DNA of 64,000 nucleotides from Actinokineospora enzanensis DSM 44649 (GTDB lineage Bacteria; Actinomycetota; Actinomycetes; Mycobacteriales; Pseudonocardiaceae), in assembly GCF_000374445.1 (NCBI RefSeq), contig NZ_KB894413.1, forward strand, positions 1 through 64,000. Direction: 5' to 3'. The notes beneath the pieces are model-generated. The model did no database searches. It had not been told where the DNA came from and was given only the letters and a program-made list of their open reading frames with translations. The translations under genes and the position numbers were made by a program. Shown one piece after another: positions 1-64,000 of this stretch; position 1 is the first letter of the stretch, and every line of letters begins with the position of its first letter.

Positions 1-223
1 GCTCCAATTTCCGGGTTTTCGGCCTGCGACACGTTCGCCGCGCCCGCCGCACAGCCGAGGCCGCGCGATACCCCTCGCGACCACCGTTACGCGCGACCTC
101 CCGGGCGATCACCGAATGATGCCTGCCCAACAACCGGCCAATACACCGCAACGATCTTCCCGCGCGTAATTCCCGCGAAATCGTCTCCCGCTCTTCCACA
201 CCCAACACCACACGACACGCCAC
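1..223 (-). pseudogene. IS30-family transposase, N-terminal part, runs off the left edge
   Basis: Read on the minus strand, this frame encodes a helix-turn-helix region typical of the start of IS30 transposases: EERETISRELRAG, then GRLLGRHHSVIAREVARNGG, then a basic RRARR stretch and RRPK. The frame is open from a stop just upstream; the likeliest start is the GTG at 223, with other GTG codons nearby. The DDE catalytic part, if present, lies outside the window, so it cannot be said whether the element is intact. The usual few residues before the EER motif are short or absent. I see no terminal inverted repeat to its right. Confidence 0.7.
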
Positions 224-621
224 CGAGGCAATCTCCGATCACTCATGAACCCATGAAGATCATCTCACAGGCGGCGCATCGACCCATTGAGGTCAAGCGG
301 CCCTGCAGGCCCCGGGAAAGGCAGAGCGGAACCCGGGACAAGACGGACCTGGGAGATGAACCCCAGGGGCACAGAGAAGATCGGCTGCGTGGCGAGAGGG
401 TGAGTGTTCGATGGCGGCACTGGGCGCCTGAACCCGTCGACGGGAATCGTCGACTCATGGCCGGACCCGCCAGAACACGGCCGAACCCGCCGAACCCGCC
501 GAACCCGCCGAACCCGCCGAACCCGCCGAACCCGCCGAACCCGCCGAGACGACGTTGGCAGAGCCCGCCAACCAACGCCAACACCCCGGGGCGGGCCACC
601 AAGCGGCCGCGCGGATCCCGG
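224..621. other. Intergenic region, transposase remnant to SCO6745-like gene
   Basis: About 400 bases without a credible gene. The open frames across it are low-complexity shadows of the GC-rich sequence and the tandem repeat at 481-547. No convincing promoter or terminator is seen. It may be the debris of an IS30 insertion. Confidence 0.5.
481..547. repeat. 9-bp tandem repeat, seven copies
   Basis: Seven exact head-to-tail copies of ccgaacccg (481-543) followed by a partial copy. Because the unit is a multiple of three, every frame stays open across it and would encode Asn-Pro-Pro type repeats, but no gene with a plausible start or ribosome binding site contains it. Probably a slippage-prone intergenic minisatellite. 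Confidence 0.85.
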
Positions 622-1494
622 CTACTCCCCCACCAACGCCTTGAGGGTCGACTCCGCGTCCAGGGCCATCGGATTGCGCCGCATGCGGTCGTTCTCGCGC
701 GTGATGCGCAGGGACAGCGGGGCGAGCAGTTCCACGAACCGCTCCGTCTCGCGTTCGCCCAGTTGTTCCCACGGTGCTGCGGCGGCATCGTCGGTCAGGT
801 CCTCGACGGACTGGCGGAGTTCCGCGCCCTCCTCCGTGAGCATCCCCGGAGCGAGCAGCAGGCCGCGTTCGAGCATCCGGGTCTCGGCGGCGGCCCAGTC
901 GTCGTCCGGGACGTTGCGGGCCGCGCGCAGGTAGTCGGCGTCCAGGGATTCCGCCGCGCCGATGGCGACCAGGGCTTCCACCGGGTCGAGACCCGCCGTG
1001 ACCAGGGCGGCGACGTGGCCGTCACCCCTGGATTCCCGGATCGTGGTCAGGGACTGCCACAGCGCGAGGTGCGGTTCCGCAGGCAACGGCAGCGCCGCGT
1101 TGGCGGCGGCCAGCGGTCGGCCCGCGGTCGGGGCCCAGTCGGCGGCGGCCTGGGCGAGGGCGGCGGCCTCGGTGATCGACGGGTCGGTCACGTCGCCGAG
1201 GAGGCGGCGGAGGGCGCCGTCAACGCCGCGCAGGCGGGCGGCGAGGAACTCCGCGGGGGTGGCCACCGTCCACACCTCGGGTACCGCGCGCTCGACGCGG
1301 GAGGGGTGGAAGTTGTAGAAGACGCTGGTCACCAGCCAGGCGGGGGCGGCGCCGAGCGGGGCGGCGCGCATGCCGAAGTAGCCCATCCAGCGGCCCTTGC
1401 AGCCCAGCGCGTCGGTCTCGGTGATCGACTCCGGGGTGAAGTAGGTGACCGTGTGGTAGGGCTCGTACACCTGCCACAGCGTGCGGGGGTCCAC
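622..1494 (-). CDS. SCO6745-family protein (SalK-like), function unknown
   Basis: A 290-residue soluble protein beginning MDPRTLWQVYEPYHTV. The opening, in which a residue pair near the start precedes YEPYHTVTYFTPE, and the all-alpha, leucine/alanine-rich body fit the actinobacterial SCO6745 family (called SalK in some clusters); no enzymatic activity is established for it. The start is taken as GTG at 1494 because AAAGGA at 1501-1506 sits six bases upstream; an ATG at 1509 would overlap that ribosome binding site. No signal peptide or membrane segment. It is followed in the same direction by nothing obvious, and preceded by the thiamine-binding-like gene on the same strand, 41 bases away, so the two may be co-transcribed. 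Confidence 0.8.
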   Translation of the reverse strand: MDPRTLWQVYEPYHTVTYFTPESITETDALGCKGRWMGYFGMRAAPLGAAPAWLVTSVFYNFHPSRVERAVPEVWTVATPAEFLAARLRGVDGALRRLLGDVTDPSITEAAALAQAAADWAPTAGRPLAAANAALPLPAEPHLALWQSLTTIRESRGDGHVAALVTAGLDPVEALVAIGAAESLDADYLRAARNVPDDDWAAAETRMLERGLLLAPGMLTEEGAELRQSVEDLTDDAAAAPWEQLGERETERFVELLAPLSLRITRENDRMRRNPMALDAESTLKALVGE

Positions 1495-1535
1495 GGCCGC
1501 TCCTTTCATCGGAAGCCCGATAGTAGGGTGTCCGA

Positions 1536-1835
1536 CTATTCTCCGGAAAGGTACTGCTCGACCCGGTCCACCTTGGCGGTCAGCTGTCCGGTGTGGCCGG
1601 GGCGGATGTCGGCCTTGAGCACCAGGCTCACCCTCGGGTAGTCCGCGAGCAGGACGTCCGTGGCCCGCTTGACCACGGGCATCACCTCGTCCCACTCGCC
1701 CTCCACGATCGTGTACATGGCGGTCAGCTGGTGCGGCAGCCCGGACTCGCGCACCACCCGCACGGCCGCCGCGACGGCGGCGCCCACCTGCTCGGACTCC
1801 CCGCCCAGCGGGCTGACACTGAACGCGATGAGCAC
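1536..1835 (-). CDS. MTH1187/YkoF-type thiamine-binding-like protein
   Basis: A 99-residue protein starting MLIAFSVSPLGGESEQVG, with the later segment QLTAMYTIVEGEWDEVM. This is the small ferredoxin-like fold of the DUF77/MTH1187 family, related to the thiamine-binding YkoF domain; family members bind small ligands, but their cellular role is mostly unknown. The GTG at 1835 is chosen because GGAG lies six bases upstream and the family normally begins directly with the hydrophobic beta strand; an upstream start at 1865 would add ten unrelated residues. It is divergent from the MarR regulator at 1933 with about 100 bases between them, so the two could share a control region. Confidence 0.8.
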   Translation of the reverse strand: MLIAFSVSPLGGESEQVGAAVAAAVRVVRESGLPHQLTAMYTIVEGEWDEVMPVVKRATDVLLADYPRVSLVLKADIRPGHTGQLTAKVDRVEQYLSGE

Positions 1836-1932
1836 GGCGCACTCCAGGGGTCCGGGGCAGGTCACCGCACACTATCCCGGAATCCGGCCACACCCCGCCG
1901 GGACGGCGAACCCACTGGTAGCTTGGGTTCTC

Positions 1933-2439
1933 ATGAGGCCGCGCTCGTTGCCGTTCGACCCGATCGCCCGCGCGGCGCAGACGTGGGGGGAGCGCATCGG
2001 CGACTCCACCACCATGGCCGCCGTCACCAGCGTCATGCGCGTCCAGCAGATCCTGCAGTCCGCCGTGGACGCCGCCCTCAAACCGCACGGCCTGACCTTC
2101 GCCCGCTACGAGGCGCTCGTCCTGCTCACCTTCTCCAAGCGCGGCAGCCTCCCTATGCGCGTGATGGGCGAGCGGCTGCAGCTGCACCCGACCAGCGTCA
2201 CCAACATCGTCGACCGGCTGGAGGCCGACGGTCTGGTCAAGCGCACCCCGCACCCCACCGACCGGCGCACCACCCTCGCCGAGATCACCGAGGCGGGCCG
2301 CGACCGCCGAGCGGCCGCGACGGCGGCGGTGACCGAGGTGGACTTCGGCCTGCGCGGCCTCACCGAACGCCAGACCGTGCAGCTCACCGAGCTACTGGCC
2401 AAGGTCCGCCGCGCCGCGGGCGACTTCCACGAGGAATGA
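1933..2439 (+). CDS. MarR-family transcriptional regulator
   Basis: A 168-residue winged helix-turn-helix regulator. The fold is recognisable from FARYEALVLLTF (helix 2), the recognition helix region LQLHPTSVTNIVDRLEADG, and the wing TPHPTDRRTTLAEITEAG, which carries the D-x-R-(S/T) motif usual in MarR proteins. MarR proteins are dimers that repress nearby genes and release DNA on binding small phenolic or acyl ligands; nothing here shows the ligand. ATG at 1933 is taken as the start, as it gives the normal family length plus a short N-terminal extension. It is divergent from the gene ending at 1536. Autoregulation and control of that neighbour are inferences. Confidence 0.9.
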   Translation: MRPRSLPFDPIARAAQTWGERIGDSTTMAAVTSVMRVQQILQSAVDAALKPHGLTFARYEALVLLTFSKRGSLPMRVMGERLQLHPTSVTNIVDRLEADGLVKRTPHPTDRRTTLAEITEAGRDRRAAATAAVTEVDFGLRGLTERQTVQLTELLAKVRRAAGDFHEE

Positions 2440-2678
2440 CCTTCACAGCGCGCACGGTCATCACGTCCGACGAACCTTTGGCGAACATCATCCCGCTGCG
2501 CCTGCGCCGTGATCACCGGCCGGGACTGACGCCTTTGGCGGCCGTCGACTCGCTCAGGACGGACTTCCACCCCTGTGGACAACACCGCGCACTCCGCCAT
2601 GCACCACCGGTAACGTGGAAACCGGGGGTCCCCCACCGGTTGTCCACATCCCGTCGAACCGTCCACAGGTGGGCGTGA
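2440..2678. other. Intergenic cluster of DnaA-box-like sequences
   Basis: Between the MarR gene and the convergent DUF3817 gene lie two perfect actinobacterial DnaA-box sequences in opposite orientation (TGTGGACAA at 2574-2582 and TTGTCCACA at 2640-2648) and a partial one, GTCCACA, at 2661-2667. No replication genes are near, so this is not the origin. It may be a DnaA titration or regulatory site. Confidence 0.5.
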
Positions 2679-3029
2679 TCAGGCTGCGCTCAGCGCCAGG
2701 TGCATGCCCGCTCGCGGTCGTCGCTCTCCCACCGGGTCGAGCTTGCCGGTGCGCAGGGCCCAGCGTTCGTAGATGAGTGTCGCGAGTGGAGGGACGCTGC
2801 ACACCAGCGCCCACAGCGTCGTCCGGCGGTTCCACCCCTGCTGCCGGGACGTGAAGAACGTCACCAGGACGTAGGCGACGAACACGGCCCCGTGCACGGA
2901 GCCGAAGATCCGCACGCCCAGGTCGCCGTAGTCGGTGAAGTACTTGACGAACATGCCTGCCAGGAGGCCGATCCAGGAGACGGCCTCGGCGAGGGCGACC
3001 GCGCGGAAGCGGCCTGCGGGGGTGGACAT
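2679..3029 (-). CDS. DUF3817 small integral membrane protein
   Basis: A 116-residue protein of the DUF3817 type, with about three membrane helices: residues 11-27 (VALAEAVSWIGLLAGMF), about 40-60 (FGSVHGAVFVAYVLVTFF) and about 70-86. The family signatures are the AEA-x-S-x(2)-GLLAGMF-x-K start and the HG-x(3)-VAY middle; family function is unknown. ATG at 3029 gives the normal family length of about 110 residues. The C-terminal tail is basic and likely cytoplasmic. It lies downstream of the ABC exporter on the same strand with about 60 bases between, so co-transcription is possible but not shown. Confidence 0.85.
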   Translation of the reverse strand: MSTPAGRFRAVALAEAVSWIGLLAGMFVKYFTDYGDLGVRIFGSVHGAVFVAYVLVTFFTSRQQGWNRRTTLWALVCSVPPLATLIYERWALRTGKLDPVGERRPRAGMHLALSAA

Positions 3030-3091
3030 GTCCCCAGTGTGGGGAGTGAGCGGGCTCACCGACGGTGTGGGGGTTGCCGGAAGTGGCTGAA

Positions 3092-4141
3092 CTAACTGTC
3101 CTCCCACCGAAACACTTTGGCGGCGATGACGGAGATCACCACGGTGAAGCCGAGCAGGACACCGCACGGCAGCAGCAGTGCCTCCGCGCCCTTGCCGCGG
3201 ACCAGGAAGTCCGTGATGCCGTCGTTCATGTGCCGCAACGGGAACACCTTCGACACCGCCTGCAGCCACTTCGGTGCCAGGTCGATCGGGAAGAACGTGC
3301 CGGACAGGAACGCCATCGGCATGACCACGATGTTGGCCATGCCGGTGGCCGCCTCCTCGGTCTTGGCGAAGGCGCCGACGAGCATGCCGATGGAGAAGAA
3401 GGCGAGCACGCCCATCAGGAACACCGGGATGGCCAGCCACCAGGTGCCGGACAGCGTGAGCCCGAACACCGGCAGCATGGCCACCGCGATGAAGATCACG
3501 GCCTGGAGGACGGCCACGGAGATGGTGACGGCCAGTCGGGAGCCCAGCACGGTGCCCGCGCCGACCGGGGACAGGCGGAGTCTGCGCAGGACCTGCTTGC
3601 GCCGCCAGCTGACCATGATCAGCGCGGCGCCGAACACCGCGGTGATGGCGATGCCCCAGCTCAGGATGCCGGGGGTGAGGTACTGGATGGGTTTGAGCGA
3701 GGTGTCCTCGACCTGCTGCGCGCTGAAGTCGTACTTCGGCGGCTGCCCGCTGGCCTGGACGTTGAGCTGTTGTGTGACACCGGACACCAGGCCCTGCACG
3801 GTGCCCGCCTGCGACTGGTCGCTGGCGGCGAAGCGCAGCACGACCTTGTCGCCGGTCGCCTCCACCAGGCCCGGCAGGTCGCCGTCGCGGACCTTGGCCA
3901 CGCCCGCGTCCAGGGTGTCGAAGTGCTGCACGTCGACGATGCCGGTCTGTTCCAGCACGGTGATGACCTGGCCGTCGCCGAAGGCACCGAGCTTGATCTT
4001 CTCGCTGCCCACGTCGCGGAACAGCAGGCCGAAGATCACCAGGAACATCAGCGGGAAGACGAACGCGAAGAACAGGGTGGTCTTGTCGCGCACATAGCCC
4101 TTGGCCATGGCGATCGACAGGCTTTTGAACGCGCCCTTCAC
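3092..4141 (-). CDS. ABC-2 type transporter permease
   Basis: A 349-residue membrane protein with the ABC-2 layout: one N-terminal helix (LFFAFVFPLMFLVIFGLLF, residues about 24-42), a long extracytoplasmic loop of about 150 residues, then about five helices from residue 170 on. It is the membrane half of an exporter whose ATPase is encoded just upstream. GTG at 4141 overlaps the ATPase stop codon by three bases (GTGA), so the two are translationally coupled. The substrate cannot be told from sequence; such pairs commonly export drugs, lipids or polysaccharides. No substrate-binding protein gene is present, as expected for an exporter. Confidence 0.9.
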   Translation of the reverse strand: MKGAFKSLSIAMAKGYVRDKTTLFFAFVFPLMFLVIFGLLFRDVGSEKIKLGAFGDGQVITVLEQTGIVDVQHFDTLDAGVAKVRDGDLPGLVEATGDKVVLRFAASDQSQAGTVQGLVSGVTQQLNVQASGQPPKYDFSAQQVEDTSLKPIQYLTPGILSWGIAITAVFGAALIMVSWRRKQVLRRLRLSPVGAGTVLGSRLAVTISVAVLQAVIFIAVAMLPVFGLTLSGTWWLAIPVFLMGVLAFFSIGMLVGAFAKTEEAATGMANIVVMPMAFLSGTFFPIDLAPKWLQAVSKVFPLRHMNDGITDFLVRGKGAEALLLPCGVLLGFTVVISVIAAKVFRWEDS

Positions 4142-5043
4142 GCGCGGTACTCCCGTCCGGTCAGCTGGAGGAACACGTCCTCCAGAGTTGCTGTGCGCAC
4201 CTGCAGGCCGTCCAGCACACCGCGTTCGGCGAGGGCGGTCAGCAGCGGCGCGGGGGTTCGGGTGACGAAGGTGAGCGCCTGGTCGTCCTCGCTCACCTCG
4301 TCGGCGCCGGGCAGCGCGGCCGCGTCGGCGGTGGTCAGCGCGCCGCGGTCGAGGGTGATGCGGGCGGGCGCGTCGAGGCCGCGGACGAGGGCGGCGGGGG
4401 TGTCCAGGGCGAGGATCCGCCCGCGGTCCATGATCGCGACCCGGTCGCAGAGGATCTCTGCCTCGTCCAGGTAGTGGGTCGTGTAGACGATGGTCTTGCC
4501 GCGGGCTTGGATGGCGCGCAGCACGTCCCACAGGTTGCGGCGGGCCTGCGGGTCGAGCGCGGCGGTGGGCTCGTCGAGGAAGACGACGTCCGGGTCGTGC
4601 ACCAGCGCGCAGGCGATGGACAGCCGCTGGCGTTGGCCGCCGGAGAGCTTGTCCTCGCGGGTGTCGGCCTTGTCGGTGAGGCCGACGAGGTCGAGCATCT
4701 CGCGGGCGCGGGCGGCGCCGATGCCGTAGAGGGAGGCGAAGGTCTCCAGCTGCTCGCGGGCGGTCAGCTTCTCGAAGAAGGCGGAGGCCTGGAGCTGGAC
4801 GCCGATGCGCGGCAGCAGGGACACGTTGCGGGGGAACGGGTTCTCGTCGAGCAGGCGAACCGAGCCCCGGTCCGGTTCGCGCAGGCCCTCCACGATCTCC
4901 AGGGCGGTGGTCTTGCCCGCGCCGTTGGGACCGAGGATGCCGAAGAACTCGCCATGCCCGACGGTGAACGAGACACCGTCGACGGCGTGCAGGTCGCCAT
5001 AGGACTTGTGGATGTCCTCGACGACGATGGCGGCGCTGGTCAT
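4138..5043 (-). CDS. ABC transporter ATP-binding protein (exporter type)
   Basis: A 301-residue ATPase with Walker A GPNGAGKTT (about residues 38-46), signature LSGGQ (133-137), Walker B VVFLDEPT (153-160) and the switch His in YTTHYLDEAE. The extra C-terminal domain of about 90 residues is usual in the drug/lipid exporter (DrrA-like) group of ABC-2 systems. It energises the adjoining permease, whose GTG overlaps this stop codon. ATG at 5043 is chosen because it gives the family-typical N-terminus. Between it and meaB upstream lie only 26 bases, so the exporter may be read through from the thiolase-meaB transcript. Confidence 0.95.
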   Translation of the reverse strand: MTSAAIVVEDIHKSYGDLHAVDGVSFTVGHGEFFGILGPNGAGKTTALEIVEGLREPDRGSVRLLDENPFPRNVSLLPRIGVQLQASAFFEKLTAREQLETFASLYGIGAARAREMLDLVGLTDKADTREDKLSGGQRQRLSIACALVHDPDVVFLDEPTAALDPQARRNLWDVLRAIQARGKTIVYTTHYLDEAEILCDRVAIMDRGRILALDTPAALVRGLDAPARITLDRGALTTADAAALPGADEVSEDDQALTFVTRTPAPLLTALAERGVLDGLQVRTATLEDVFLQLTGREYRA

Positions 5044-5069
5044 GGAGAGGAATGTAGCCGTCCGGCGGG

Positions 5070-6017
5070 CTATGCCGACCAGGTTTCGCGTATCGCGCCG
5101 ATGACGCCGTCGGCGGCGGTGTACGGATCCGTCGTGCCCGCAAGGACTTCGGCCGCGAAGCGGACCAGGGTCGCGTCGTCGCAGCGGGCGCGCAGGGTCT
5201 CCAGGACGACGGCCTCGATCTCACGGCGCGCGCGGGCGCGCCTACGTTCGGTGAGGCTGCCGTGTGCCTGAGCCCACTTGTGATGTGCGTCAATGGCTTC
5301 GACCAAGGCGTCGATCCCGTCGCCGCGCGCGGCGGTGGTCTTGACGATCGGTTGTCGCCAGGCCGGACCGGTGATCTCTCGGCGGCCGAGGGAGATCATG
5401 TGTCGGAGCTCGGCGACGGTGGTGTCCGCGCCGTCGCGGTCGGACTTGTTGACCGCGAACACATCGGCGATCTCCAGCACGCCCGCCTTGGCCGCCTGCA
5501 CGCCGTCGCCCATGCCGGGGGCGAGCAGCACCACGGTGGTGTCGACCAGCCCCATGATGTCCACTTCGGACTGTCCGACCCCGACGGTCTCGACCAGGAC
5601 GACCGCGAAGCCTGCCGCGGCGAGCACGCGCAGGGCCTGGGGGGTGGCGCGGGCGAGGCCGCCGAGGTGGCCGCGGGTGGCCATGGAGCGGACGAACACG
5701 CCCGGGTCGGTGGCGTGCTCGGCCATCCGGACCCGGTCGCCGAGCAGGGCGCCGCCGGAGTACGGGGACGACGGGTCCACGGCCAGCACGCCGACCGCGT
5801 GCCCGGCCCGCCGGTAGGCGGTGACCAGGGCGGACGTGGTGGTCGACTTGCCGACGCCGGGCGGGCCGGTGAGGCCGATCACCCGCTCGGGCGCGTACGG
5901 GGCCAACGCCGTGGCGATCTCGCGCGCGTGCGGGCCTGGTTCCTCGACCAGGGACAGCAGCCGGGCGACCGCGCGCGGTTCGCCCGCCCGCGCGCGGTCG
6001 ACCAGCTCCGGGACCAA
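5070..6017 (-). CDS. meaB: Methylmalonyl-CoA mutase-associated GTPase MeaB
   Basis: A 315-residue G3E-family GTPase (ArgK/MeaB). It protects and gates adenosylcobalamin loading of methylmalonyl-CoA mutase. Visible motifs are the P-loop GPPGVGKST (51-59), the LAVDPSSPYSGGALLGDR segment, ETVGVGQSE, and the guanine-specificity NKSD. The start is a TTG at 6017, three bases after the thiolase stop codon; it reproduces the usual start of the family (VPELVDRARAGEPRAVARL) but has no strong ribosome binding site, so translational coupling to the thiolase is likely. The mutase genes themselves are not in the window. Placement beside thiolase and mce points to propionyl/methylmalonyl-CoA metabolism. Confidence 0.95.
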   Translation of the reverse strand: MVPELVDRARAGEPRAVARLLSLVEEPGPHAREIATALAPYAPERVIGLTGPPGVGKSTTTSALVTAYRRAGHAVGVLAVDPSSPYSGGALLGDRVRMAEHATDPGVFVRSMATRGHLGGLARATPQALRVLAAAGFAVVLVETVGVGQSEVDIMGLVDTTVVLLAPGMGDGVQAAKAGVLEIADVFAVNKSDRDGADTTVAELRHMISLGRREITGPAWRQPIVKTTAARGDGIDALVEAIDAHHKWAQAHGSLTERRRARARREIEAVVLETLRARCDDATLVRFAAEVLAGTTDPYTAADGVIGAIRETWSA

Positions 6018-6020
6018 GCG

Positions 6021-7208
6021 TCAGGCCCGGGGCACGGTGATGATCAGGGCGTCGCCCTGGCCGCCGCCGCCGCACAGTCCGGCCGCGCCCACGCCGCCGC
6101 CGCGGCGCTTGAGCTCGTAGGCGAGGTGCACGACCAGCCGCGCGCCGGAGGCGCCGATGGGGTGGCCGAGGGCGATGGCGCCGCCGTTGACGTTGACGAT
6201 GTCGCCGCTGACGCCGAGCTTGTCGGTGGAGACCAGGCCGACGGCGGCGAACGCCTCGTTGATCTCGACGAGGTCCAGGTCGGCGGTGGTGATGCCCTGC
6301 TTGGCCAGCGCGGCCTTGATGGCGTTGGCGGGCTGCTCGTGCAGGCTGGCGTCGGGGCCCGCGACCACGCCGTGCGCGCCGATCTCGGCGATCCAGGTCA
6401 GGCCGAGTTCCTCGGCCTTGGCCTTGGACATCACCACGACCGCGGCGGCGCCGTCGGAGATCTGCGAGGCCGAGCCCGCGGTGATGGTGCCGTCGGCGGC
6501 GAACGCGGGGCGCAGCCGGGCCAGGCCGTCGGCGGTGGTGTCGGCGCGGACGCCCTCGTCGGTGTCGAACACGACCGGGTCGCCCTTGCGCTGCGGGATG
6601 CTCACCGGGGCGATCTCCTCGGTGAACCGGCCTTCGGCGATGGCGGCGGCGGCGCGCTGGTGGGAGGCGGCGGAGAAGGCGTCCTGGGCTTCGCGGGTCA
6701 GCGCGTAGCGGGCGTTGTGCTTCTCCGTGGACGCGCCCATGGCGACCTGGTCGAAGGCGCAGAACAGGCCGTCGTGCGCCATGTGGTCGACCAGGGTGGT
6801 GTCGCCGTACTTGAAGCCCGCGCGGGACTTGGGCAGCAGGTGCGGGGCCTGGGTCATGGACTCCTGGCCGCCCGCGACCACGATGTCGAACTCGCCCGCG
6901 CGGATGAGCTGGTCGGCCAGCGCGATGGCGTCCAGGCCGGACAGGCAGACCTTGTTGATGGTCAGCGCGGGCACGTCCATCGGGATGCCCGCGGCGACCG
7001 CGGCCTGCCGGGCCGGGATCTGGCCCGTGCCCGCGGTCAGCACCTGGCCCATGATCGTGTACTGCACCTGCTCCGGCCGCACCCCCGCGCGCTCCAGCGC
7101 CGCCTTGATCGCCACCCCGCCCAGCTGGGCGCCGGTGAGGTCCTTGAGCGAGCCGAGCAGCCTGCCGATCGGGGTGCGGGCACCGGCGACGATGACGGAT
7201 CCGGACAC
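6021..7208 (-). CDS. Acetyl-CoA C-acetyltransferase (thiolase)
   Basis: A 395-residue type II thiolase that condenses or cleaves acetoacetyl-CoA and related 3-ketoacyl-CoAs. The acyl-binding Cys88 lies in [12 protein letters not shown], the catalytic His in [10 protein letters not shown] and the second Cys in [18 protein letters not shown] is also present. ATG at 7208 follows a GGAG-like sequence and gives the standard [15 protein letters not shown] start. It forms a two-gene unit with meaB and is divergent from the methylmalonyl-CoA epimerase, the 154-base gap holding a TTAC-N6-GTAG palindrome. Whether the cell uses it for degradation of acyl-CoA or for feeding acetoacetyl-CoA to Ccr cannot be told. 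Confidence 0.95.
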
Positions 7209-7327
7209 CTTGGGTCTCCTATGGGGTCTGCCGTGGGGTTCCCACCGCGATGCGAACGGTCGTTAACGTGGACCATACTCGCGGGCGCGCGGTTTGCCAC
7301 GGGGACGTCGACCCGCGCGCGCTTTAG

Positions 7328-7341
7328 TTACCCATAAGTAG
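7328..7341. promoter_or_regulatory. Palindromic operator candidate upstream of mce
   Basis: TTACCCATAAGTAG, a near match to the TTAC-N6-GTAA palindrome also found before ccr, lpd and a dehydrogenase gene in this window. It ends 21 bases before the mce start and lies in the divergent gap with the thiolase gene. The last base departs from the palindrome. Confidence 0.5.
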
Positions 7342-7362
7342 CACCTGGGTACGCTGGGCGGC

Positions 7363-7809
7363 ATGAGCGACGTGCTGAGCACCCATGTGTTGGCCATCGA
7401 CCACGTCGGGGTGGCGGTCCCCGATCTCGACGCGGCGTTGGAGTTCTACCGGGTCCACTTCGGCCTGACGGCCGTGCACGAGGAGGTCAACGCCGAGCAG
7501 GGCGTGCGCGAGGCGATGCTGCGCGCCCCCGGCGACGACGGCACCGGCACCGCGATCCAGCTGCTGGCCCCGCTGGACGAGACCTCCACGATCGCCAAGT
7601 TCATCGGCCGCAACGGTCCCGGCCTCCAGCAGCTGGCGTACCGGGTGGCCGATGTCGAGGCGACGGCGGCGGCGTTGCGCGCGGCCGGGCTGCGGCTGCT
7701 CTATGCCGAGCCGCGTCGCGGCACCGCGGGCAGCAAGGTCAACTTCGTGCATCCCAAGGACGCGGGCGGCGTCCTTGTCGAACTGGTGGAACCGGCTCCG
7801 GAGCACTAG
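7363..7809 (+). CDS. mce: Methylmalonyl-CoA epimerase
   Basis: A 148-residue VOC-fold protein that interconverts the 2R and 2S forms of methylmalonyl-CoA. Seen: IDHVGVAVPDLDAALEFY with His14, AIQLLAP with Gln66, FVHPKDAGGVLVELVEP with Glu140. In the characterised enzyme the metal ligands are His, Gln, His and Glu; here the third His position reads Gln (GPGLQQLAYRV, Gln89-Gln90), as I recall for part of the actinobacterial branch. Catalysis is therefore likely but metal coordination differs. Start ATG at 7363. Adjacent thiolase-meaB, divergently transcribed, supports the assignment. Confidence 0.9.
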   Translation: MSDVLSTHVLAIDHVGVAVPDLDAALEFYRVHFGLTAVHEEVNAEQGVREAMLRAPGDDGTGTAIQLLAPLDETSTIAKFIGRNGPGLQQLAYRVADVEATAAALRAAGLRLLYAEPRRGTAGSKVNFVHPKDAGGVLVELVEPAPEH

Positions 7810-7821
7810 AACCGGTTCCAC
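7786..7821 (+). terminator. Hairpin at the mce 3' end
   Basis: A 10-bp perfect stem (gtggaaccgg at 7786-7795 pairing with 7812-7821) that includes the mce stop codon in its loop. There is no U tract. It lies between two convergent genes, so it could act on both. Confidence 0.5.
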
Positions 7822-7828
7822 ACAGCCC

Positions 7829-9286
7829 TTACCGCACGCCGTTCATCAGACGGCGCACGGCAGGCGTGAGCACCGCCATGATCAGCCCGAGCGCGATGGC
7901 GACCGCGCCGAGGATGCCGAAGTAGGCAGGCTCGGAGTCGGGGTCGTAGTACTCGGCCAGCGCGCCCGCGACCGACGTGCCCATCGCCAGCGACAGATAG
8001 AACAACGCCACCATCTGCGCGGTGTAGGCCCTGGGCGCCAGCTTCGTGGACAGCGACAGGCCGACCGGGGACAGGCACATCTCGCCCAGCACGAAGATGA
8101 CCAGCACCAGGACCAGCAGCAGCGGCGACACGACGTGCTCGCCCCGGGTGAACCCGAGCGCCGCCATCACCAGGAACGCCACGCCCATCGCGCCGACGCC
8201 CATGGCGAACTTGACCGGGGTCGACGGCTGCCGCTCCCCCAGCCGGGTCCACACCGCGGCGAACACCGGCGCGAGCAGCACCACGAACAGCGGCTCCACC
8301 GAGTTGAACCACGACGGCGGCACGGACCAGCCCCACAGGTCCAGGTCGACGCGGCTCTCGGCGTAGATGGCCAGCACGGTGAACTGCTGCTGGAACAGTG
8401 CCCAGAAACCGAAGCTGACCAGGAACATCGGCACGAACGCCCAGACCCGCTGCCGCTCCACCCGGTCGACCCGCTTGCTCGACAGCAGCACCGCGAACAG
8501 CACCACGGCGACCACGACGATCACCCAGGTGACCACGGTGGCCAGGTTGCTCGGCGCGATCACGCCGGTCACCACCAGCACCACGACCGCGGCGACGCCG
8601 AGCACGATGAACACCAGCGCGCGAGTCAGCGCGGCCCGGTCCATCGGGTTGGGCACGACGCGCCCGGACTCGGGCAGGTTCCTGCGGCCGAGGGTGTACT
8701 GCACCAGGCCGAAGGCCATGCCGACGGCGGCCAGGCCGAAGCCGTAGTGGAAGCCGACGTTCTCCTGGAGCAGGCCGGTCAGCAGCGGGCCGACCAGGGC
8801 GCCCAGGTTGATGCCCATGTAGAAGATGGAGAACCCGGCGTCGCGGCGCTCGTCCCCGGACTCGTACAGGGCGCCGACCAGGGTGGTCGCGGTCGCCTTG
8901 AGGCCGCCGGAGCCCAGCGCCACGCACAGCAGGCCGACGGCGACGCCCGCGACCCCGGGCAGCACGGCCAGCGCGACATGCCCGATCAGGATCAGGACGG
9001 CGCTGTAGAACAGAGTCCGTTCCGGGCCGAAAAGTCTGTCGGCGACCCAGGACCCGGCGATGGTGGCCAGGTACACGGATCCGCCGTAGGCACCGACGAC
9101 ACCGGCGGCGGTCGGCTTGTCGATGCCGAGGCCGCCCTCCTCGACGGTGAAGTACAGGTAGTAGAGCAGGATCGCCTGCATCCCGTAGTAGGAGAAGCGC
9201 TCCCACATCTCGGTGCCCGCGAGGTTGGCGAGCCCTCGTGGGTGCCCGAAGAACCCCTTGGGCTTGACCTCGGTAGAGGTGGTCAC
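7829..9286 (-). CDS. POT/PTR-family proton-coupled di-/tripeptide transporter
   Basis: A 485-residue major-facilitator protein with about 14 membrane helices. Typical marks of the POT family are the N-terminal GHPRGLANLAGTEMWERFSY (the ExxERFxYYG motif, here EMWERFSYYG), YGGSVYLATIAGSWVADRL and the FSIFYMGINLGALVGPLL helix. It imports small peptides with protons. The start is set at GTG 9286, preceded by AAAGGA nine bases upstream; a longer version would add a non-conserved basic extension. Regulation is unknown, and no peptidase is adjacent. Confidence in family is high; substrate range is inferred from the family. Confidence 0.93.
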   Translation of the reverse strand: MTTSTEVKPKGFFGHPRGLANLAGTEMWERFSYYGMQAILLYYLYFTVEEGGLGIDKPTAAGVVGAYGGSVYLATIAGSWVADRLFGPERTLFYSAVLILIGHVALAVLPGVAGVAVGLLCVALGSGGLKATATTLVGALYESGDERRDAGFSIFYMGINLGALVGPLLTGLLQENVGFHYGFGLAAVGMAFGLVQYTLGRRNLPESGRVVPNPMDRAALTRALVFIVLGVAAVVVLVVTGVIAPSNLATVVTWVIVVVAVVLFAVLLSSKRVDRVERQRVWAFVPMFLVSFGFWALFQQQFTVLAIYAESRVDLDLWGWSVPPSWFNSVEPLFVVLLAPVFAAVWTRLGERQPSTPVKFAMGVGAMGVAFLVMAALGFTRGEHVVSPLLLVLVLVIFVLGEMCLSPVGLSLSTKLAPRAYTAQMVALFYLSLAMGTSVAGALAEYYDPDSEPAYFGILGAVAIALGLIMAVLTPAVRRLMNGVR

Positions 9287-9605
9287 GGTCGGTATGTCCT
9301 TTTCACCCGGGTGCGGCCACGGGTGCCGCACGTCAGTCGCGGTGGACCTTCCACCGGATCGACCGTATGACACGTGCGTAGTTCACCGACCGCAAACCGT
9401 GACGACCACCTCACCCGTCCGGCGGTACATCAGATCTCGTTTATCCACAAGAGACGGTGTGAACACGCGCGATCCCGTGCCGACACAGTGCAAACCGGGG
9501 AAAACACGCGTACGTGCGGTCGGTCACACCGGGCGGATCTGAATCGCTACCCGTGAGTAACGTCGCCGGTCTCCAGCCCCAGTGTCGACAAGCGGGAGGT
9601 CCGCC
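9287..9605. other. Divergent promoter region, peptide transporter and ccr
   Basis: About 320 bases without a gene. It holds a perfect TTATCCACA (DnaA-box-like) at 9441-9449 and the CTAC-N6-GTAA operator candidate at 9547-9560, 45 bases before ccr. No riboswitch-like fold is recognised. Confidence 0.55.
9547..9560. promoter_or_regulatory. Palindromic operator candidate upstream of ccr
   Basis: CTACCCGTGAGTAA, identical at 13 of 14 bases to the site before lpd at 22361-22374. Half-sites TTAC/GTAA are separated by six bases, as at the other three sites. The position in the ccr leader fits a repressor site. Confidence 0.55.
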
Positions 9606-10937
9606 GTGCGGGAGATCCTCGACGCCATCCAGGCCGACGACCGGGACGCGGTCGGCGCGCTGCCGGTACCCGACCACTACCGCGGGATCACCGTGCACGC
9701 CGACGAGGTCGACATGTTCGCCGGGCTGGACGCGCGGGACAAGGACCCGCGCCGCTCCCTGCACCTGGACGAGGTCGCCACCCCGGAGCTGGGCCCCGGC
9801 GAGGCGCTGGTGGCGGTGATGGCCAGCGCGATCAACTACAACACCGTGTGGACCTCGATCTTCGAGCCGGTGTCCACGTTCACGTTCCTGCACCGCTACG
9901 GCAAGCTCTCCCCGCTCGCCAAGCGGCACGACCTGCCTTACCACGTGGTCGGGTCCGACCTCGCGGGTGTCGTGCTGCGCACCGGGCCGGGCGTGCACAA
10001 CTGGAAACCGGGCGACGAGGTCGTGGCGCACTGCCTGAGCGTGGAGCTGGAGGGCCCGGACGGGCACGACGACACGATGCTCGACTCCGAGCAGCGCATC
10101 TGGGGCTTCGAGACCAACTTCGGCGGGCTGGCCGAGCTGGCGCTGGTGAAGTCCAACCAGCTCATGCCCAAGCCCGCGCACCTGACCTGGGAGGAGGCCG
10201 CCTCCCCCGGGCTGGTCAACTCCACCGCGTACCGGCAGCTGGTGTCGCGCAACGGCGCGGACATGAAACAGGGCGACGTCGTGCTGATCTGGGGCGCGTC
10301 GGGCGGACTGGGTTCCTACGCCACCCAGTTCGCGCTCAATGGCGGTGCGATTCCCGTGTGTGTGGTGTCCAGTCCGGAAAAAGCGGACATCGCACGCAAG
10401 ATGGGCGCGGAACTCGTGATCGACCGGAACGCCGAGGGATATCGGTTCTGGAAGGACGAACACACCCAGGACCCGCGCGAATGGCAGCGGTTCGGCGCGC
10501 GCATCCGTGAGCTGACCGGCGGCGAGGACCCGGACATCGTGTTCGAACATCCCGGCCGGGAGACCTTCGGCGCGTCGGTTTACGTGGCGCGGCGCGGCGG
10601 GACCGTGGTCACCTGCGCGTCCACCTCCGGGTACACGCACCAGTTCGACAACCGGTATCTGTGGATGAACCTCAAGCGCATCATCGGCTCGCATTTCGCG
10701 AACTACCGGGAGTCCTGGGAGGCCAACCGCCTGGTCGCGCGCGGCGCCGTGCACCCGACGCTGTCCCGGGCGTACCCGCTGGCCGAGACCGGGCAGGCCG
10801 CGCTGGATGTCCACCGGAACGCCCACCAGGGCAAGGTGGGTGTGCTGTGCCTGGCGCCCGAGGAGGGGCTTGGCGTGCGCGACCACGAGACCCGGGCCCG
10901 GCACCTGGACGCCATCAACCGATTCCGCGGCGTGTGA
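9606..10937 (+). CDS. ccr: Crotonyl-CoA carboxylase/reductase
   Basis: A 443-residue zinc-less medium-chain dehydrogenase that reductively carboxylates crotonyl-CoA to ethylmalonyl-CoA with NADPH and CO2, feeding the ethylmalonyl-CoA pathway and polyketide extender supply. Seen: the Ccr-specific start VREILDAIQADDRDAVGALP, FAGLDARDKDPRRSLH, the NADP loop GASGGLGSYATQ, and FEHPGRETFGASVYV, where Ccr keeps a HPGR signature. GTG at 9606 is chosen over GTG at 9582: GGGAGG lies six bases before it and homologues begin there. A shared palindrome upstream links it to mce and lpd. Next gene is a DivIVA-like protein 48 bases on. Confidence 0.96.
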   Translation: MREILDAIQADDRDAVGALPVPDHYRGITVHADEVDMFAGLDARDKDPRRSLHLDEVATPELGPGEALVAVMASAINYNTVWTSIFEPVSTFTFLHRYGKLSPLAKRHDLPYHVVGSDLAGVVLRTGPGVHNWKPGDEVVAHCLSVELEGPDGHDDTMLDSEQRIWGFETNFGGLAELALVKSNQLMPKPAHLTWEEAASPGLVNSTAYRQLVSRNGADMKQGDVVLIWGASGGLGSYATQFALNGGAIPVCVVSSPEKADIARKMGAELVIDRNAEGYRFWKDEHTQDPREWQRFGARIRELTGGEDPDIVFEHPGRETFGASVYVARRGGTVVTCASTSGYTHQFDNRYLWMNLKRIIGSHFANYRESWEANRLVARGAVHPTLSRAYPLAETGQAALDVHRNAHQGKVGVLCLAPEEGLGVRDHETRARHLDAINRFRGV

Positions 10938-10985
10938 TTCGCGGTGCTCCGTGAGCGGGCCGTCCACTGCGGGTAGCGTGAGCGC

Positions 10986-12170
10986 ATGGGCTTGGGTGAG
11001 GAACGCGATCTCGTCCCGTTGGGTGCCGGTTTCGACATCACCAAGCGGGGCTACAGCCGCGCGCAGGTGGACGAGCACCTGGAACGGCTCGACGCCGAAC
11101 TGCAACTGCTGCACGCCGACCGGAACGCGGCCGTGTCCCAGGCCGCCGACCTGGCCCGGCAGCTGGAGACCGGCCGCGGCGAGATCAGCGACATGCGCGG
11201 CCAGATCGACCGCCTCTCCCAGCCCCCCACGACGTTGGAGGGCCTCAGCGAACGCCTGCAGCGCATGCTCCGCCTCGCCACCGAGGAGGCGGGCGAGACC
11301 AAGGCGCGCGCCCAGAACGAGGCCAACCAGATCCGCGCCAAGGCGGAGACCGACGGCGCCGCGCTGCGCGCCCGCTACGAACAGCTGATCTCCGAGCTCG
11401 AATCCCGCCGCACGGCCATGGAAGCCGAACACCGCGGTGTCATCGAGAAGGCGCGCACGGACGCGGAACAGACCGTGGGCGCCGCGCGCGCGGAGGCCGC
11501 CCGGCTGGAGAAGGAGTCCGAGCAGCGGCGCACGACGGTCGAGGAGGACTTCGACATCGCCATGGCCGCCCGGCGCACCGAGGCGATGCGGGCGTTGGCG
11601 GAGCAGGAGGCCACGAGCAAGTCCGAGGCCGAGCGCCGCGTGCGCGAGGCGACCGAGGAAGCCAACCGGCGCCGCCACGACGCGATCACCGAGTCGACCG
11701 CGCGGTTGCAGGAGGCGACGACGGAGGCGCACCGGCGGGTCCGGGAGGCCACGGAAGAGGCGAACCGGCGGATCAGTCACGCGGGTCAGCGGGTCGCGGC
11801 GTTGCGGCAGTTGCGGGCCCGGGTGGCGGATCAGTTGGTATCCGCGCGGGACTTGATCGCGGACGCGCATGTGCAGTTGGCCGACGCGGCGCCGGTGTTG
11901 GATCCGTTGCCGGAGGAGCGGACCACGCCCAAGACCGTCGACGGCTCGCCCGCGGACGAGTCGCCCACGCAGGCGATGCAGGCTGTGGTGGGGCCGCCGA
12001 AGGAGCATTGGGAGCCCGCGGACATCGAGCCGGAGCGTGCGCCCGCGGCGCAGCCGGAAAGGCCCAGTGAGCGGGCGGAGGCCGCCGCCTCACCCGCGGC
12101 GGCTGACCGGACGCAGAAGTTGACGCGGCCCGGTGGGCAGCAGAACAAACGGCCCGCGACCCGGCGTTGA
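10986..12170 (+). CDS. DivIVA-like coiled-coil protein
   Basis: A 394-residue protein. Residues about 15-60 resemble a DivIVA domain (FDITKRGYSRAQVDEHLERL), followed by a long coiled coil to about residue 300, rich in heptads and repeated segments such as RRVREATEEANRR, which occurs twice (about 218-231 and 249-260). The C-terminal 90 residues are Pro/Ala/Glu-rich and probably disordered. DivIVA-like proteins assemble at curved membranes and organise polar growth or septation in actinobacteria; the main DivIVA (Wag31) is usually beside ftsZ, so this is a paralogue (comparable to Streptomyces FilP/Scy-type cytoskeletal proteins only in general form). ATG at 10986. Confidence 0.8.
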   Translation: MGLGEERDLVPLGAGFDITKRGYSRAQVDEHLERLDAELQLLHADRNAAVSQAADLARQLETGRGEISDMRGQIDRLSQPPTTLEGLSERLQRMLRLATEEAGETKARAQNEANQIRAKAETDGAALRARYEQLISELESRRTAMEAEHRGVIEKARTDAEQTVGAARAEAARLEKESEQRRTTVEEDFDIAMAARRTEAMRALAEQEATSKSEAERRVREATEEANRRRHDAITESTARLQEATTEAHRRVREATEEANRRISHAGQRVAALRQLRARVADQLVSARDLIADAHVQLADAAPVLDPLPEERTTPKTVDGSPADESPTQAMQAVVGPPKEHWEPADIEPERAPAAQPERPSERAEAAASPAAADRTQKLTRPGGQQNKRPATRR

Positions 12171-12390
12171 GCGAATAGCGGGGGTGCTTCGCGGAAGATA
12201 CGTCGCCCACTCGCGCTTTTTCTCGTGGACCCTTGTTCATAATTCGAAATACGGCCGAAGCTCCTGGCAGGCGATCGATCGGTGACGCTGAGTAGCCCCT
12301 GGCCTTCGCGGCCCGGACACTCAACCGTTCGGTGCCGATAACGCCCATCCACCGCACCTGTCTGGCGGTACCTCCGCCCGGTGCGATTCC

Positions 12391-13092
12391 ATGGTCATCA
12401 TGGATCGAGCACCCCTTCTGCCCTGCCCGCACCCCTGGCGCCGGACCGACGGGTCGCCCCAGGAGTCCGGCAAGCCCGCCGGGAACGCACTGACCGTGGA
12501 CTCCGAGGGCGCGGCGGGCCTGCTGCTGCCGACCCGGCCGACCACGATCGCCGCCGGGGTGGTGCTGATCGTGGTCGGGCTGGGCCTGATGGTCCCCGGC
12601 GGCCTCCTGATCGCGAGCGGCCACCTGATGCTCGGCATCGCGGGCGGCGTCCTGGGCCTGCTGGGGCTGCTGTTCCTCGCCGCCGGGATCTTCGCGCTGA
12701 CGCGCAAGCAGCGGGAGGTGGGGATCGTGTTGACGCCCGACCACGTGGTGCTGAACTGGGCGCGGCCGAGCGTGCGGCTGCCGTGGACCTCGATCACCGA
12801 GATCCGGCCGGTGAGCCTGCGGATGGGACGCGGACGGGGCGCGCCGAGCCAGAACTACCTGGGGGTGGCCGCGCACGGGCAGGGCGAGGTGAACGACCGG
12901 ATGCGCAAGCTCGCGGTGCGGTTCGGCCCGGACCTGGTGTGCGCGGTGTCGATGCGGACCGTGGACCTGGACCAGCTCGTGGTCCTGCACACGTTGCGGT
13001 TCTATCTGGACAACCCGCGCGCGCGGGCGGAACTGTCCGGTCCGGACGCGGTGGAGCGGGTCATGTCGGGTCGGGTCGCCGGGCCAGAATGA
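12391..13092 (+). CDS. Membrane protein with two helices and a PH-like cytoplasmic domain
   Basis: A 233-residue protein of unknown function. Two adjacent membrane helices lie at about residues 50-71 and 76-103 (IAAGVVLIVVGLGLM; LGIAGGVLGLLGLLFLAAGI). The remainder, with VGIVLTPDHVVLNW, LPWTSITEIRPV and a beta-rich pattern, resembles bacterial PH-like domains such as in STM3941-type proteins; this is a fold impression, not a family match. The start ATG at 12391 lacks a clear ribosome binding site, and the ATG nine bases later is equally possible. It ends four bases before the hydrolase gene, suggesting co-expression. Confidence 0.6.
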   Translation: MVIMDRAPLLPCPHPWRRTDGSPQESGKPAGNALTVDSEGAAGLLLPTRPTTIAAGVVLIVVGLGLMVPGGLLIASGHLMLGIAGGVLGLLGLLFLAAGIFALTRKQREVGIVLTPDHVVLNWARPSVRLPWTSITEIRPVSLRMGRGRGAPSQNYLGVAAHGQGEVNDRMRKLAVRFGPDLVCAVSMRTVDLDQLVVLHTLRFYLDNPRARAELSGPDAVERVMSGRVAGPE

Positions 13093-13096
13093 GGGC

Positions 13097-13831
13097 ATGC
13101 ATTCCACCGACACACCGCTCGTGTTGTTCCACGCGTTCCCGCTCGACTCGCGCATGTGGGACGGGGTGCGGGCGGGGCTCTCGGAGCATGTCCGCCTGAT
13201 CACCCCGGACCAACGGGGGTTCGGCCGTTCCCCGCTCGGCGACGCCGAACCGTCATTGGAGACGGTGGCGGCGGACGCAGTGGGGTTGCTGGACGCGCTG
13301 GGCATCGAGCGGGCGGTGATCGGCGGCTGCTCGATGGGCGGCTACGTGTCGATGGCGATGCTGCGCGCCGCACCCGAGCGCGTGGCGGGGGTGCTGTTCG
13401 TCGACACCAAGCTCGCGGCCGACGACCCCGGCCCACGCGCCAACCGGCTGGCGGTGGCGGAACGAGCGGAGCGGGACGGTGTCGCGGGCTGGCTCGCGGA
13501 GTCGATGCTGCCCGCGTTGGTCGGTGATCACCCAGTGCGGGCGACGGTGCGGGACTGGATCGAGGAACAGTCCGGCGCGGCCGTGGCGTGGGCGCAGCGG
13601 GCGATGGCGGCCCGGCCGGACTCCCGGGAGACGGTGCGGGCGCTCGATCTCGACATGCTCGTGGTGCATGGGACGGACGACGCGTTGATCCCTGTGGATC
13701 TGGCGCATGATCTGGGGTCTGTCGCGCGCGCCGAGGTGATCGCGCTGCCGGGTCTCGGACATCTCCCGTCGGTGCAGGACCCGGACGCGTTCCTGGCGGC
13801 CGTCGTGCCGTGGCTGCGCTCCCGGACCTAG
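13097..13831 (+). CDS. Alpha/beta-fold hydrolase
   Basis: A 244-residue single-domain hydrolase. The oxyanion region is FHAFPLDSRMW, the nucleophile Ser79 is in GCSMGGY, the acid is in VVHGTDDALIPVD and the His in LPGLGHLPSVQ, so the triad is complete. The short cap and the GFGRS segment after PDQR resemble 3-oxoadipate enol-lactonase and esterase-type members, but the substrate is not determinable. ATG at 13097, five bases after the preceding membrane-protein stop codon, implies translational coupling. Cytoplasmic, no signal peptide. Confidence 0.88.
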   Translation: MHSTDTPLVLFHAFPLDSRMWDGVRAGLSEHVRLITPDQRGFGRSPLGDAEPSLETVAADAVGLLDALGIERAVIGGCSMGGYVSMAMLRAAPERVAGVLFVDTKLAADDPGPRANRLAVAERAERDGVAGWLAESMLPALVGDHPVRATVRDWIEEQSGAAVAWAQRAMAARPDSRETVRALDLDMLVVHGTDDALIPVDLAHDLGSVARAEVIALPGLGHLPSVQDPDAFLAAVVPWLRSRT

Positions 13832-14040
13832 ACCGGATCCCGCGCCCGCAGCAGCAGGCGGCGGCAGGCTGGGGCGTTGACCTCGCCGGGACAGTGGAGA
13901 GCGGGAACGAGGGGCCTGAATCGCACCGCATCAGCCGAGCGGGCGTGTGATCGTCATCGCCCTCGCGCGTCCCGGCGCGGGGTCGGTCGTTGTCCCGGTT
14001 AGACCTACCGGCAAGTAGCTCCCCGGGGAGGGACCGGCTC

Positions 14041-14490
14041 ATGACCTACCGGACCATCGTCGTCGGTACCGACGGCTCGGACTCGTCCTTTCGCGCGGTC
14101 GACCGGGCGGCGGGCATCGCCGCCGATGCCGGTGCTCGGCTGGTGATCGCCTGTGCCTATCGGGCCCGGGGCGAGCGTGACATCGCGCGGGCTCGGGACG
14201 AGCTCGGCGAGGACGTGGCTTACCAGGTGGTCGGCGCCAACCCGGCCGAGGAGTCCGTCCGGACCGCCGCCGAGCGGGCGCGCAAGGGCGGGGCCACCGA
14301 GGTCGAGACCGTGGTCGTCGACGGGGACGCCGTACCCGCGCTGGCCAGGGTGGTCGCCGATCAGGCAGCGGATCTGCTGGTGGTCGGGAACCGGGGGTTG
14401 AACACGTTGGCGGGGCGGATCCTGGGGTCGGTCCCGGCCGAGGCCGCCCGGAAGGCGGGGGTCGACGTGCTGATCGTGCACACGACCTGA
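14041..14490 (+). CDS. Universal stress protein (UspA domain)
   Basis: A 149-residue single Usp domain. The start TYRTIVVGTDGSDSSFRAVD and the ATP-binding loop VVGNRGLNTLAGRILGSVPA (G-x2-G-x9-G-S pattern) mark the ATP-binding branch of the family. Such proteins are induced in stationary phase, low oxygen or stress and act as nucleotide-dependent switches; partner unknown. ATG at 14041 is taken as the start, with GGGGAGGGA upstream at about 14021-14031. Between it and the previous gene lie about 210 bases that presumably carry its own promoter. Followed by a strong hairpin. Confidence 0.93.
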   Translation: MTYRTIVVGTDGSDSSFRAVDRAAGIAADAGARLVIACAYRARGERDIARARDELGEDVAYQVVGANPAEESVRTAAERARKGGATEVETVVVDGDAVPALARVVADQAADLLVVGNRGLNTLAGRILGSVPAEAARKAGVDVLIVHTT

Positions 14491-14541
14491 CGCCGGGGCT
14501 GGCGGAAGCGGCGGAGGAGGCGCAGACTCCCCGCACGGCTT

Positions 14542-14578
14542 CCCGGTCCGAGCCCTGGTGGGCGGGGCTCGGACCGGG
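14542..14578. terminator. Bidirectional terminator hairpin
   Basis: Perfect 14-bp stem, cccggtccgagccc at 14542-14555 with 14565-14578, nine-base loop, between the convergent stress-protein and hydrolase genes. No poly-U, as usual in high-GC actinomycetes. Confidence 0.8.
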
Positions 14579-14594
14579 CTCCCACGGCACGGTG

Positions 14595-15296
14595 TCAGGG
14601 CCACTCGCGGGGCAGCGGCGTGGGGATGTCGGGGGCCACGAGGTCGACCAGGGAGTCCAGCGCGGATTCGGCGTGGCCGACGAAAAGGTGTTTGCAGCCG
14701 GTGAACTCGATGACCTCCGCCTGCGGAATCGCCGCGAACCGCGTCCTGGCCTCAGCCGGGCGGACATAGTCATCCAGTTCCGGAACCACACAGCGAACCG
14801 GCTTGGCCGAGTCACCCCAGGCCGCCAAGTGTTCCGGGCGACTGCGGCGAAGCGTGGGAGCCAGGAGGAACAACCCGCGCACCCGAGGGCGAAGTCCGTG
14901 AATCAGAGCCAGATCCGTGCCGAATGACCATCCGGCCAACCACACATCCGGCAGATCGGCCACATAATCAATCGCCGCGGTCAGATCGGCCCCCTCTCCC
15001 ACACAATCCTCGTGCACGCCCTCGCTCGCCCCGGACTCGCTCCGAGTGCCCCGGGTGTTGAACCGGAGAACGGCGACCCCGGCCAACGCGGGCAACCGCG
15101 CGGCGGCCTTGCGGATCACGTGCGTGTCCATGGACCCGCCCCCGGTCGGGTTCGGGTGCAGGAAGATCACCGTCGCGCGGGGGACCCGGCCGACCGGCAG
15201 CGCGAGCTCACCGGCGAGCCGCAGTCCGTCGTCGGTGCGCAGGGTGATCGGGGTGCGGTCAGCGGGAAGCAGGGTTCCCGGGCCGATGCGGGTCAA
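14595..15296 (-). CDS. Alpha/beta hydrolase, KANL3/dienelactone-like small hydrolase
   Basis: A 233-residue hydrolase with FLHPNPTGGGSMDTHV (oxyanion region), VAVLRFNTRGTRSESG, the nucleophile in LAGWSFGTDLAL (GWSFG), a possible acid in VPELDDYVRP and the His in GCKHLFVGHAE. This matches the COG2945-type bacterial hydrolases described as alpha/beta superfamily members with unknown substrate. The start is a TTG at 15296, seven bases after the stop codon of the upstream gene, so it probably depends on coupled translation. It is the last gene of a three-gene leftward unit with the two small genes above it. Confidence 0.85.
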   Translation of the reverse strand: MTRIGPGTLLPADRTPITLRTDDGLRLAGELALPVGRVPRATVIFLHPNPTGGGSMDTHVIRKAAARLPALAGVAVLRFNTRGTRSESGASEGVHEDCVGEGADLTAAIDYVADLPDVWLAGWSFGTDLALIHGLRPRVRGLFLLAPTLRRSRPEHLAAWGDSAKPVRCVVPELDDYVRPAEARTRFAAIPQAEVIEFTGCKHLFVGHAESALDSLVDLVAPDIPTPLPREWP

Positions 15297-15302
15297 CGGA
15301 GT

Positions 15303-15599
15303 TCACCGACGTTTCGGGGTGGGGCCGCGACGGGAGCGGGCGGACCAGCAGGCCGGGTGCCAGTGGCGACGGTCCTCGACCGTCCCGTGCTCCTCCGCCG
15401 ACCACACCACCACGTGCGCCACGCCGGGCCGGATCTCGTGGTCGCAACCGGGACAGCGATACGTCTTCGTCGCCTGGGCCGCGGGAATGCGCCGGACTAT
15501 CCAGTCGCCGTCGGATGCGGACTCGACGCGTTGGTCGAAGAGGCCGCCGCCGAGCGGGCGGGCGTCCTGGCTGGGGTCCTTGCGGTGGCGGCGGGGCAC
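15303..15599 (-). CDS. Small zinc-ribbon-like actinobacterial protein
   Basis: A 98-residue protein with CPGCDHEIRPGVAHVVVW and, later, RRHWHPACW: two CxxC/HxxxC half-sites that look like a zinc-binding pair. Very basic ends (MPRRHRKDP; RSRRGPTPKRR). Actinobacterial homologues are sometimes labelled ATP/GTP-binding protein without evidence; I see no P-loop, so the label should not be used. The start is GTG at 15599. Function unknown; the cysteines suggest a nucleic-acid or structural role. Located between the COG2945-like hydrolase and a 64-residue protein gene. Confidence 0.8.
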   Translation of the reverse strand: MPRRHRKDPSQDARPLGGGLFDQRVESASDGDWIVRRIPAAQATKTYRCPGCDHEIRPGVAHVVVWSAEEHGTVEDRRHWHPACWSARSRRGPTPKRR

Positions 15600-15627
15600 G
15601 GGTGACCAGGCTAGCGGGGCGCGGGGG

Positions 15628-15822
15628 TCATGGACGCAGGCTCATCGGGCCGTAGACCTCGGTGTCGCCGTCCACCAGCACGACCCGCTCCACGCCCGAT
15701 TCGAGCAGGTCGGGCCAGGTGTCGGCGAACCAGGCCTCGGCCTCGTCCCGGTCGGCGAACACGATGTCCGGACCGACGACCGAACCACCCGATTCGTCCT
15801 CGTAGCGCCAGCGGAAAGTCAC
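15628..15822 (-). CDS. Conserved 64-residue actinobacterial protein
   Basis: Too small to be obvious, but coding is convincing: MTFRWRYEDESGGSVVGP, then FADRDEAEAWFADTWPDLLE, then VERVVLVDGDTEVYGPMSL. Acidic, soluble, with the periodic aromatic/acidic pattern of a small alpha/beta protein, and closely similar small proteins are common in actinomycetes. GTG at 15822 is chosen because the protein naturally begins with MTFRWRYED; the frame remains open further upstream, but that part is not protein-like. It is divergent from cobT, 100 bases away. Function unknown. Confidence 0.75.
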   Translation of the reverse strand: MTFRWRYEDESGGSVVGPDIVFADRDEAEAWFADTWPDLLESGVERVVLVDGDTEVYGPMSLRP

Positions 15823-15922
15823 GCCGATCACGGTAGCGGCTGTGATCGCGCCGGGGTGCTCTGGCAGGCTCTGAGGTGACGGCCGGGCAGCGACCGGCCG
15901 AGACGAGCGCGGAGGTAGTCGG

Positions 15923-17023
15923 GTGAGCACCGAGTTCCCCTTCATCCCCACCCCCGACGCGGTCGCGCACCGCGCGGCCGAGGCCCGGCACCGGGAGCTG
16001 ACCAAGCCCGCCGGGTCGCTGGGCAGGCTGGAGGAGCTGGGCGTGTGGGTGGCGGCCTGCCAGGGCCAGTGCCCGCCGCGGGCGTTCGCGCGGCCGCGGG
16101 TCGTGGTGTTCGCGGGCGACCACGGCATCGCGGGCAAGGGCGTGTCCGCCTTCCCGGCCGAGGTGACCGGCCAGATGGTGGCGAACTTCCTGGCGGGCGG
16201 CGCCGCGATCAACGTGATGGCCGCCACCGCCGGGGCCACCGTGCGCGTGCTCGACCTGGGCGTGGACACCGACCAGGAGTTCCCCGCGCAGGTCACCGCG
16301 CACAAGGTGCGCCGCGGGTCCGGGTCGCTGGACCGCGAGGACGCGCTCACCGACGCCGAGATCGAGGCCGCCATCACCGCGGGCCGCGCCATCGCCGACG
16401 AGGAGGTCGACGGCGGCGCCGACCTGCTGGTCGCGGGCGACATGGGCATCGGCAACACCACCCCGGCCGCGGTGCTGATCGCCGCGCTGGCCGGGGCCGA
16501 GCCGGTGGCCGTGGTCGGCCGCGGCACCGGCATCGACGACCAGACCTGGATGCGCAAGGCCGCCGCGGTCCGCGACGGGCTCCGCCGCGCCCGGAAGGTC
16601 AGCGCCAACCCGGTGGCGTTGCTGCGCACGGTCGGCAGCGCCGACATCGCCGCCATGGCCGCGTTCCTGGCACAGGCGTCGGTGCGCAAGACCCCGGTGA
16701 TCCTCGACGGCCTGGTGGTCGGCGCCGCCGCCCTGGTCGCCGAGGAGCTCGCCCCCGGCGCGTCGGAGTGGTGGCGGGCCGGGCACAGGTCCGTGGAGCC
16801 CGCGCACGCGCTGGTGCTGGAGCAGCTCGACCTCGAACCCATCCTGGACCTGGACCTGCGCCTGGGCGAGGGCACCGGCGCCATCGCCGCGCTCCCCCTG
16901 GTCACCATGGCCGCCCGCGTACTCGCCGAGATGTCCACCTTCGGCGACGCGGGCGTCAGCGAGGGCGACGTGCGCCTCCCCGCCGTGGTCGACGTCAACG
17001 GCCGCAACGGCGGCTGGCGGTAA
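15923..17023 (+). CDS. cobT: Nicotinate-nucleotide--dimethylbenzimidazole phosphoribosyltransferase
   Basis: A 366-residue CobT. It makes alpha-ribazole phosphate from nicotinate mononucleotide and 5,6-dimethylbenzimidazole, the lower-ligand step of cobalamin assembly. Seen: [28 protein letters not shown], and the catalytic Glu in [16 protein letters not shown] near the C-terminus. GTG at 15923 follows GGAGG at 15911-15915. The end of the protein matches the family. Other cob genes are not here, but MeaB, Mce and the absent mutase use the coenzyme. I see no cobalamin riboswitch in the 100-base leader. Confidence 0.96.
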
Positions 17024-17080
17024 ACCTCGTGGTCCACTGTGGACTGTCGCCCGGCCGGGAACTCCACCCGTCCGGGCGAC

Positions 17081-17190
17081 AGAAGCTATCCACAGGCAAG
17101 ATCCACAACTCGCTGTTGAAGATCCACTGACAGTCCCGCCCGGTAGAATGGCCGTGGGGGCTCCCCCTGGGTGCGGCGGGCTGTGCTGCG
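17081..17190 (+). repeat. Possible relative of the dispersed promoter/DnaA-box element
   Basis: TATCCACAG and ATCCACAAC (17087-17109) are followed by TAGAATGG at 17144 and a G5-CTCCCCC hairpin-like stretch, then a TGGGTGCGGCGGG tail, as in the copies near 49.8 and 52.8 kb. But the -35 at the right spacing is absent, so it may be only a distant relative. It lies just upstream of the TfoX-like gene. Confidence 0.35.
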
Positions 17191-17269
17191 GCGGGCTCCG
17201 TCCCGGCAGCCAAGAGCCCCGACTCCGATGTGGAGTTCGACTGTCGGTGGGGCGCGGCACACTGGCGGC

Positions 17270-17584
17270 ATGACACCTGACGCGCTGTTGGACGGTATCG
17301 CCGCCGGACTGGCGGACCTGGGCGTGACCGACGGCAAGATGTTCGGCAAACGCGCGCTGCTGGCCGACGGCAAGGCGTTCGCCTGCCTGCGCGGCGATCG
17401 GCTGGCGTTCCGCCTGGGCGCGGGCACGCCCGAGCACGCGGCCGCACTCGGCCACGCGGGCGCGGAGCTGTTCGACCCGTCGGGCAAGGGGCGGCCGTTC
17501 AAGGACTGGGTGGCCCTGCCGATCGACCAGTCCGACCGGTGGGCAGGCCTCGCGCACACCGCCCTCGCGCACCTGCGCGGCTGA
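17270..17584 (+). CDS. TfoX/Sxy N-terminal domain protein
   Basis: A 104-residue protein: MTPDALLDGIAAGLADLG, GKMFGKRALLADGKAFACL, then RPFKDWVALP. The KMFGK(R) motif and FACLRGDRLAFRLG pattern fit the TfoX N-terminal-domain family (COG3070). In enterics TfoX controls competence; in actinomycetes the single-domain versions have no known role. ATG at 17270 fits the family length of about 100 residues. It stands alone between cobT and ilvE, convergent with the latter, and has its own terminator. Confidence 0.8.
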   Translation: MTPDALLDGIAAGLADLGVTDGKMFGKRALLADGKAFACLRGDRLAFRLGAGTPEHAAALGHAGAELFDPSGKGRPFKDWVALPIDQSDRWAGLAHTALAHLRG

Positions 17585-17615
17585 CCGGTCCACCGCCGAC
17601 CATCCACAAAGGACA

Positions 17616-17647
17616 GCGCCCCGATCCTCCGAAAAGGACCGGGGCGC
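17616..17647. terminator. Bidirectional terminator hairpin
   Basis: A 13-bp stem with one mismatch (gcgccccgatcct at 17616-17628 against 17635-17647), between the convergent TfoX-like and ilvE genes. Confidence 0.75.
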
Positions 17648-17662
17648 CGGACGGAACCGTGC

Positions 17663-18763
<1,101 letters not shown>

Positions 18764-18837
18764 ACCTCGACACGGTATCGCCTGACGGGCCGCGGGAAAA
18801 TCGGAATCCCGAGGATCGGACGACCGACTACCGCACG

Positions 18838-20034
18838 TCACCCGGGGGTGGCGGCACGCGCCCGGCGGACACGGACCGTGCCCGCCGCCGCGCCCGCGCC
18901 GAGCACCGCGACGGCGGTGGCGAGCGCGGCGAGCGAGATGTTCACGCCGACGACCACGCACAGGAACAGGCCGCAGCAGCCGGTGCGGATCCAGGTGGAC
19001 CGGTCCGTCCGGCACAGCGTGCGCGCCGCCGAGTTGACGAAGGCGAACGCACCGAGAGTGAGCGTGGCGGCCAGCTGTACCGCCCATCCGGGGTCGGCCA
19101 CGAGCGCGATGCCCGCCATGGCGATCGCCACGAGCAGGTACCGGTGCGGTACGGCCGCGGCCGGGAACTCGCCCTCCGACGCCAGGTCCGCGACCTCGTC
19201 GGCGGCCCGATCGAGCAGGACCCGGATGGACAGCAGGGCGCCGACCAGGAGGCCGAGCGTCAGCAGCGGGTCGATGGCGGCGCCATCGGCGGCGGCGAGC
19301 GCGTCCCGCAGCGGGGTCGGCGACAGCGCGAGCCGGGGTCCGCCGAGCTGGCGCAGAGCCGTCCACAGGACCAGTCCGGACATCGCGGCGACCGCGACCA
19401 CCGTCCCGGCGGCGGTGCGGGGCGATCGGACGCGGTCCGCGTTGAGGAATCCGAACGACAGCACGCCCGCCGCCGTCAGCACCCCGGTCGGGTCGTCCGC
19501 GCCGCTCACCCCGGGATCGGTCGGCACGGCCTGCGCGACCGGGTCGATCGCCAACCCGGCCACGATGAACACCAGCATTGTGACCATGGTCACAACGAAG
19601 ATCAGCCAGCGCGCGGGCGGGGTGGGCCGCCACCGCGCCAGAACGGCCACCAGCACCGCCGCGACCAGAGCGACCGCGGCCAGCCGGGGACGCGCGGGCC
19701 ACAGGTACGCGCCCATCGCGCCCGCCACCGTCGCGCCCGCGACCGTCCACCCCGCGCAGGCGAGCACGCCTGCCAACCGGCCGGGCAGCACCCCCAGCCG
19801 GGTTCTGACGTGCGCGAAGACGCTCGCCGGAGAAGACTGTGCGGCAAGATCGGCGAAGGACACCGCGGTCAGCAGGGCCACAAGCCCGGCGAGCGCGAGC
19901 GCGGCCAACGACCACCAGCCCGCGGCCGCGGCGGCCGGTCCGCTCGTCAGCAGCGCGCCGCCGCCCAGGGCCGCGGCCGCGGCGGCGGGCACTCTAGCCC
20001 AGGCCCCGGATCGGGCCTGTCCCATCGCTGTCAC
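18838..20034 (-). CDS. APC-like amino acid permease-type membrane protein
   Basis: A 398-residue very hydrophobic protein with about 12 membrane helices. The opening ([20 protein letters not shown]), the [24 protein letters not shown] segment and the [17 protein letters not shown] loop resemble amino acid permeases of the APC superfamily, although identity with a named transporter is not evident and it is short and irregular. Start uncertain: GTG at 20034 or ATG at 20025, neither with a good ribosome binding site. Divergent from pepA. Beside ilvE and an aminopeptidase, amino acid transport is plausible but unproven. Confidence 0.6.
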
Positions 20035-20202
20035 GGGCACAACCGTGTCAGATCGGGACCGGGATCTCCATCCGACCACTGGTTGAAAGCCGCGATCAAC
20101 TCGTTAGCATGGGTCACTACCCGGCCGCTGGACCAGGTCCGCGCGGCGGTCCCACGAGGACTCCCGGCCGAGCGACCCGAGATTTCCCCAAGGAGCACAC
20201 CT

Positions 20203-21699
20203 GTGACCGCCCCCAAGCTGGCCCTGGCCACCGCGCCGGTATCCGACGCCCAGGTCGACGCGATCGTCGTCGGCACCGTCCAGAACGGCTCCGGTGTGGC
20301 GCTCGCGCCCGGCGGCGGATCCGTGGACGCGGCGTTCGACGGCACCCTGGCCGAGGTGCTCGGCGCGCTCGGCGCCACCGGCAGGCTGGACGAGATCGTG
20401 AAGGTGCCGACCATGGGCAGGCTCAAGGCCCGCTTGGTCGTCGCGGCCGGACTGGGCAAGCCGGACGCGGACGGCGCGGTGACCCCCGAACAGGTCCGGC
20501 GCGCCTCCGGGGCGGCGGCGCGCGCGCTCGGGTCGAGCAGGCACGTGGCCAGCACGCTGTCCACTGTGGACCTCCAGGCCGCGGTCGAGGGCACCCTGCT
20601 CGGCGCGTACTCCTTCTCGGCCTACAAGTCCGACCCGGCCAAGGCCGCACTGGCCAAGGTGGACCTCGCCGCGCCGGAGACGGGCGGCACCAAGGAGCAC
20701 CGCGCCACGCTCAAGGCGGCCACCGCGATCGCCGAGGCCGTCATCGTCGCGCGCGACCTGGTGAACACCCCGCCCAACGACCTCTACCCGGCCTCGTTCG
20801 CCGAGCGCGCCGTCGCGCTCGCCAAGGACGCGGGCCTGGACGTCGAGGTGCTGGACGAGAAGGGCCTGAAGAAGAACGGTTTCGGCGGCGTCCTGGGCGT
20901 CGGCGGCGGTTCCGCCCGCCAGCCCCGGCTCGTGCGGATCACCTACAAGGGCCCGAAGGCGCGCAGGAAGGTGGCGCTGGTGGGCAAGGGCATCACCTTC
21001 GACACCGGCGGCATCTCCATCAAGCCGGCGGCCAACATGGAGCAGATGACCTCCGACATGGGCGGCGCGGCGGCCGTGGTGGCCTCGATCGTGCTGGCCG
21101 CGCGGCTCAAGTACCCGCTGCACGTCACCGCGACCGTGCCGATGGCGGAGAACATGCCCTCCGGCAACGCCTACCGGCCCGGCGACGTGCTCACCATGTA
21201 CGGCGGCAAGACCGTCGAGGTGCTCAACACCGACGCCGAGGGCAGGCTGATCCTGGCCGACGCCATCGTGCGCGCCGCCGAGGACGACCCGGACTACCTG
21301 GTCGAGACGTCCACGCTGACCGGCGCCCAGCTGGTCTCGCTCGGCACCCGCACCGCGGGCGTGATGGGCTCGGACGAGTTCCGGGACCGGGTCGCGGGCA
21401 TCGCGCGGGCCACCGGCGAGGGCGGCTGGGCCATGCCGCTGCCCGACGAGCTGCGCGCCGACCTGGACTCCCGGCTGGCCGACCTGGCCAACGTCACCGG
21501 GCACCGCTGGGGCAGCATGCTGGCGGCCGGGGTGTTCCTGCGCGAGTTCGTGCCGGACGACCTGCCGTGGGCGCACATCGACGTGGCAGGCCCGGCCTAC
21601 CACGCGGGCGGCCCGTACGGCTACACGGCCAAGGGCGGCACCGGCGTCCCGGTCCGCACCATCGCCGCCGTCCTAGCCGACATCGCCGCCAACGGCTGA
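20203..21699 (+). CDS. pepA: Leucyl aminopeptidase (M17), PepA
   Basis: A 498-residue M17 metallopeptidase that removes N-terminal residues from peptides using two zinc or manganese ions. The metal and active-site region is complete: [16 protein letters not shown] (metal Lys and Asp), [14 protein letters not shown], and [13 protein letters not shown] (the family signature, with catalytic Glu). The N-terminal 170 residues form the usual regulatory domain. GTG at 20203 follows AAGGAG at 20190-20195. Convergent with a conserved small gene, with two hairpins between. Likely a hexamer in the cytoplasm, supporting peptide turnover along with the POT transporter. Confidence 0.96.
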
Positions 21700-21726
21700 G
21701 AAAAGCAACACACAGACCGACCGCAC

Positions 21727-21768
21727 CTCAGGGGTACCGTGACGAAAGTCGACCACGGTACCCCTGAG
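21727..21768. terminator. Bidirectional terminator hairpin after pepA
   Basis: Perfect 14-bp stem, ctcaggggtaccgt at 21727-21740 with 21755-21768; a 14-base loop contains gacgaaagtc, which can extend it as a GAAA-tetraloop stem. Confidence 0.8.
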
Positions 21769-21797
21769 ACAGGACGATCACGCCCGTCGCGACCCCA

Positions 21798-21966
21798 CCT
21801 AGTGGTGCGACCCAGAACGTCGGCCGTGTATCGACCCGCCCACGACGTGCCTGACGGCACCGCCGAAACGACCAAGTACATCCAGTACGAGGCCGTTCCG
21901 GCGGCACCGCCAGCCACGCCGTGGACCCGCCGATACACGGCCGACGTTCTGAGTCGCACCACTAGG
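21798..21966 (-). other. 169-bp near-perfect hairpin element
   Basis: A single long inverted repeat. Bases 21798-21879 pair with 21885-21966, giving 68 Watson-Crick pairs of 82, with the outer 36 positions carrying two mismatches. Nine of the 14 non-pairs are A opposite C on the plus strand, which become G-U pairs in minus-strand RNA; none is the opposite kind. The stop codon (TAG, 21962-21964) of the minus-strand gene lies in its first arm, so that gene's mRNA would end in this hairpin. It could be an RNA element or a small non-autonomous inverted-repeat mobile element. No target-site duplication is evident. Confidence 0.8.
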
Positions 21967-22306
21967 ATTCCGGGGAGGCGGGACGGCTGCGTTCCAGTTT
22001 TTGGCGGGCCATGTAGTCGCGCATGCGTTTGGGGTAGCCGACGCGGGCCACCTCGTAGACCGGGATGTCGCGCTTGCGGCCGAAGGCGATCGCGGCGTCC
22101 AGGTCGGCGATGCGGCGTCGGGTCCACTCACCGTCGTGGGCGACGAGGACCACGGTCGTGTCCGTCACGTTGGTGCGCGGCTCGACATAGGCCTCCACGC
22201 CGTGTCGGGCACCCGCCCACTCGTCGAGGTAGCCGGTGTCGTGCTTGGTCGCCCCGCGCAGCGTGCCGGGTCGCGGTTTCCTGCGCAGCGAGTCGAAGAG
22301 GCCCAC
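21962..22306 (-). CDS. Conserved small actinobacterial protein, function unknown
   Basis: A 114-residue soluble protein, MGLFDSLRRKPRPGTLRGA, with THDTGYLDEWAGARHGVEAY-like continuation, VVLVAHDGEWTRRRI and KRDIPVYEVARVGYPKRMRDY. The pattern resembles small actinobacterial proteins labelled oxidoreductase for no visible reason: there is no nucleotide-binding motif. ATG at 22306. Its stop codon lies within the outer arm of the 169-bp hairpin, and it is divergent from lpd across a perfect palindrome, so it may share control with lpd. Confidence 0.8.
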   Translation of the reverse strand: MGLFDSLRRKPRPGTLRGATKHDTGYLDEWAGARHGVEAYVEPRTNVTDTTVVLVAHDGEWTRRRIADLDAAIAFGRKRDIPVYEVARVGYPKRMRDYMARQKLERSRPASPES

Positions 22307-22354
22307 TCACGCCACCTCCGGATAGGGGTCGGGCCACCATTCTGACCGATCCCG

Positions 22355-22380
22355 AATGGGTTACCCGTGAGTAACCCATT
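22355..22380. promoter_or_regulatory. Palindromic operator between a small gene and lpd
   Basis: AATGGGTTAC-CCGTGA-GTAACCCATT: ten-base arms perfectly inverted around a six-base centre. Its core TTACCCGTGAGTAA (22361-22374) recurs upstream of ccr, mce and a dehydrogenase gene. It is about 130 bases before the lpd start and 50 before the small gene, suiting a dimeric (TetR-like) repressor that controls both. Confidence 0.65.
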
Positions 22381-22512
22381 TGGGGGTCCCGATCACACCG
22401 GCCACCTCGCAGGCGTGGCGCGCGTAGTGACAAGATGTCGGTGGTGGCAGGCGGGGCCGCGACCGCGCCCGCCACCGGGAAAAACACCGCACCCGCTCGT
22501 CGAGGAGATCCC

Positions 22513-23883
22513 GTGACCAACACCTCCGCTGACCTCGTGATCCTGGGAGGCGGTTCCGGTGGCTACGCCTGCGCGTTCCGCGCCGCCGAGCTGGGGCTCT
22601 CGGTGATCCTGGTGGAGAAGGACAAGGTCGGCGGGACCTGTCTGCACCGCGGCTGCATCCCCACCAAGGCGCTGCTGCACGCCGCCGAGGTCGCGGACAG
22701 CGCGCGCGAGGGCGACCAGTTCGGGGTCAAGACCTCCCTTGAGGGCATCGACATGAACGGCGTCAACTCCTACAAGGACGGTGTGGTCGGCGGCCTCTAC
22801 AAGGGCCTGCAGGGGTTGTTCAAGGCCAACAAGGTCACCGTGGTCGAGGGCGCGGGCACGTTCGTCGGGCCGAACTCGGTGGAGGTCGACGGCACCCGGT
22901 ACACCGGCAAGCACGTGGTGCTGGCCACCGGGTCGTACGCGCGCACGCTGCCCGGCCTGGAGATCGGCGGCCGGGTCATCACCAGCGACCAGGCACTGAA
23001 CCTGGACTACGTGCCGGAGAAGGTCGTGGTCCTCGGCGGCGGCGTGATCGGGGTCGAGTTCGCCAGCGTGTGGCGCTCCTTCGGCGCGGACGTGACCATC
23101 GTGGAGGCACTGCCCCGGCTGGTCCCGCTGGAGGACGAGTGGGCCTCCAAGCAGCTGGAGCGGGCGTTCCGCAAGCGCGGCATCAAGTTCAAGACCGGGG
23201 TCCGCTTCACCGGCGCCACCCAGCACGAGAACGGGGTCACGGTCGCGCTGGAGTCCGGCGAGTCCTTCGACGCCGACCTGCTGCTGGTCGCGGTCGGCCG
23301 CGGCCCCAACAGCGCGGGCCACGGCTACGAGGAGGCGGGCCTGACCATGGACCGCGGCTTCGTGCTCACCGACGAGCGCCTGCGCACCAACCTCCCGAAC
23401 GTCTACGCCGTCGGCGACCTCGTACCCGGCCTGCAGCTCGCGCACCGCGGCTTCCAGCAGGGCATCTTCATCGCCGAGGACATCGCCGGGCTGAACCCGA
23501 AGGTCATCGACGAGACCGGCATCCCCAAGGTCACCTACTGCAGGCCCGAGGTGGCCTCGGTCGGCCTCACCGAGGCGCAGGCCAAGGAGAAGTACGGCGC
23601 GGTGGAGACCCTGGTCTACGCGCTGTCCGGCAACGGCAAGAGCCAGATCCTCAAGACCAGCGGCGGCATCAAGCTGGTCCGCGCGCCCGAGGGCCCGGTC
23701 GTCGGGCTGACCCTGGTCGGCGACCGGGTCGGCGAGCTCATCGGCGAGGCCCAGCTGATCTACAACTGGGAGGCGTTCCCGGAGGACGTCGCCCCGCTGG
23801 TCCACGCCCACCCGACGCAGAACGAGTCCCTCGGTGAGGCGTTCCTCGCCTTGGCGGGCAAACCCCTGCACGTGCACGGCTGA
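22513..23883 (+). CDS. lpd: Dihydrolipoyl dehydrogenase (E3)
   Basis: A 456-residue flavoprotein disulfide reductase that reoxidises the dihydrolipoyl arm of 2-oxoacid dehydrogenase complexes with NAD. Seen: the FAD loop LVILGGGSGGYACAFRAAE, redox Cys43/Cys48 in GGTCLHRGCIPTK, the NAD loop VVVLGGGVIGVEFASV, and the C-terminal His-Glu pair in HAHPTQNES. GTG at 22513 follows GAGGAG. It precedes the E2 gene by 79 bases and is probably the E3 for both pyruvate and 2-oxoglutarate-type complexes. A perfect palindrome 130 bases upstream suggests repressor control. Confidence 0.97.
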   Translation: MTNTSADLVILGGGSGGYACAFRAAELGLSVILVEKDKVGGTCLHRGCIPTKALLHAAEVADSAREGDQFGVKTSLEGIDMNGVNSYKDGVVGGLYKGLQGLFKANKVTVVEGAGTFVGPNSVEVDGTRYTGKHVVLATGSYARTLPGLEIGGRVITSDQALNLDYVPEKVVVLGGGVIGVEFASVWRSFGADVTIVEALPRLVPLEDEWASKQLERAFRKRGIKFKTGVRFTGATQHENGVTVALESGESFDADLLLVAVGRGPNSAGHGYEEAGLTMDRGFVLTDERLRTNLPNVYAVGDLVPGLQLAHRGFQQGIFIAEDIAGLNPKVIDETGIPKVTYCRPEVASVGLTEAQAKEKYGAVETLVYALSGNGKSQILKTSGGIKLVRAPEGPVVGLTLVGDRVGELIGEAQLIYNWEAFPEDVAPLVHAHPTQNESLGEAFLALAGKPLHVHG

Positions 23884-23962
23884 CCGGCAGGTCGGCTCAC
23901 CCCACAACCAGCCAGTCAGTCAGGCCAGCCGGCCAGGCAGAGCACGAGGAGTCTGAACAACC

Positions 23963-25681
23963 ATGGCGTTCTCCGTTGAGATGCCCGCTCTCGGTGAGAG
24001 CGTGACCGAGGGCACCGTCACCCGCTGGCTCAAGCAGGAGGGTGACACCGTCGAGGTGGACGAGCCCTTGCTGGAGGTCTCCACCGACAAGGTCGACACC
24101 GAGATCCCCTCCCCGGCCGCGGGTGTCCTGCAGAAGATCGTGGCCCAGGAGGACGAGACCGTCGCCGTCGGCGCCGAGCTCGCGATCATCGGCGACGGCT
24201 CCGAGGCACCGGCCGCGGCCGAACCGGAACCGCAGGCGGAGCCGGAACCGGAGCCCGCGCCCGCCCAGGCCGAGGAGGCCGCGCCCGGCCCGCAGCCGTC
24301 CGCGGACGCGCCCACCGGCAACACCCGGGGCACCGAGGTCACCATGCCCGCGCTCGGCGAGAGCGTCACCGAGGGCACCGTCACCCGCTGGCTCAAGCAG
24401 GTCGGCGACACCGTCGAGGTGGACGAGCCGCTGCTGGAGGTGTCCACCGACAAGGTCGACACCGAGATCCCGTCGCCGGTGGCGGGCACCCTGCTGGAGA
24501 TCAGCGCGGGCGAGGACGTCACCGTCGAGGTCGGCGGCAGGCTCGCGGTGATCGGCGCGGCGGGCAGCGCGCCCGCCCCGGCCGCCCCGCAGGCACCCGC
24601 GCCCCAGCAGGCTGTGCCCCAGCAGGCTGCGCCCAAGCAGGAAGCGCCCAAGCAGGAGGCCCCGAAGCCCGCGCCCGCCCCGGAGCCGGTGCGCGAGGCG
24701 CCCAAGGCCGCGCCCGCGCCGGTGCAGCAGGAGCGGTCGCAGCCGAGTGCCGACGGCGGCGCCCCGTACGTGACCCCGCTGGTGCGCAAGCTGGCCAACG
24801 AGCACGGCGTCGACCTGGCGTCGCTGCGCGGCACCGGCGTCGGCGGCCGCATCCGCAAGCAGGACGTGCTGGCCGCCGCCGAGGCCAAGAAGGCCCCGGC
24901 ACCCGCCCCGGCCAGGAGCGCGTCGCCCGCGCCGTCCACACCCTCTTCGGACACCACGCTGCGCGGCACCACGCAGAAGATGACCCGCCTGCGCCAGACG
25001 GTCTCCCGGCGCATGGTCGAGTCGCTGCAGACCGCCGCCCAGCTGACCCAGGTCGTCGAGGTCGACGTCACCCGGATCGCCAAGCTGCGGGCCAAGTCCA
25101 AGTCCGCGTTCGAGCAGCGCGAGGGCGTCAAGCTGACGTTCCTGCCGTTCTTCGCCAAGGCCACCGTCGAGGCGCTCAAGCAGCACCCCAAGCTGAACGC
25201 CTCGATCGACGACGAGACCAACGAGGTCACCTACCACGCCGCCGAGCACCTGGGTATCGCCGTGGACACCGAGCGCGGCCTGCTCACCCCGGCCATCCGG
25301 GACGCGGGCGACCTGAGCATCTCCGGCCTGGCGCACAAGATCGGCGACCTGGCCGAGCGCACCAGGGCGAACAAGGTCACCCCGGACGAGCTGTTCGGCG
25401 CCACGTTCAACCTGACCAACCTGGGCAGCCAGGGCGCGCTGTTCGACACCCCGATCATCCAGCTGCCGCAGGTGGCGATCCTCGGGGTCGGCCTGGTCGT
25501 CAAGCGCCCGGTGGTGGTGACCGACGTCAACGGCGACGACACCATCGCCATCCGCTCCATGGTCTACCTGGCGCTGACCTACGACCACCGCCTGGTCGAC
25601 GGCGCGGACGCGGGCCGTTTCCTCAGCGCGGTGAAGAACCGCCTGGAGGAGGGCGCGTTCGAGGGCGACCTCGGGCTGTAG
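23963..25681 (+). CDS. sucB: Dihydrolipoyl acyltransferase E2 with two lipoyl domains
   Basis: A 572-residue E2. Domains in order: lipoyl domain 1 (about 1-78, lipoyl Lys43 in [10 protein letters not shown]), Ala/Pro linker, lipoyl domain 2 (about 124-198, Lys163), Ala/Pro/Gln linker, peripheral subunit-binding domain (about 270-305, [17 protein letters not shown]), linker, then the 2-oxoacid transferase catalytic domain with [12 protein letters not shown] near the end. The two lipoyl domains are nearly identical, also at DNA level. In actinobacteria such an E2 (called SucB or DlaT) serves pyruvate dehydrogenase and, via the fused Kgd-type enzyme, may serve 2-oxoglutarate as well. ATG at 23963 follows GAGGAG. 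A terminator follows. Confidence 0.95.
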
Positions 25682-25698
25682 TGCGATAGCCAGTCACA

Positions 25699-25738
25699 CC
25701 GGAAGGGCCGTTCCCCGCGCGGGGGGCGGCTCTTCCGG
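25699..25738 (+). terminator. Terminator hairpin after the E2 gene
   Basis: ccggaagggccg...cggctcttccgg: about 18 bp of stem with four mismatches around a GC-rich loop, 17 bases after the E2 stop codon. Confidence 0.65.
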
Positions 25739-25789
25739 CGTTCGGCACCCGGATGTGCGGGCACCGGTGATGTTCGGGACGATCGGCGC

Positions 25790-26668
25790 ATGCGTGTCGT
25801 CGTCGCCGGGTCGTCCGGTCTCATCGGAACCGCCCTCGTGGCCGCCCTGCGCCGGGCCGGGGACGAGGTGCTGCGGCTGGTGCGCGGGCCCGCCCAGGCC
25901 CCGGACGAGCGCCGCTGGGACCCGCCCGCGGGCCGGATCGACGACGGCGCGGTGGCGGGCGCGGACGCGGTGGTGAACCTGTGCGGGGCCGGGATCGCCG
26001 ACCGGCGCTGGAGCCAGGCCCGCAAGCAGGTGCTGCTGGACAGCCGGGTCGAGCCGACCGAGGTGCTGGCCGCCGCGGTCGCCGAGCACGGCGTGCCGGT
26101 ACTGGTGAACGGGTCCGCGGTCGGCTACTACGGCGACACCGGGCCCGCCCCGGCCGACGAGCGCGCGGCCGCGGGCGAGGGTTTCCTGGCCGACATGTGC
26201 GTCCGCTGGGAGGCGGCGACCGAGGCCGCGGCGGGCGCCCGGGTGGTGCTGGCCAGGACCGCGCAGGTGCTGTCGAGCCGGGGCGGTCTGCTCGGCCCGT
26301 TGCGGCCGTTGTTCGCGCTGGGGCTGGGCGGCAGGCTCGGTGACGGCAGCCAGTTCATGCCGTGGATCCACCTGGACGACGAGGTGGCCGCGCTGGAGTT
26401 CCTGCTGCGCAACGACATCTCCGGCCCGGTCAACCTGGCCGGACCGACCCCGGCCACCAACGCCGAGTTCACCCGCGCGCTGGGCCGGGTCAAGCACCGG
26501 CCCGCGGTGTTCTCGGTGCCCACGTTCGCGCTGCGGGCGGTCACCGGGGACCTGGCCGACGAGATCACCCGCAGCCAGCACGTGCTGCCGGAGGTGTTGC
26601 GGGACAAGGGTTTCACCTTCCGGTACCGGACCGTGGCGGAGGCGTTGGCGGCCACCGAGGCGCGATGA
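25790..26668 (+). CDS. TIGR01777-family NAD(P)-binding epimerase (SDR39U1-like)
   Basis: A 292-residue extended short-chain dehydrogenase. The Rossmann loop VVVAGSSGLIGTALVAALRR, NLCGAGIADRRWS, LVNGSAVGYYGDTG (active-site Tyr in YYG) and MPWIHLDDEVAALEFLL are the marks of this subfamily, also found as E. coli YfcH. Its substrate is unknown, though it often sits near lipB/lipA and cell-envelope genes in actinobacteria. ATG at 25790. It overlaps the PAP2 gene by four bases (ATGA), indicating an operon with it, and lipB begins ten bases after that, so the three are likely co-transcribed. Confidence 0.9.
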   Translation: MRVVVAGSSGLIGTALVAALRRAGDEVLRLVRGPAQAPDERRWDPPAGRIDDGAVAGADAVVNLCGAGIADRRWSQARKQVLLDSRVEPTEVLAAAVAEHGVPVLVNGSAVGYYGDTGPAPADERAAAGEGFLADMCVRWEAATEAAAGARVVLARTAQVLSSRGGLLGPLRPLFALGLGGRLGDGSQFMPWIHLDDEVAALEFLLRNDISGPVNLAGPTPATNAEFTRALGRVKHRPAVFSVPTFALRAVTGDLADEITRSQHVLPEVLRDKGFTFRYRTVAEALAATEAR

Positions 26669-27288
26669 CCCGGCTGATGGCGGTCGGCCTGCTGTTGCTG
26701 GGCGCGTTCTTCCTGCTCGGCGCCGCGGTGTCCGGGCACACGCCGCCCGCGGTCGACGAGTTCGTGGCCCGGCACCTGGGCGCGGACTGGCAGGACACCA
26801 CGGGACAGGTGGCGAACGGCATCAGCTACGTGCTCGGTCCCGTACTGCCCGGTGTGGCCGCGTTGGCGTTGGTCGTGGTGGCGCTTCTGATGCGCGGCAG
26901 ACCGGGGTTGATGAGCCTGCTGCTGCGGTGCGTGTTGTTGTTGGCGGCCTGTCGGGCGGTGTCGTTGGTGAAGCCGTTGTTCGACCGGCAGCGCCCGCGC
27001 GACTACCCGGACTTCAGCTTCCCCAGTGGACACGTGGTGTCGGTCGCCTCGGTGGCCTTCACCGGGGTCGTGTTGTGCGCGTGGCTGGCGCGGCGGTATC
27101 TGCGGCTGGTTGTGGCCATCGCGGTCGCGGCTGTCGTGGTGATCGCCTTGTGCCGCATGCTGCTGGACGTGCACTGGCTGACGGACGTGTTCGGCGGCGC
27201 GTTGGGGGTGGTCGGCGTCGGGTTGTTGGTCGCTCCCCCGCTGCGGCTGCTCCCCGCCCGCGCACCGGTGGCGGCCACAGCGGCGTAG
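26665..27288 (+). CDS. PAP2-superfamily lipid phosphatase
   Basis: A 207-residue integral membrane phosphatase with about five to six helices. The active-site motifs are in the right order: [25 protein letters not shown] and [15 protein letters not shown], matching the K-x6-RP, PSGH and SR-x5-H-x3-D pattern (here [11 protein letters not shown]). Such proteins dephosphorylate phosphatidic acid, phosphatidylglycerol phosphate or polyprenyl diphosphates at the outer membrane face. ATG at 26665 overlaps the upstream stop codon. The exact lipid cannot be known from sequence. Confidence 0.9.
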
Positions 27289-27298
27289 GGTCGGTCGG

Positions 27299-28045
27299 GT
27301 GAGCACTCCGGACATCTCCTGCCGCGCGACCACCGACCCGGTGACCGTGCGCGAGGTCGGCACGATCGACTATCTGGAGGCCTGGGACCTGCAACGGGAA
27401 CTGGCCGAGGCCCGCGCCGACGGCACCGGCGGCGACACGCTGCTGCTGCTGGAACACCCCTCGGTCTACACGGCGGGCAAGCGCACGCTGCCCGAGGAGC
27501 ACCCGGACGACGGCACCCCGGTCATCCCCGTCGACCGCGGCGGCAAGATCACCTGGCACGGCCCCGGACAGCTGGTCGGCTACCCGATCGTCAAGCTGGC
27601 CGACCCGGTCGACGTCGTCCAGTACGTGCGCCGGGTGGAGCAGGCGATGATCGAGGTGTGCGACCGGCTCGGCCTGCCAACCGGCCGCGTCGAGGGCCGC
27701 AGCGGCGTCTGGCTGCCCGCCGACGGCGACCGGCCGGAACGCAAGATCGCCGCACTCGGCATCCGGGTGCAGCGCGGGGTCACCATGCACGGCTTCGAGA
27801 TCAACTGCGACGCCGACCTCGGCGCGTTCGACCGGATCATCCCGTGCGGCATCCGGGACGCGGGGGTCACCTCGCTGACGGCGGAGCTGGGCAGGCAGGT
27901 GACGGTGGCGGAGGTGCTGCCGATCGCCCGGGACGCCGTGCTCGCCGCGCTGGAGGGTGCGCTGCCGGTCACCGACCGATGGCTGCCCCGGCCGGAACCG
28001 TCCCTGCCGGGCGTCACGTTCGCGCTGAGCCCCGCGGCGGGTTGA
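27299..28045 (+). CDS. lipB: Octanoyltransferase
   Basis: A 248-residue LipB that moves octanoate from octanoyl-ACP to lipoyl domains, the first step of lipoate synthesis. Seen: [18 protein letters not shown], the catalytic Lys149 in [10 protein letters not shown] and the acyl-binding Cys183 in [16 protein letters not shown] at 27299, ten bases after the PAP2 stop codon. Its targets, the two lipoyl domains of the E2, are encoded 1.6 kb upstream. lipA, normally close behind lipB, is here separated by the 2.7-kb GFPGYP paralogue array. Confidence 0.97.
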
Positions 28046-28358
28046 GGGCTCCGCACCGCCCGACGGTGGGCAGCGGGTAGCCGGGGAAACCCACGGCAAG
28101 GGTTCTGTGGGGTTCCGGCGCGCCCGCGAACCACAGCTCCCCCGACTCCCAGACCGTCCCGAGCACGTCCACCGGGGTGGAGGCAGGCACGGCGGTCCGC
28201 TCGACCGCGTCAGTGGACAGTCGCAAGTGGACAGCAGCGTCGGCCGCGCCGCCCGAGGTGGCGGCCCATGCTCCAACCGCGCTCGTACCGGGTCCATTCG
28301 CTCGCACGGAGGAGACCCGGCAGTCGCCGTGGATCGGCGGTAGCGTCCCACCGATCAC
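28014..28358 (-). pseudogene. Short, probably truncated copy of the GFPGYP family
   Basis: A 114-residue frame whose middle reads GELWFAGAPEPHRTLAVGFPGYPLPTV, the C-terminal module of the two full-length proteins encoded further right (GALWIKGAPRPGGRVAVGF and equivalents). The membrane and N-terminal parts of the family are missing, the C-terminus is extended and dissimilar, and its last 30 bases overlap the convergent lipB end. It looks like a remnant of a tandem duplication rather than a functional gene, but a small expressed protein (GTG start at 28358) cannot be excluded. Confidence 0.5.
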
Positions 28359-28492
28359 GATAGATCGGGATCAACGAGGCAAACCGACCAGGGCATCACC
28401 GTCCACACAGGCCAGTCGGCTCGACGGCCGGGAGCCGTGGGATCCGCCCGGATCCGGCCCGGGGTGTGGCGAACATCGCCGAAGCCGGGACG

Positions 28493-29542
28493 TCAGGCCG
28501 GGCCGAGGACGCGGGCGACGGTGACCATCGGGTAGCCGGGGAAGCCCACGGCGACCCGCCCGCCCGGCCGGGGCGCGCCCTTGATCCACAGGGCGCCGGT
28601 GGCGGTGACCGTGTTGGGCAGGTCCATCCCCACCTGGGCCAGCGCCAGGGTGACCGTGCCGCCTTCCGGAAGCCGGGCCGTGACCACCGCGTCGCGCACC
28701 CCGACCCGGTTCGGCGTGCACCGGTCGACGGTGGCCGTCGCGCGTGTCCACTCGCCCACGTCGAGCAGGCCGCGCAGTCGCCACTGGGCCGGGAGTCGGC
28801 GGTGCGGCCAGAGCATCGCCGCGCCGACGACGAGGGCTGCCGCCGCGCCCACCAGGTCCAGCGGCAGGTCCACGTGCCCGAGCCGGTCGAGAACCAGTCC
28901 GAACGCGACAAGCGGCGCGAGCAGCGGGATCACCAGGCGGACGATCCCCTGGCGGACGATCCCCGCCCACTGCACCGTCGGGTCGGCCGTCTCGCGCGCG
29001 GACACCGGCATCGGCTCCGGCCTGCCCGCCACCAGCCGCGCGGGCCACGCCTCGAACGACCCCTCGATCCGCACCGCCGCGATCCCCTTGCAGTCCGGTC
29101 CGACCACCCAGGCCCGCCCACTTCTGCGCAGCACCGCGCGGTGCGCCGGATACATGACCAGCGCCAGGCAGAAGGTCTGTTCCTCGGTCACCACTTCCAC
29201 GACGCAACGCCGTTTGCGCGTGCTGAGCACCTCGACGCGCGCGGGCCGCCACGCGGTGGTGCTCAGCAGCTCGGTGGTCGCCCTGCGCTCGGCTCCGGAC
29301 GACCGCAGCCACTTGATCCCGGTCGCCGTGTACAGGGCGGTCACCCCGGCCAACAGGATGCTGAACGGTCCGATCGCGTCCGCGACGTAGAACAGCAGGG
29401 CGCCGCACACGATCCCCACCGCCAGCGGCCGCAGCCCCCACCACGTACCCGGACGCAACCGGTAGCCGGACGCGGTGAACTCGTCGGCCAGCACCGGCCG
29501 GTCCAACGCGGGCACCGGCAGGACCACTTCGGCGGACGCCAT
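28493..29542 (-). CDS. GFPGYP-family membrane protein, copy B
   Basis: A 349-residue protein of unknown function. It begins MASAEVVLPVPALDRPVLAD, has two helices near residues 35-75, a cytoplasmic-type domain (RRCVVEVVTEEQTFCLALVM), two helices near 190-245, and ends with the module ALWIKGAPRPGGRVAVGF-PGYP-MVTVARVLGPA. The same architecture recurs in copy C upstream. Length, helix positions and motif order agree between the copies while sequence identity is modest, so the duplication is not recent. ATG at 29542. No enzyme motif is recognised; the family appears limited to this array as far as I can see here. Confidence 0.8.
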   Translation of the reverse strand: MASAEVVLPVPALDRPVLADEFTASGYRLRPGTWWGLRPLAVGIVCGALLFYVADAIGPFSILLAGVTALYTATGIKWLRSSGAERRATTELLSTTAWRPARVEVLSTRKRRCVVEVVTEEQTFCLALVMYPAHRAVLRRSGRAWVVGPDCKGIAAVRIEGSFEAWPARLVAGRPEPMPVSARETADPTVQWAGIVRQGIVRLVIPLLAPLVAFGLVLDRLGHVDLPLDLVGAAAALVVGAAMLWPHRRLPAQWRLRGLLDVGEWTRATATVDRCTPNRVGVRDAVVTARLPEGGTVTLALAQVGMDLPNTVTATGALWIKGAPRPGGRVAVGFPGYPMVTVARVLGPA

Positions 29543-29599
29543 GACACACCCCCAGATCGAGACTCCCGGAGCGGGATGATGATCGTCCGGGGGTGTGGC

Positions 29600-29701
29600 G
29601 GCCGTCAGGCGACGCGAGCCACGGTCGCCGACGCGTACCCCCGGGAAGCCGACCCCGACCCGCCCGCCGGACCGCACCTCGCCCCGCACCCACAGCGATT
29701 G
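29600..29701 (-). pseudogene. C-terminal module remnant between copies B and C
   Basis: Directly after the copy C stop codon, in the same frame, the minus strand reads SLWVRGEVRSGGRVGVGF-PG-VRVGDRGSRRL, the family's C-terminal module (compare NAWVIGTPRAGGRIAVGF in copy C). No upstream part is present. It is best read as the leftover of a third copy lost by recombination, or of a duplicated terminal module. Confidence 0.6.
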
Positions 29702-30757
29702 TCAGGCCGGGTCGGGCCAGTCCGGGCCGACGACCCGGGCCAGGGTGACCATGGGGTAGCCGGGGAAGCCGACCGCGATCCGGCCGCCCGCGCGGGGCGT
29801 GCCGATGACCCAGGCGTTCTTGGTCTCCGCCATGGTGGCGACGAGGTCGACGCCCGGGTACCACATGTCCAGGACCGCCGTCGTGCCGTCCGGGTAGCGC
29901 ACCCGCGCCCTGGGCCGGGGCGTCCCCGAGGACGTGACCGCCGCCTCCACCTTGACCCACCGGCCCGTGCGCAGCATCGAGGGCAGCCGCCAGAGGGCGA
30001 GCAGGCGTACGCACTTGCGCACCTGGAGCAGCCCGTAGAGCAGCACGCCCGCCACTCCGACGAGGAACATCTGCCGGGGCAACCGCGGGAACAGGTCGGT
30101 CGCGATGACGTACCCGAGCATCGGGGTGAGCGCCACGACCACCAGGGCCAGGAGGCTTCGGCGCTGCTTCACCGCGAGCCGCGTCGTGGGGTCGCGGGTC
30201 TCGAACCGGCGTTCCGGCAGCGGATCCGGCCGCCGCGTCGACCGGCGGGCGGGGAACGGGAGGTAGGAGCCCTCGACTCGCACCGCGGCGACCCCGGTCC
30301 GCTGGTCCGGCCCCGCGATCCAGCCCGTCCCGGTTCGGCGCAGCACACCCCGGTACAGCGAGAGCAGGCCCATCGCGCGCACCACGAAGACCTGGTCGCC
30401 GTCCGACACCTCCAGGCTCCGGGACTTGAGCAGCCGCAGCCGCACCGGCCGCCATGGAGTCGTGGCCAGCAGGGCGGGCATGGCCGCCATGGTCGCGTGC
30501 ATCCGCCACAAGGTGACCGCGCTCAGCAACCGGTATAGACCGAACAGACAGCACCAGGCGACGGCCCACACGGTCGGCGCGGGGGCGAAGACCAGATCGA
30601 CCACGACCAGGCAGGCCCAGAACACCGCGAGACCCAGGTGCACCGTCGCGGCCCGCGCCGCGTTCGGGAACGCGCGGAGCAGGGACGCGGTGACCTTGTC
30701 GGTCAGCACCGGCCGATCGAGCGCGGGCGCGGACACGACGACATCGGCGGACAGCAT
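29702..30757 (-). CDS. GFPGYP-family membrane protein, copy C
   Basis: A 351-residue relative of copy B: MLSADVVVSAPALDRPVLTD, two helices at about 40-75, the middle domain with ATTPWRPVRLRLLKSRSLEV and GVAAVRVEGSYLPFPARR, two helices at about 215-260, and the end NAWVIGTPRAGGRIAVGF-PGYP-MVTLARVVGPD. The shared TTPWRPxRxxxL and IxVEGSxxxxPAR segments place both in one family. ATG at 30757. Its promoter would lie in the gap that also holds the TTAC-N6-GTAA palindrome at 30804, divergent from the dehydrogenase gene. Function unknown. Confidence 0.8.
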   Translation of the reverse strand: MLSADVVVSAPALDRPVLTDKVTASLLRAFPNAARAATVHLGLAVFWACLVVVDLVFAPAPTVWAVAWCCLFGLYRLLSAVTLWRMHATMAAMPALLATTPWRPVRLRLLKSRSLEVSDGDQVFVVRAMGLLSLYRGVLRRTGTGWIAGPDQRTGVAAVRVEGSYLPFPARRSTRRPDPLPERRFETRDPTTRLAVKQRRSLLALVVVALTPMLGYVIATDLFPRLPRQMFLVGVAGVLLYGLLQVRKCVRLLALWRLPSMLRTGRWVKVEAAVTSSGTPRPRARVRYPDGTTAVLDMWYPGVDLVATMAETKNAWVIGTPRAGGRIAVGFPGYPMVTLARVVGPDWPDPA

Positions 30758-30803
30758 GGCAAACCCCCAGTACACGGCTGAGCGCCACCTCAGCGAACCG
30801 TGC

Positions 30804-30817
30804 TTACCCTCGGGTAA
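30804..30817. promoter_or_regulatory. Palindromic operator candidate upstream of the SDR gene
   Basis: TTACCCTCGGGTAA, a perfect palindrome with the same TTAC-N6-GTAA spacing as the sites before mce, ccr and lpd. It is 23 bases before the SDR start and 47 before copy C of the membrane family. Confidence 0.6.
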
Positions 30818-30839
30818 CGGGTTGCTGAAGGGAGGACGA

Positions 30840-31745
30840 ATGCGGTGGTCCGAGTCCGACATCCCACCCCAGGACGGCAGGACAGTGCTGGTCACCGGCG
30901 CCAACTCCGGGCTGGGCCTGCGCACCGCCCGGGTGCTCAGCTCGCGCGGCGCGCACGTGCTGATGGCGTGCCGGTCGCGGGAGCGGGGCCGGGCGGCGCT
31001 GGCGACCATCGACGGGCCCGCCGAGCTGCTGGACCTCGACCTCGCCGACCTGTCGTCGGTGCGCGCGGCCGCCGCCGAGGTCCGCGAACGCACCGGCGAC
31101 CGGCTGCACGTGCTGATCAACAACGCCGGGGTGCTCGGCGGCGCGGGCCGGACCACGGTGGACGGCTTCGACCTGCGGTTCGGCACCAACCACCTGGGCC
31201 ACGCGGCGCTGACCTGGCTGCTCATGCCCGCGTTGCGCGCCGTGCCGGGCGCGCGCGTGGTCACCGTGTCCAGCGTCGCCCACCGCGGTGGCAGGCTCGA
31301 CCTCACCGAGCAGGCCCGCTCCGGTTACGCACAGTCCAAACTGGCCAACCTGGTGTTCGCGATGGAGCTGGACCGGCGGGCGGCGGCGGCCGGGCTCGAC
31401 CTGGTCAGCGTCGCCGCGCACCCCGGGATCACCGCCACCGAGCTGGCGGGCAACACCGCGCTGCTGCACGTCGGCGGTGGGACGGGCCGTGCGGTGGCGG
31501 CGACGCTCCGGGCGGGATACCGCCTGGTCGGACAGTCCGCGGCGCGGGGCGCGCTGCCCCAGCTGTACGCCGCGACGGCCCCGGACGTGGTCGGCGGCGA
31601 GTACTTCGGACCGACCGGTCCGGGCGAGGCATTCGGCGGTCCGGGGCGCGCTCAACCGAGCAGAGCGGCCGTCGACCCGGCTCTTGGCCGGACATTGTGG
31701 GCGCGGACAGCCGAGCTGACCGGCGTTTCTCCGGATCCGGCGTAA
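30840..31745 (+). CDS. Short-chain dehydrogenase/reductase (retinol-dehydrogenase-like)
   Basis: A 301-residue classical SDR. NAD(P) loop TVLVTGANSGLGLRTARVL, HVLINNAGVLGG, GTNHLGHAALT, active-site Ser in VTVSSVAHRGG and Tyr/Lys in SGYAQSKLANLVF. The retinol-dehydrogenase-like subfamily is recognised from the NHLGHA motif and the Y-x3-K-N segment. Substrate unknown. ATG at 30840 follows GGAGG at 30831-30835. A perfect palindrome lies 23 bases upstream, shared with acyl-CoA genes. lipA follows 17 bases after the stop codon, so they may share a transcript. Confidence 0.92.
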   Translation: MRWSESDIPPQDGRTVLVTGANSGLGLRTARVLSSRGAHVLMACRSRERGRAALATIDGPAELLDLDLADLSSVRAAAAEVRERTGDRLHVLINNAGVLGGAGRTTVDGFDLRFGTNHLGHAALTWLLMPALRAVPGARVVTVSSVAHRGGRLDLTEQARSGYAQSKLANLVFAMELDRRAAAAGLDLVSVAAHPGITATELAGNTALLHVGGGTGRAVAATLRAGYRLVGQSAARGALPQLYAATAPDVVGGEYFGPTGPGEAFGGPGRAQPSRAAVDPALGRTLWARTAELTGVSPDPA

Positions 31746-31762
31746 AGGCGTAGCCTGACGGG

Positions 31763-32764
31763 GTGACAGTCGCGCCGGAGGGTCGGAAGATGCTGCGCCT
31801 GGAAGTGCGCAACAGCCAGACCCCGATCGAGAAGAAGCCGTCGTGGATCAAGACCCGGGCCAGGATGGGCCCGGAGTACCGCGAGCTGAAGGGCCTCGTC
31901 AAGCGCGAGGGCCTGCACACGGTGTGCGAAGAGGCGGGCTGTCCCAACATCTTCGAGTGCTGGGAAGACCGCGAGGCCACCTTCCTGATCGGCGGCGAGC
32001 AGTGCACCCGCCGCTGCGACTTCTGCCAGATCGACACCGGCCGCCCCGCCGACCTCGACCGCGACGAGCCGCGCCGGGTCGCCGAGTCCGTCCAGGCGAT
32101 GGGCCTGCGCTACTCCACGATCACCGGCGTCGCCCGCGACGACCTGCCCGACGGCGGCGCGTGGCTGTACGCGGAGACCGTGCGCCAGATCCACGCGATC
32201 AACCCGGGCACCGGCGTCGAGCTGCTCATCCCGGACTTCAACGCCGAGCCGGACCAGCTGGCCGAGGTGTTCGGCTCGCGCCCGCAGGTGCTCGCGCACA
32301 ACCTGGAGACGGTACCGCGGATCTTCAAGCGCATCCGCCCGGCGTTCCGCTACGAGCGCTCGCTGGCCGTGCTCACCGCGGCGCGGGCGGACGGGCTGGT
32401 CACCAAGTCGAACCTGATCCTGGGCATGGGCGAGACCGCAGACGAGGTCACCGCCGCGCTGCGGGACCTGCACGACGCGGGCTGCGACATCATCACCATC
32501 ACCCAGTACCTGCGCCCCAGCCCCCGCCACCACCCCGTCGACCGGTGGGTGAAGCCGGAGGAGTTCCTCCAGCACAAGGAGACCGCCGAACGGATCGGGT
32601 TCGCGGGCGTCATGGCGGGCCCGCTGGTGCGCTCGTCCTACCGCGCCGGACGGCTGTACACGCAGGCCGTGGAGCACCGCGGGCAGCAGGTGCCGGAGAA
32701 CCTGCGCCACCTGGCCGAGGCGGGCGAGTCCAGCCAGGAGATCACCGCCCTGCTCCGGCGCTGA
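31763..32764 (+). CDS. lipA: Lipoyl synthase
   Basis: A 333-residue radical-SAM enzyme that inserts sulfur at C6 and C8 of octanoyl groups on lipoyl domains. Both iron-sulfur clusters are evident: the auxiliary cluster ligands C55, C60 and C66 in [16 protein letters not shown], and the SAM cluster C81, C85 and C88 in [10 protein letters not shown]; the family C-terminal RSSYRAG is also present. GTG at 31763 matches the common start of the family; its ribosome binding site is weak, so coupling to the SDR gene is possible. With LipB it modifies the E2 encoded at 24 kb. Confidence 0.97.
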
Positions 32765-32932
32765 CCCCTAGGGGGATTACCCCCGTGGTCTGACCCCGAT
32801 ATCGGAGCACAGGCCGATACGCGAGCTATGCCCGATATGTCAGGATCTCCCTGTCTCGCGCGCACCGGGGAGCCGCGCGCGAGGACGGCACCGGACGGCC
32901 CGGTGCCGCTCTTGATCGAGGGGGATCCGGTC

Positions 32933-33640
32933 GTGGCCTTGCTTTCCGACGTCCTGGAGTGGTTGCAGGCATTACCCCAGCCCGCCCTGGTGGCCGCCAC
33001 CGGCGGCCTGGTGCTCGCCGAGTGCACCATCGGCCTGGGCTTCATCGCCCCCGGCGAGGGCGGCCTGCTCATCGCCGCCACCACGGTGGACTCGGTCCCC
33101 CGCTTCCTGCTCCTGTGGGCGGTCGTCACCGTCTGCGCGGGCATCGGCGACTCCATCGGCTACCTCATCGGCCGCCGCTACGGCGTCCGCCTCCGCGAGA
33201 CCAGACTGATCCGGAAGTACGGCGTCGACGGCTGGGACAAGGCCACCGACATCCTCCGCCGCCGCGGCGCCTGGGCAGTTTTCTTCGCCCGCTTCATGCC
33301 GGTCGTCCGCACCCTGACCCCCGCCGCCGCGGGCACCTCGGAACTGCCCTACCGCAAGTTCCTCCCCGCCGTGGTCGCGGGCGCGGCGTGCTGGTCGGCC
33401 GTCCACATCGGCATCGGCGCCGCCCTCGGCGAGGCCGCCCACCGCCTGGAGGACTACCTCAGCGGCGGCGCGTTGATCCTCCTGGGCGCGGTCGTGGTGA
33501 CGGTCGTGACCATCCACCTGCTGAAGAGGCGCAGGAAGAACCGCGCGGCGCCCCAACCGCCCACTCCCGACGCAGTGCCTCAACCACCACCCACCCACCC
33601 GGCGGCCGACGACGACCCAGACCTCGAACCCGTCCGCTGA
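32933..33640 (+). CDS. DedA-family membrane protein
   Basis: A 235-residue protein in the DedA/VTT family, a group of about six-helix inner-membrane proteins implicated in lipid scrambling and membrane homeostasis. Seen: LPQPALVAATGGLVLAECTI, GFIAPGEGGLLIAATTV (the E/P-GE loop), DSIGYLIGRRYG, and FFARFMPVVRTLTPAAAG (the [F/Y]-x-R-[F/W]-x-P-x-R motif). GTG at 32933 is preferred because GAGGGGG sits a few bases upstream and the family starts near here; an upstream ATG at 32828 would add about 35 non-homologous residues. The C-terminal tail is basic, then Pro-rich. Confidence 0.88.
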   Translation: MALLSDVLEWLQALPQPALVAATGGLVLAECTIGLGFIAPGEGGLLIAATTVDSVPRFLLLWAVVTVCAGIGDSIGYLIGRRYGVRLRETRLIRKYGVDGWDKATDILRRRGAWAVFFARFMPVVRTLTPAAAGTSELPYRKFLPAVVAGAACWSAVHIGIGAALGEAAHRLEDYLSGGALILLGAVVVTVVTIHLLKRRRKNRAAPQPPTPDAVPQPPPTHPAADDDPDLEPVR

Positions 33641-33772
33641 CCCCACCGAAAGCCGAACGCGGCGAACCGGCGGTAGTCGGGAATTGTGTTATGGGGATCT
33701 GAGATACCCCAGGCGTGTTCGGCACAGGGCAGTCTTTTTACCGAATGGATACCCTGCCTTTCGGGAGCGACG

Positions 33773-35575
33773 ATGCTCAAACGTCTGGTTCCGGTCGCCG
33801 TGCTGGTCGCGGCCGTGCTGGCGCCCGGTTCCCAGGTCGGTGCCGCCGAGCTGGGAAAACCCGCACCGATCCCGGCCGCACCCGGCGCCGGGGTGCTGCA
33901 TTCGGGCGCCGCGGTCACCGCGGACACCGCGATTCGCTATGGGAATACTGGTAATGTGTGGCGGTCCGAGATCAAAGTCCCGGGCGCCACTTATGTGAAA
34001 GTGCATTTCGCGCCGTTGAAACTCGTCGGCGACGACTACGTGACCGTCTCGTCCCCGGACGGCCGCGAGAACTACACCTACTACGCCGACCGCGCGAAGA
34101 GCTCGCCGTCCACCGAACACGGCGTGCCGGGCTTCGCGGCGATGTCGGTCGACGGTGACACCGCGGTGGTCACCCTGCACGCCACCGGCCCGCGCGACGG
34201 CGACCGGCTGACCCGGCAGGGCTTCGGCACCCGGGTGACCCGCTACGACCGCGGCTACGGCGACACCGAGTTCGCCGCGAACAACCCGACCACGATGAGC
34301 GTGTGCGGCAACGACGCCCGCCGGGACGTGGTCTGTTACCAGACCAGCCACCCCACCGAGTACGCGCGCTCGAACGCCGTCGCACGGCAGCTGGTCGACG
34401 GCATCGGCTCCTGCACCGCGTGGCGGGTCGGCAACACCAACCGGATGCTGACCAACTTCCACTGCATCGGTAGCGCTGCCGAGCTGAAGTCCAGCGAGTT
34501 CCAGTTCGACTACCAGTGCGCCACGTGCGGTGGGAACAACCCGCGCACGGGAACCAAGGTCAGCGGCCAGGACCTGATCCGGTCCAGCACGTTGCAGCAG
34601 TTGGACTACACGCTGTTCAGCGTCACCAACTTCGAGAGCATCCGCCAGTACGGGACTCTCTACCTGGACGTGCGCGAACCCACCGCGAACGAGCGGATCT
34701 ACATCGCGGGCCACGGCGACATCAAGCCCAAGCGGATGTCCATCTACGAGGACACCGAGGGCGGCGCCGTCTGCAAGATCGACGTCGTGTCCTCCGGCGT
34801 GAACACCGGCTACCGCTGCGACTCCTCCGGCGGCAACTCCGGCTCCCCGGTCCTCGCGGGCTCCTCGCACAAGGTGATCGCCCTGCACCACCTGGGCGGC
34901 TGCCCGAACTGGGGCACCCGGATCACCCTGGTGTACAACGAGATCCGCGGCGACATCGACAACAACTCCGGCCCCACCGTGCCACCGGGCGAGATCTCCG
35001 TGCAACCGTCCTCGGGCAGCACCACACCCGGCACCACGTTGACCGCCACCGTGCAGACCCCGTCCGGCAGCGGGCAGTACGCCCTCAGCGCCACCGGCGC
35101 GCCCACCGGGACCACGGCGACCTTCTCGCCGTCGACCGTCCAGGCCGGACAGAGCTCGACCCTCACCCTGTCCACATCGGCCACCACACCACCGGGCACC
35201 TACCAGCTGACCGTGACGGCGACCGGCACCACCACCTCGTCGGCGACCTACGTCCTCACCGTGCAGGGCACCACCCCGTCCTGCCCGAACATGAAGGTCA
35301 CCAAGACGGGCACCCTGTCCGCGGGCGGCACCGCCATCCAGCCGGACGGGTCGTTCTTCCAGACCACGACCTCCGGCCAGCACCAGGCATGCCTGACTCC
35401 CCCGGCGGGCGCGACATTCGCCCTGGCCCTGCAGAAGTGGAACGGCTCCGGCTGGCCCACCGTCGCCCAGGGCACGACCACCCTGTCCTACAACGGCGCC
35501 GCGGGCTACTACCGCTACCAGATCAAGGCCACCACCGGCAGCGGCCAGTACACCCTCGGCTACAACGCCCCCTGA
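33773..35575 (+). CDS. Secreted trypsin-like serine protease with C-terminal Ig-like and PPC-like domains
   Basis: A 600-residue exported protease. Sec signal peptide at residues 1 to about 24 (LKRLVPVAVLVAAVLAPG), then a pro-region to about 175. The chymotrypsin-fold triad is His230 in MLTNFHCIG, Asp278 in QLDYTLF and Ser356 in SSGGNSGSPV, resembling lysyl endopeptidase-type bacterial proteases. Residues about 435-525 are a Thr/Ser-rich immunoglobulin-like domain (ISVQPSSGSTTPGTTLT), and the last 90 resemble a pre-peptidase C-terminal domain. ATG at 33773 with GGGAG upstream. A terminator hairpin follows. The pro-region suggests activation after secretion. Confidence 0.92.
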   Translation: MLKRLVPVAVLVAAVLAPGSQVGAAELGKPAPIPAAPGAGVLHSGAAVTADTAIRYGNTGNVWRSEIKVPGATYVKVHFAPLKLVGDDYVTVSSPDGRENYTYYADRAKSSPSTEHGVPGFAAMSVDGDTAVVTLHATGPRDGDRLTRQGFGTRVTRYDRGYGDTEFAANNPTTMSVCGNDARRDVVCYQTSHPTEYARSNAVARQLVDGIGSCTAWRVGNTNRMLTNFHCIGSAAELKSSEFQFDYQCATCGGNNPRTGTKVSGQDLIRSSTLQQLDYTLFSVTNFESIRQYGTLYLDVREPTANERIYIAGHGDIKPKRMSIYEDTEGGAVCKIDVVSSGVNTGYRCDSSGGNSGSPVLAGSSHKVIALHHLGGCPNWGTRITLVYNEIRGDIDNNSGPTVPPGEISVQPSSGSTTPGTTLTATVQTPSGSGQYALSATGAPTGTTATFSPSTVQAGQSSTLTLSTSATTPPGTYQLTVTATGTTTSSATYVLTVQGTTPSCPNMKVTKTGTLSAGGTAIQPDGSFFQTTTSGQHQACLTPPAGATFALALQKWNGSGWPTVAQGTTTLSYNGAAGYYRYQIKATTGSGQYTLGYNAP

Positions 35576-35582
35576 CAGAACA

Positions 35583-35616
35583 CGTGGGCCTGCCCGGCAA
35601 TCCGGGCAGGCCCACG
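35583..35616 (+). terminator. Terminator hairpin after the protease gene
   Basis: Perfect 15-bp stem, cgtgggcctgcccgg at 35583-35597 with 35602-35616, four-base loop. Confidence 0.85.
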
Positions 35617-35724
35617 CCCACCAGCACGATGACGCCCGGCATCGCCGCCGATATCACCGCGAGCCCGGTACCCTTGCACCCCTCTGACCAGTGCACCATG
35701 GGGCATGGATCGAAAGGGGCTTGC

Positions 35725-36747
35725 ATGGCCGGAATGCTGTATTACCCGTTCATCAATGTCCCGGAGCCTGTCGCGTACCGCGCCATGTTGTACTGCGACC
35801 ACCTGGCAACGATCCGACCGGTCTCGATGGATCCGCATCTGGAAAGCCGTATACGCCATGGCTTCGGCCCCAACGCGTTCGCGGACGGGTTCTACGAGCC
35901 GATCTCCTTGCTGAAGGATGGCGACGAGTTCGATCTGGATCGCATGGATCAAGGATGGTCGGGAGTACTCGACAAAATACTGGACCTGCCCGCGGACGAT
36001 CTTCTCGTACCAGAAAACGTCGACCTGCCTTATTGGTCTGTGATTCTCCATGGAAAGCTCGGCTCCGCCATCGAGAGTGCCTTGGTCGACGCAGGCCTGG
36101 CGCGCCGCCCCGGAGGGCGCGACGAAGTGCTGGCCGTATCACCTACAGTACAAATGATGGTGATCTCGGCGCTGGTCGACACCGTGGTGCGAGCGCGACC
36201 GGATCTGAGACCGCACACGGACCGCCAGTCCGCGCACGACCTCGCCATCGGCGAACACGACCACTGGCCCGAATTCCACTCGGCCAATCACTTCTGGATC
36301 ATCGAACTGGGAGACAGCCTCCCCGTCCCCGCACCCGGAACGCCTCTGGATCAGGTGTGGGAGTTCCGCGTCAAATACGACAATGAGCGGCAAAGGCTCG
36401 TCGCGACGGTGGACAAGTTCATCGAATCACTACGATCCTTCCACCCCGACCACGGCAACACCATCCGCCGCCTACACACCGAAGTCCGCCACGCCAGAGA
36501 CGACATGACGGCAGCGGGCAAGGCATCCCGAATAAGCTGGATCAAACGCTCCCTCTACACCTCGATCGCCATCGGCGTCGGCTACCTCGGCTCCAAGATC
36601 TCCCCCGACCTGGGCTGGCTGACCGGAATCATCGGGGGCGCCGCCGTCAACCTCGGCACAACTCCAGGGCACCGATACGAACGCGACCCAATCGACGTCT
36701 CATACCTGCACCGCCTCGACAAGGAAATCGGGAACTCCCCCGCCTGA
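35725..36747 (+). CDS. DUF6236-like protein, unknown function
   Basis: A 340-residue protein beginning MAGMLYYPFINVPEPVAYRA, with LYCDHLATIRPVSMDPHLE. The YYPFINV-x4-(18 residues)-LYCDHL start resembles the DUF6236 family, found scattered in bacteria with no known function. Near the C-terminus (about 290-315) is a weakly hydrophobic stretch, SLYTSIAIGVGYLGSKISPDL, possibly membrane-associated. Codon choice and base composition are clearly less GC-rich than in the flanking housekeeping genes, suggesting transfer. ATG at 35725 follows AAAGGGG. Convergent with the pentapeptide gene. Confidence 0.7.
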   Translation: MAGMLYYPFINVPEPVAYRAMLYCDHLATIRPVSMDPHLESRIRHGFGPNAFADGFYEPISLLKDGDEFDLDRMDQGWSGVLDKILDLPADDLLVPENVDLPYWSVILHGKLGSAIESALVDAGLARRPGGRDEVLAVSPTVQMMVISALVDTVVRARPDLRPHTDRQSAHDLAIGEHDHWPEFHSANHFWIIELGDSLPVPAPGTPLDQVWEFRVKYDNERQRLVATVDKFIESLRSFHPDHGNTIRRLHTEVRHARDDMTAAGKASRISWIKRSLYTSIAIGVGYLGSKISPDLGWLTGIIGGAAVNLGTTPGHRYERDPIDVSYLHRLDKEIGNSPA

Positions 36748-36814
36748 GGCAGCAGTCGTGGCACACGGTCAACCGACTCCTGCGCCGAGCAGAGTCGGGA
36801 ACGATCGTGGAGCT

Positions 36815-38608
36815 TTACCGCTTCACCCGCGCCCGTACTGCCAGCGCAGCCAGAGCCAACAGGATCGGCCCGAGGTAGCACAACAGTAAAACCACCCACT
36901 CTCCTGCTGTGGTAACCGGTTTGCCCGGTGCCCTGATGAGTGAGGTGGCGGACTCCAGCGACATGAGCAGGCCATGCGACCAACGACCCGGGAATGACAA
37001 CCCCGCCACGGGCGTGTTTGGTGGGATTCCCCAAAGGGCGAAGTACACCGAGGTGAGCAGCACTAGGAGACCGAACAGCGCCAGCGCCCGCCACGCCCGC
37101 AGACCGTAGCCGGAGACGAACCAGTAGGCAGTCAGCAGCGCATACTCGACGCGGGCCGAGCGACGTGTCTGCCGTGGTGAGGCCGCAGCCACATCCCCGC
37201 GCAGCAGTGCCTTGAATCCCGCCCGGCGCATCTCCATCTCGCCGTAGTAGAAATCAGCCGCACCCGGCTCGTCCTTGGCATCCTCTCGCGACTTCCGGAG
37301 ACCACGATAGGTCTCGGCGATGCGCGCAGGCGACTGCGCTGGATGCGGGTTCCCGACATCGGTGTCCGCCCAGGCGTGCGGCTGCGTTGCTGGGCCGTAC
37401 CAGTCCCGCTGCCGCTTTCCCTCGTGGTGCCGGGCCCGCCAATGGTGCTCTTCGGCGACGGTGAGCCGACTCGTCCATCGCCAGTTCGCCGGGGTACGCG
37501 CGAGAAGATCGGCGCCTTCGAGGCGAAGCTTGTCCAGGTTATGAGCTTCGATCAGACGGCATGCGGCGATCGAGACGTCGGCGATGGTCAGCTTGTCGAC
37601 GTTGGCCCCGATTAGTGATGTCAACCTCGGGATGCGCCTACTCAGCTTCCTATTTGCCTCCGAGAACGGGATTGGCTCAATCCAGTCGGACCGGCAGGCC
37701 AGCGTGCTAGGTTCGCCGAATATCGCTCCGCTGAGATCAGCATCCGCGCCTGCCAGCCGGAGACGTACACCAGCGCGCCAGTTCGTCTTCTTGGAGACGA
37801 GCTCATGGGTGACGATATCGGCTTCGAGCGGCCCGTCGAAGACGGCACCGGACAGGTTGACTTGGCGCGCAGCCAAGAGACTCGCCCAGGTCGACGGCTC
37901 AAGGAAGTGGCTATCCGAGAGGTCGAACACTTCTCCGACGATCGTGTATCCCATCTCAAGACCTTTGGCGAACCGGCACTGCGTCAACGAAACACTCGCG
38001 CCCACCTCGCAGAGCAAATAGCATGATTCCTCGAACGACGCATTATGAAATGTGACACTCTTCTCGAACTTTGCCCCATTAAAGACGGCCGGACCGCGAA
38101 ACGTTGCCAGCTCGAAGCCTGCTCCGCCAAACGCGGCGCCTTTAAAGAAGGCCCGATCAGCGAAGGTCGTTTTCGTGAATATCGCACCACGCTTGAATGT
38201 CGTAGTACCAAAGTTGGCATCCACCTCGAAGGAGGCCTCGCGAAAAATGGCCTGCCCTGCAAACACGGCATCGGCAAAGGTTGCCCGCATGCCACCGAAG
38301 TCGACCTTCGAAAAGTCGGCGTCCTCTGTGAACACCGCGGCCGTGACGTCCAGGTTGCTGAGCATGCGGCGGCCCCGTTTGTCAGAAGGCAGCCGAGAAA
38401 GAACCTGACCGAGGAGATCGGCATCGACACGGACTCCCCGCAAGCAGTCCCATCGACCACTCGCTAGCACGCTGCGACGATGCGCGTCCGGCAGATGCCC
38501 AACACAGAGTTCCCGCCCCTCAGCCCGCACACCGCGACAGCCTTCAGCAGTGCACGTGGGCCAATGGTAAGGATCAGCAGCCTCCGAGGCGGACGCGCCA
38601 GCGGTCAT
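36815..38608 (-). CDS. Pentapeptide-repeat membrane protein with N-terminal zinc-finger-like motif
   Basis: A 597-residue protein. Order of parts: a Cys-rich N-terminus, TCTAEGCRGVRAEGRELCVG with a following HL (residues 19-39), resembling a CCCH/CxxxC zinc site; a pentapeptide-repeat right-handed helix at about 85-200 (repeats such as AVFTEDADFSKVDF); a second, degenerate repeat zone to about 370; then a C-terminal pair of membrane helices (about 512-532 and 570-592) separated by a short hydrophobic segment, WSHGLLMSLESATSLI, as in two-helix ion channels. Lower GC than the neighbours. The ATG at 38608 overlaps the lsr2 stop codon by one base (TGATG), so the two are translationally coupled. 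Confidence 0.85.
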   Translation of the reverse strand: MTAGASASEAADPYHWPTCTAEGCRGVRAEGRELCVGHLPDAHRRSVLASGRWDCLRGVRVDADLLGQVLSRLPSDKRGRRMLSNLDVTAAVFTEDADFSKVDFGGMRATFADAVFAGQAIFREASFEVDANFGTTTFKRGAIFTKTTFADRAFFKGAAFGGAGFELATFRGPAVFNGAKFEKSVTFHNASFEESCYLLCEVGASVSLTQCRFAKGLEMGYTIVGEVFDLSDSHFLEPSTWASLLAARQVNLSGAVFDGPLEADIVTHELVSKKTNWRAGVRLRLAGADADLSGAIFGEPSTLACRSDWIEPIPFSEANRKLSRRIPRLTSLIGANVDKLTIADVSIAACRLIEAHNLDKLRLEGADLLARTPANWRWTSRLTVAEEHHWRARHHEGKRQRDWYGPATQPHAWADTDVGNPHPAQSPARIAETYRGLRKSREDAKDEPGAADFYYGEMEMRRAGFKALLRGDVAAASPRQTRRSARVEYALLTAYWFVSGYGLRAWRALALFGLLVLLTSVYFALWGIPPNTPVAGLSFPGRWSHGLLMSLESATSLIRAPGKPVTTAGEWVVLLLCYLGPILLALAALAVRARVKR

Positions 38609-38976
38609 CAGGCCTTGGCTGCCCGCTTCGGTGCGACGACGTGTGCTTCCTCGAACGCCTCGATGACCCCGGTCGAGAGCCGCCCACGGTCGGAGATGTC
38701 GTGACCGTTCTGCCTGGCCCAGTCACGGATGGCCTTGGTCTGCTCCTTGCTGCGAGCCTCCCCTGCGGGCTTGGCAAGGGAAATATTCTTCCGCCCACCG
38801 GTGGACCGCGCGGCCGCGACGAACTCACCGAACCGCGCGCGCAGGCGTTCGGCGTTGGGCGCGGCCAAGTCGATCACGTAGGTGGCACCATCCAGGCCGA
38901 ACTCCACAGTGGAGACGTCCTCGCCGCTGTAGCCGTCAAGATCGTCGACGAGTCGCACGATCGTCTTCTTCGCCAT
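38608..38976 (-). CDS. lsr2: Lsr2-family nucleoid-associated protein
   Basis: A 122-residue Lsr2. The N-terminal oligomerisation domain reads KKTIVRLVDDLDGYSGEDVS with TYVIDLAAPNAERLRARFGEF, and the C-terminal DNA-binding domain is AIRDWARQNGHDISDRGRLS, with the RGR minor-groove clamp intact. Lsr2 silences AT-rich, foreign DNA. ATG at 38976 is chosen over GTG at 38982 because GAAGG lies better spaced. It is transcribed together with the pentapeptide-repeat gene and lies inside the window's least GC-rich stretch, as expected for a silencer carried with the DNA it controls. A second Lsr2 is at 54132. Confidence 0.93.
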   Translation of the reverse strand: MAKKTIVRLVDDLDGYSGEDVSTVEFGLDGATYVIDLAAPNAERLRARFGEFVAAARSTGGRKNISLAKPAGEARSKEQTKAIRDWARQNGHDISDRGRLSTGVIEAFEEAHVVAPKRAAKA

Positions 38977-39099
38977 GGACACCTTCGCTACGTCAGCGGA
39001 CAGTCGGTCCGGACGCTAGCAGTGGTTGCCGATGGTTTCGGTGTACCACGCCGCCGGTCACCACCACGCCGAGAGCGAACGTGATCAGGGAATACTCGA

Positions 39100-39174
39100 T
39101 GGTGGGCGCAGCAGGATTCGAACCTGCGACCGCTCGGGTGTAAACCGAGTGCTCTCCCGCTGAGCTATGCGCCC
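39100..39174 (-). tRNA. tRNA-Val, anticodon TAC
   Basis: 75 nt including an encoded CCA. Acceptor GGGCGCA pairs with TGCGCCC; the D arm, the anticodon arm CTCGG-TTTACAC-CCGAG with TAC, and the T arm GTTCGAATC all form. Its 3' end adjoins the less GC-rich accessory genes; it has its own spacing from ahpE. Confidence 0.95.
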
Positions 39175-39214
39175 GGGTGCCCGGCGGCGTTGCCCCCGCC
39201 GGGTCCGGTGAAAC

Positions 39215-39673
39215 CTACAGCGCGGCCACGGCCTTCTTCCAGGCGTCCTGGTCGCGGGCCTCGCCCGGCTGGTTGATCTCCGCGTAGCGGACCGTGCCGG
39301 TGGTGTCGATCAGGAACGTGCCCCGGTTGGCCAGGCCCGCGGCCTCGTTGAAGACGCCGTAGGTCTTGGCGACCTCGCCGTGCGGCCAGAAGTCGGACAG
39401 CAGGGGGAACTGGTAGCCCTGCTGGTCGGCCCAGGCCTTCAGGCTGAACGGGGTGTCCACGGACACGCCGACGACCTGGACGTTGCCGTCGGAGTAGGTG
39501 GCCAGCTCGTCGCGCACCTGGCAGAGCTCGCCCTGGCAGATGCCGCTGAAGGCGAACGGGTAGAACACCAGCAGGACGTTCTTCTCGCCCTGGAAGCCCG
39601 ACAGCGTGACCGGCTGCTTGTTGTAGTCGTTGAGCGTGAAGTCCGGGGCCTTCGAACCGACCTCGACCGCCAT
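39215..39673 (-). CDS. ahpE: AhpE-type peroxiredoxin
   Basis: A 152-residue peroxiredoxin that reduces hydroperoxides. The peroxidatic Cys46 lies in FYPFAFSGICQGELC, and PLLSDFWPHGEVAKTYGVF and LANRGTFLIDTTG are characteristic of the actinobacterial AhpE group. That group is described as 1-Cys; here an additional Cys51, five residues after the first, is visible. The start is ATG 39673 rather than 39682: AGGAGG directly abuts the first ATG but is nine bases from the second. It lies between tRNA-Val and the DUF3052-aceE pair, as in other actinomycetes where these genes cluster. Confidence 0.93.
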   Translation of the reverse strand: MAVEVGSKAPDFTLNDYNKQPVTLSGFQGEKNVLLVFYPFAFSGICQGELCQVRDELATYSDGNVQVVGVSVDTPFSLKAWADQQGYQFPLLSDFWPHGEVAKTYGVFNEAAGLANRGTFLIDTTGTVRYAEINQPGEARDQDAWKKAVAAL

Positions 39674-39791
39674 ACCGGGCATCCTCCTGGCTGGGGGGCG
39701 CGGACCGGGAGGCCCGTGCCGTGGGAGAGCTGTGCGAGGCCAGCCTAGGCCACCCGAGCGGGGGAACGCCCGGGTGACCGTCGGGTGGGAG

Positions 39792-40223
39792 TCAGCGCTT
39801 GGTCTTCACCGACTTGGGGGACACCAGCCTGGTGCCCGACCAGTCCGGTCCGACGCTGACGCTGGAGGTCCTGGCGAGTCCAGCGGTGGGCACCGCCTCG
39901 GCGATGTCGCTCGGCTCGACGTGCCCCGGCCTGCCCGTCTTGGGGGTCAGCACCCAGATCACGCCCTCGTCGGCGAGCGGTCCGATCGCGTCCATCAGCG
40001 TGTCCACGAGGTCTCCGTCGTCCTCGCGCCACCACAGCAGGACGACGTCAACGACATCGTCGGCGTCCTCGTCCAGGAGATCGGCGCCGATGCGCCTCTC
40101 GACTGCCTCACGCAGGGCGTCGTCGACGTCCTCGTCCCAGCCGAGTTCCTGGACCACGGCGCCAGCCTCGATCCCCAGCTTGTCGGCGACGTCGGTGTTC
40201 CCGGCGTCTCCCGCGGCCACCAC
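39792..40223 (-). CDS. DUF3052-family protein
   Basis: A 143-residue acidic, soluble protein: VAAGDAGNTDVADKLGIEAG, VVQELGWDEDVDDALREAVE, VDVVLLWWREDDGDLVDTL, WVLTPKTGRPGHVEP. This is the DUF3052 family, conserved next to aceE in actinobacteria; function unknown, although the context suggests a link to fatty acid or pyruvate metabolism. The start is GTG 40223, with GGAGGA nine bases upstream. Divergent from aceE with a gap of about 300 bases, so both may share a regulatory region. Confidence 0.9.
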   Translation of the reverse strand: MVAAGDAGNTDVADKLGIEAGAVVQELGWDEDVDDALREAVERRIGADLLDEDADDVVDVVLLWWREDDGDLVDTLMDAIGPLADEGVIWVLTPKTGRPGHVEPSDIAEAVPTAGLARTSSVSVGPDWSGTRLVSPKSVKTKR

Positions 40224-40525
40224 GGTGTCACTCCTCCAGTTGTGCCTGGCGCGGTCCCGGCCCGCCAATCAGGGCCTTCGACCGCGTTGTACCTGTTCGG
40301 TTAGGCGATAGCGAACACTGACAGTGGCCACCTGCGCAACCGTCCGCTGTTCGACACGCCGCCGGAAGGGGGTTCCCGCCGAGCGGTGCGAGCAAGCCGA
40401 CACCCCTATACCGACCAGTAGGGATGACGTCCGGCCCGGACTCGGGACAACATGGCAGAGTGTCCCCCGCGCGCGTGATATCGCGCGCGCGAAATCTTGT
40501 CCTCGATCCAGGCTGGAGCTCCGAG

Positions 40526-43291
<2,766 letters not shown>

Positions 43292-43297
43292 GCCACC

Positions 43298-43337
43298 CGG
43301 GCACGGGGGCGAGGTTCCTGCCTCGCCCCCGTGCCCG
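43298..43337 (+). terminator. Terminator hairpin after aceE
   Basis: Perfect 17-bp stem, cgggcacgggggcgagg at 43298-43314 with 43321-43337, six-base loop. Its right arm is the first unit of a 15-bp tandem repeat that continues to the end of pnuC. Confidence 0.88.
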
Positions 43338-43382
43338 TCGCCCCCGTGCCCGTCGCCCCCGTGCCCGTCGGACCCGTGCCCG
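43323..43382. repeat. 15-bp tandem repeat overlapping the aceE terminator and pnuC end
   Basis: Four head-to-tail units of tcgcccccgtgcccg: three identical, the fourth with two changes. The first completes the terminator stem; the next base positions start the pnuC stop codon. Several registers of the hairpin are therefore possible. Seen directly; any effect is inference. Confidence 0.85.
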
Positions 43383-44006
43383 TCAGACCGGGGCGCCGAC
43401 CCGCTGCCGGGCCGCCGAGCGGTACCAGCTGAACCAGCCGTAGACCACCATCGCGGCGAACGCGATGTACACCAGGGCGCTGAAGAACAGGCCGGACGAC
43501 AGCTGCAGCGGCACGCCGACCGCGTCGACCACCAGCCACACCAGCCAGAACTCCACCAGCCCCCAGGCCTGCAGGCCGAACGCCAGCACGGTGCCGATGA
43601 AGATCGCCGCGTCCGGCCACGGCGCCCACGAACCGCCGACGGCCTCCAGCAGCAACGCGAACCCGACCGTGCCCGCCGCGAACGCGACCGCCACCACGGT
43701 CAGCTCGCGCGCCGTCGCCCGGCGCACCGCCACCCCGAACACCGGGTCCCGCCGCCGCGCCCACGCCCACCAGCCGTAGACCGCGATCAAGCCGACCACG
43801 ACCTGCCGCACCGCCAGGCCGCCCAGGTCGGCCGAGACGTAGACGGTGAACAGCAGCGCCACGGACACCAGCTGCACCGGCCACGTCCACAACGTCCGCC
43901 GCTGCGCGAGGAACACCACCGCCAGCGCGAACACCTGCCCGAACAGCTCCGCGTAGGCGATCCGCTGGCCGAACACGGTGATCCCGTACTCCTGCAACAC
44001 GTGCAC
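43383..44006 (-). CDS. pnuC: PnuC-family nicotinamide riboside transporter
   Basis: A 207-residue membrane protein with about six to seven helices. The start LQEYGITVFGQRIAYAELFG, the WPVQLVSVALLF helix and YGWWAWARRRDP are typical of PnuC, a facilitator for nicotinamide riboside whose product is trapped by phosphorylation. GTG at 44006 follows GAGGAGG with five bases spacing; upstream TTG at 44030 would destroy that arrangement. Its stop codon is formed by the end of the 15-bp tandem repeat. No riboswitch of the NAD or thiamine type is recognised upstream. Confidence 0.88.
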   Translation of the reverse strand: MHVLQEYGITVFGQRIAYAELFGQVFALAVVFLAQRRTLWTWPVQLVSVALLFTVYVSADLGGLAVRQVVVGLIAVYGWWAWARRRDPVFGVAVRRATARELTVVAVAFAAGTVGFALLLEAVGGSWAPWPDAAIFIGTVLAFGLQAWGLVEFWLVWLVVDAVGVPLQLSSGLFFSALVYIAFAAMVVYGWFSWYRSAARQRVGAPV

Positions 44007-44194
44007 GCGCGCCTCCTCACCCGCCCCCAAACCGTACGTCGGCGGAACACCACCGCTCGCGACCTTGTTCCCGCGACCCGCGTGATCCCACTCCTGCCCG
44101 GCAAAGTGCCACGAAAGGGGGAACTAGGTCGCCTCGCCTGGCACCCGCCCGAGCCACGTTCCATAGTGGAAACACCGGTGGGGACCGGGGAGAT

Positions 44195-44235
44195 GGGCCG
44201 CCCGACATCGAGCGCACCGACATGTCGGGCGGCCC
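44195..44235. repeat. 14-bp stem hairpin upstream of fasR
   Basis: gggccgcccgacat (44195-44208) pairs perfectly with 44222-44235 around a 13-base loop. Position about 300 bases before fasR and 190 from the pnuC start. Could be a terminator for an upstream-read pnuC leader or a REP-like element. Confidence 0.6.
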
Positions 44236-44416
44236 GCCCGGATTCCGGGTTTCCCCTGCTCGCGCTTCGCGCTTCGCTGGGGAATCCGGTCATTGTCTCT
44301 GGGGGCCGAGCCCCCAGACCCCCACGGTGCGGGCTCCGCACCTGGGCGAGCGTGGTGGCGAATCGTCTGACCAGCAATCTGTGGGCATCCGGGATTTCGC
44401 CGATCGAACTCCTGCC

Positions 44417-44464
44417 GCGGTGTGTGCTTCTCGTCTTGAGGCGGTGTGTGCTTCTCGTCTTGAG
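44417..44464. repeat. 24-bp perfect tandem duplication upstream of fasR
   Basis: Two head-to-tail copies of a 24-base unit beginning gcggtgtgtgcttctcgtct. They end 73 bases before the fasR start, in a position where regulator sites or promoters would be expected. Confidence 0.8.
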
Positions 44465-44537
44465 TTTGCTGTCGCGGGCGGCTGTGGGGCGGCTAGGTGG
44501 CGTGGGTGTGGGGGGTGGGGCGTGCGATTGTTGTGGG

Positions 44538-45722
44538 ATGAGTGCTGCTGAGGGGTTGTCGGCGGAGACGTTGGCCGCGGTGGAGCGGGCGTCGGGGAAG
44601 CTGGCGGCGGCGGCGGTGGCGGCGATGGACGAGCAGTTCGCGTGGTTCGGGCGGATGCCCGCCGACCAGCGGGCGTCCGTTCTGCTGGTGGCACAGAACG
44701 GAGTGGCCGGGTTCACGGCGTGGTTGCGTGACCCGCGGGAGGCGCTCCGGTTGACCACCGACACGTTTCGGGGGGCGCCGCGGGATCTCTCCCGGTGGAT
44801 CAGCCTGCGGCAGACCGTGGAGATGGTGCGGGTGTCGCTCCAGGTGTTCGAGGACCTGGTGCCGGATCTCGCCGCCGACGAGCAGGAGCGGGCGGTGCTG
44901 TCCGAGGCGGTTCTCCGATATGGGCGGGAAGTGGCGTTCGCGTCCGCTATGTCCTATGCGTCCGCGGCCGAGGCGCGGGGCGCGTGGGACGCGCGGCTTG
45001 AGGCGTTGGTGGTCGACGGGATCGTGCGTGGGGACGCCGAGGAGTCCCTGTTGTCCCGGGCGGCGGCGTTGGGGTGGGACCCGGGGGCCGAGGCGACGGT
45101 GCTGGTGGGGAACCCGTCGTCGGACGATCCGCCCACGGTCGTCTACGAGGTGCGCAGCCGGGCCGCGCGCGTGAGCAGACCGGTGCTGCTGGGGGTGCAG
45201 GGCTCGCGACTGGTGGTGGTGTTGGCCGGTCCGATGGACGACGCCGCCGACCTGGAGGCGCTGGGGAAGATGTCGGCCGCGTTCGGGGTGGGGCCGGTGG
45301 TCGCGGGGCCGACGGTGTCCAGCATCGCCGAGGCGCACCGGAGCTCGGCGGACGCGCTGTCCGGGCTGCGGGCCGTCGTGGGGTGGCCGGACGCGCCGCG
45401 CCCGGTCCGGTCGGCCGACCTGCTGCCCGAACGGGCGCTGGCCGGGGACCCCGAGGCCGAGTGGCAGCTGATCGACCGGGTGGCGCGGCCGCTGGAGGAG
45501 GCCGGGGGCGCGCTGCAGGAGACCGTCGAGGCCTACCTGGCCACCGGGGGTGTGCTGGAGACCTGCGCCCGGCAGCTCTTCGTGCACCCGAACACCGTTC
45601 GCTACCGGCTGCGGAAGGCGACCGAGCTGACCGGCCGGAACCCCACCGACCCCCGGGACGCGCTGGTCCTACGGGTGGCGCTGGCGGTCGGCAGGCTGTC
45701 CAGGGCACGCGGCCTCTGGTGA
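44538..45722 (+). CDS. fasR: FasR, PucR-type activator of fatty acid synthesis
   Basis: A 394-residue regulator. The C-terminal helix-turn-helix, ETCARQLFVHPNTVRYRLRK, is the PucR/CdaR type; the middle part contains a GGDEF-like degenerate domain with no catalytic motif. In Streptomyces coelicolor FasR is encoded immediately before fabD and activates the fab operon; identical placement here (180 bases before fabD) supports the name. ATG at 44538. The two 24-bp repeats upstream may be its own control sites. Ligand unknown, though acyl-CoA has been proposed for related proteins. Confidence 0.9.
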   Translation: MSAAEGLSAETLAAVERASGKLAAAAVAAMDEQFAWFGRMPADQRASVLLVAQNGVAGFTAWLRDPREALRLTTDTFRGAPRDLSRWISLRQTVEMVRVSLQVFEDLVPDLAADEQERAVLSEAVLRYGREVAFASAMSYASAAEARGAWDARLEALVVDGIVRGDAEESLLSRAAALGWDPGAEATVLVGNPSSDDPPTVVYEVRSRAARVSRPVLLGVQGSRLVVVLAGPMDDAADLEALGKMSAAFGVGPVVAGPTVSSIAEAHRSSADALSGLRAVVGWPDAPRPVRSADLLPERALAGDPEAEWQLIDRVARPLEEAGGALQETVEAYLATGGVLETCARQLFVHPNTVRYRLRKATELTGRNPTDPRDALVLRVALAVGRLSRARGLW

Positions 45723-45901
45723 TCTCCAACGCCCGGGTAACGCTGAGCGACCGAGCGGTGTCGGACACGACAACTGACAACGAATACGGTCACTCGCCGG
45801 TAATTGCCCGGTGACTATTGGAGGGTCTCTACAAACCAACCGCCCCGACTTGGTGACTGACGGCATGCAGTCCGGCGGGCGTCACGGTGTTCAGTGGAGA
45901 C

Positions 45902-46825
45902 GTGATCGCACTCCTCGCGCCCGGCCAGGGATCCCAGGCCCCGGGCATGCTCGCGCCGTGGCTCGAACTCCCCGGGACGGCCGAGCGGCTCGCCGCCTGG
46001 TCCGAGGTGGTCGGGCTGGACCTGGCGCGGCTGGGCACCACGGCCGAGGCCGAGGAGATCAAGGACACCGCCATCACCCAGCCGCTGATCGTCGCGGCCA
46101 CCCTGCTCGCCCACGAGGAGCTGGGCAGGCGCGTCGAGATCCCGGCCGACACGCTCATCGCGGGCCACTCCATCGGCGAGTTCGCGGCCGCCGCGATGGC
46201 GGGCGTGCTGGGCGCCGAGGACGCGCTGGCGCTGGCCGCCGTGCGCGGCCGGGAGATGGCCGCCGCCTGTGAGCTGGAGCCCACCGGCATGGCCGCGCTG
46301 GTGCGCGGCACCGAGGAGGACATCCTCGCCCGGCTCGACGAGCTGGGCCTGGTCGCGGCCAACCGCAACGGCGCGGGCCAGTTCGTCGCCGCGGGCGCCA
46401 AGGACGCGCTGGACAAGCTGGTCGCCGAGCCGCCCGCGGGCACCAAGGTGATCGTGCTCAAGGTCGCGGGCGCCTTCCACACCCACTACATGGCCCCCGC
46501 GCAGGAGGCGCTGCGCGCACACGCGGCCACCCTGCCCGCCCCCGCCGACCCGACCCGTACGCTGCTGTCCAACGCGGACGGCGACGTGGTCGCGACCGGC
46601 ACCGAGGTCCTGGACCGGCTGGTGTCGCAGGTCACCAGCCCGGTGCGGTGGGACGCCTGCCTGGCCACGATGGGCGCGCGCGGTGTGCGCGGCATCGTCG
46701 AGTTCCCGCCCGCGGGCGCGCTGGTCGGCCTGGCCAAGCGCGAGCTGAAGGGTGTTCCCACCGTGGCCCTCAAGACGCCTGCCGACCTCGACACGGTGGT
46801 CGAGCTGATCGGAAGTGCCACATGA
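45902..46825 (+). CDS. fabD: Malonyl-CoA:ACP transacylase
   Basis: A 307-residue FabD that loads malonyl groups on ACP. Seen: the start VIALLAPGQGSQAPG, the active-site Ser90 in AGHSIGEFAA, and His193 in AGAFHTHYMAPA. The start is uncertain: GTG at 45902 matches the family start (a hydrophobic strand before APGQG) though its ribosome binding site GGAG is only two to three bases away; GTG at 45887 has none. First gene of the fabD-fabH-acpP-fabF operon; its stop codon overlaps the fabH ATG (ATGA). Confidence 0.95.
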   Translation: MIALLAPGQGSQAPGMLAPWLELPGTAERLAAWSEVVGLDLARLGTTAEAEEIKDTAITQPLIVAATLLAHEELGRRVEIPADTLIAGHSIGEFAAAAMAGVLGAEDALALAAVRGREMAAACELEPTGMAALVRGTEEDILARLDELGLVAANRNGAGQFVAAGAKDALDKLVAEPPAGTKVIVLKVAGAFHTHYMAPAQEALRAHAATLPAPADPTRTLLSNADGDVVATGTEVLDRLVSQVTSPVRWDACLATMGARGVRGIVEFPPAGALVGLAKRELKGVPTVALKTPADLDTVVELIGSAT

Positions 46826-47796
46826 CCACGCTGCGCCTCGCCCCGGGGGCCGCCGCCAGCCGGATCCTCGGCGTCGGTTCGTTCCAGCCGGAGCGCGTCG
46901 TCACCAACCACGAGTTGTCCCAGCACATGGACACCACCGACGAGTGGATCCGGGAGCGGGTCGGCATCGTCGAGCGCCGGTTCGCGGGCGAGGACCTCAA
47001 GCTGGTCGACATGGCCGTGGTGGCCGGGTCCAAGGCGCTGGCCGACGCGGGCATCTCGCCGTCCGACGTGGACACCGTGATCCTGGCCAACTGCACCATG
47101 CCCACCCCGATCCCCAACGGCGCGGCCCAGGTCGCGGACCGGATCGGGGTCAAGGCGGCGGGCGCGTTCGACCTCAACGCCGCCTGTGCGGGCTTCTGCT
47201 ACGCCCTGGGCACCGCCTCCGACCTGGTGCGCGCGGGCTCGGCGCGGCGGGTGCTGGTGATCGGCGCGGAGAAGCTGACCGACTGGGTGGACCCGCACGA
47301 CCGGGCCAACGCGATCATCTTCGCCGACGGCGCTGGCGCGGCCGTGGTCGGCCCGGCCGAGGAGCCGGGCATCGGCCCGGTGGTCTGGGGCAGCGCGGGC
47401 GACCTGGCCGACCTGATCTACACGCGCGACGACAATTACCTGTTCCAGGAGGGCCAGTCGGTGTTCCGCTGGGCCACCACCCGGATCGCGCCGATCGCGC
47501 TGCGCGCCCTGGAAGCCTCCGGAGTGGCGCCCGCGGACGTGGACGTGCTGATCCCGCACCAGGCGAACCTGCGCATCGTGGAGTCCATCGCGAAGAAGCT
47601 GCGCGCCGCGGGCGCCCGCGAGGACCTGGTGGTGGCCGACGACATCGTCTACTCCGGCAACACCTCGTCGGCCTCGATCCCGATGGCCATGGACCACATG
47701 CGCGCCGCGGGCCGGGTCAAGCCGGGCGACGTGGCGCTGCTGGTCGGGTTCGGCGCCGGCCTGTCGTACGCCGCGCAGACCGTCATCTGCCCCTGA
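46822..47796 (+). CDS. fabH: Beta-ketoacyl-ACP synthase III
   Basis: A 324-residue FabH, which primes fatty acid synthesis by condensing acyl-CoA with malonyl-ACP. Catalytic triad seen: Cys122 in NAACAGFCYAL, His246 in IPHQANLRIV, Asn280 in YSGNTSSASIP. Actinomycete FabH prefers branched acyl-CoA starters such as isobutyryl-CoA, made from branched amino acids by enzymes such as IlvE; this preference is family knowledge. ATG at 46822 overlaps the fabD stop codon. About 100 bases separate it from acpP. Confidence 0.97.
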   Translation: MTTLRLAPGAAASRILGVGSFQPERVVTNHELSQHMDTTDEWIRERVGIVERRFAGEDLKLVDMAVVAGSKALADAGISPSDVDTVILANCTMPTPIPNGAAQVADRIGVKAAGAFDLNAACAGFCYALGTASDLVRAGSARRVLVIGAEKLTDWVDPHDRANAIIFADGAGAAVVGPAEEPGIGPVVWGSAGDLADLIYTRDDNYLFQEGQSVFRWATTRIAPIALRALEASGVAPADVDVLIPHQANLRIVESIAKKLRAAGAREDLVVADDIVYSGNTSSASIPMAMDHMRAAGRVKPGDVALLVGFGAGLSYAAQTVICP

Positions 47797-47894
47797 CGCG
47801 GGCAGACACAGACTTCCCCGGCGACGTGCCGGGGACGGAGCCCCGCCGGGTCGATACCCGGCGCGGTGATGGAGACAGAGGAAGGACACCTGGC

Positions 47895-48146
47895 ATGTCG
47901 GACAAGCCCAGCGACGCCGAGATCCTCGAAGGACTCGCCGAGATCGTCGAAGAGGTCGCGGGCGTCGCGACCGACGACGTCACCGCCGAGAAGTCCTTCG
48001 TGGACGACCTGGACATCGACTCGCTGTCGATGGTCGAGATCGCCGTGCAGGCCGAGGACCGGTTCGGCGTGAAGATCCCGGACGACGAGCTGGCCAACCT
48101 GAAGACGGTCGGCGACGCGGTCGGCTACATCACGAAGAACGTCTGA
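47895..48146 (+). CDS. acpP: Acyl carrier protein
   Basis: An 83-residue acidic ACP: phosphopantetheine Ser43 in DDLDIDSLSMVEIA, and the helix-2 acidic surface that docks with Fab enzymes. ATG at 47895 gives the usual length, and AGAGGAAGGA precedes it at about 47876-47885. Third gene of the fab operon; about 75 bases before fabF. Confidence 0.96.
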   Translation: MSDKPSDAEILEGLAEIVEEVAGVATDDVTAEKSFVDDLDIDSLSMVEIAVQAEDRFGVKIPDDELANLKTVGDAVGYITKNV

Positions 48147-48219
48147 GCCGCTCCCCGGCTCGCTCGAAACCCGGCTCGTCCCCCGCAGCCACCCACCACC
48201 CGCTCGCGAAGGAAACCCC

Positions 48220-49467
48220 ATGAGCAACGTCGATGTCGTCATCACCGGGCTGGGTGCGACCACGCCGCTCGGCGGTGACGTCTCGTCCACCTGGGATGCC
48301 CTGCTGGCAGGCCAGAACGGCATCCGGGTCAACACGGAGGAGTGGGTCGAACGCTTCGACCTGCCCGCCCGGTTGCACGCGCCGCTGGCCGTGGAGCCCA
48401 CCGAGGTCCTGCCGCGCGTGCAGGCCCGCAGGCTCGACCGGTCCGAGCAGATCGCGGTCATCGCCGCGCGCGAGGCGTGGGCGGACGCCGGGTTCGAGCC
48501 ACCCACCGACGAACACGAGTCGGTGGACCCGGAACGCCTCGGGGTCAGCATCGGCACCGGCATCGGCGGCCCGCGCACCCTGCTCGACCAGGACGACCTC
48601 CTGGAACAGTACGGCCTGCGCAAGGTCTCGCCGTTGACGGTGCCGATGCTGATGCCCAACGGCCCGGCCGCGCACGTGGGCATCGAGCTGCGCGCGCGGG
48701 CAGGCGTGCACACCACGGTGTCGGCCTGCGCCTCGGGCGCGGAGGCCATCGCCAACGCCTGGCAGATGATCCAGAACGGCCGCGCGGACGTGGTCGTCGC
48801 GGGCGGCACCGAGGCCTGCATCCACCCGATCACGGTCGCGGGCTTCTGCCAGTCGCGCACCCTGAGCACCCGCAACGACGAGCCGGACCGCGCCTCCCGC
48901 CCGTTCGACACCGGCCGCGACGGCTTCGTCCTCGGCGAGGGCGCGGGCGTGCTGATCCTGGAACGCGCCGACCACGCCGCCGCCCGCGGCGCGAAGGTCT
49001 ACGGGCACCTGTCCGGCTACGGCATCACCTCGGACGCCTACCACATCACCGGCAACCACCCGGACGGCATCGGCCAGATCCGCGCCATGCGCGACGCGGT
49101 CCGCATGGGCGGCCTGTCCCCCGAGGACATCGGCCACGTCAACGCCCACGCCACCTCCACGGTCGTCGGCGACGTCGGCGAGGCCGCCGCCATCCGCAAC
49201 GCCCTCGGCGAGCACGTGGTCGTCACCGCCCCCAAGTCCGCCTTCGGCCACCTGGTCGGCGGCGCGGGCGCGGTGGAGAGCATCGCCACCATCCTGGCGA
49301 TCTACTACGGCGTCATCCCGGCCACCCGCAACCTGGAGAACCTCGACCCCAAGGTCGGCCTGGACGTGGTCAGCGGCGAGGCCCGGAAGATCGAACTCGC
49401 CGCGGCGATCAACAACTCGTTCGGCTTCGGCGGCCACAACGTCGCCCTGCTGTTCACCGCCGCCTGA
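48220..49467 (+). CDS. fabF: Beta-ketoacyl-ACP synthase II
   Basis: A 415-residue KAS II that elongates acyl chains by condensation with malonyl-ACP. The Cys-His-His triad is Cys170 in SACASGAEA, one His in VNAHATSTVVGD and the other in FGHLVGGAGAVE; NNSFGFGGHN closes the fold. ATG at 48220 with GGAAA upstream. The last gene of the fab operon; a 10-bp hairpin follows five bases after the stop codon. Confidence 0.97.
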   Translation: MSNVDVVITGLGATTPLGGDVSSTWDALLAGQNGIRVNTEEWVERFDLPARLHAPLAVEPTEVLPRVQARRLDRSEQIAVIAAREAWADAGFEPPTDEHESVDPERLGVSIGTGIGGPRTLLDQDDLLEQYGLRKVSPLTVPMLMPNGPAAHVGIELRARAGVHTTVSACASGAEAIANAWQMIQNGRADVVVAGGTEACIHPITVAGFCQSRTLSTRNDEPDRASRPFDTGRDGFVLGEGAGVLILERADHAAARGAKVYGHLSGYGITSDAYHITGNHPDGIGQIRAMRDAVRMGGLSPEDIGHVNAHATSTVVGDVGEAAAIRNALGEHVVVTAPKSAFGHLVGGAGAVESIATILAIYYGVIPATRNLENLDPKVGLDVVSGEARKIELAAAINNSFGFGGHNVALLFTAA

Positions 49468-49472
49468 CCGCC

Positions 49473-49499
49473 GGGGCGGGCCCTTCTCCGGCCCGCCCC
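49473..49499 (+). terminator. Terminator hairpin after fabF
   Basis: ggggcgggcc (49473-49482) pairs perfectly with 49490-49499, seven-base loop, directly after the operon. Confidence 0.8.
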
Positions 49500-49502
49500 A
49501 CC

Positions 49503-49613
49503 CTCCCGGGGGCGACCCCGAGGCCATTCTCTCGGGTATATGGGCAGGTCAAAGGGGGTGCGGTGGGGCTGTGGACGGATTTCGGGATTGTGGATAACCC
49601 GCCCGCAGGTCAA
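49503..49613 (-). repeat. Dispersed promoter/DnaA-box element, copy a
   Basis: Minus-strand order: TTATCCACA (49589-49597, a perfect DnaA box), CTGTCCACAG-like site reading GTCCACAG near 49570, then TTTGAC (49548-49553), a 16-base spacer and GAGAAT (49526-49531), followed by a GGGGTCGCCCCC hairpin-like stretch that ends at the fabF terminator. Homologous to copies b and c. Confidence 0.7.
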
Positions 49614-49756
49614 CGCCCGGCATGATTGATCAAGGCGGGAGACCACTCGAACGGGAGGCTGGACCCAGTCCCTGCGCGACTCTCGAACCGGGGTCCTCGA
49701 CCCGCTCACGAACGAACCCCTTGCAAGATCACCGCCCGACGACCGCCCCAACACAT

Positions 49757-49906
49757 CCCCCGCCACTCCCAGGGGGGCGACCCCGGAGCCATTCTATCGC
49801 GCATAGCCGCAGGTCAAAGGGGGCGCGGCCGGGTTGTGGACAGATTCGGGGATTGTGGACAACCGGATCGCAGGTCAGGGCGAGGGACAGGATCCAGGTC
49901 AGGAAA
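49757..49906 (-). repeat. Dispersed promoter/DnaA-box element, copy b
   Basis: Minus strand: TTGTCCACA (49854-49862), CTGTCCACA (49835-49843), TTTGAC (49813-49818), a 16-base spacer, TAGAAT (49791-49796), then a C6-containing hairpin-like segment. Nearly identical to copy c over about 60 bases around the promoter-like part. It begins right at the stop codon of the gene to its right, in the same orientation. Confidence 0.8.
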
Positions 49907-49908
49907 GT

Positions 49909-51132
49909 TCACCCGGACAGGCTCAGCCGCAAAGCCCGCGAGGCGATCTCGCGCAACAACGGATCGTCCGCCCGTGACGGTTCGTCCAGCCACACCGCCT
50001 GCGCCAGCTTGACGCTGTTCCCCTCCTGCCCACTCACCCGAGCCGCCCCCGCGAAGACGGGTTGTAGGCCGCCCGGCCACGGCACGCCCTCCACGTCGAG
50101 CACGCCGCCCGCGTCGGGCCGGGTCGTCACGCTCATCAGTTCCGTGGCCGAGGTACTCCCGGTGATCCGGACGACACCCACCAGCACCGCCGCGCGCTTC
50201 CCCTGGTCGGTCGTCTCGAATCGGCCACGCAGAAGGGCCGCGCAGCCGTTGCGTTCGAGCCAGGCATGAATCGCACCATCGGTGTGAGCAGCGCAATCCG
50301 ACTGTTCGACGAACCCACGCGGCACGAACGCGGGCGGGGACGCGGGTCGAGCGGGTGTCATCGGGCTGTCGTCGGCCGCGACCGCCACCGCGATGCCCGC
50401 GACCAGGAGTAACGCGACCACGACACCGATCGTCACGGGTAACCAGCGCTTGCGGCGGCGCGGTTCCGGGCGCGCCATCCCGCCCGGGACACGGGGCAGG
50501 ATCGTCGTGCTCGCCGCGCCCGCCTCCGGTGAGAGGCCGTCCGGGAATCCCTCGGCGACCAGGTCGTCATCGTCGAGTCCGTGGCCCTGGTGCAGGGCGA
50601 ACAGGATCCGGCGGGCCTCATCGAGCATGCAGGCCCGGCTGTGCGTGGCCAGGTCGCGGGTGACCGCCAGCAGTGGCATCGGCTCGGGGTGCAGGATGCG
50701 GATGCCGCGTTCCTCGGCGGGCTGGTCGACCTCACCCACATAGGGGCCGACGGCCACGACCGTGTGAACGGGCAGCGGTCGGGGCTGGGCGGCCCGGACG
50801 AGGTCGGCAACGGCGGCCGTGGCGGACAGGGCGCCGTCGGCCGGGTTGACCGGGCCGTCCGGGCGGGTCAACGGCCAGCCGTCGATCCGCCACGGGCCGG
50901 TCATCGGAGCGGACAGGCGCATGGCCGGATCCGGCAGGTCCACCCCGATCACCACGAACACACCCCGCGGCAACAACAGGACCGCCTCGACGGTCGAGCC
51001 GAAACCGGGCGGTCGGACGCCGAGCAGCGCCACCCCGCCCGCGACGGTGGAGCCCCGGCCCCACGAGGTCAGCGCCGCGCGCACGGTCCCGCCGACCTCG
51101 GCGGTCGGCTCGCCGACCCGGACCAAGCGCAC
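49909..51132 (-). CDS. Actinobacterial single-pass membrane protein, unknown
   Basis: A 407-residue protein: an N-terminal cytoplasmic domain of about 245 residues (VGEPTAEVGGTVRAALTSWG, VHTVVAVGPYVGEVDQPAEE), one transmembrane helix at about 250-272 (WLPVTIGVVVALLLVAGIAV), then an extracytoplasmic domain of about 130 residues with AHTDGAIHAWLERNGCAAL. The first domain vaguely resembles NERD-type nuclease-like folds, which is uncertain. The topology fits a signalling or envelope protein. GTG at 51132 follows GGAGG with seven bases spacing. Divergent from the DUF3145 gene with 440 bases between. Confidence 0.75.
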   Translation of the reverse strand: MRLVRVGEPTAEVGGTVRAALTSWGRGSTVAGGVALLGVRPPGFGSTVEAVLLLPRGVFVVIGVDLPDPAMRLSAPMTGPWRIDGWPLTRPDGPVNPADGALSATAAVADLVRAAQPRPLPVHTVVAVGPYVGEVDQPAEERGIRILHPEPMPLLAVTRDLATHSRACMLDEARRILFALHQGHGLDDDDLVAEGFPDGLSPEAGAASTTILPRVPGGMARPEPRRRKRWLPVTIGVVVALLLVAGIAVAVAADDSPMTPARPASPPAFVPRGFVEQSDCAAHTDGAIHAWLERNGCAALLRGRFETTDQGKRAAVLVGVVRITGSTSATELMSVTTRPDAGGVLDVEGVPWPGGLQPVFAGAARVSGQEGNSVKLAQAVWLDEPSRADDPLLREIASRALRLSLSG

Positions 51133-51571
51133 GCTGTCACCTCCGCACGGCCACCGGACGTCACACAGACCGGTGGGATCTGCACCACACGCTAGCGTCA
51201 GTGACGCCCGGTCAGGTGACAGGACGTCGGAAGGTAGCCGATCGGCGCCGGGCGGTGATCTCCGACCCATCTCGCCACACCGCGCAACGCGGGCGCCGCT
51301 CGCGCGTCCACTCGGACAAGCAAGATCAACGGGCCTGCCGGAAGCGCGCCGAGGGCGGCGGCGAATCCGGACATGCCCGCCTCGCCCTGCCCCGGTCCGC
51401 CGCCGAACGGCGCGGAATGGCTGGGGCGCAGGTTGTTTTCGGGGTTCGTGTGGCCAAAGTGTCCGGTAGCAGGGCAGAATGAGCGCCGGGAATGGCACGT
51501 GTGGTCCAGGCAACCGTTGATCGCGCAGGACGTAGGGGAAGACGATCCTCGTCGAGCAGCGGAGGTCAGCA
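51133..51571. other. Divergent intergenic region, membrane protein and DUF3145
   Basis: About 440 bases without a gene; no repeat, hairpin or known motif stands out. Presumably the promoters of both flanking genes. Confidence 0.5.
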
Positions 51572-52075
51572 GTGAGCACCCGTGGCAACACCCAAGGCGT
51601 GGTGTACGTCCACTCGTCGCCGTCTGCGGTATGTCCGCACGTCGAGTGGGCGATTTCGGGCACCCTCGGGGTGCGCGCCGAGCTGCGCTGGACCGCGCAG
51701 CCCGCCGCCCCCGGGCAGCTGCGCGCCGAGTGCGCGTGGACCGGCGACGTGGGCACCGGCGGCAAGCTCGCCACCGCGCTGCGCGCGTGGCCGATGCTCC
51801 GGTTCGAGGTCACCGAGGAGCCCAGTCCCGGCGTCGACGGCGAACGCTACTGCTACGCCCCCGCCCTCGGCCTGTGGCGCGCCCGCACGAGCGCCAGCGG
51901 CGACATCGTGGTGGACGAGAACCAGCTGCGCGCGATCGCCGCGTCCGCACGCGGCGGCGAGTCGTTCGCGTTCAAGGTGGACGAACTGCTCGGCGCCTCC
52001 TGGGACGAGGCCCTGGAGCCGTACCGGCGCGGCGGCGATGGCGCCCCGGTGACCTGGCTGCACCGCGTCGGGTGA
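51572..52075 (+). CDS. DUF3145-family protein
   Basis: A 167-residue protein of the DUF3145 family: VVYVHSSPSAVCPHVEWAIS, RAWPMLRFEVTEEPSPGVDG, ERYCYAPALGLWRA, SFAFKVDELLGASWDEALEP. Found almost only in actinobacteria and often beside the fab operon, as here; function unknown. GTG at 51572 follows GGAGG at about 51561-51565. No membrane segment. A small membrane-anchored protein gene follows. Confidence 0.9.
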   Translation: MSTRGNTQGVVYVHSSPSAVCPHVEWAISGTLGVRAELRWTAQPAAPGQLRAECAWTGDVGTGGKLATALRAWPMLRFEVTEEPSPGVDGERYCYAPALGLWRARTSASGDIVVDENQLRAIAASARGGESFAFKVDELLGASWDEALEPYRRGGDGAPVTWLHRVG

Positions 52076-52102
52076 CCCATCCGCCTGTGAGACGCTGACC
52101 GC

Positions 52103-52702
52103 GTGCACCCGAAGGCCCCCGGCCAGGAGCGACAGCGCTGGTTGCTGCCCGCCATCCTCGTCGCCGTCGTGATCGCCGCCGCGGCCGCCATGGTCGCCCG
52201 CGAGCTGTACGCGGCCGCGGCCGACAAGGGGCAGGCCACCTCGACGGCCATCCTGCCCAGCCAGAACGTGCTGCCGGAGAGCGCCCGCCCCGGCCCGCGC
52301 GACGTGCGCGCCACCCAGGACGCGATCCAGCACCCGCTGTACGAGGCCGTCCGCCAGCTGCTGCAGACGCACTTCGACGCGATCAACGGCAAGAACTACG
52401 CGCGGTGGCGCACGACCGTCACCGACGCCCGCGCGAAGGACCTCCCCGAGGACACCTGGCGCGCGTCGTACCGCACCACGCAGGACGGCAGCATCGTCGT
52501 CTACCGTATCGAGACCGGCCCGACCAACTCCGCCCGCGTGCTGCTGACCTTCGTGAGCAAGCAGGACCCGGCCGACGCCCCGCTGGAGCTCCCGGCCGAG
52601 TGCATCCGCTGGAACGTGATCTTCCCGCTCACCCTCGCCGACGGCGAATGGCGCATCGACGCAGGCGCGACCAGCGCATCGCCCCAGCACGATCGCTGCT
52701 GA
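52103..52702 (+). CDS. Membrane-anchored protein with NTF2-like extracytoplasmic part
   Basis: A 199-residue protein: short cytoplasmic start, one transmembrane helix at about 14-34 (LLPAILVAVVIAAAAAMVAR), then an extracytoplasmic domain of about 160 residues. DAINGKNYARWRTTVTDARA and WRIDAG near the end resemble the SnoaL/NTF2-like cone fold common in actinobacterial envelope proteins (Mce-associated and lumazine-like examples); this is fold inference. GTG at 52103. Its stop codon is followed by the dispersed element copy c. Confidence 0.75.
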   Translation: MHPKAPGQERQRWLLPAILVAVVIAAAAAMVARELYAAAADKGQATSTAILPSQNVLPESARPGPRDVRATQDAIQHPLYEAVRQLLQTHFDAINGKNYARWRTTVTDARAKDLPEDTWRASYRTTQDGSIVVYRIETGPTNSARVLLTFVSKQDPADAPLELPAECIRWNVIFPLTLADGEWRIDAGATSASPQHDRC

Positions 52703-52707
52703 CCTCT

Positions 52708-52870
52708 CCCGGGTGAACTTCCCCGCCCGCCGTTCCCCTCCCCCGCCCTGACCTGCACCCCGGATATCCACCACCCCCGAAGTTGTCCACAGCCGCCCCA
52801 CACCCCCTTTGACCTGCGGCTATGCGCGATAGAACGGCTCCGGGGTCGCCCCCCTGGGAGTGGCGGGGGC
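52708..52870 (+). repeat. Dispersed promoter/DnaA-box element, copy c
   Basis: Plus strand: ATATCCACC and TTGTCCACA (52783-52791) precede TTTGAC (52808-52813), a 16-base spacer and TAGAAC (52830-52835), then the GGGGTCGCCCCCC segment. Starts at GGGTGAACTTCC just after the preceding gene's stop codon, the same position as copy b. Confidence 0.8.
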
Positions 52871-53124
52871 TGCGTTGGGGCGTTTCGGCGGCGGGGCGGT
52901 CAAGCGAGGTATCGGGGCGACGTCCGGGCGGGACGTTTCGGCTTGGGAGTGTGGGCGGGGATCGGGGTGGGTGATCTTGGATAGGGCGCGTCGGACGCGG
53001 GACTCGGCGGCCGCCGAATCCCGCGAATACCTGCCCCCGTCCGGGTGGATTCGCCTGCGGTGAACCACCGGCATCACCCATGACCAGGGGGCCGGGTCGG
53101 CCACATCCCCCGATTCCGTCACCG

Positions 53125-53180
53125 GCCGTTGCACTCTGTTTGACCAGCGCAAACGCCCGATAGACCGGCCTCGGAAGGTG
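53125..53180 (+). promoter_or_regulatory. Promoter-like element, copy d
   Basis: CCGTTGCA, then TTTGAC (53139-53144), a 16-base spacer and TAGACC (53161-53166). Upstream DnaA-type boxes are absent; the GTTGCA motif is shared with copy e only. Confidence 0.6.
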
Positions 53181-53319
53181 CCGAACCAGCCGAATGGGAC
53201 CCGGATCGGGGCCGACAGACGCCCGTTCCAGGTCCCATTCGGGTGGTTCTCCGCGCGATATGCGGCATCCCGCCATGCCCCTGGCCGCGGGCCCGGTTCC
53301 GGCGAATCCGCCCCACCGA

Positions 53320-53372
53320 CCCGTTGCAGTCCATTTGACCTGGGCTTACATCGGATAGACCGGTCCTCCATG
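53320..53372 (+). promoter_or_regulatory. Promoter-like element, copy e
   Basis: CCGTTGCA, TTTGAC (53334-53339), 16-base spacer, TAGACC (53356-53361), as in copy d. A GAGGAGG ribosome-binding-like sequence and an ATG at 53401 follow about 40 bases later. Confidence 0.6.
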
Positions 53373-53400
53373 GCGGTCCCGGCCTGCCCGAGGAGGCACA

Positions 53401-53838
53401 ATGCGGGGAATGATCTCGGGGGGCAGGGGGCACCGGGTCGCCCGGCGGACGGGTTTCGGTCATCCGGTGTTCATGGCGGTCGGAAATGGGCGTGGAGTGG
53501 TCTTACGCCCCGGTGACACGCGGCGGTTCAACGATGAGGACAAGATCACAACCGGGGTCGGCGAAAGTGATCACCGGACGGGCTCCCGGGGTGGCCTCGG
53601 CATCGTTCAAGGGGTGCGGTTTTCGCAGCTTGCCGCCATCCCGGGGCAATGCGGTCGGGCTCCGGCGGGGTGGGCAATGCGGTCTCGGGGCGCTGGTGAA
53701 GCAGGGGCCGAGGGAACTGTAACGTTGTGGCGGTCCGGAGCGAGAAGGACCGGATTGGGCTCGTCCGACGCGCGGGAAATGACTGACCGATCCTCATGTT
53801 GCCTGGGAGGCAATTCGCCGGGAACCGGCAAGGGATAA
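53401..53838 (+). CDS. Doubtful small open frame after promoter-like copy e
   Basis: A 145-codon frame from an ATG preceded by GAGGAGG at the right distance, following a promoter-like sequence. The predicted protein (MRGMISGGRGHRVARR, then FNDEDKITTGVGESDHRTGS) has no recognisable domain, many Gly/Arg codons and no consistent third-position GC excess in its second half. It may be a real regulatory leader protein or chance. I keep it only because the initiation signals are unusually good. Confidence 0.2.
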   Translation: MRGMISGGRGHRVARRTGFGHPVFMAVGNGRGVVLRPGDTRRFNDEDKITTGVGESDHRTGSRGGLGIVQGVRFSQLAAIPGQCGRAPAGWAMRSRGAGEAGAEGTVTLWRSGARRTGLGSSDAREMTDRSSCCLGGNSPGTGKG

Positions 53839-54131
53839 TGCCGGGCCATTCCGGGGTCCAGTCTGACCTGCGGCGACGGTCCGTCCGTCGAACCGGGACG
53901 CGGTCCGGCGGACGAATCGGACACGTCGCATTCCCGCTAGTGGACCGGATACGGCCCGATGGGGTACTAATAAAGCCGATGCCGACTTGAGCGGCTTGGC
54001 TGGTTCCAGGACCCGGCTACCGATACGCTTCCCCTGATCGGTTAGCCAATACCGGGTACGGGGTCGGCGGCACGTTCGCTAATGCGGCCGAACCCGTGCA
54101 GGAAACGAACTCTCATCACACGGAGGAAACC

Positions 54132-54470
54132 GTGGCGCAGAAGACCGTTGTGGAGCTTGTCGACGACCTCGACGGCGGAGCGGCCGACGAGACCGTCGCC
54201 TTCGCGATCGATGGCGTGGACTTCCTGATCGACCTCTCCAGAGAGAACGCCGCGCGGCTGCGAGATTCCCTAGCGGAGTTCGTCGGGCACGCCCGCCGTA
54301 CCAACGGCCGGAAAACGAAGAACGGGCTCGTGGTCCGGCGGTTCGGGGACCGCACGGACAACCAGGCGATCCGGGAATGGGCGCGCAGCCAGGGCGAGGC
54401 GATCGCCGAACGGGGCCGCATCCCACAGGCACTGGTGATCAAGTTCCAGGAGGCGCACGGGGTGCGCTAG
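54132..54470 (+). CDS. lsr2: Lsr2-family nucleoid-associated protein, second copy
   Basis: A 112-residue Lsr2: KTVVELVDDLDGGAADETVA, FAIDGVDFLIDLSRENAARL, then the DNA-binding end NQAIREWARSQGEAIAERGR with the RGR clamp. About as diverged from the 38.6-kb copy as different Lsr2 subgroups. GTG at 54132 follows GGAGG at 54122-54126. The long, repeat-filled leader upstream is unusual for a gene of 112 codons and may reflect complex or self-limiting control. Both copies presumably silence foreign or AT-rich DNA and may form mixed complexes. Confidence 0.93.
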   Translation: MAQKTVVELVDDLDGGAADETVAFAIDGVDFLIDLSRENAARLRDSLAEFVGHARRTNGRKTKNGLVVRRFGDRTDNQAIREWARSQGEAIAERGRIPQALVIKFQEAHGVR

Positions 54471-54541
54471 CGGGCCGGGCAGCGGCGTCCCCGCGCCTGG
54501 GGCAGTGGTGTGGTCGACGGGACGGGGACGGTGCCGGAGGG

Positions 54542-55423
54542 TCAGGGTCGCGGGGCCGCGGGGAGCGGATCGGGAAGCCGGTCGGCGGATGGTGTGGCCC
54601 ACGCGCCGAGCCTGCGGACGGCGGTGATCGAGGGCGGCTCGAAGTCGGCCGCGGATCTGATCCTGCCCCGCACGCGGAAGGCGGCCTGCCGGAGCGCGCG
54701 CGTCGCGACGGTGGTGGCGGAGCGCGGATAGGGCCGCCTGCCGTGCAGGCCGGTCGCCCACGGCGGCAGCAGCGAGTAGGCCACGTGGCCGATCGCGGGT
54801 TCGTAGAGCCGTAGTCCCAGCGCCGCCAGGCCACGGCCGCGCAGGGGCGGGCGGTGCAGGAAGTCGTAGATGTCGTCGCTGTCCGGGGTGCGGCGCAGGG
54901 CCGGGCGGATCCGCCGCAGGTAGGCGGTCATCTCCTCGGTCGAGCCTGGCACGGTGTCGGGGGCCAGGCCGACAAGGGAGGCGCTGACCCGCTGTTCGCG
55001 CAGGTAGCGGTCGGCGTGGTGCTTGCGCAGCGGGTAGCCCGCGCGGCGGGCGGTGGACAGGAACGAGGCCACCTCGGCGCAGTGCACCCAGAGCAGTAGC
55101 TCGGGGTCGTCGAGCGGGTAGACCTCGCCGGTCTCGGGGTCGGTCGCCTTCAGTCGGCTGTGCACCCTGCGGACACGTTCGGCGGCGGCGTGCGCCTCGG
55201 TCTCCGTCCCGTACGTGCTGATGCCGACGAACGCGGCGGTGCGCATCAGCCTGCCGAACGGGTCGGTGCGGAAATCCGAGTTCTGCACGACGGCGGCGAC
55301 CGCGCGCGGGTGCAGCGCCTGCAGGTAGAGGCTGCGGATGCCGCCGAGCAGCAGCGCCGGGTCGGCGTGCAGCTGCCAGGTCACCGAGTCCGGGCCGAAC
55401 AGCCCCAGGTCCGTCCTACGCAC
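54542..55423 (-). CDS. MpaB-family (DUF2236) oxygenase-like protein
   Basis: A 293-residue, mostly alpha-helical protein of the DUF2236/MpaB (ER-bound oxygenase, latex-clearing-protein-like) family: SLYLQALHPRAVAAVVQNSD, RLMRTAAFVGISTYGT, LLLWVHCAEVASFL and FLHRPPLRGRGL. The conserved His residues in LHPRAV and WVHC fit haem or metal binding; substrates of bacterial members are mostly unknown. GTG at 55423. No signal peptide. Convergent with lsr2 and divergent from the glycan cluster. Confidence 0.85.
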   Translation of the reverse strand: MRRTDLGLFGPDSVTWQLHADPALLLGGIRSLYLQALHPRAVAAVVQNSDFRTDPFGRLMRTAAFVGISTYGTETEAHAAAERVRRVHSRLKATDPETGEVYPLDDPELLLWVHCAEVASFLSTARRAGYPLRKHHADRYLREQRVSASLVGLAPDTVPGSTEEMTAYLRRIRPALRRTPDSDDIYDFLHRPPLRGRGLAALGLRLYEPAIGHVAYSLLPPWATGLHGRRPYPRSATTVATRALRQAAFRVRGRIRSAADFEPPSITAVRRLGAWATPSADRLPDPLPAAPRP

Positions 55424-55863
55424 CCGTCAAGTGTGCCCGATATCCATGATTGCGGCGAGAATGGCGGGCATCGTAGGGGACGGTGCGATCCGACGCGATT
55501 CGAGGGGACCACGATCAGCTATCGCGATAATCGCTCGGATATGACCTGTTCCCGTATTCGGAACTTCTCGTGAATCATCCGAAAGTCCGGAGCCGGACGA
55601 AACGGACGCGGTCGGACCGAACAGTCCACAGGCCGACTACCTGCGGAAACGTGCTGACCGGATCCGACCTACCCGGTTCGACCAGCGATTTGCCCGATGT
55701 GACCGCCCTCACCACGCGCCCCGGAATGGGCCACTAATGGCCGATACGACCGGTGGACTTCGACGGCCGGTTTACCCGCTCCGGTTTTCGTTCACTCGAA
55801 AGTGTCATATGGTCTCGGCGGACCGTGGCGGCGAAATCCATCCGCATCAGGGGGACATCACCC
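55424..55863. other. Promoter region of the glycan cluster
   Basis: About 440 bases. A degenerate copy of the promoter-like element (TTCGAC at 55677-55682, 16-base spacer, GTGACC) lies about 160 bases before the GT2 start. The frame continues upstream of the chosen start but without homology. Confidence 0.45.
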
Positions 55864-56652
55864 GTGACCCAGGCGAGCCCTGTCATCTCGACCCAGTCCG
55901 CTCCCGCGCACCCGCCCGCGATAACCCCGCCCGCGCGGCCGGGCAGGCGCGCCGAGGTGGACCTGGAGGTCGTCATCCCCGCCTACAACGAGGCCCGGCG
56001 GCTGCGCGCGTCGCTCGCCGCGACCGCCGACTACCTGGCGGACATGGCGTGGTCGTCGCGGATCGTGGTGGTGGACAACGGGAGCGCGGACGCGACCACG
56101 CGGGTGGCCAGAGCGGGCGGCACCCGGGTGCCGGTGGAGGTTGTCGGGTGCGCGATCGCGGGCAAGGGCGCGGCGGTGCGGCGCGGCATGATGACCAGCT
56201 CGGCACGGTATGTGGGGTTCGTGGACGCCGACCTGGCCACGCCGATCGAGGCGCTGGGCCCGGCGATGACCGCGCTGGCGGGCGGGGCGACGGCGGTGAT
56301 CGGGTCCCGGTACGCGGGCGGCGCGGCGATCGTGCGCAGGCAGCCGGTGACGCGGCGGTTGGGCGGCGCGGCGTTCCGGGCGTTGAGCAGACGGGCCGTG
56401 CCGGGTGTGTCGGACACCCAGTGCGGGTTCAAGTTCTTCGAGCGGACGGCCGTGCAGCGGGCGTTGGCGCAGTGCTCGGTCACCGGGTTCGCGTTCGACG
56501 TGGAGCTGTTGCGCCGGGTGCGGGCCGCGGGCGGCACGGTGGTGGAGCTGCCGGTGGCGTGGTCGGATGACGCGCGGTCGACGTTCCGGCCGCTGCACGA
56601 CGGCCTGCCCGCGTTCCGGGCCGCGTTGACGTTGTTGGCGGCGGACGCGTGA
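55864..56652 (+). CDS. GT2 glycosyltransferase, dolichyl-phosphate-glucosyltransferase-like
   Basis: A 262-residue GT-A fold enzyme: DLEVVIPAYNEARRLRASLA, VVVDNGSADATTRVA, and the metal-binding GFVDADLATPIEA (DAD). SDTQCGFKFFERTA is characteristic of the family that makes lipid-phosphate sugars (ALG5-like); the product here is probably a polyprenyl-phosphate-linked sugar donor used by the GT39-like protein at the end of the cluster. The GTG at 55864 follows GGGGGA; a longer start at 55753 is possible but not conserved. Its stop codon overlaps the next GTG. Confidence 0.9.
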   Translation: MTQASPVISTQSAPAHPPAITPPARPGRRAEVDLEVVIPAYNEARRLRASLAATADYLADMAWSSRIVVVDNGSADATTRVARAGGTRVPVEVVGCAIAGKGAAVRRGMMTSSARYVGFVDADLATPIEALGPAMTALAGGATAVIGSRYAGGAAIVRRQPVTRRLGGAAFRALSRRAVPGVSDTQCGFKFFERTAVQRALAQCSVTGFAFDVELLRRVRAAGGTVVELPVAWSDDARSTFRPLHDGLPAFRAALTLLAADA

Positions 56653-58073
56653 GCGCGGTGAGCGGGCCGCGGGCGTTGTCGGCGCTGCGCGGCAAGTCCG
56701 TGCTGATCCTGAACTGGCGCGATATCCGGCATCCGCAGGCGGGCGGCGCGGAGCTGTACGCGCACCAGGTCGCGCGGCGCTGGGTGGCGGCGGGCGTGAA
56801 GGTCACCTGGCTGACGTCGCGGCCGCCGGGGGCGAGCGCGCGCGAGGTGATCGACGGTGTGCAGGTGCTGCGCCGCGGTGGCACGTTCTCGGTCTACCCG
56901 GCGGCGGCCGCGGCGTTGCTGCGGTTCGGCGGGCTGTTCGACGCGGTGGTGGACTGCCAGAACGGGATCCCGTTCTTCGCGCCCGCATTCGTGCCGGGCT
57001 CGGCGGCGGTGGTGCAGGTCGTGCACCACGTGCACCAGGACCAGTTCGGGGTCCACTTCGGACGGTCGATGGCCGGGGTCGGGCGGTTCCTGGAGGGCCC
57101 GGCGAGCAGGCGCGTCTACGGCGAGCGGGCGATGGTGGCGGTGTCGCCGTCGACCCGGCGGGACATGCGCACCCGGCTGGGCGTGCGCGGGCCGGTGTTC
57201 GTGGTGCCGAATGGGAACGAGGCCGCGGTCGACCGCGCGGGCCCGCGCGATCCGGAGCCGACGCTCGTGCTGGTGAGCCGGTTGGTCGCGCACAAGCGGG
57301 TGGACCGGCTGGTGCGCGCGCTGCCGGAGGTGATCGAGGCGGTGCCGAACCTGCGGGTGGAGGTCATCGGCGACGGGCAGGCGCGGCGGGCGTTGGAGCT
57401 GCTGGTGGGCGAGCTGGGGCTGCGGTCGCGGGTCCGGTTGCGCGGCAGGCTGTCCGACGAGCGGCGGGACGAGCTGATGCGCCGGGCCTGGCTGACCACC
57501 TCGACCTCACAGGGCGAGGGCTGGGGCTGCACGGTGCTGGAGGCGGCTCGGTTCGGCGTGCCGTGCCTGGCGGTGGCGGCGGCGGGCATCGACGACTCGG
57601 TGCGGCATGGCCGGACCGGCTGGGTGGTGCCGGACCCGGACGCGCTGGCGGGCGGGCTGGTGGCGGCGCTGCGGCTGTTGGCCGACGACGGCACCGCGAC
57701 CCGGGTGTCCGCCGAGTGCCGGGCCTGGGCGTCCGCGTTCACCTGGGAGCGGAGCGCGGAGCTGCTGGCCGGGGTGCTCGGCGTGGAGATCGAGCGGCGG
57801 GCCCGGTCCGGGGCGAACCGGCGGTCGGCGCGATCGGACATGGCCACGGCGGTGCGATTCCGGGTGCCGCTGGACGTGCCCGCGCCGCACGGGCGGCTGA
57901 CCGACCAGGTGCGGGTCGTGGACGGGCTGGGCAGCGCGCTGCTGCACGGCTGCGACGAGCTGGACGCCGAGGCGGTGCTGGCGCGGTGGAACGTCGAGCC
58001 GATCAGTGTGGCGCTGGCGACCGAGGAGCAGCTGCTGACCGGCGTGGCGATGCCGACGGCGGTCAGCACGTGA
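56649..58073 (+). CDS. GT4 glycosyltransferase
   Basis: A 474-residue GT-B enzyme. The start KSVLILNWRDIRHPQAGGAE with ELYAHQVARRW, PNGNEAAVDRAGPRDPEPTL, and the EX7E motif EGWGCTVLE within GEGWGCTVLEAARFG identify retaining GT4 members that act on lipid-linked glycans. The C-terminal 90 residues (after about 385) are not part of the usual fold and may be a regulatory or linker extension. GTG at 56649 overlaps the GT2 stop codon, and its own stop codon overlaps the next start (GTGA), so the three are coupled. Confidence 0.9.
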   Translation: MSAVSGPRALSALRGKSVLILNWRDIRHPQAGGAELYAHQVARRWVAAGVKVTWLTSRPPGASAREVIDGVQVLRRGGTFSVYPAAAAALLRFGGLFDAVVDCQNGIPFFAPAFVPGSAAVVQVVHHVHQDQFGVHFGRSMAGVGRFLEGPASRRVYGERAMVAVSPSTRRDMRTRLGVRGPVFVVPNGNEAAVDRAGPRDPEPTLVLVSRLVAHKRVDRLVRALPEVIEAVPNLRVEVIGDGQARRALELLVGELGLRSRVRLRGRLSDERRDELMRRAWLTTSTSQGEGWGCTVLEAARFGVPCLAVAAAGIDDSVRHGRTGWVVPDPDALAGGLVAALRLLADDGTATRVSAECRAWASAFTWERSAELLAGVLGVEIERRARSGANRRSARSDMATAVRFRVPLDVPAPHGRLTDQVRVVDGLGSALLHGCDELDAEAVLARWNVEPISVALATEEQLLTGVAMPTAVST

Positions 58074-60565
58074 GGTCCGCGGACCTGTCCCGGGCGGGGT
58101 TGTTGGTGGCGGGCGCGACCGTGGTGGTGAGCCTGGTCAGCTATGCCTACGGGATCCTGCTCGCGCGGGTGTTGCCGGGCGCGGAGTACGCGGTGTTCGC
58201 GGCCGGGCAGACGTTGTTGTTGCTCGCGGGCACGGCTGCCACGGCCGCGATCCCGTGGGCGTTGGCCCGGGCCGTGCGCGCGCATCCGGCGGGGTCGTCC
58301 GGTCGGCGTTCCGCGCTCGCGTATGCGTTGAGCCTGGGGGTCGCGGGCGCGCTGCCTGCGGCGGTTGTGCTGGGTGGGGTGACGGCGTTGTACGCGCCCG
58401 CGCCTGCTGTCGTGGCCACGGCTGTTGCGGCAGCGGCGATCGTGGTGTCCGGCTGTGCGGTCGGTTGGCTGCAAGGGGAAGGACGGTTCGCTCGGCTGGC
58501 GGGGCTGCGCGTGGCCGAGGTGGTGGTCCGGGTCGGGGTGGGCGCGGGGGCGGTGGTCGCGGGGTGGGGTGCGGCGGGCGCGCTGGGCGCGTTCCTCGTG
58601 GGCTCGGCTGTGTTACTGGTCGGGGGGTTCGCGGCGGTGGCGGCGAACGGGCGCGCGTGGCGGGACCTGTCGTGGCGGCCGTCGGCGTTGCGGGATCGGC
58701 ACCGCTGGGCGGAGACGGCGGGGCTGACGGCGGTGCAGGGTCTGTTGGGGGCGTTGACCGCGACCGACATCGTGCTCGCCCCGGTGCTCGCGGGCGCGGG
58801 TCCCGACACGGCGGCGTTCCAGCTCGCGGCGACGCTCGGCCGCGCGCCGTTGTTCGTGGCGACCGCGTTGGCCGTGGTGTTGTTCCCCCGGTTGATCGAG
58901 CCGGGCGCGGGTAGGGCTGTGCGGGAGACGCTGGCCACCTACGGCTGGTTGGTGTTGCCTGCGGTGGCAGTGTTGGTGACGGCGCCGGTGAAGGTGCTGG
59001 ATCTGGTGGTGCCGCCGCATTTGATGGACGCGGTGCGGCTGGTTCCGTTCACGGCGGTGGCGGGGCTGGGGTTCGGTGTGGTGGCGTTGGCGGCCACTGT
59101 GTTGCAGGCGGAATCGGCTTACCGGCGTGCTTCCGCCGCGTTGTCCGGTGGTATTGCCCTGTTGGTGATAGGGCTGGTGGTCGGGTGGGTCGTGGGTGGT
59201 GTCACGGGACTGACCGTGGGCGGTTGCGGTGGTGGGGTGGCGGCGGCCGCGTTGCTCGCGCGGCAGGTACGGCTGCCCTGGGGTGCGTTGGCCGGTCCGG
59301 TGCCGGCGACCGTGGTCGCCGGACTCGGTTTGTGGGCAACGGAACGCTGGCCGGTCGTGTGGTCCGCGATTGCTGTCCTGTTCGGACTTGCCGCTGTCTG
59401 GCGGCTGCGCGGTGCGCGGCGGCACGCGGCGGGTGAACGGCTGCGGGTGTTGCATCTCGGTTTCGAGGACCCGGCGTCGCCGGGCTCGGGTGGTGGCGCG
59501 GTGCGTACGCATGAGATGAACCGCAGGCTTGCCCGTGACCATGACATCACCGTGCTCACGACTCGTTGGCCGGGTTGTGTCGACCGGGTCGAGGACGGTG
59601 TGCGGTATGAGCATGTCGGTATCGGCAAAGGGAAGTCCTACCTGGGCCGCATAGTCGGCTACGCGGTGGTGCTGCCGTTCGTCTCGCGCCGCTATGAGGC
59701 AGACCTGGTGGTGGAGGACTTCTTCGCGCCCATCTCGTCCATGGCCGCCCCGCTCTGGACGGGGAGGCCGACGGTGGGCATGGTGCAGTGGCTCAACGCG
59801 CGGGAGAAAGCGCGACAGTATCGGCTGCCGTTCCATCTGGTGGAGAGCGCGGGCGTGCGCACCCATCGGCGGCTGGTGACCGTGTCGCAGGGCATCGCCG
59901 AGCGGTTGCGCGGGATGAACGCCGCCGCCCGCGTGGACGTGGTCGCCAACGGCGTCGACGCGGCCGCGTTCGAGGTGCGTGAGCCGCGCGGCGCGGATGT
60001 CGTGTTCGTGGGGCGGCTGGAGGTCGCGCAGAAGGGGCTGGACCTGCTGCTGGACGCGTTCGCCCAGGTCGTCGACCGGATGCCGGGCGCGCTGGTGCTG
60101 GCCGGGACGGGCCCGGACGAGCAGCGGCTGCGGGCGCGGGCGGGCGAGCTGGGGATCGCCGACCGGGTGCGGTTCGCGGGCTGGGTCGCGGGCGCCGACA
60201 AGCACCGGCTGGTCGCGGCCGCGCGGGTGGCGGCGGTGCCGTCCCGGTTCGAGACGTTCGGCATGGTCGCGGTGGAGGCCGCCGCGTGCGGCACGCCGGT
60301 GGTGGCGTTCGACATCGACTGCCTGCGCGAGGTCGTGCCGGAGCAGGTCGGGGTGCGGGTGCCCGCGTTCGACGTCGCGGCGTACGGCCGGGCCATGGCG
60401 GACCTGGCGGCGGATCCGGCCGAGGTGGGGCGGATGGGCGGGCGCGGGCGGGAGTTCGCCCGCGCGTTCTCCTGGGACCGGCTGGTCCGGGCGCAGGAAC
60501 GGGCTTACCTGGACGCGGTCCGGGACTGGCAGGAGGTGGCAGGTGCTGGGCACCGGCGGGATTGA
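58070..60565 (+). CDS. Fusion of a Wzx/MATE-type flippase with a GT4 glycosyltransferase
   Basis: An 831-residue fusion. Residues 1-445 are about 12-14 membrane helices of the MOP/polysaccharide-exporter type (GLLVAGATVVVSLVSYAYG, then ATLGRAPLFVATALAVVLFP). After a basic linker near 450, residues about 455-825 are a complete GT4 glycosyltransferase: LRVLHLGFEDPASPGSGGGA, VQWLNAREKARQYRLPFHL, VFVGRLEVAQKGLDLLLDAF, and the EX7E motif within RFETFGMVAVEAAACG. The sequence through the joint is continuous with no stop codon. GTG at 58070 overlaps the preceding stop codon. It probably couples transfer of a sugar to lipid-linked substrate with its flipping. Confidence 0.9.
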   Translation: MRSADLSRAGLLVAGATVVVSLVSYAYGILLARVLPGAEYAVFAAGQTLLLLAGTAATAAIPWALARAVRAHPAGSSGRRSALAYALSLGVAGALPAAVVLGGVTALYAPAPAVVATAVAAAAIVVSGCAVGWLQGEGRFARLAGLRVAEVVVRVGVGAGAVVAGWGAAGALGAFLVGSAVLLVGGFAAVAANGRAWRDLSWRPSALRDRHRWAETAGLTAVQGLLGALTATDIVLAPVLAGAGPDTAAFQLAATLGRAPLFVATALAVVLFPRLIEPGAGRAVRETLATYGWLVLPAVAVLVTAPVKVLDLVVPPHLMDAVRLVPFTAVAGLGFGVVALAATVLQAESAYRRASAALSGGIALLVIGLVVGWVVGGVTGLTVGGCGGGVAAAALLARQVRLPWGALAGPVPATVVAGLGLWATERWPVVWSAIAVLFGLAAVWRLRGARRHAAGERLRVLHLGFEDPASPGSGGGAVRTHEMNRRLARDHDITVLTTRWPGCVDRVEDGVRYEHVGIGKGKSYLGRIVGYAVVLPFVSRRYEADLVVEDFFAPISSMAAPLWTGRPTVGMVQWLNAREKARQYRLPFHLVESAGVRTHRRLVTVSQGIAERLRGMNAAARVDVVANGVDAAAFEVREPRGADVVFVGRLEVAQKGLDLLLDAFAQVVDRMPGALVLAGTGPDEQRLRARAGELGIADRVRFAGWVAGADKHRLVAAARVAAVPSRFETFGMVAVEAAACGTPVVAFDIDCLREVVPEQVGVRVPAFDVAAYGRAMADLAADPAEVGRMGGRGREFARAFSWDRLVRAQERAYLDAVRDWQEVAGAGHRRD

Positions 60566-61319
60566 CGAGGACACGCGGCGACGGCTGTGGGCGGAGGGGT
60601 TCCTGGCGTTGCCGGACCTGTTCACGCCCGCAGAGGTCGACGAGGTGGCGCGCGAGCTGGACGGGTTGTTCGACCGGTTCGACGAGCTGCCCCGGACGAG
60701 TGTGCTGGACCTGGGCGCGACGGCGGGCGAGTTCGGCTCGGACGTGCCGGAGATCCTCTATCCGTCGGTTCTCTCTCCCGCGTTGCGTAGAACGGCGGTG
60801 TTCCGGCGGGGGCGTGCGCTCGCACGGCAGGTACTGGGGCCGGGGACGTGGTTCCGGTTCGACCACAGCATCCGCAAACCGCCGGGTTGTTCCTACGAGA
60901 CGGTGTGGCACCAGGACCGTGTGCACAAACGGTCCGGCCTGCCCGAGCGGCGGTTGAACATCTGGATCCCGACCGGTCCTGTCACTGCCGAGGACGGGTG
61001 CATGCGGTATGTGCCGCGCAGCCATCTCGGTGGGGTACTCCCCCACGAGCCGGTGCCCGGTAGGCGTGGTGCGTTGCGGACCGTGGGTGTGGTCGAGGGG
61101 TCCGCAGTGGATGTACCACTGCCGTTGGGCGGTGCGGCGCTGCATCTGTTCGAGACCGTGCACAGCGCACACCCCAACCGTGGGCAGTCCACCCGCACGG
61201 CCTGGATTCTCCAGTTCACCCAGCCACGGACAGTGCTACCGACCGCCTCGCTCGTGCATCGCGCGATCCATTTCGGACAGACCAGGGCCTGGCGCAAGGC
61301 CGAGGGGAGCACTTCTTGA
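60543..61319 (+). CDS. Phytanoyl-CoA dioxygenase-like Fe(II)/2-oxoglutarate enzyme
   Basis: A 258-residue PhyH-type double-stranded beta-helix oxygenase. The iron ligands appear to be His123 and Asp125 in VWHQDRVHKR with the distal His in LHLFETVHSAHPN (His207 or His210), and the 2-oxoglutarate Arg218 in STRTAW. RWLNIW-like sequence RRLNIWIPTGPVTAEDGCM is typical. The substrate is unknown; in a glycan cluster it may hydroxylate a sugar or lipid. GTG at 60543, with GGAGG six bases upstream, overlaps the fusion gene by 23 bases. Unusual for a surface-glycan operon. Confidence 0.85.
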   Translation: MLGTGGIDEDTRRRLWAEGFLALPDLFTPAEVDEVARELDGLFDRFDELPRTSVLDLGATAGEFGSDVPEILYPSVLSPALRRTAVFRRGRALARQVLGPGTWFRFDHSIRKPPGCSYETVWHQDRVHKRSGLPERRLNIWIPTGPVTAEDGCMRYVPRSHLGGVLPHEPVPGRRGALRTVGVVEGSAVDVPLPLGGAALHLFETVHSAHPNRGQSTRTAWILQFTQPRTVLPTASLVHRAIHFGQTRAWRKAEGSTS

Positions 61320-62350
61320 TGGGAATCGGCACCGGGGACCAGACGAGTGCTGCCACCATCCGCGCCCAGTTGAGCGGGTTGGGTGCCCGCCGGGTGCTGG
61401 TGGTCGGCAACTTCGGCAACGGCAACACCGGTGACGAGGCACTGCTGGCGCGCGCGCTCGGCGAGCTGCCCGTGGGGACCGAGGTGAGCGTGCTGTCGCG
61501 CAACCCCAGGCTGGTGGAGTGGACGCACGTGGTGCCCGCCCGTCCGATGACCGCCTTGTCGTTCGCGGCCGGGTTGCGCTGGTGCGACGCGGTGCTGGTG
61601 ATCGGCGGCGGCATGTTCGGCGCGGGCCTGCCGCCGCTGGTCCGGCTGCTGCCCCGGGTGATCGACGCGGCCGAGGCGGCGGGCAGGGCGACCACCTACC
61701 TGGCGATCGGCGTCTATCCCGGGACGCCCGCGCGGGTGCTGGGCCGGTTGCGCGCGGCCGCGCTGGGCGGGCGGGTGACCGTGCGGGACGCGTTGTCGGC
61801 CCGGACGTTGGGCGTGAACGTGCCCGATGTCGGCGATCTCGCGCTGGGGCTGCGGCCGGAACCTGCCGAACCGGCGGAGCAAACGCTTGCGGCAGCCGGG
61901 GTCCCGCTCGACGCGCCCCTGCTGCTGCTCTCGCTGAAGGCCCTGCCCGACGCCGAACGAATGGCAGAGCTGCGGGACACCTGCGTGCTGGCGACGCGCG
62001 CGTGGCGTGATCGCGGCGGCACGGTGGCGGCGCTGGCCCTGTCCACGCACGCCGACTACGGGCTCGGCCTGACGCACCGGGACGCCGCGCTCGCGGCTGA
62101 TCTCGGGATCGGGTTGCCGGTGGTGGGTCCGCAGCTGCCGCCCGCGCTGGCCAAGGCCGTCGTCGGACGGGCCGCCGGGATGCTCGGGTTGCGGCTGCAC
62201 GCGCTGGTGTTCGCGGTGGGGATGGGTGTGCCGTGCGCGGGGTTCGACTGGGAGGAGAAATCGCGGGCGTTCCTCGCCGAACGGGGTGGGACCGTGCTCG
62301 GTTCCGCCGCCGAGTGGGTGGACACAACGTTCGCGGGGGTACCCGCGTGA
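61319..62350 (+). CDS. Polysaccharide pyruvyl-transferase-family protein
   Basis: A 343-residue protein with RRVLVVGNFGNGNTGDEALL, VLVIGGGMFGAG, the middle VTVRDALSARTLG and LGLRLHALVFAVGMGVPCAG; these match the WcaK/CsaB (pyruvyl transferase) family, which adds ketal pyruvate to glycans or, in CsaB, anchors surface-layer proteins. Transferase activity is family-level inference. ATG at 61319 overlaps the dioxygenase stop codon (TGATG) and has GGGGAG upstream; an in-frame TTG three bases earlier is possible. It overlaps the next gene by four bases. Confidence 0.88.
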   Translation: MGIGTGDQTSAATIRAQLSGLGARRVLVVGNFGNGNTGDEALLARALGELPVGTEVSVLSRNPRLVEWTHVVPARPMTALSFAAGLRWCDAVLVIGGGMFGAGLPPLVRLLPRVIDAAEAAGRATTYLAIGVYPGTPARVLGRLRAAALGGRVTVRDALSARTLGVNVPDVGDLALGLRPEPAEPAEQTLAAAGVPLDAPLLLLSLKALPDAERMAELRDTCVLATRAWRDRGGTVAALALSTHADYGLGLTHRDAALAADLGIGLPVVGPQLPPALAKAVVGRAAGMLGLRLHALVFAVGMGVPCAGFDWEEKSRAFLAERGGTVLGSAAEWVDTTFAGVPA

Positions 62351-63885
62351 TCGCGGTACGAGACCGGCTCCAACCGGTGCGGTGGACACGGGACAAGACC
62401 GTCGCAGTGGGAGCGGCGGTCGCGGGGCTGGCGCTGCTGCTGCGCGTGTGGGGACTGACGACGGCCAACGAGCTGTTCATCGACGAGGTCACCTACTCCC
62501 GGCTGGCCCTGTCGGTGAGCCGAGGCGAGTGGCCGAACCTCGCCGGGCAACCGTTCTACCTGCACCCGCCGCTCACGTTCTGGCTCAACGGCGCCATGAT
62601 CGACCTGTTCGGCCTCTCACCCGACCCGACCGAGCTGGTCTATCAGCTGCGTTGGGTCAACGCGCTGCTCGGCGTCGCGATGGTCGCGCTCGGGTACGCG
62701 CTGCTGGTGCGCACGACCTCGCCGGGCGTGGCGGTTGCGGGCGCGGTGGTACTGGCCGCCGACCCGTTCGTGCTGCGCATCGACAGCCGGGTCATGTTGG
62801 AGACGCCCGCGTTCGCGCTGATCCTCGCCGGTTGGCTCTGTCTGCTGGTGGGGCTGGAACGGCGGCGGTGGCTGCTCGGGGTGGGTGGGGTGCTGCTGGG
62901 ATTGGCGGTGTTGAGCAAGGACGTGGCGGCGGTGCCCGCGTTGCTGCCGGTTCTGCTCGCGGTCCTGTGGCGGAAGACGATCCCGGTCCGTCAGGCGGGG
63001 ATCATCGTCGGCGCCGCCGTACTGCCCTACTTCGGTTATGTCCTGGCTCTGACTATCGCGGGACGGCTGCCGGGCTGGTGGCACCACAAGATCGGCGGCC
63101 TGCGGCGGATGGCGGGTCTGGACCAGGTCTCCGGGTTCAACGCGGCACACTCACCGGGACTGATGGAGACCCTGCTGAGCCAACTGTCCCGATTCGGCAC
63201 CTCGTATGTGCTGCTCGGGCTCGCGGTCCCGGCCGGTCTGTTGGCGTTGCGGTCCGCGCGGGTCGATCGTCGGCTGATCGGACTCGTCGCGTCGGTGATG
63301 GGGTTCCTGGGTCTGTTCGCGCTGGCGTTCGGCACGCTGGAGGAACAGATGGGCTACTTCGTCGTCGTGCCGGGCGTGTTGGCGTCGGGGATCGTCTATG
63401 TGGAACTGCCGGTGCGGTTGACGCGGTGGCGTCCCGCCGTGAGTGGGGCGGCCGCGCTGCTGCTCGTGGGCGGGTTGTCGTTCGCGATCCACGCGCGCGG
63501 GGTGACCGACAACGGCTACCAGCGTGCTCGCGAGTTCCTGGACACGCAGGTCCCGCACGGCTCCCGCGTCGGACTGACCACACCGACCGCACAGTTCGCA
63601 CTGCACTCGGGAGAGGGGAACAACCTGCGCGTGGGCACGTGGACATCCCTGGGCGCGTTGCACAAGTTCTGCGCCGATTACGTACTCACGCAAAGCCGCC
63701 CGCTCAGTCTCGGTTACGGCTACGCCTCTCCCGACCTGCTGCCCTGGCTCGACGCGCACGCCGAACGGGTATTCACCGCCACCGGGCCGAGCGGCGGCGA
63801 CACGGTGGTGTGGAAGCTGGACCCCGCAGAGCTGGACAGGGCGGTGCGAGCCGGTCAGCTGATCCCGGAGGTCGTGGCGCCCTGA
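62347..63885 (+). CDS. GT39/ArnT-like membrane glycosyltransferase
   Basis: A 512-residue protein with about 11-13 membrane helices and a short soluble C-terminal part. ELFIDEVTYSRLALSVSRGE carries the acidic pair in the first outer loop expected of GT39/GT83-type enzymes, and YLHPPLTFWLNGAMIDLFG is also typical. These use polyprenyl-phosphate sugars made by a GT2 like the first gene of the cluster and act outside the membrane. GTG at 62347 overlaps the upstream stop codon. Ends 30 bases into a convergent gene. Sugar and acceptor unknown. Confidence 0.87.
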   Translation: MIAVRDRLQPVRWTRDKTVAVGAAVAGLALLLRVWGLTTANELFIDEVTYSRLALSVSRGEWPNLAGQPFYLHPPLTFWLNGAMIDLFGLSPDPTELVYQLRWVNALLGVAMVALGYALLVRTTSPGVAVAGAVVLAADPFVLRIDSRVMLETPAFALILAGWLCLLVGLERRRWLLGVGGVLLGLAVLSKDVAAVPALLPVLLAVLWRKTIPVRQAGIIVGAAVLPYFGYVLALTIAGRLPGWWHHKIGGLRRMAGLDQVSGFNAAHSPGLMETLLSQLSRFGTSYVLLGLAVPAGLLALRSARVDRRLIGLVASVMGFLGLFALAFGTLEEQMGYFVVVPGVLASGIVYVELPVRLTRWRPAVSGAAALLLVGGLSFAIHARGVTDNGYQRAREFLDTQVPHGSRVGLTTPTAQFALHSGEGNNLRVGTWTSLGALHKFCADYVLTQSRPLSLGYGYASPDLLPWLDAHAERVFTATGPSGGDTVVWKLDPAELDRAVRAGQLIPEVVAP

Positions 63886-64000
63886 ACCTGCCGCAGGAAG
63901 TCCTCTATCCGCCGCTCGCGCGCGAACCCGGGCCGGTAGTGGGCACGGTCCAACGGGATCACCTTGTCGCCGACGGTGATCGCCGGGTAACGGTAGACAG
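63855..64000 (-). CDS. Unidentified gene, C-terminal end only
   Basis: Read leftward from the window edge: VYRYPAITVGDKVIPLD, then RAHYRPGFARERRIEDFLRQ, ending with a stop codon at 63855-63857. The last 31 bases overlap the convergent GT39-like gene. Codon use and continuity look coding. No family can be assigned from 48 residues. It may belong to the glycan cluster but runs the other way. Confidence 0.65.
   Translation of the reverse strand, partial: VYRYPAITVGDKVIPLDRAHYRPGFARERRIEDFLRQVQGATTSGIS

What the first reader, a model, noticed from the sequence alone, without database searches (positions are those of the whole stretch)
49503..53372. Dispersed intergenic element: DnaA-box pair plus promoter-like signal with a fixed 16-bp spacer
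Copies a (49.5 kb), b (49.8 kb) and c (52.8 kb) share about 110-160 bases: a repeated TGACCTGC, one or two TT(A/G)TCCACA-type boxes, a C-rich run, then TTTGACCTGC, 16 bases, and (T/G)AGAAT or TAGAAC, followed by a GGGGTCGCCCC hairpin-like start. Copies d and e (53.1 and 53.3 kb) keep the TTTGAC-16-TAGACC part with a different upstream motif (GTTGCA). All five have exactly 16 bases between the boxes. Copies b and c start immediately after a gene's stop codon and point in the same direction as that gene. Established: TTATCCACA/TTGTCCACA are DnaA-box consensus; TTGAC/TAGRRT are actinobacterial sigma consensus-like. Inference: a mobile or duplicated promoter family, perhaps with DnaA-linked, replication-timed control, or the promoters of short untranslated RNAs.
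Basis: partly seen in the sequence, partly recalled or inferred. Interest (0 to 1): 0.72.

Follow-up and report, generated by a model that had tools for sequence, protein, structure and literature searches.

The report
Scattered DnaA-box repeat in actinomycetes
The finding is real: this soil bacterium and many of its relatives carry a short repeat, scattered along the chromosome and often lying between the tail ends of facing genes, that brings look-alike binding sites for the replication starter DnaA, so that the genome holds about fifteen times more of these sites than a control motif.

Summary
The five sites exist (5 matches, 0.30 expected). Copies a, b and c belong to a dispersed repeat of about 115-130 bp in Actinokineospora and other Pseudonocardiaceae: 45 matches at E<=2e-4 in this genome; best match E<=0.01 in 15 of 16 genomes of the genus, 11 of 21 others of the family, 0 of 24 of other families. 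In named records the parts are one or two DnaA-type boxes (79 of 80 copies), TAGA(A/C)TGG and a GGGG..CGCCCCCC..GGGA block; a TTGAC element at promoter spacing is lacking in 78 of 80. Copies favour convergent gene ends (48 of 68; 11 of 24 here), did not appear behind the orthologous gene in 15 congeners, also lie in frame inside NRPS genes, and flank an inverted segment. The genome holds 520 perfect TTRTCCACA boxes, control 35. Sixteen Amycolatopsis orthologues keep boxes, -10-like motif and G/C block while the spacer drifts. Best reading: a mobile small repeat whose boxes bind DnaA, acting as DnaA sink and transcription boundary. Binding, transcription and movement were not tested. Sites d and e are weak and local.

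The parts
49496..49612 (-). Copy a: box pair, TTTGACC-15-GAGAAT, GGGGTCGCCCCC block; tandem behind b, pointing at the 3' end of the ketoacyl synthase gene
   Evidence: 81% to copy b over 120 nt; perfect box TTATCCACA 49589-49597
49758..49877 (-). Copy b: full element between two convergent genes (49909-51138 on the minus strand, 48220-49467 on the plus strand)
   Evidence: R1 51.9 bits, E 5.8e-13; context convergent (L032)
49854..49862 (-). Copy b, DnaA-type box 1, TTGTCCACA
49835..49843 (-). Copy b, box 2, CTGTCCACA (one base from TTGTCCACA), 19 nt start to start from box 1
   Evidence: sequence; 46 of 47 unique double boxes in own-genome loci have spacing 19 or 20, the search having allowed 17-21
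49791..49818 (-). Copy b, promoter-like TTTGACC-15-TAGAAT
52749..52868 (+). Copy c: full element, 46 nt after the stop of the 199-aa gene; inverted copy of b
   Evidence: R1 46.8 bits, E 2.3e-11
52783..52791 (+). Copy c, DnaA-type box TTGTCCACA (partner ATATCCACC at 52764-52772 is degenerate)
   Evidence: sequence
49744..49892 (.). Left arm of the b/c inverted repeat; near one end of an inverted segment
   Evidence: 86% over 149 nt; gene order
52734..52882 (.). Right arm of the b/c inverted repeat; near the other end of the inverted segment
17074..17184 (+). A further copy in the window, of another own-genome type (GCGACAGAAGCTATCCACAGG ... GGTAGAATGG ... GGGGGCTCCCCC), left edge approximate
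   Evidence: R1 match 17139-17184, E 3.9e-9 (used in building R1); sequence
53126..53168 (+). Site d: GTTGCA-TTTGACC-15-TAGACC, no box, no G/C block; doubtful member
   Evidence: not matched by R1; no other copies by a strict pattern in own-genome loci held
53321..53363 (+). Site e: as d (77% to d over 43 nt); doubtful member

Best explanation
Copies a, b and c are members of a non-autonomous, dispersed small repeat family of Pseudonocardiaceae (about 115-130 bp). Each copy brings one or two DnaA boxes (in this genome 19-20 nt start to start, about two helical turns), a -10-like TAGA(A/C)TGG, and a G-run/C-run block. Shown: copy number, architecture, location bias to convergent gene ends, lack of a copy behind the orthologous gene in congeners, in-frame copies in NRPS genes, stronger conservation of the boxes than of the spacer, position at the ends of a local inversion, and a large surplus of perfect boxes. 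Inferred: the copies spread by insertion; survivors accumulate where they do least harm (3'-3' junctions); the boxes are bound by DnaA; and this occupancy has two effects, (i) at the junction, bound DnaA (with the -10/G-run part) hinders RNA polymerase leaving either gene, a boundary element, and (ii) summed over the genome, the boxes hold a large part of the cell's DnaA. The promoter-like part may fire weakly into the 3' end of the facing gene; that is undecided.
For: Family: 41 blastn matches at E<=1 and 45 R1 matches at E<=2e-4 in the own genome; best match E<=0.01 in 15 of 16 genomes of the genus (own included), 11 of 21 others of the family, 0 of 24 of other families (at E<=0.1: 16, 12 and 3). 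Edges: 29 of 30 fetched copies in G009 align with identity 0.62-0.99 from -70 to +50 of the -10 and mostly about 0.3 outside. Location: 48 of 68 classified copies convergent (14 of 82 not classified); against 76 of 384 junctions in 400 kb of Kutzneria p=2e-19; K. viridogrisea alone 16 of 21, p=4e-8; own genome 11 of 24, p=0.005. In that unselected 400 kb, 7 of 8 strict-pattern copies are convergent. Mobility: no element within the next 417 nt behind the orthologous gene in 15 congeners (one cut at about 230 nt by the contig end; by eye), and R1 matches only one of these 15 loci, in front of the gene; four own copies lie in frame in NRPS genes and lengthen their domains by 61-111 residues against sister domains. 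Selection: in 16 Amycolatopsis orthologues both boxes are 18/18 invariant, the -10 region 9/10, GGGGTCGCCCCCC 12/13, the spacer 7/32. Boxes: 520 perfect TTRTCCACA against 35 for the reversed pattern; genus median 199, other families of the order 31; box number follows R1 number, Spearman 0.83 over 61 genomes. Precedent: DnaA bound within a transcribed region has been described as a roadblock that promotes termination in E. coli (PMC11317965, passages seen).
Against: No binding, RNA or movement data. E. coli DnaA prefers box pairs 2-3 bp apart and loses binding when a base is added between them, and the same paper saw no DnaA at the guaB site, one of the reported roadblock sites (PMC11317965, passages); here 10-11 bp lie between the boxes. 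Box orientation differs between copies (direct or inverted) and 26 of 80 copies show one box or none within 100 nt by a loose definition. No terminal inverted repeat was seen by eye, no target duplication or transposase was identified; RAYT-type transposase is absent from the own genome. R1-poor genomes can still have many boxes (G002 193, G023 168, G028 106). In one 100-kb stretch of congener G006 boxes were at chance level (1 found, 1.0 expected), and in the own genome's 160 kb only 4 of 28 convergent gaps hold boxes. The convergent bias is weaker in the own genome (11 of 24). Conservation among orthologues could partly reflect gene conversion between copies. Which gene order is ancestral at the inversion is not settled: three of six congeners have yet another order.
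Confidence: 0.5

Rival explanations
1. Purely selfish or neutral small interspersed repeat. The boxes and -10 are parts of its own spreading machinery (for example host-factor binding for transposition), and the convergent location is only what purifying selection leaves.
For: No copy behind the orthologous gene in 15 congeners, sequence types that differ between species, tandem arrays, in-frame copies in NRPS genes, position at the ends of an inversion.
Against: Sixteen of 19 close Amycolatopsis orthologues keep the copy at the same junction with boxes and -10 invariant while the spacer drifts, which suggests selection on the site, though gene conversion could mimic it.
Confidence: 0.27
2. 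DnaA-controlled promoter family: DnaA at about -50 to -75 activates a promoter that makes antisense or short RNAs into the 3' end of the facing gene.
For: TTGAC at 43-47 nt from box 1 in 27 of 47 own-genome double boxes, and TAnnnT exactly 21 nt after the TTGAC start in 10 of the 28 with any TTGAC (most of these loci were brought in by likeness to copy b); TAGACT/TAGAAT in many genera; box position would suit an upstream activator (recalled).
Against: TTGAC at promoter spacing in only 2 of 80 copies in named records; the exact-match pattern fixed TAGANTGG beforehand; a spacer of 15 is short for a sigma-70 promoter (recalled); no structured or conserved RNA found; codirectional copies do not clearly favour pointing at a gene start (10 ++ against 6 --).
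Confidence: 0.15
3. Bidirectional intrinsic-type terminator: the G/C block (and in Amycolatopsis the inverted boxes) acts as an RNA hairpin for both genes; DnaA is irrelevant.
For: Convergent location filling the gap; at the same junction two Amycolatopsis genomes have a long palindrome in place of the element (L374, L382); inverted boxes give perfect stems of 9-14 bp in the 16 orthologues; the whole element is slightly more stable than shuffles (mean z -0.60 sense, -0.94 antisense; 23 and 27 of 60 below -1); 6 of 36 own copies have TTTT within 20 nt behind the block.
Against: The block itself is no more stable than shuffles (mean z -0.23, -0.22, +0.32); where the boxes are direct repeats, as in most own-genome and Kutzneria copies shown, they cannot pair with each other; three orthologues change one arm without compensation (L367, L368, L370); 30 of 36 own copies have no TTTT there; sequence, not pairing, is conserved.
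Confidence: 0.08

Closest known systems
Correia/NEMIS elements of Neisseria
   Same: About 100-155 bp, many copies, mostly intergenic, carry promoter-like sequences and, in one form, a binding site for a chromosomal protein (IHF), affect neighbours (PMC2229807 and PMC10969869, passages seen)
   Different: Correia has terminal inverted repeats, target duplication and TA ends; none identified here. The protein site here is the DnaA box, and location favours convergent ends, whereas Correia copies lie predominantly upstream of genes (PMC10969869 passage)
Rickettsia palindromic elements (RPE)
   Same: Small repeats found both between genes and in frame inside protein genes (PMC2229807)
   Different: RPE are palindromic; here 4 of 30 inspected own-genome copies are intragenic, all four in NRPS genes
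REP/BIME with RAYT transposases
   Same: High-copy, extragenic, enriched at gene ends (recalled), G/C-rich inverted block next to a TAG
   Different: No RAYT-type gene (PF01797) in the own genome and in only 2 of 15 congeners; larger unit with DnaA boxes; no pairing signal in the block
Caulobacter CcrM-associated intergenic repeats (CIR)
   Same: Intergenic repeat carrying a putative site of a cell-cycle-regulated protein (PMC2229807 passages)
   Different: Methyltransferase site, not DnaA; different phylum
Chromosomal DnaA-box titration, datA/DARS
   Same: DnaA boxes outside oriC that hold DnaA; about 300 high-affinity boxes in E. coli (PMC10977104 passages)
   Different: There the boxes are scattered or in unique loci; here many come packaged in a repeat family and the number of perfect boxes varies from 100 to 757 within one genus

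Membership tests
MITE-like small mobile repeat | short non-coding unit in many dispersed copies with sharp edges | tested here: met
MITE-like small mobile repeat | presence/absence at orthologous sites, insertion into genes | tested here: met
   no copy behind the orthologous gene in 15 congeners (one locus short); in-frame inserts against shorter sister domains; no exact empty site at base level
MITE-like small mobile repeat | terminal inverted repeats and target-site duplication | tested here: inconclusive
   left edge GAGTTGTCCACA and right edge GGGGGC(C/T)G are not inverted repeats of each other by eye; target duplication not determined
REP/RAYT system | Y1 (RAYT-type) transposase in the genome | tested here: not met
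   PF01797 absent from G000; 6 of 37 genomes positive, control genomes positive in 5 of 14
13E12/DUF222 repeat family | DUF222 HNH gene associated | tested here: not met
   PF02720 absent from G000; control positive in 1 of 14
DnaA-binding site | match to the DnaA box consensus | tested here: met
   TTATCCACA is the E. coli consensus (PMC11317965); TTGTCCACA as the actinobacterial form is recalled
DnaA-binding site | same boxes used at the host's own origin | tested here: inconclusive
   TTGTCCACA or TTATCCACA within 1500 nt of the dnaA domain in G000, G006, G007, G014, G034, but the search looked only for box-like words and the origin itself was not located
DnaA-binding site | actual binding by DnaA | not testable with these tools
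   needs footprinting or ChIP
sigma-70-type promoter | -10 TAnnnT and -35 TTGACA | tested here: inconclusive
   met in this genome; -35 lacking in 78 of 80 copies in named records
structured RNA | stability above shuffles or covarying helix | tested here: not met
   block at shuffle level, whole element only slightly more stable; no covariation in 16 sequences; no Rfam match in the window
intrinsic terminator | GC hairpin followed by U-tract | tested here: inconclusive
   block not more stable than shuffles; TTTT behind it in 6 of 36 own copies; inverted boxes can pair in Amycolatopsis

The most novel reading that the evidence does not exclude
A mobile repeat has loaded these genomes with hundreds of DnaA boxes and has been adopted as a double device: local DnaA roadblocks that separate convergent genes, and a genome-wide DnaA sink whose size (100 to 757 perfect boxes within one genus) shifts the DnaA level needed to start replication.
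Probability: 0.2. Interest if true: 0.85.

Novelty: new variant of a known kind. Interest (0 to 1): 0.62.

Why it matters
The initiator-titration model says that chromosomal DnaA boxes set the timing of replication initiation; in E. coli about 300 high-affinity boxes are spread over the chromosome (PMC10977104 passages), and a 2025 paper states that experimental evidence for titration was still lacking before it (PMC12371093, start of abstract and passages). Here a repeat family goes with a 7.6-fold range of box number between congeners, a natural series for testing the model. It also offers a test of DnaA as a transcription roadblock at gene ends on a genome scale, and it is a small-repeat family for which the searches made listed no description in the papers held.

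Tried and rejected
RAYT/REP membership: rejected, no Y1 transposase in the genome. DUF222/13E12 origin: rejected. Conserved RNA: not supported. A conserved short peptide behind the GGGAG: looked at by eye, no conserved frame seen, dropped without a formal test. Replication-strand bias: 68 co-directional against 34 (p=0.001) in three complete congeners, but each genome alone is p=0.17, 0.008 and 0.14 and the gene-strand bias was not corrected, so not used. Sequence-string literature search: the 20 listed of 944 papers look unrelated. Literature searches for a prior description: none among the titles and abstract starts listed (4 to 20 papers a search); of the two small-repeat reviews searched by term, both have 0 occurrences of 'DnaA', and PMC10969869 has 0 of 'actino' ('actino' was not asked of PMC2229807). 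Only openly licensed PMC papers are held. Papers were seen as passages, none in full. An earlier count said '15 of 21' family members; the right count is 12 of 21 at E<=0.1.
Full report
WHAT IS THERE. Copies a and b (minus strand) are 79% alike over 121 nt; b and c are inverted copies, 86% over 149 nt. Each of a, b and c has one perfect TTRTCCACA box and a weaker partner. Sites d and e share only the promoter-like part with a, b and c, were not matched by the family model, and a strict pattern found no further copies in the own-genome loci held nor upstream of lsr2 in five relatives; I treat them as doubtful. Another family member lies at 17139-17184.

SETTING. Copy b lies between a minus-strand gene without Pfam match (49909-51138) and a ketoacyl synthase gene (48220-49467, PF00109/PF02801); c follows a 199-aa gene without Pfam match; a DUF3145 gene and an Lsr2 gene are close by. 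The window is contig 11 of an 8.12-Mb assembly. It is an Actinokineospora: congener G004 has a contig of the same length (162,027) as A. spheciospongiae EG49; that is inference.

A GENOME-WIDE FAMILY. blastn with copy b gave 41 matches in the own genome at E<=1. A sequence-only model (R1) from 16 own copies gave 93 matches at E<=10, of which 45 at E<=2e-4; only 150 of 8689 first-look candidates were scored, so counts are lower bounds. Among 61 genomes, the best match reaches E<=0.01 in 15 of 16 of the genus (own included; G002 only 0.042), 11 of 21 of the rest of the family, and 0 of 24 of other families; at E<=0.1 the figures are 16, 12 and 3.

ANATOMY. In these records: one or two DnaA-type boxes, direct or inverted, then TAGA(A/C)TGG, then a block GGGG N CG CCCCCC N GGGA ... 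GGGGG (the search pattern fixed most of the last two parts). Of 80 copies with enough upstream sequence, 79 have at least one box within 100 nt and 54 two or more, by a loose definition. In 29 aligned copies of congener G009 (of 30 fetched; one did not fit the anchor) identity is 0.62-0.99 from -70 to +50 of the -10-like motif and mostly about 0.3 beyond. In own-genome loci, most of them brought in by likeness to copy b, 46 of 47 unique double boxes have start-to-start spacing 19 or 20 (17-21 allowed); 27 of 47 have TTGAC 43-47 nt from box 1, and where TAnnnT follows it is always 21 nt from the TTGAC start (10 of 28 with any TTGAC). But TTGAC at promoter spacing occurs in only 2 of 80 copies in named records, so the -35-like part is not a family feature. 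The own genome also has tandem arrays of roughly 150-bp units with several boxes.

LITTLE RNA STRUCTURE. For 60 of 81 copies folded against dinucleotide shuffles, the part from the -10 on has mean z -0.23 (sense) and -0.22 (antisense), the supposed transcript +0.32; the whole element is slightly more stable, -0.60 sense and -0.94 antisense, with 23 and 27 of 60 below -1. RNAalifold on 16 own copies gave 5 pairs without covariation. The 'hairpin' is thus conserved as sequence, not shown as structure. Six of 36 own copies matched by a pattern have TTTT within 20 nt behind the block.

WHERE IT SITS. With a home-made gene caller, 68 of 82 exact copies could be classified: 48 convergent, 10 ++, 6 --, 4 divergent (10 at locus edges, 4 called inside genes). 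In 400 contiguous kb of Kutzneria viridogrisea 76 of 384 junctions are convergent: p=2e-19 for 48 of 68. These loci include orthologues, so the safer figure is K. viridogrisea alone, 16 of 21 (counted by hand), p=4e-8; in the unselected 400 kb, 7 of 8 strict-pattern copies are convergent. In the own genome the bias is weaker, 11 of 24 classified of 30 (p=0.005). By eye the element often fills the gap between the two stops, and its 5' end TGAGTTGTCCACA can include the stop codon.

MOBILITY. In 417 nt behind the orthologue of the 199-aa gene no element is seen in 15 congeners (one, L116, ends after about 230 nt; by eye). R1 matches one of these 15 loci, G013, in front of the gene. Four own copies (C15:142932, 145711, 150270; C69:5567) lie inside open NRPS reading frames; coding signal drops over the element and returns in the same frame. 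Two epimerization-type domains have 91 and 93 residues between a conserved motif and HHxxxDG where sisters have 13 and 14; an adenylation domain has 131 before its YTSG motif where sisters have 20-31; the C69 condensation domain spans 150 where four condensation domains of the C15 cluster span 75-89. Pfam confirms the domains. The two epimerization copies may be one insertion duplicated with its module. In three of six congener regions (G010, G004, G001) the genes read ketoacyl synthase, 199-aa gene, DUF3145, 409-aa gene, with lsr2 next where the region reaches it; the window has the three middle genes inverted, with b and c at the two ends of the inverted part. The other three regions have another order, and none of the six has an R1 match. 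That b and c caused the inversion, and which order is older, is inference.

SELECTION. A search with the gene next to one Amycolatopsis copy found it in 73 of 80 genomes; 30 loci were fetched. Of the 19 close orthologues, 16 carry the element at the same junction; the boxes are 18/18 invariant, -10 +-2 nt 9/10, GGGGTCGCCCCCC 12/13, the spacer 7/32 (identity 0.73), upstream sequence 0.40; the neighbouring coding end is 0.89. Two others (L374, L382) have a long palindrome there instead, and L383 neither. R1 matches none of these three nor the 11 more distant loci fetched. Gene conversion among copies is an alternative to selection.

A BURDEN OF DnaA BOXES. The own genome has 520 perfect TTRTCCACA against 35 for the reversed pattern; the genus ranges 100-757 (median 199), the rest of the family 39-353 (median 97), other families of the order 5-100 (median 31). 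In contiguous stretches boxes are almost all intergenic: 17 of 27 intergenic boxes convergent in 160 kb of G000, though in only 4 of 28 convergent gaps, and 16 of 29 in K. viridogrisea, in 11 of 76 gaps; they are at chance level in a G006 stretch and in 100-kb stretches of seven genomes with no R1 match or one marginal match. Box words also occur around dnaA in five genomes, in a search that looked for nothing else.

HOW IT PROBABLY WORKS. A non-autonomous repeat spreads by an unknown mechanism; its boxes are bound by DnaA; at convergent ends occupancy hinders polymerases leaving either gene, and together the boxes hold much DnaA. E. coli precedent: DnaA has been described as a roadblock within transcribed regions (PMC11317965, passages seen), and about 300 boxes hold most DnaA (PMC10977104, passages seen). 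Against: the same paper finds that E. coli DnaA wants boxes 2-3 bp apart and saw none at the guaB roadblock site, and nothing here measures binding.

VERDICT. Real, widespread, and not found described in the searches made; a new variant of the small interspersed repeat kind. Function remains inferred.

Noticed in passing
L320 (G000 C15:140001-160000), around C15:142932, 145711, 150270; L055 (C69:5567): Repeat copies inside NRPS genes, read in frame and lengthening epimerization, adenylation and condensation domains by 61-111 residues against sister domains; the C69 copy is in reverse orientation.
   Followed up: partly
G000 C2:75319-75895, 135692-136233, 149694-150220 (L309, L312, L313): Tandem arrays of roughly 150-bp units in convergent gaps, with several DnaA-type boxes, TTGACG, a TAnnnT and CGGGGATCCCC.
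   Followed up: partly
L374 and L382 (Amycolatopsis): At the junction where 16 relatives have the element, a palindrome of about 45 bp (22-bp perfect stem in L382) stands between the two stops.
   Followed up: partly
L118 (congener G013), 1276-1319: An R1 match (E 4.5e-6) about 180 nt in front of the 199-aa gene, where the window has none.
   Followed up: no
L366-L384, upstream of the element: Another short repeat (GCGTCC..TGCGGC..GGCGTCCTTC type units) next to the element in several Amycolatopsis, by eye.
   Followed up: no
window 53183-53249: Inverted repeat with 28-nt arms, 89%, 11-nt loop, between sites d and e in the 1.4-kb stretch before lsr2.
   Followed up: no
window 2574-2648 and 9441: Further perfect DnaA-type boxes: two in opposite orientation 66 bp apart (the one at 2640 is a double box) and a single one at 9441.
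   Followed up: no
L226 (JOAA01000035.1, named Rhodococcus rhodnii NRRL B-16535): The copy and its upstream flank are nearly those of Kibdelosporangium aridum (L180); the record is probably mislabelled or contaminated.
   Followed up: partly
own genome C2 and Kutzneria stretches: CAAGATCA/CAAGATCC/GATCTTG words are about 3 to 11 times more frequent than base composition predicts, many of them in coding sequence, and recur in the elements; meaning unknown.
   Followed up: no
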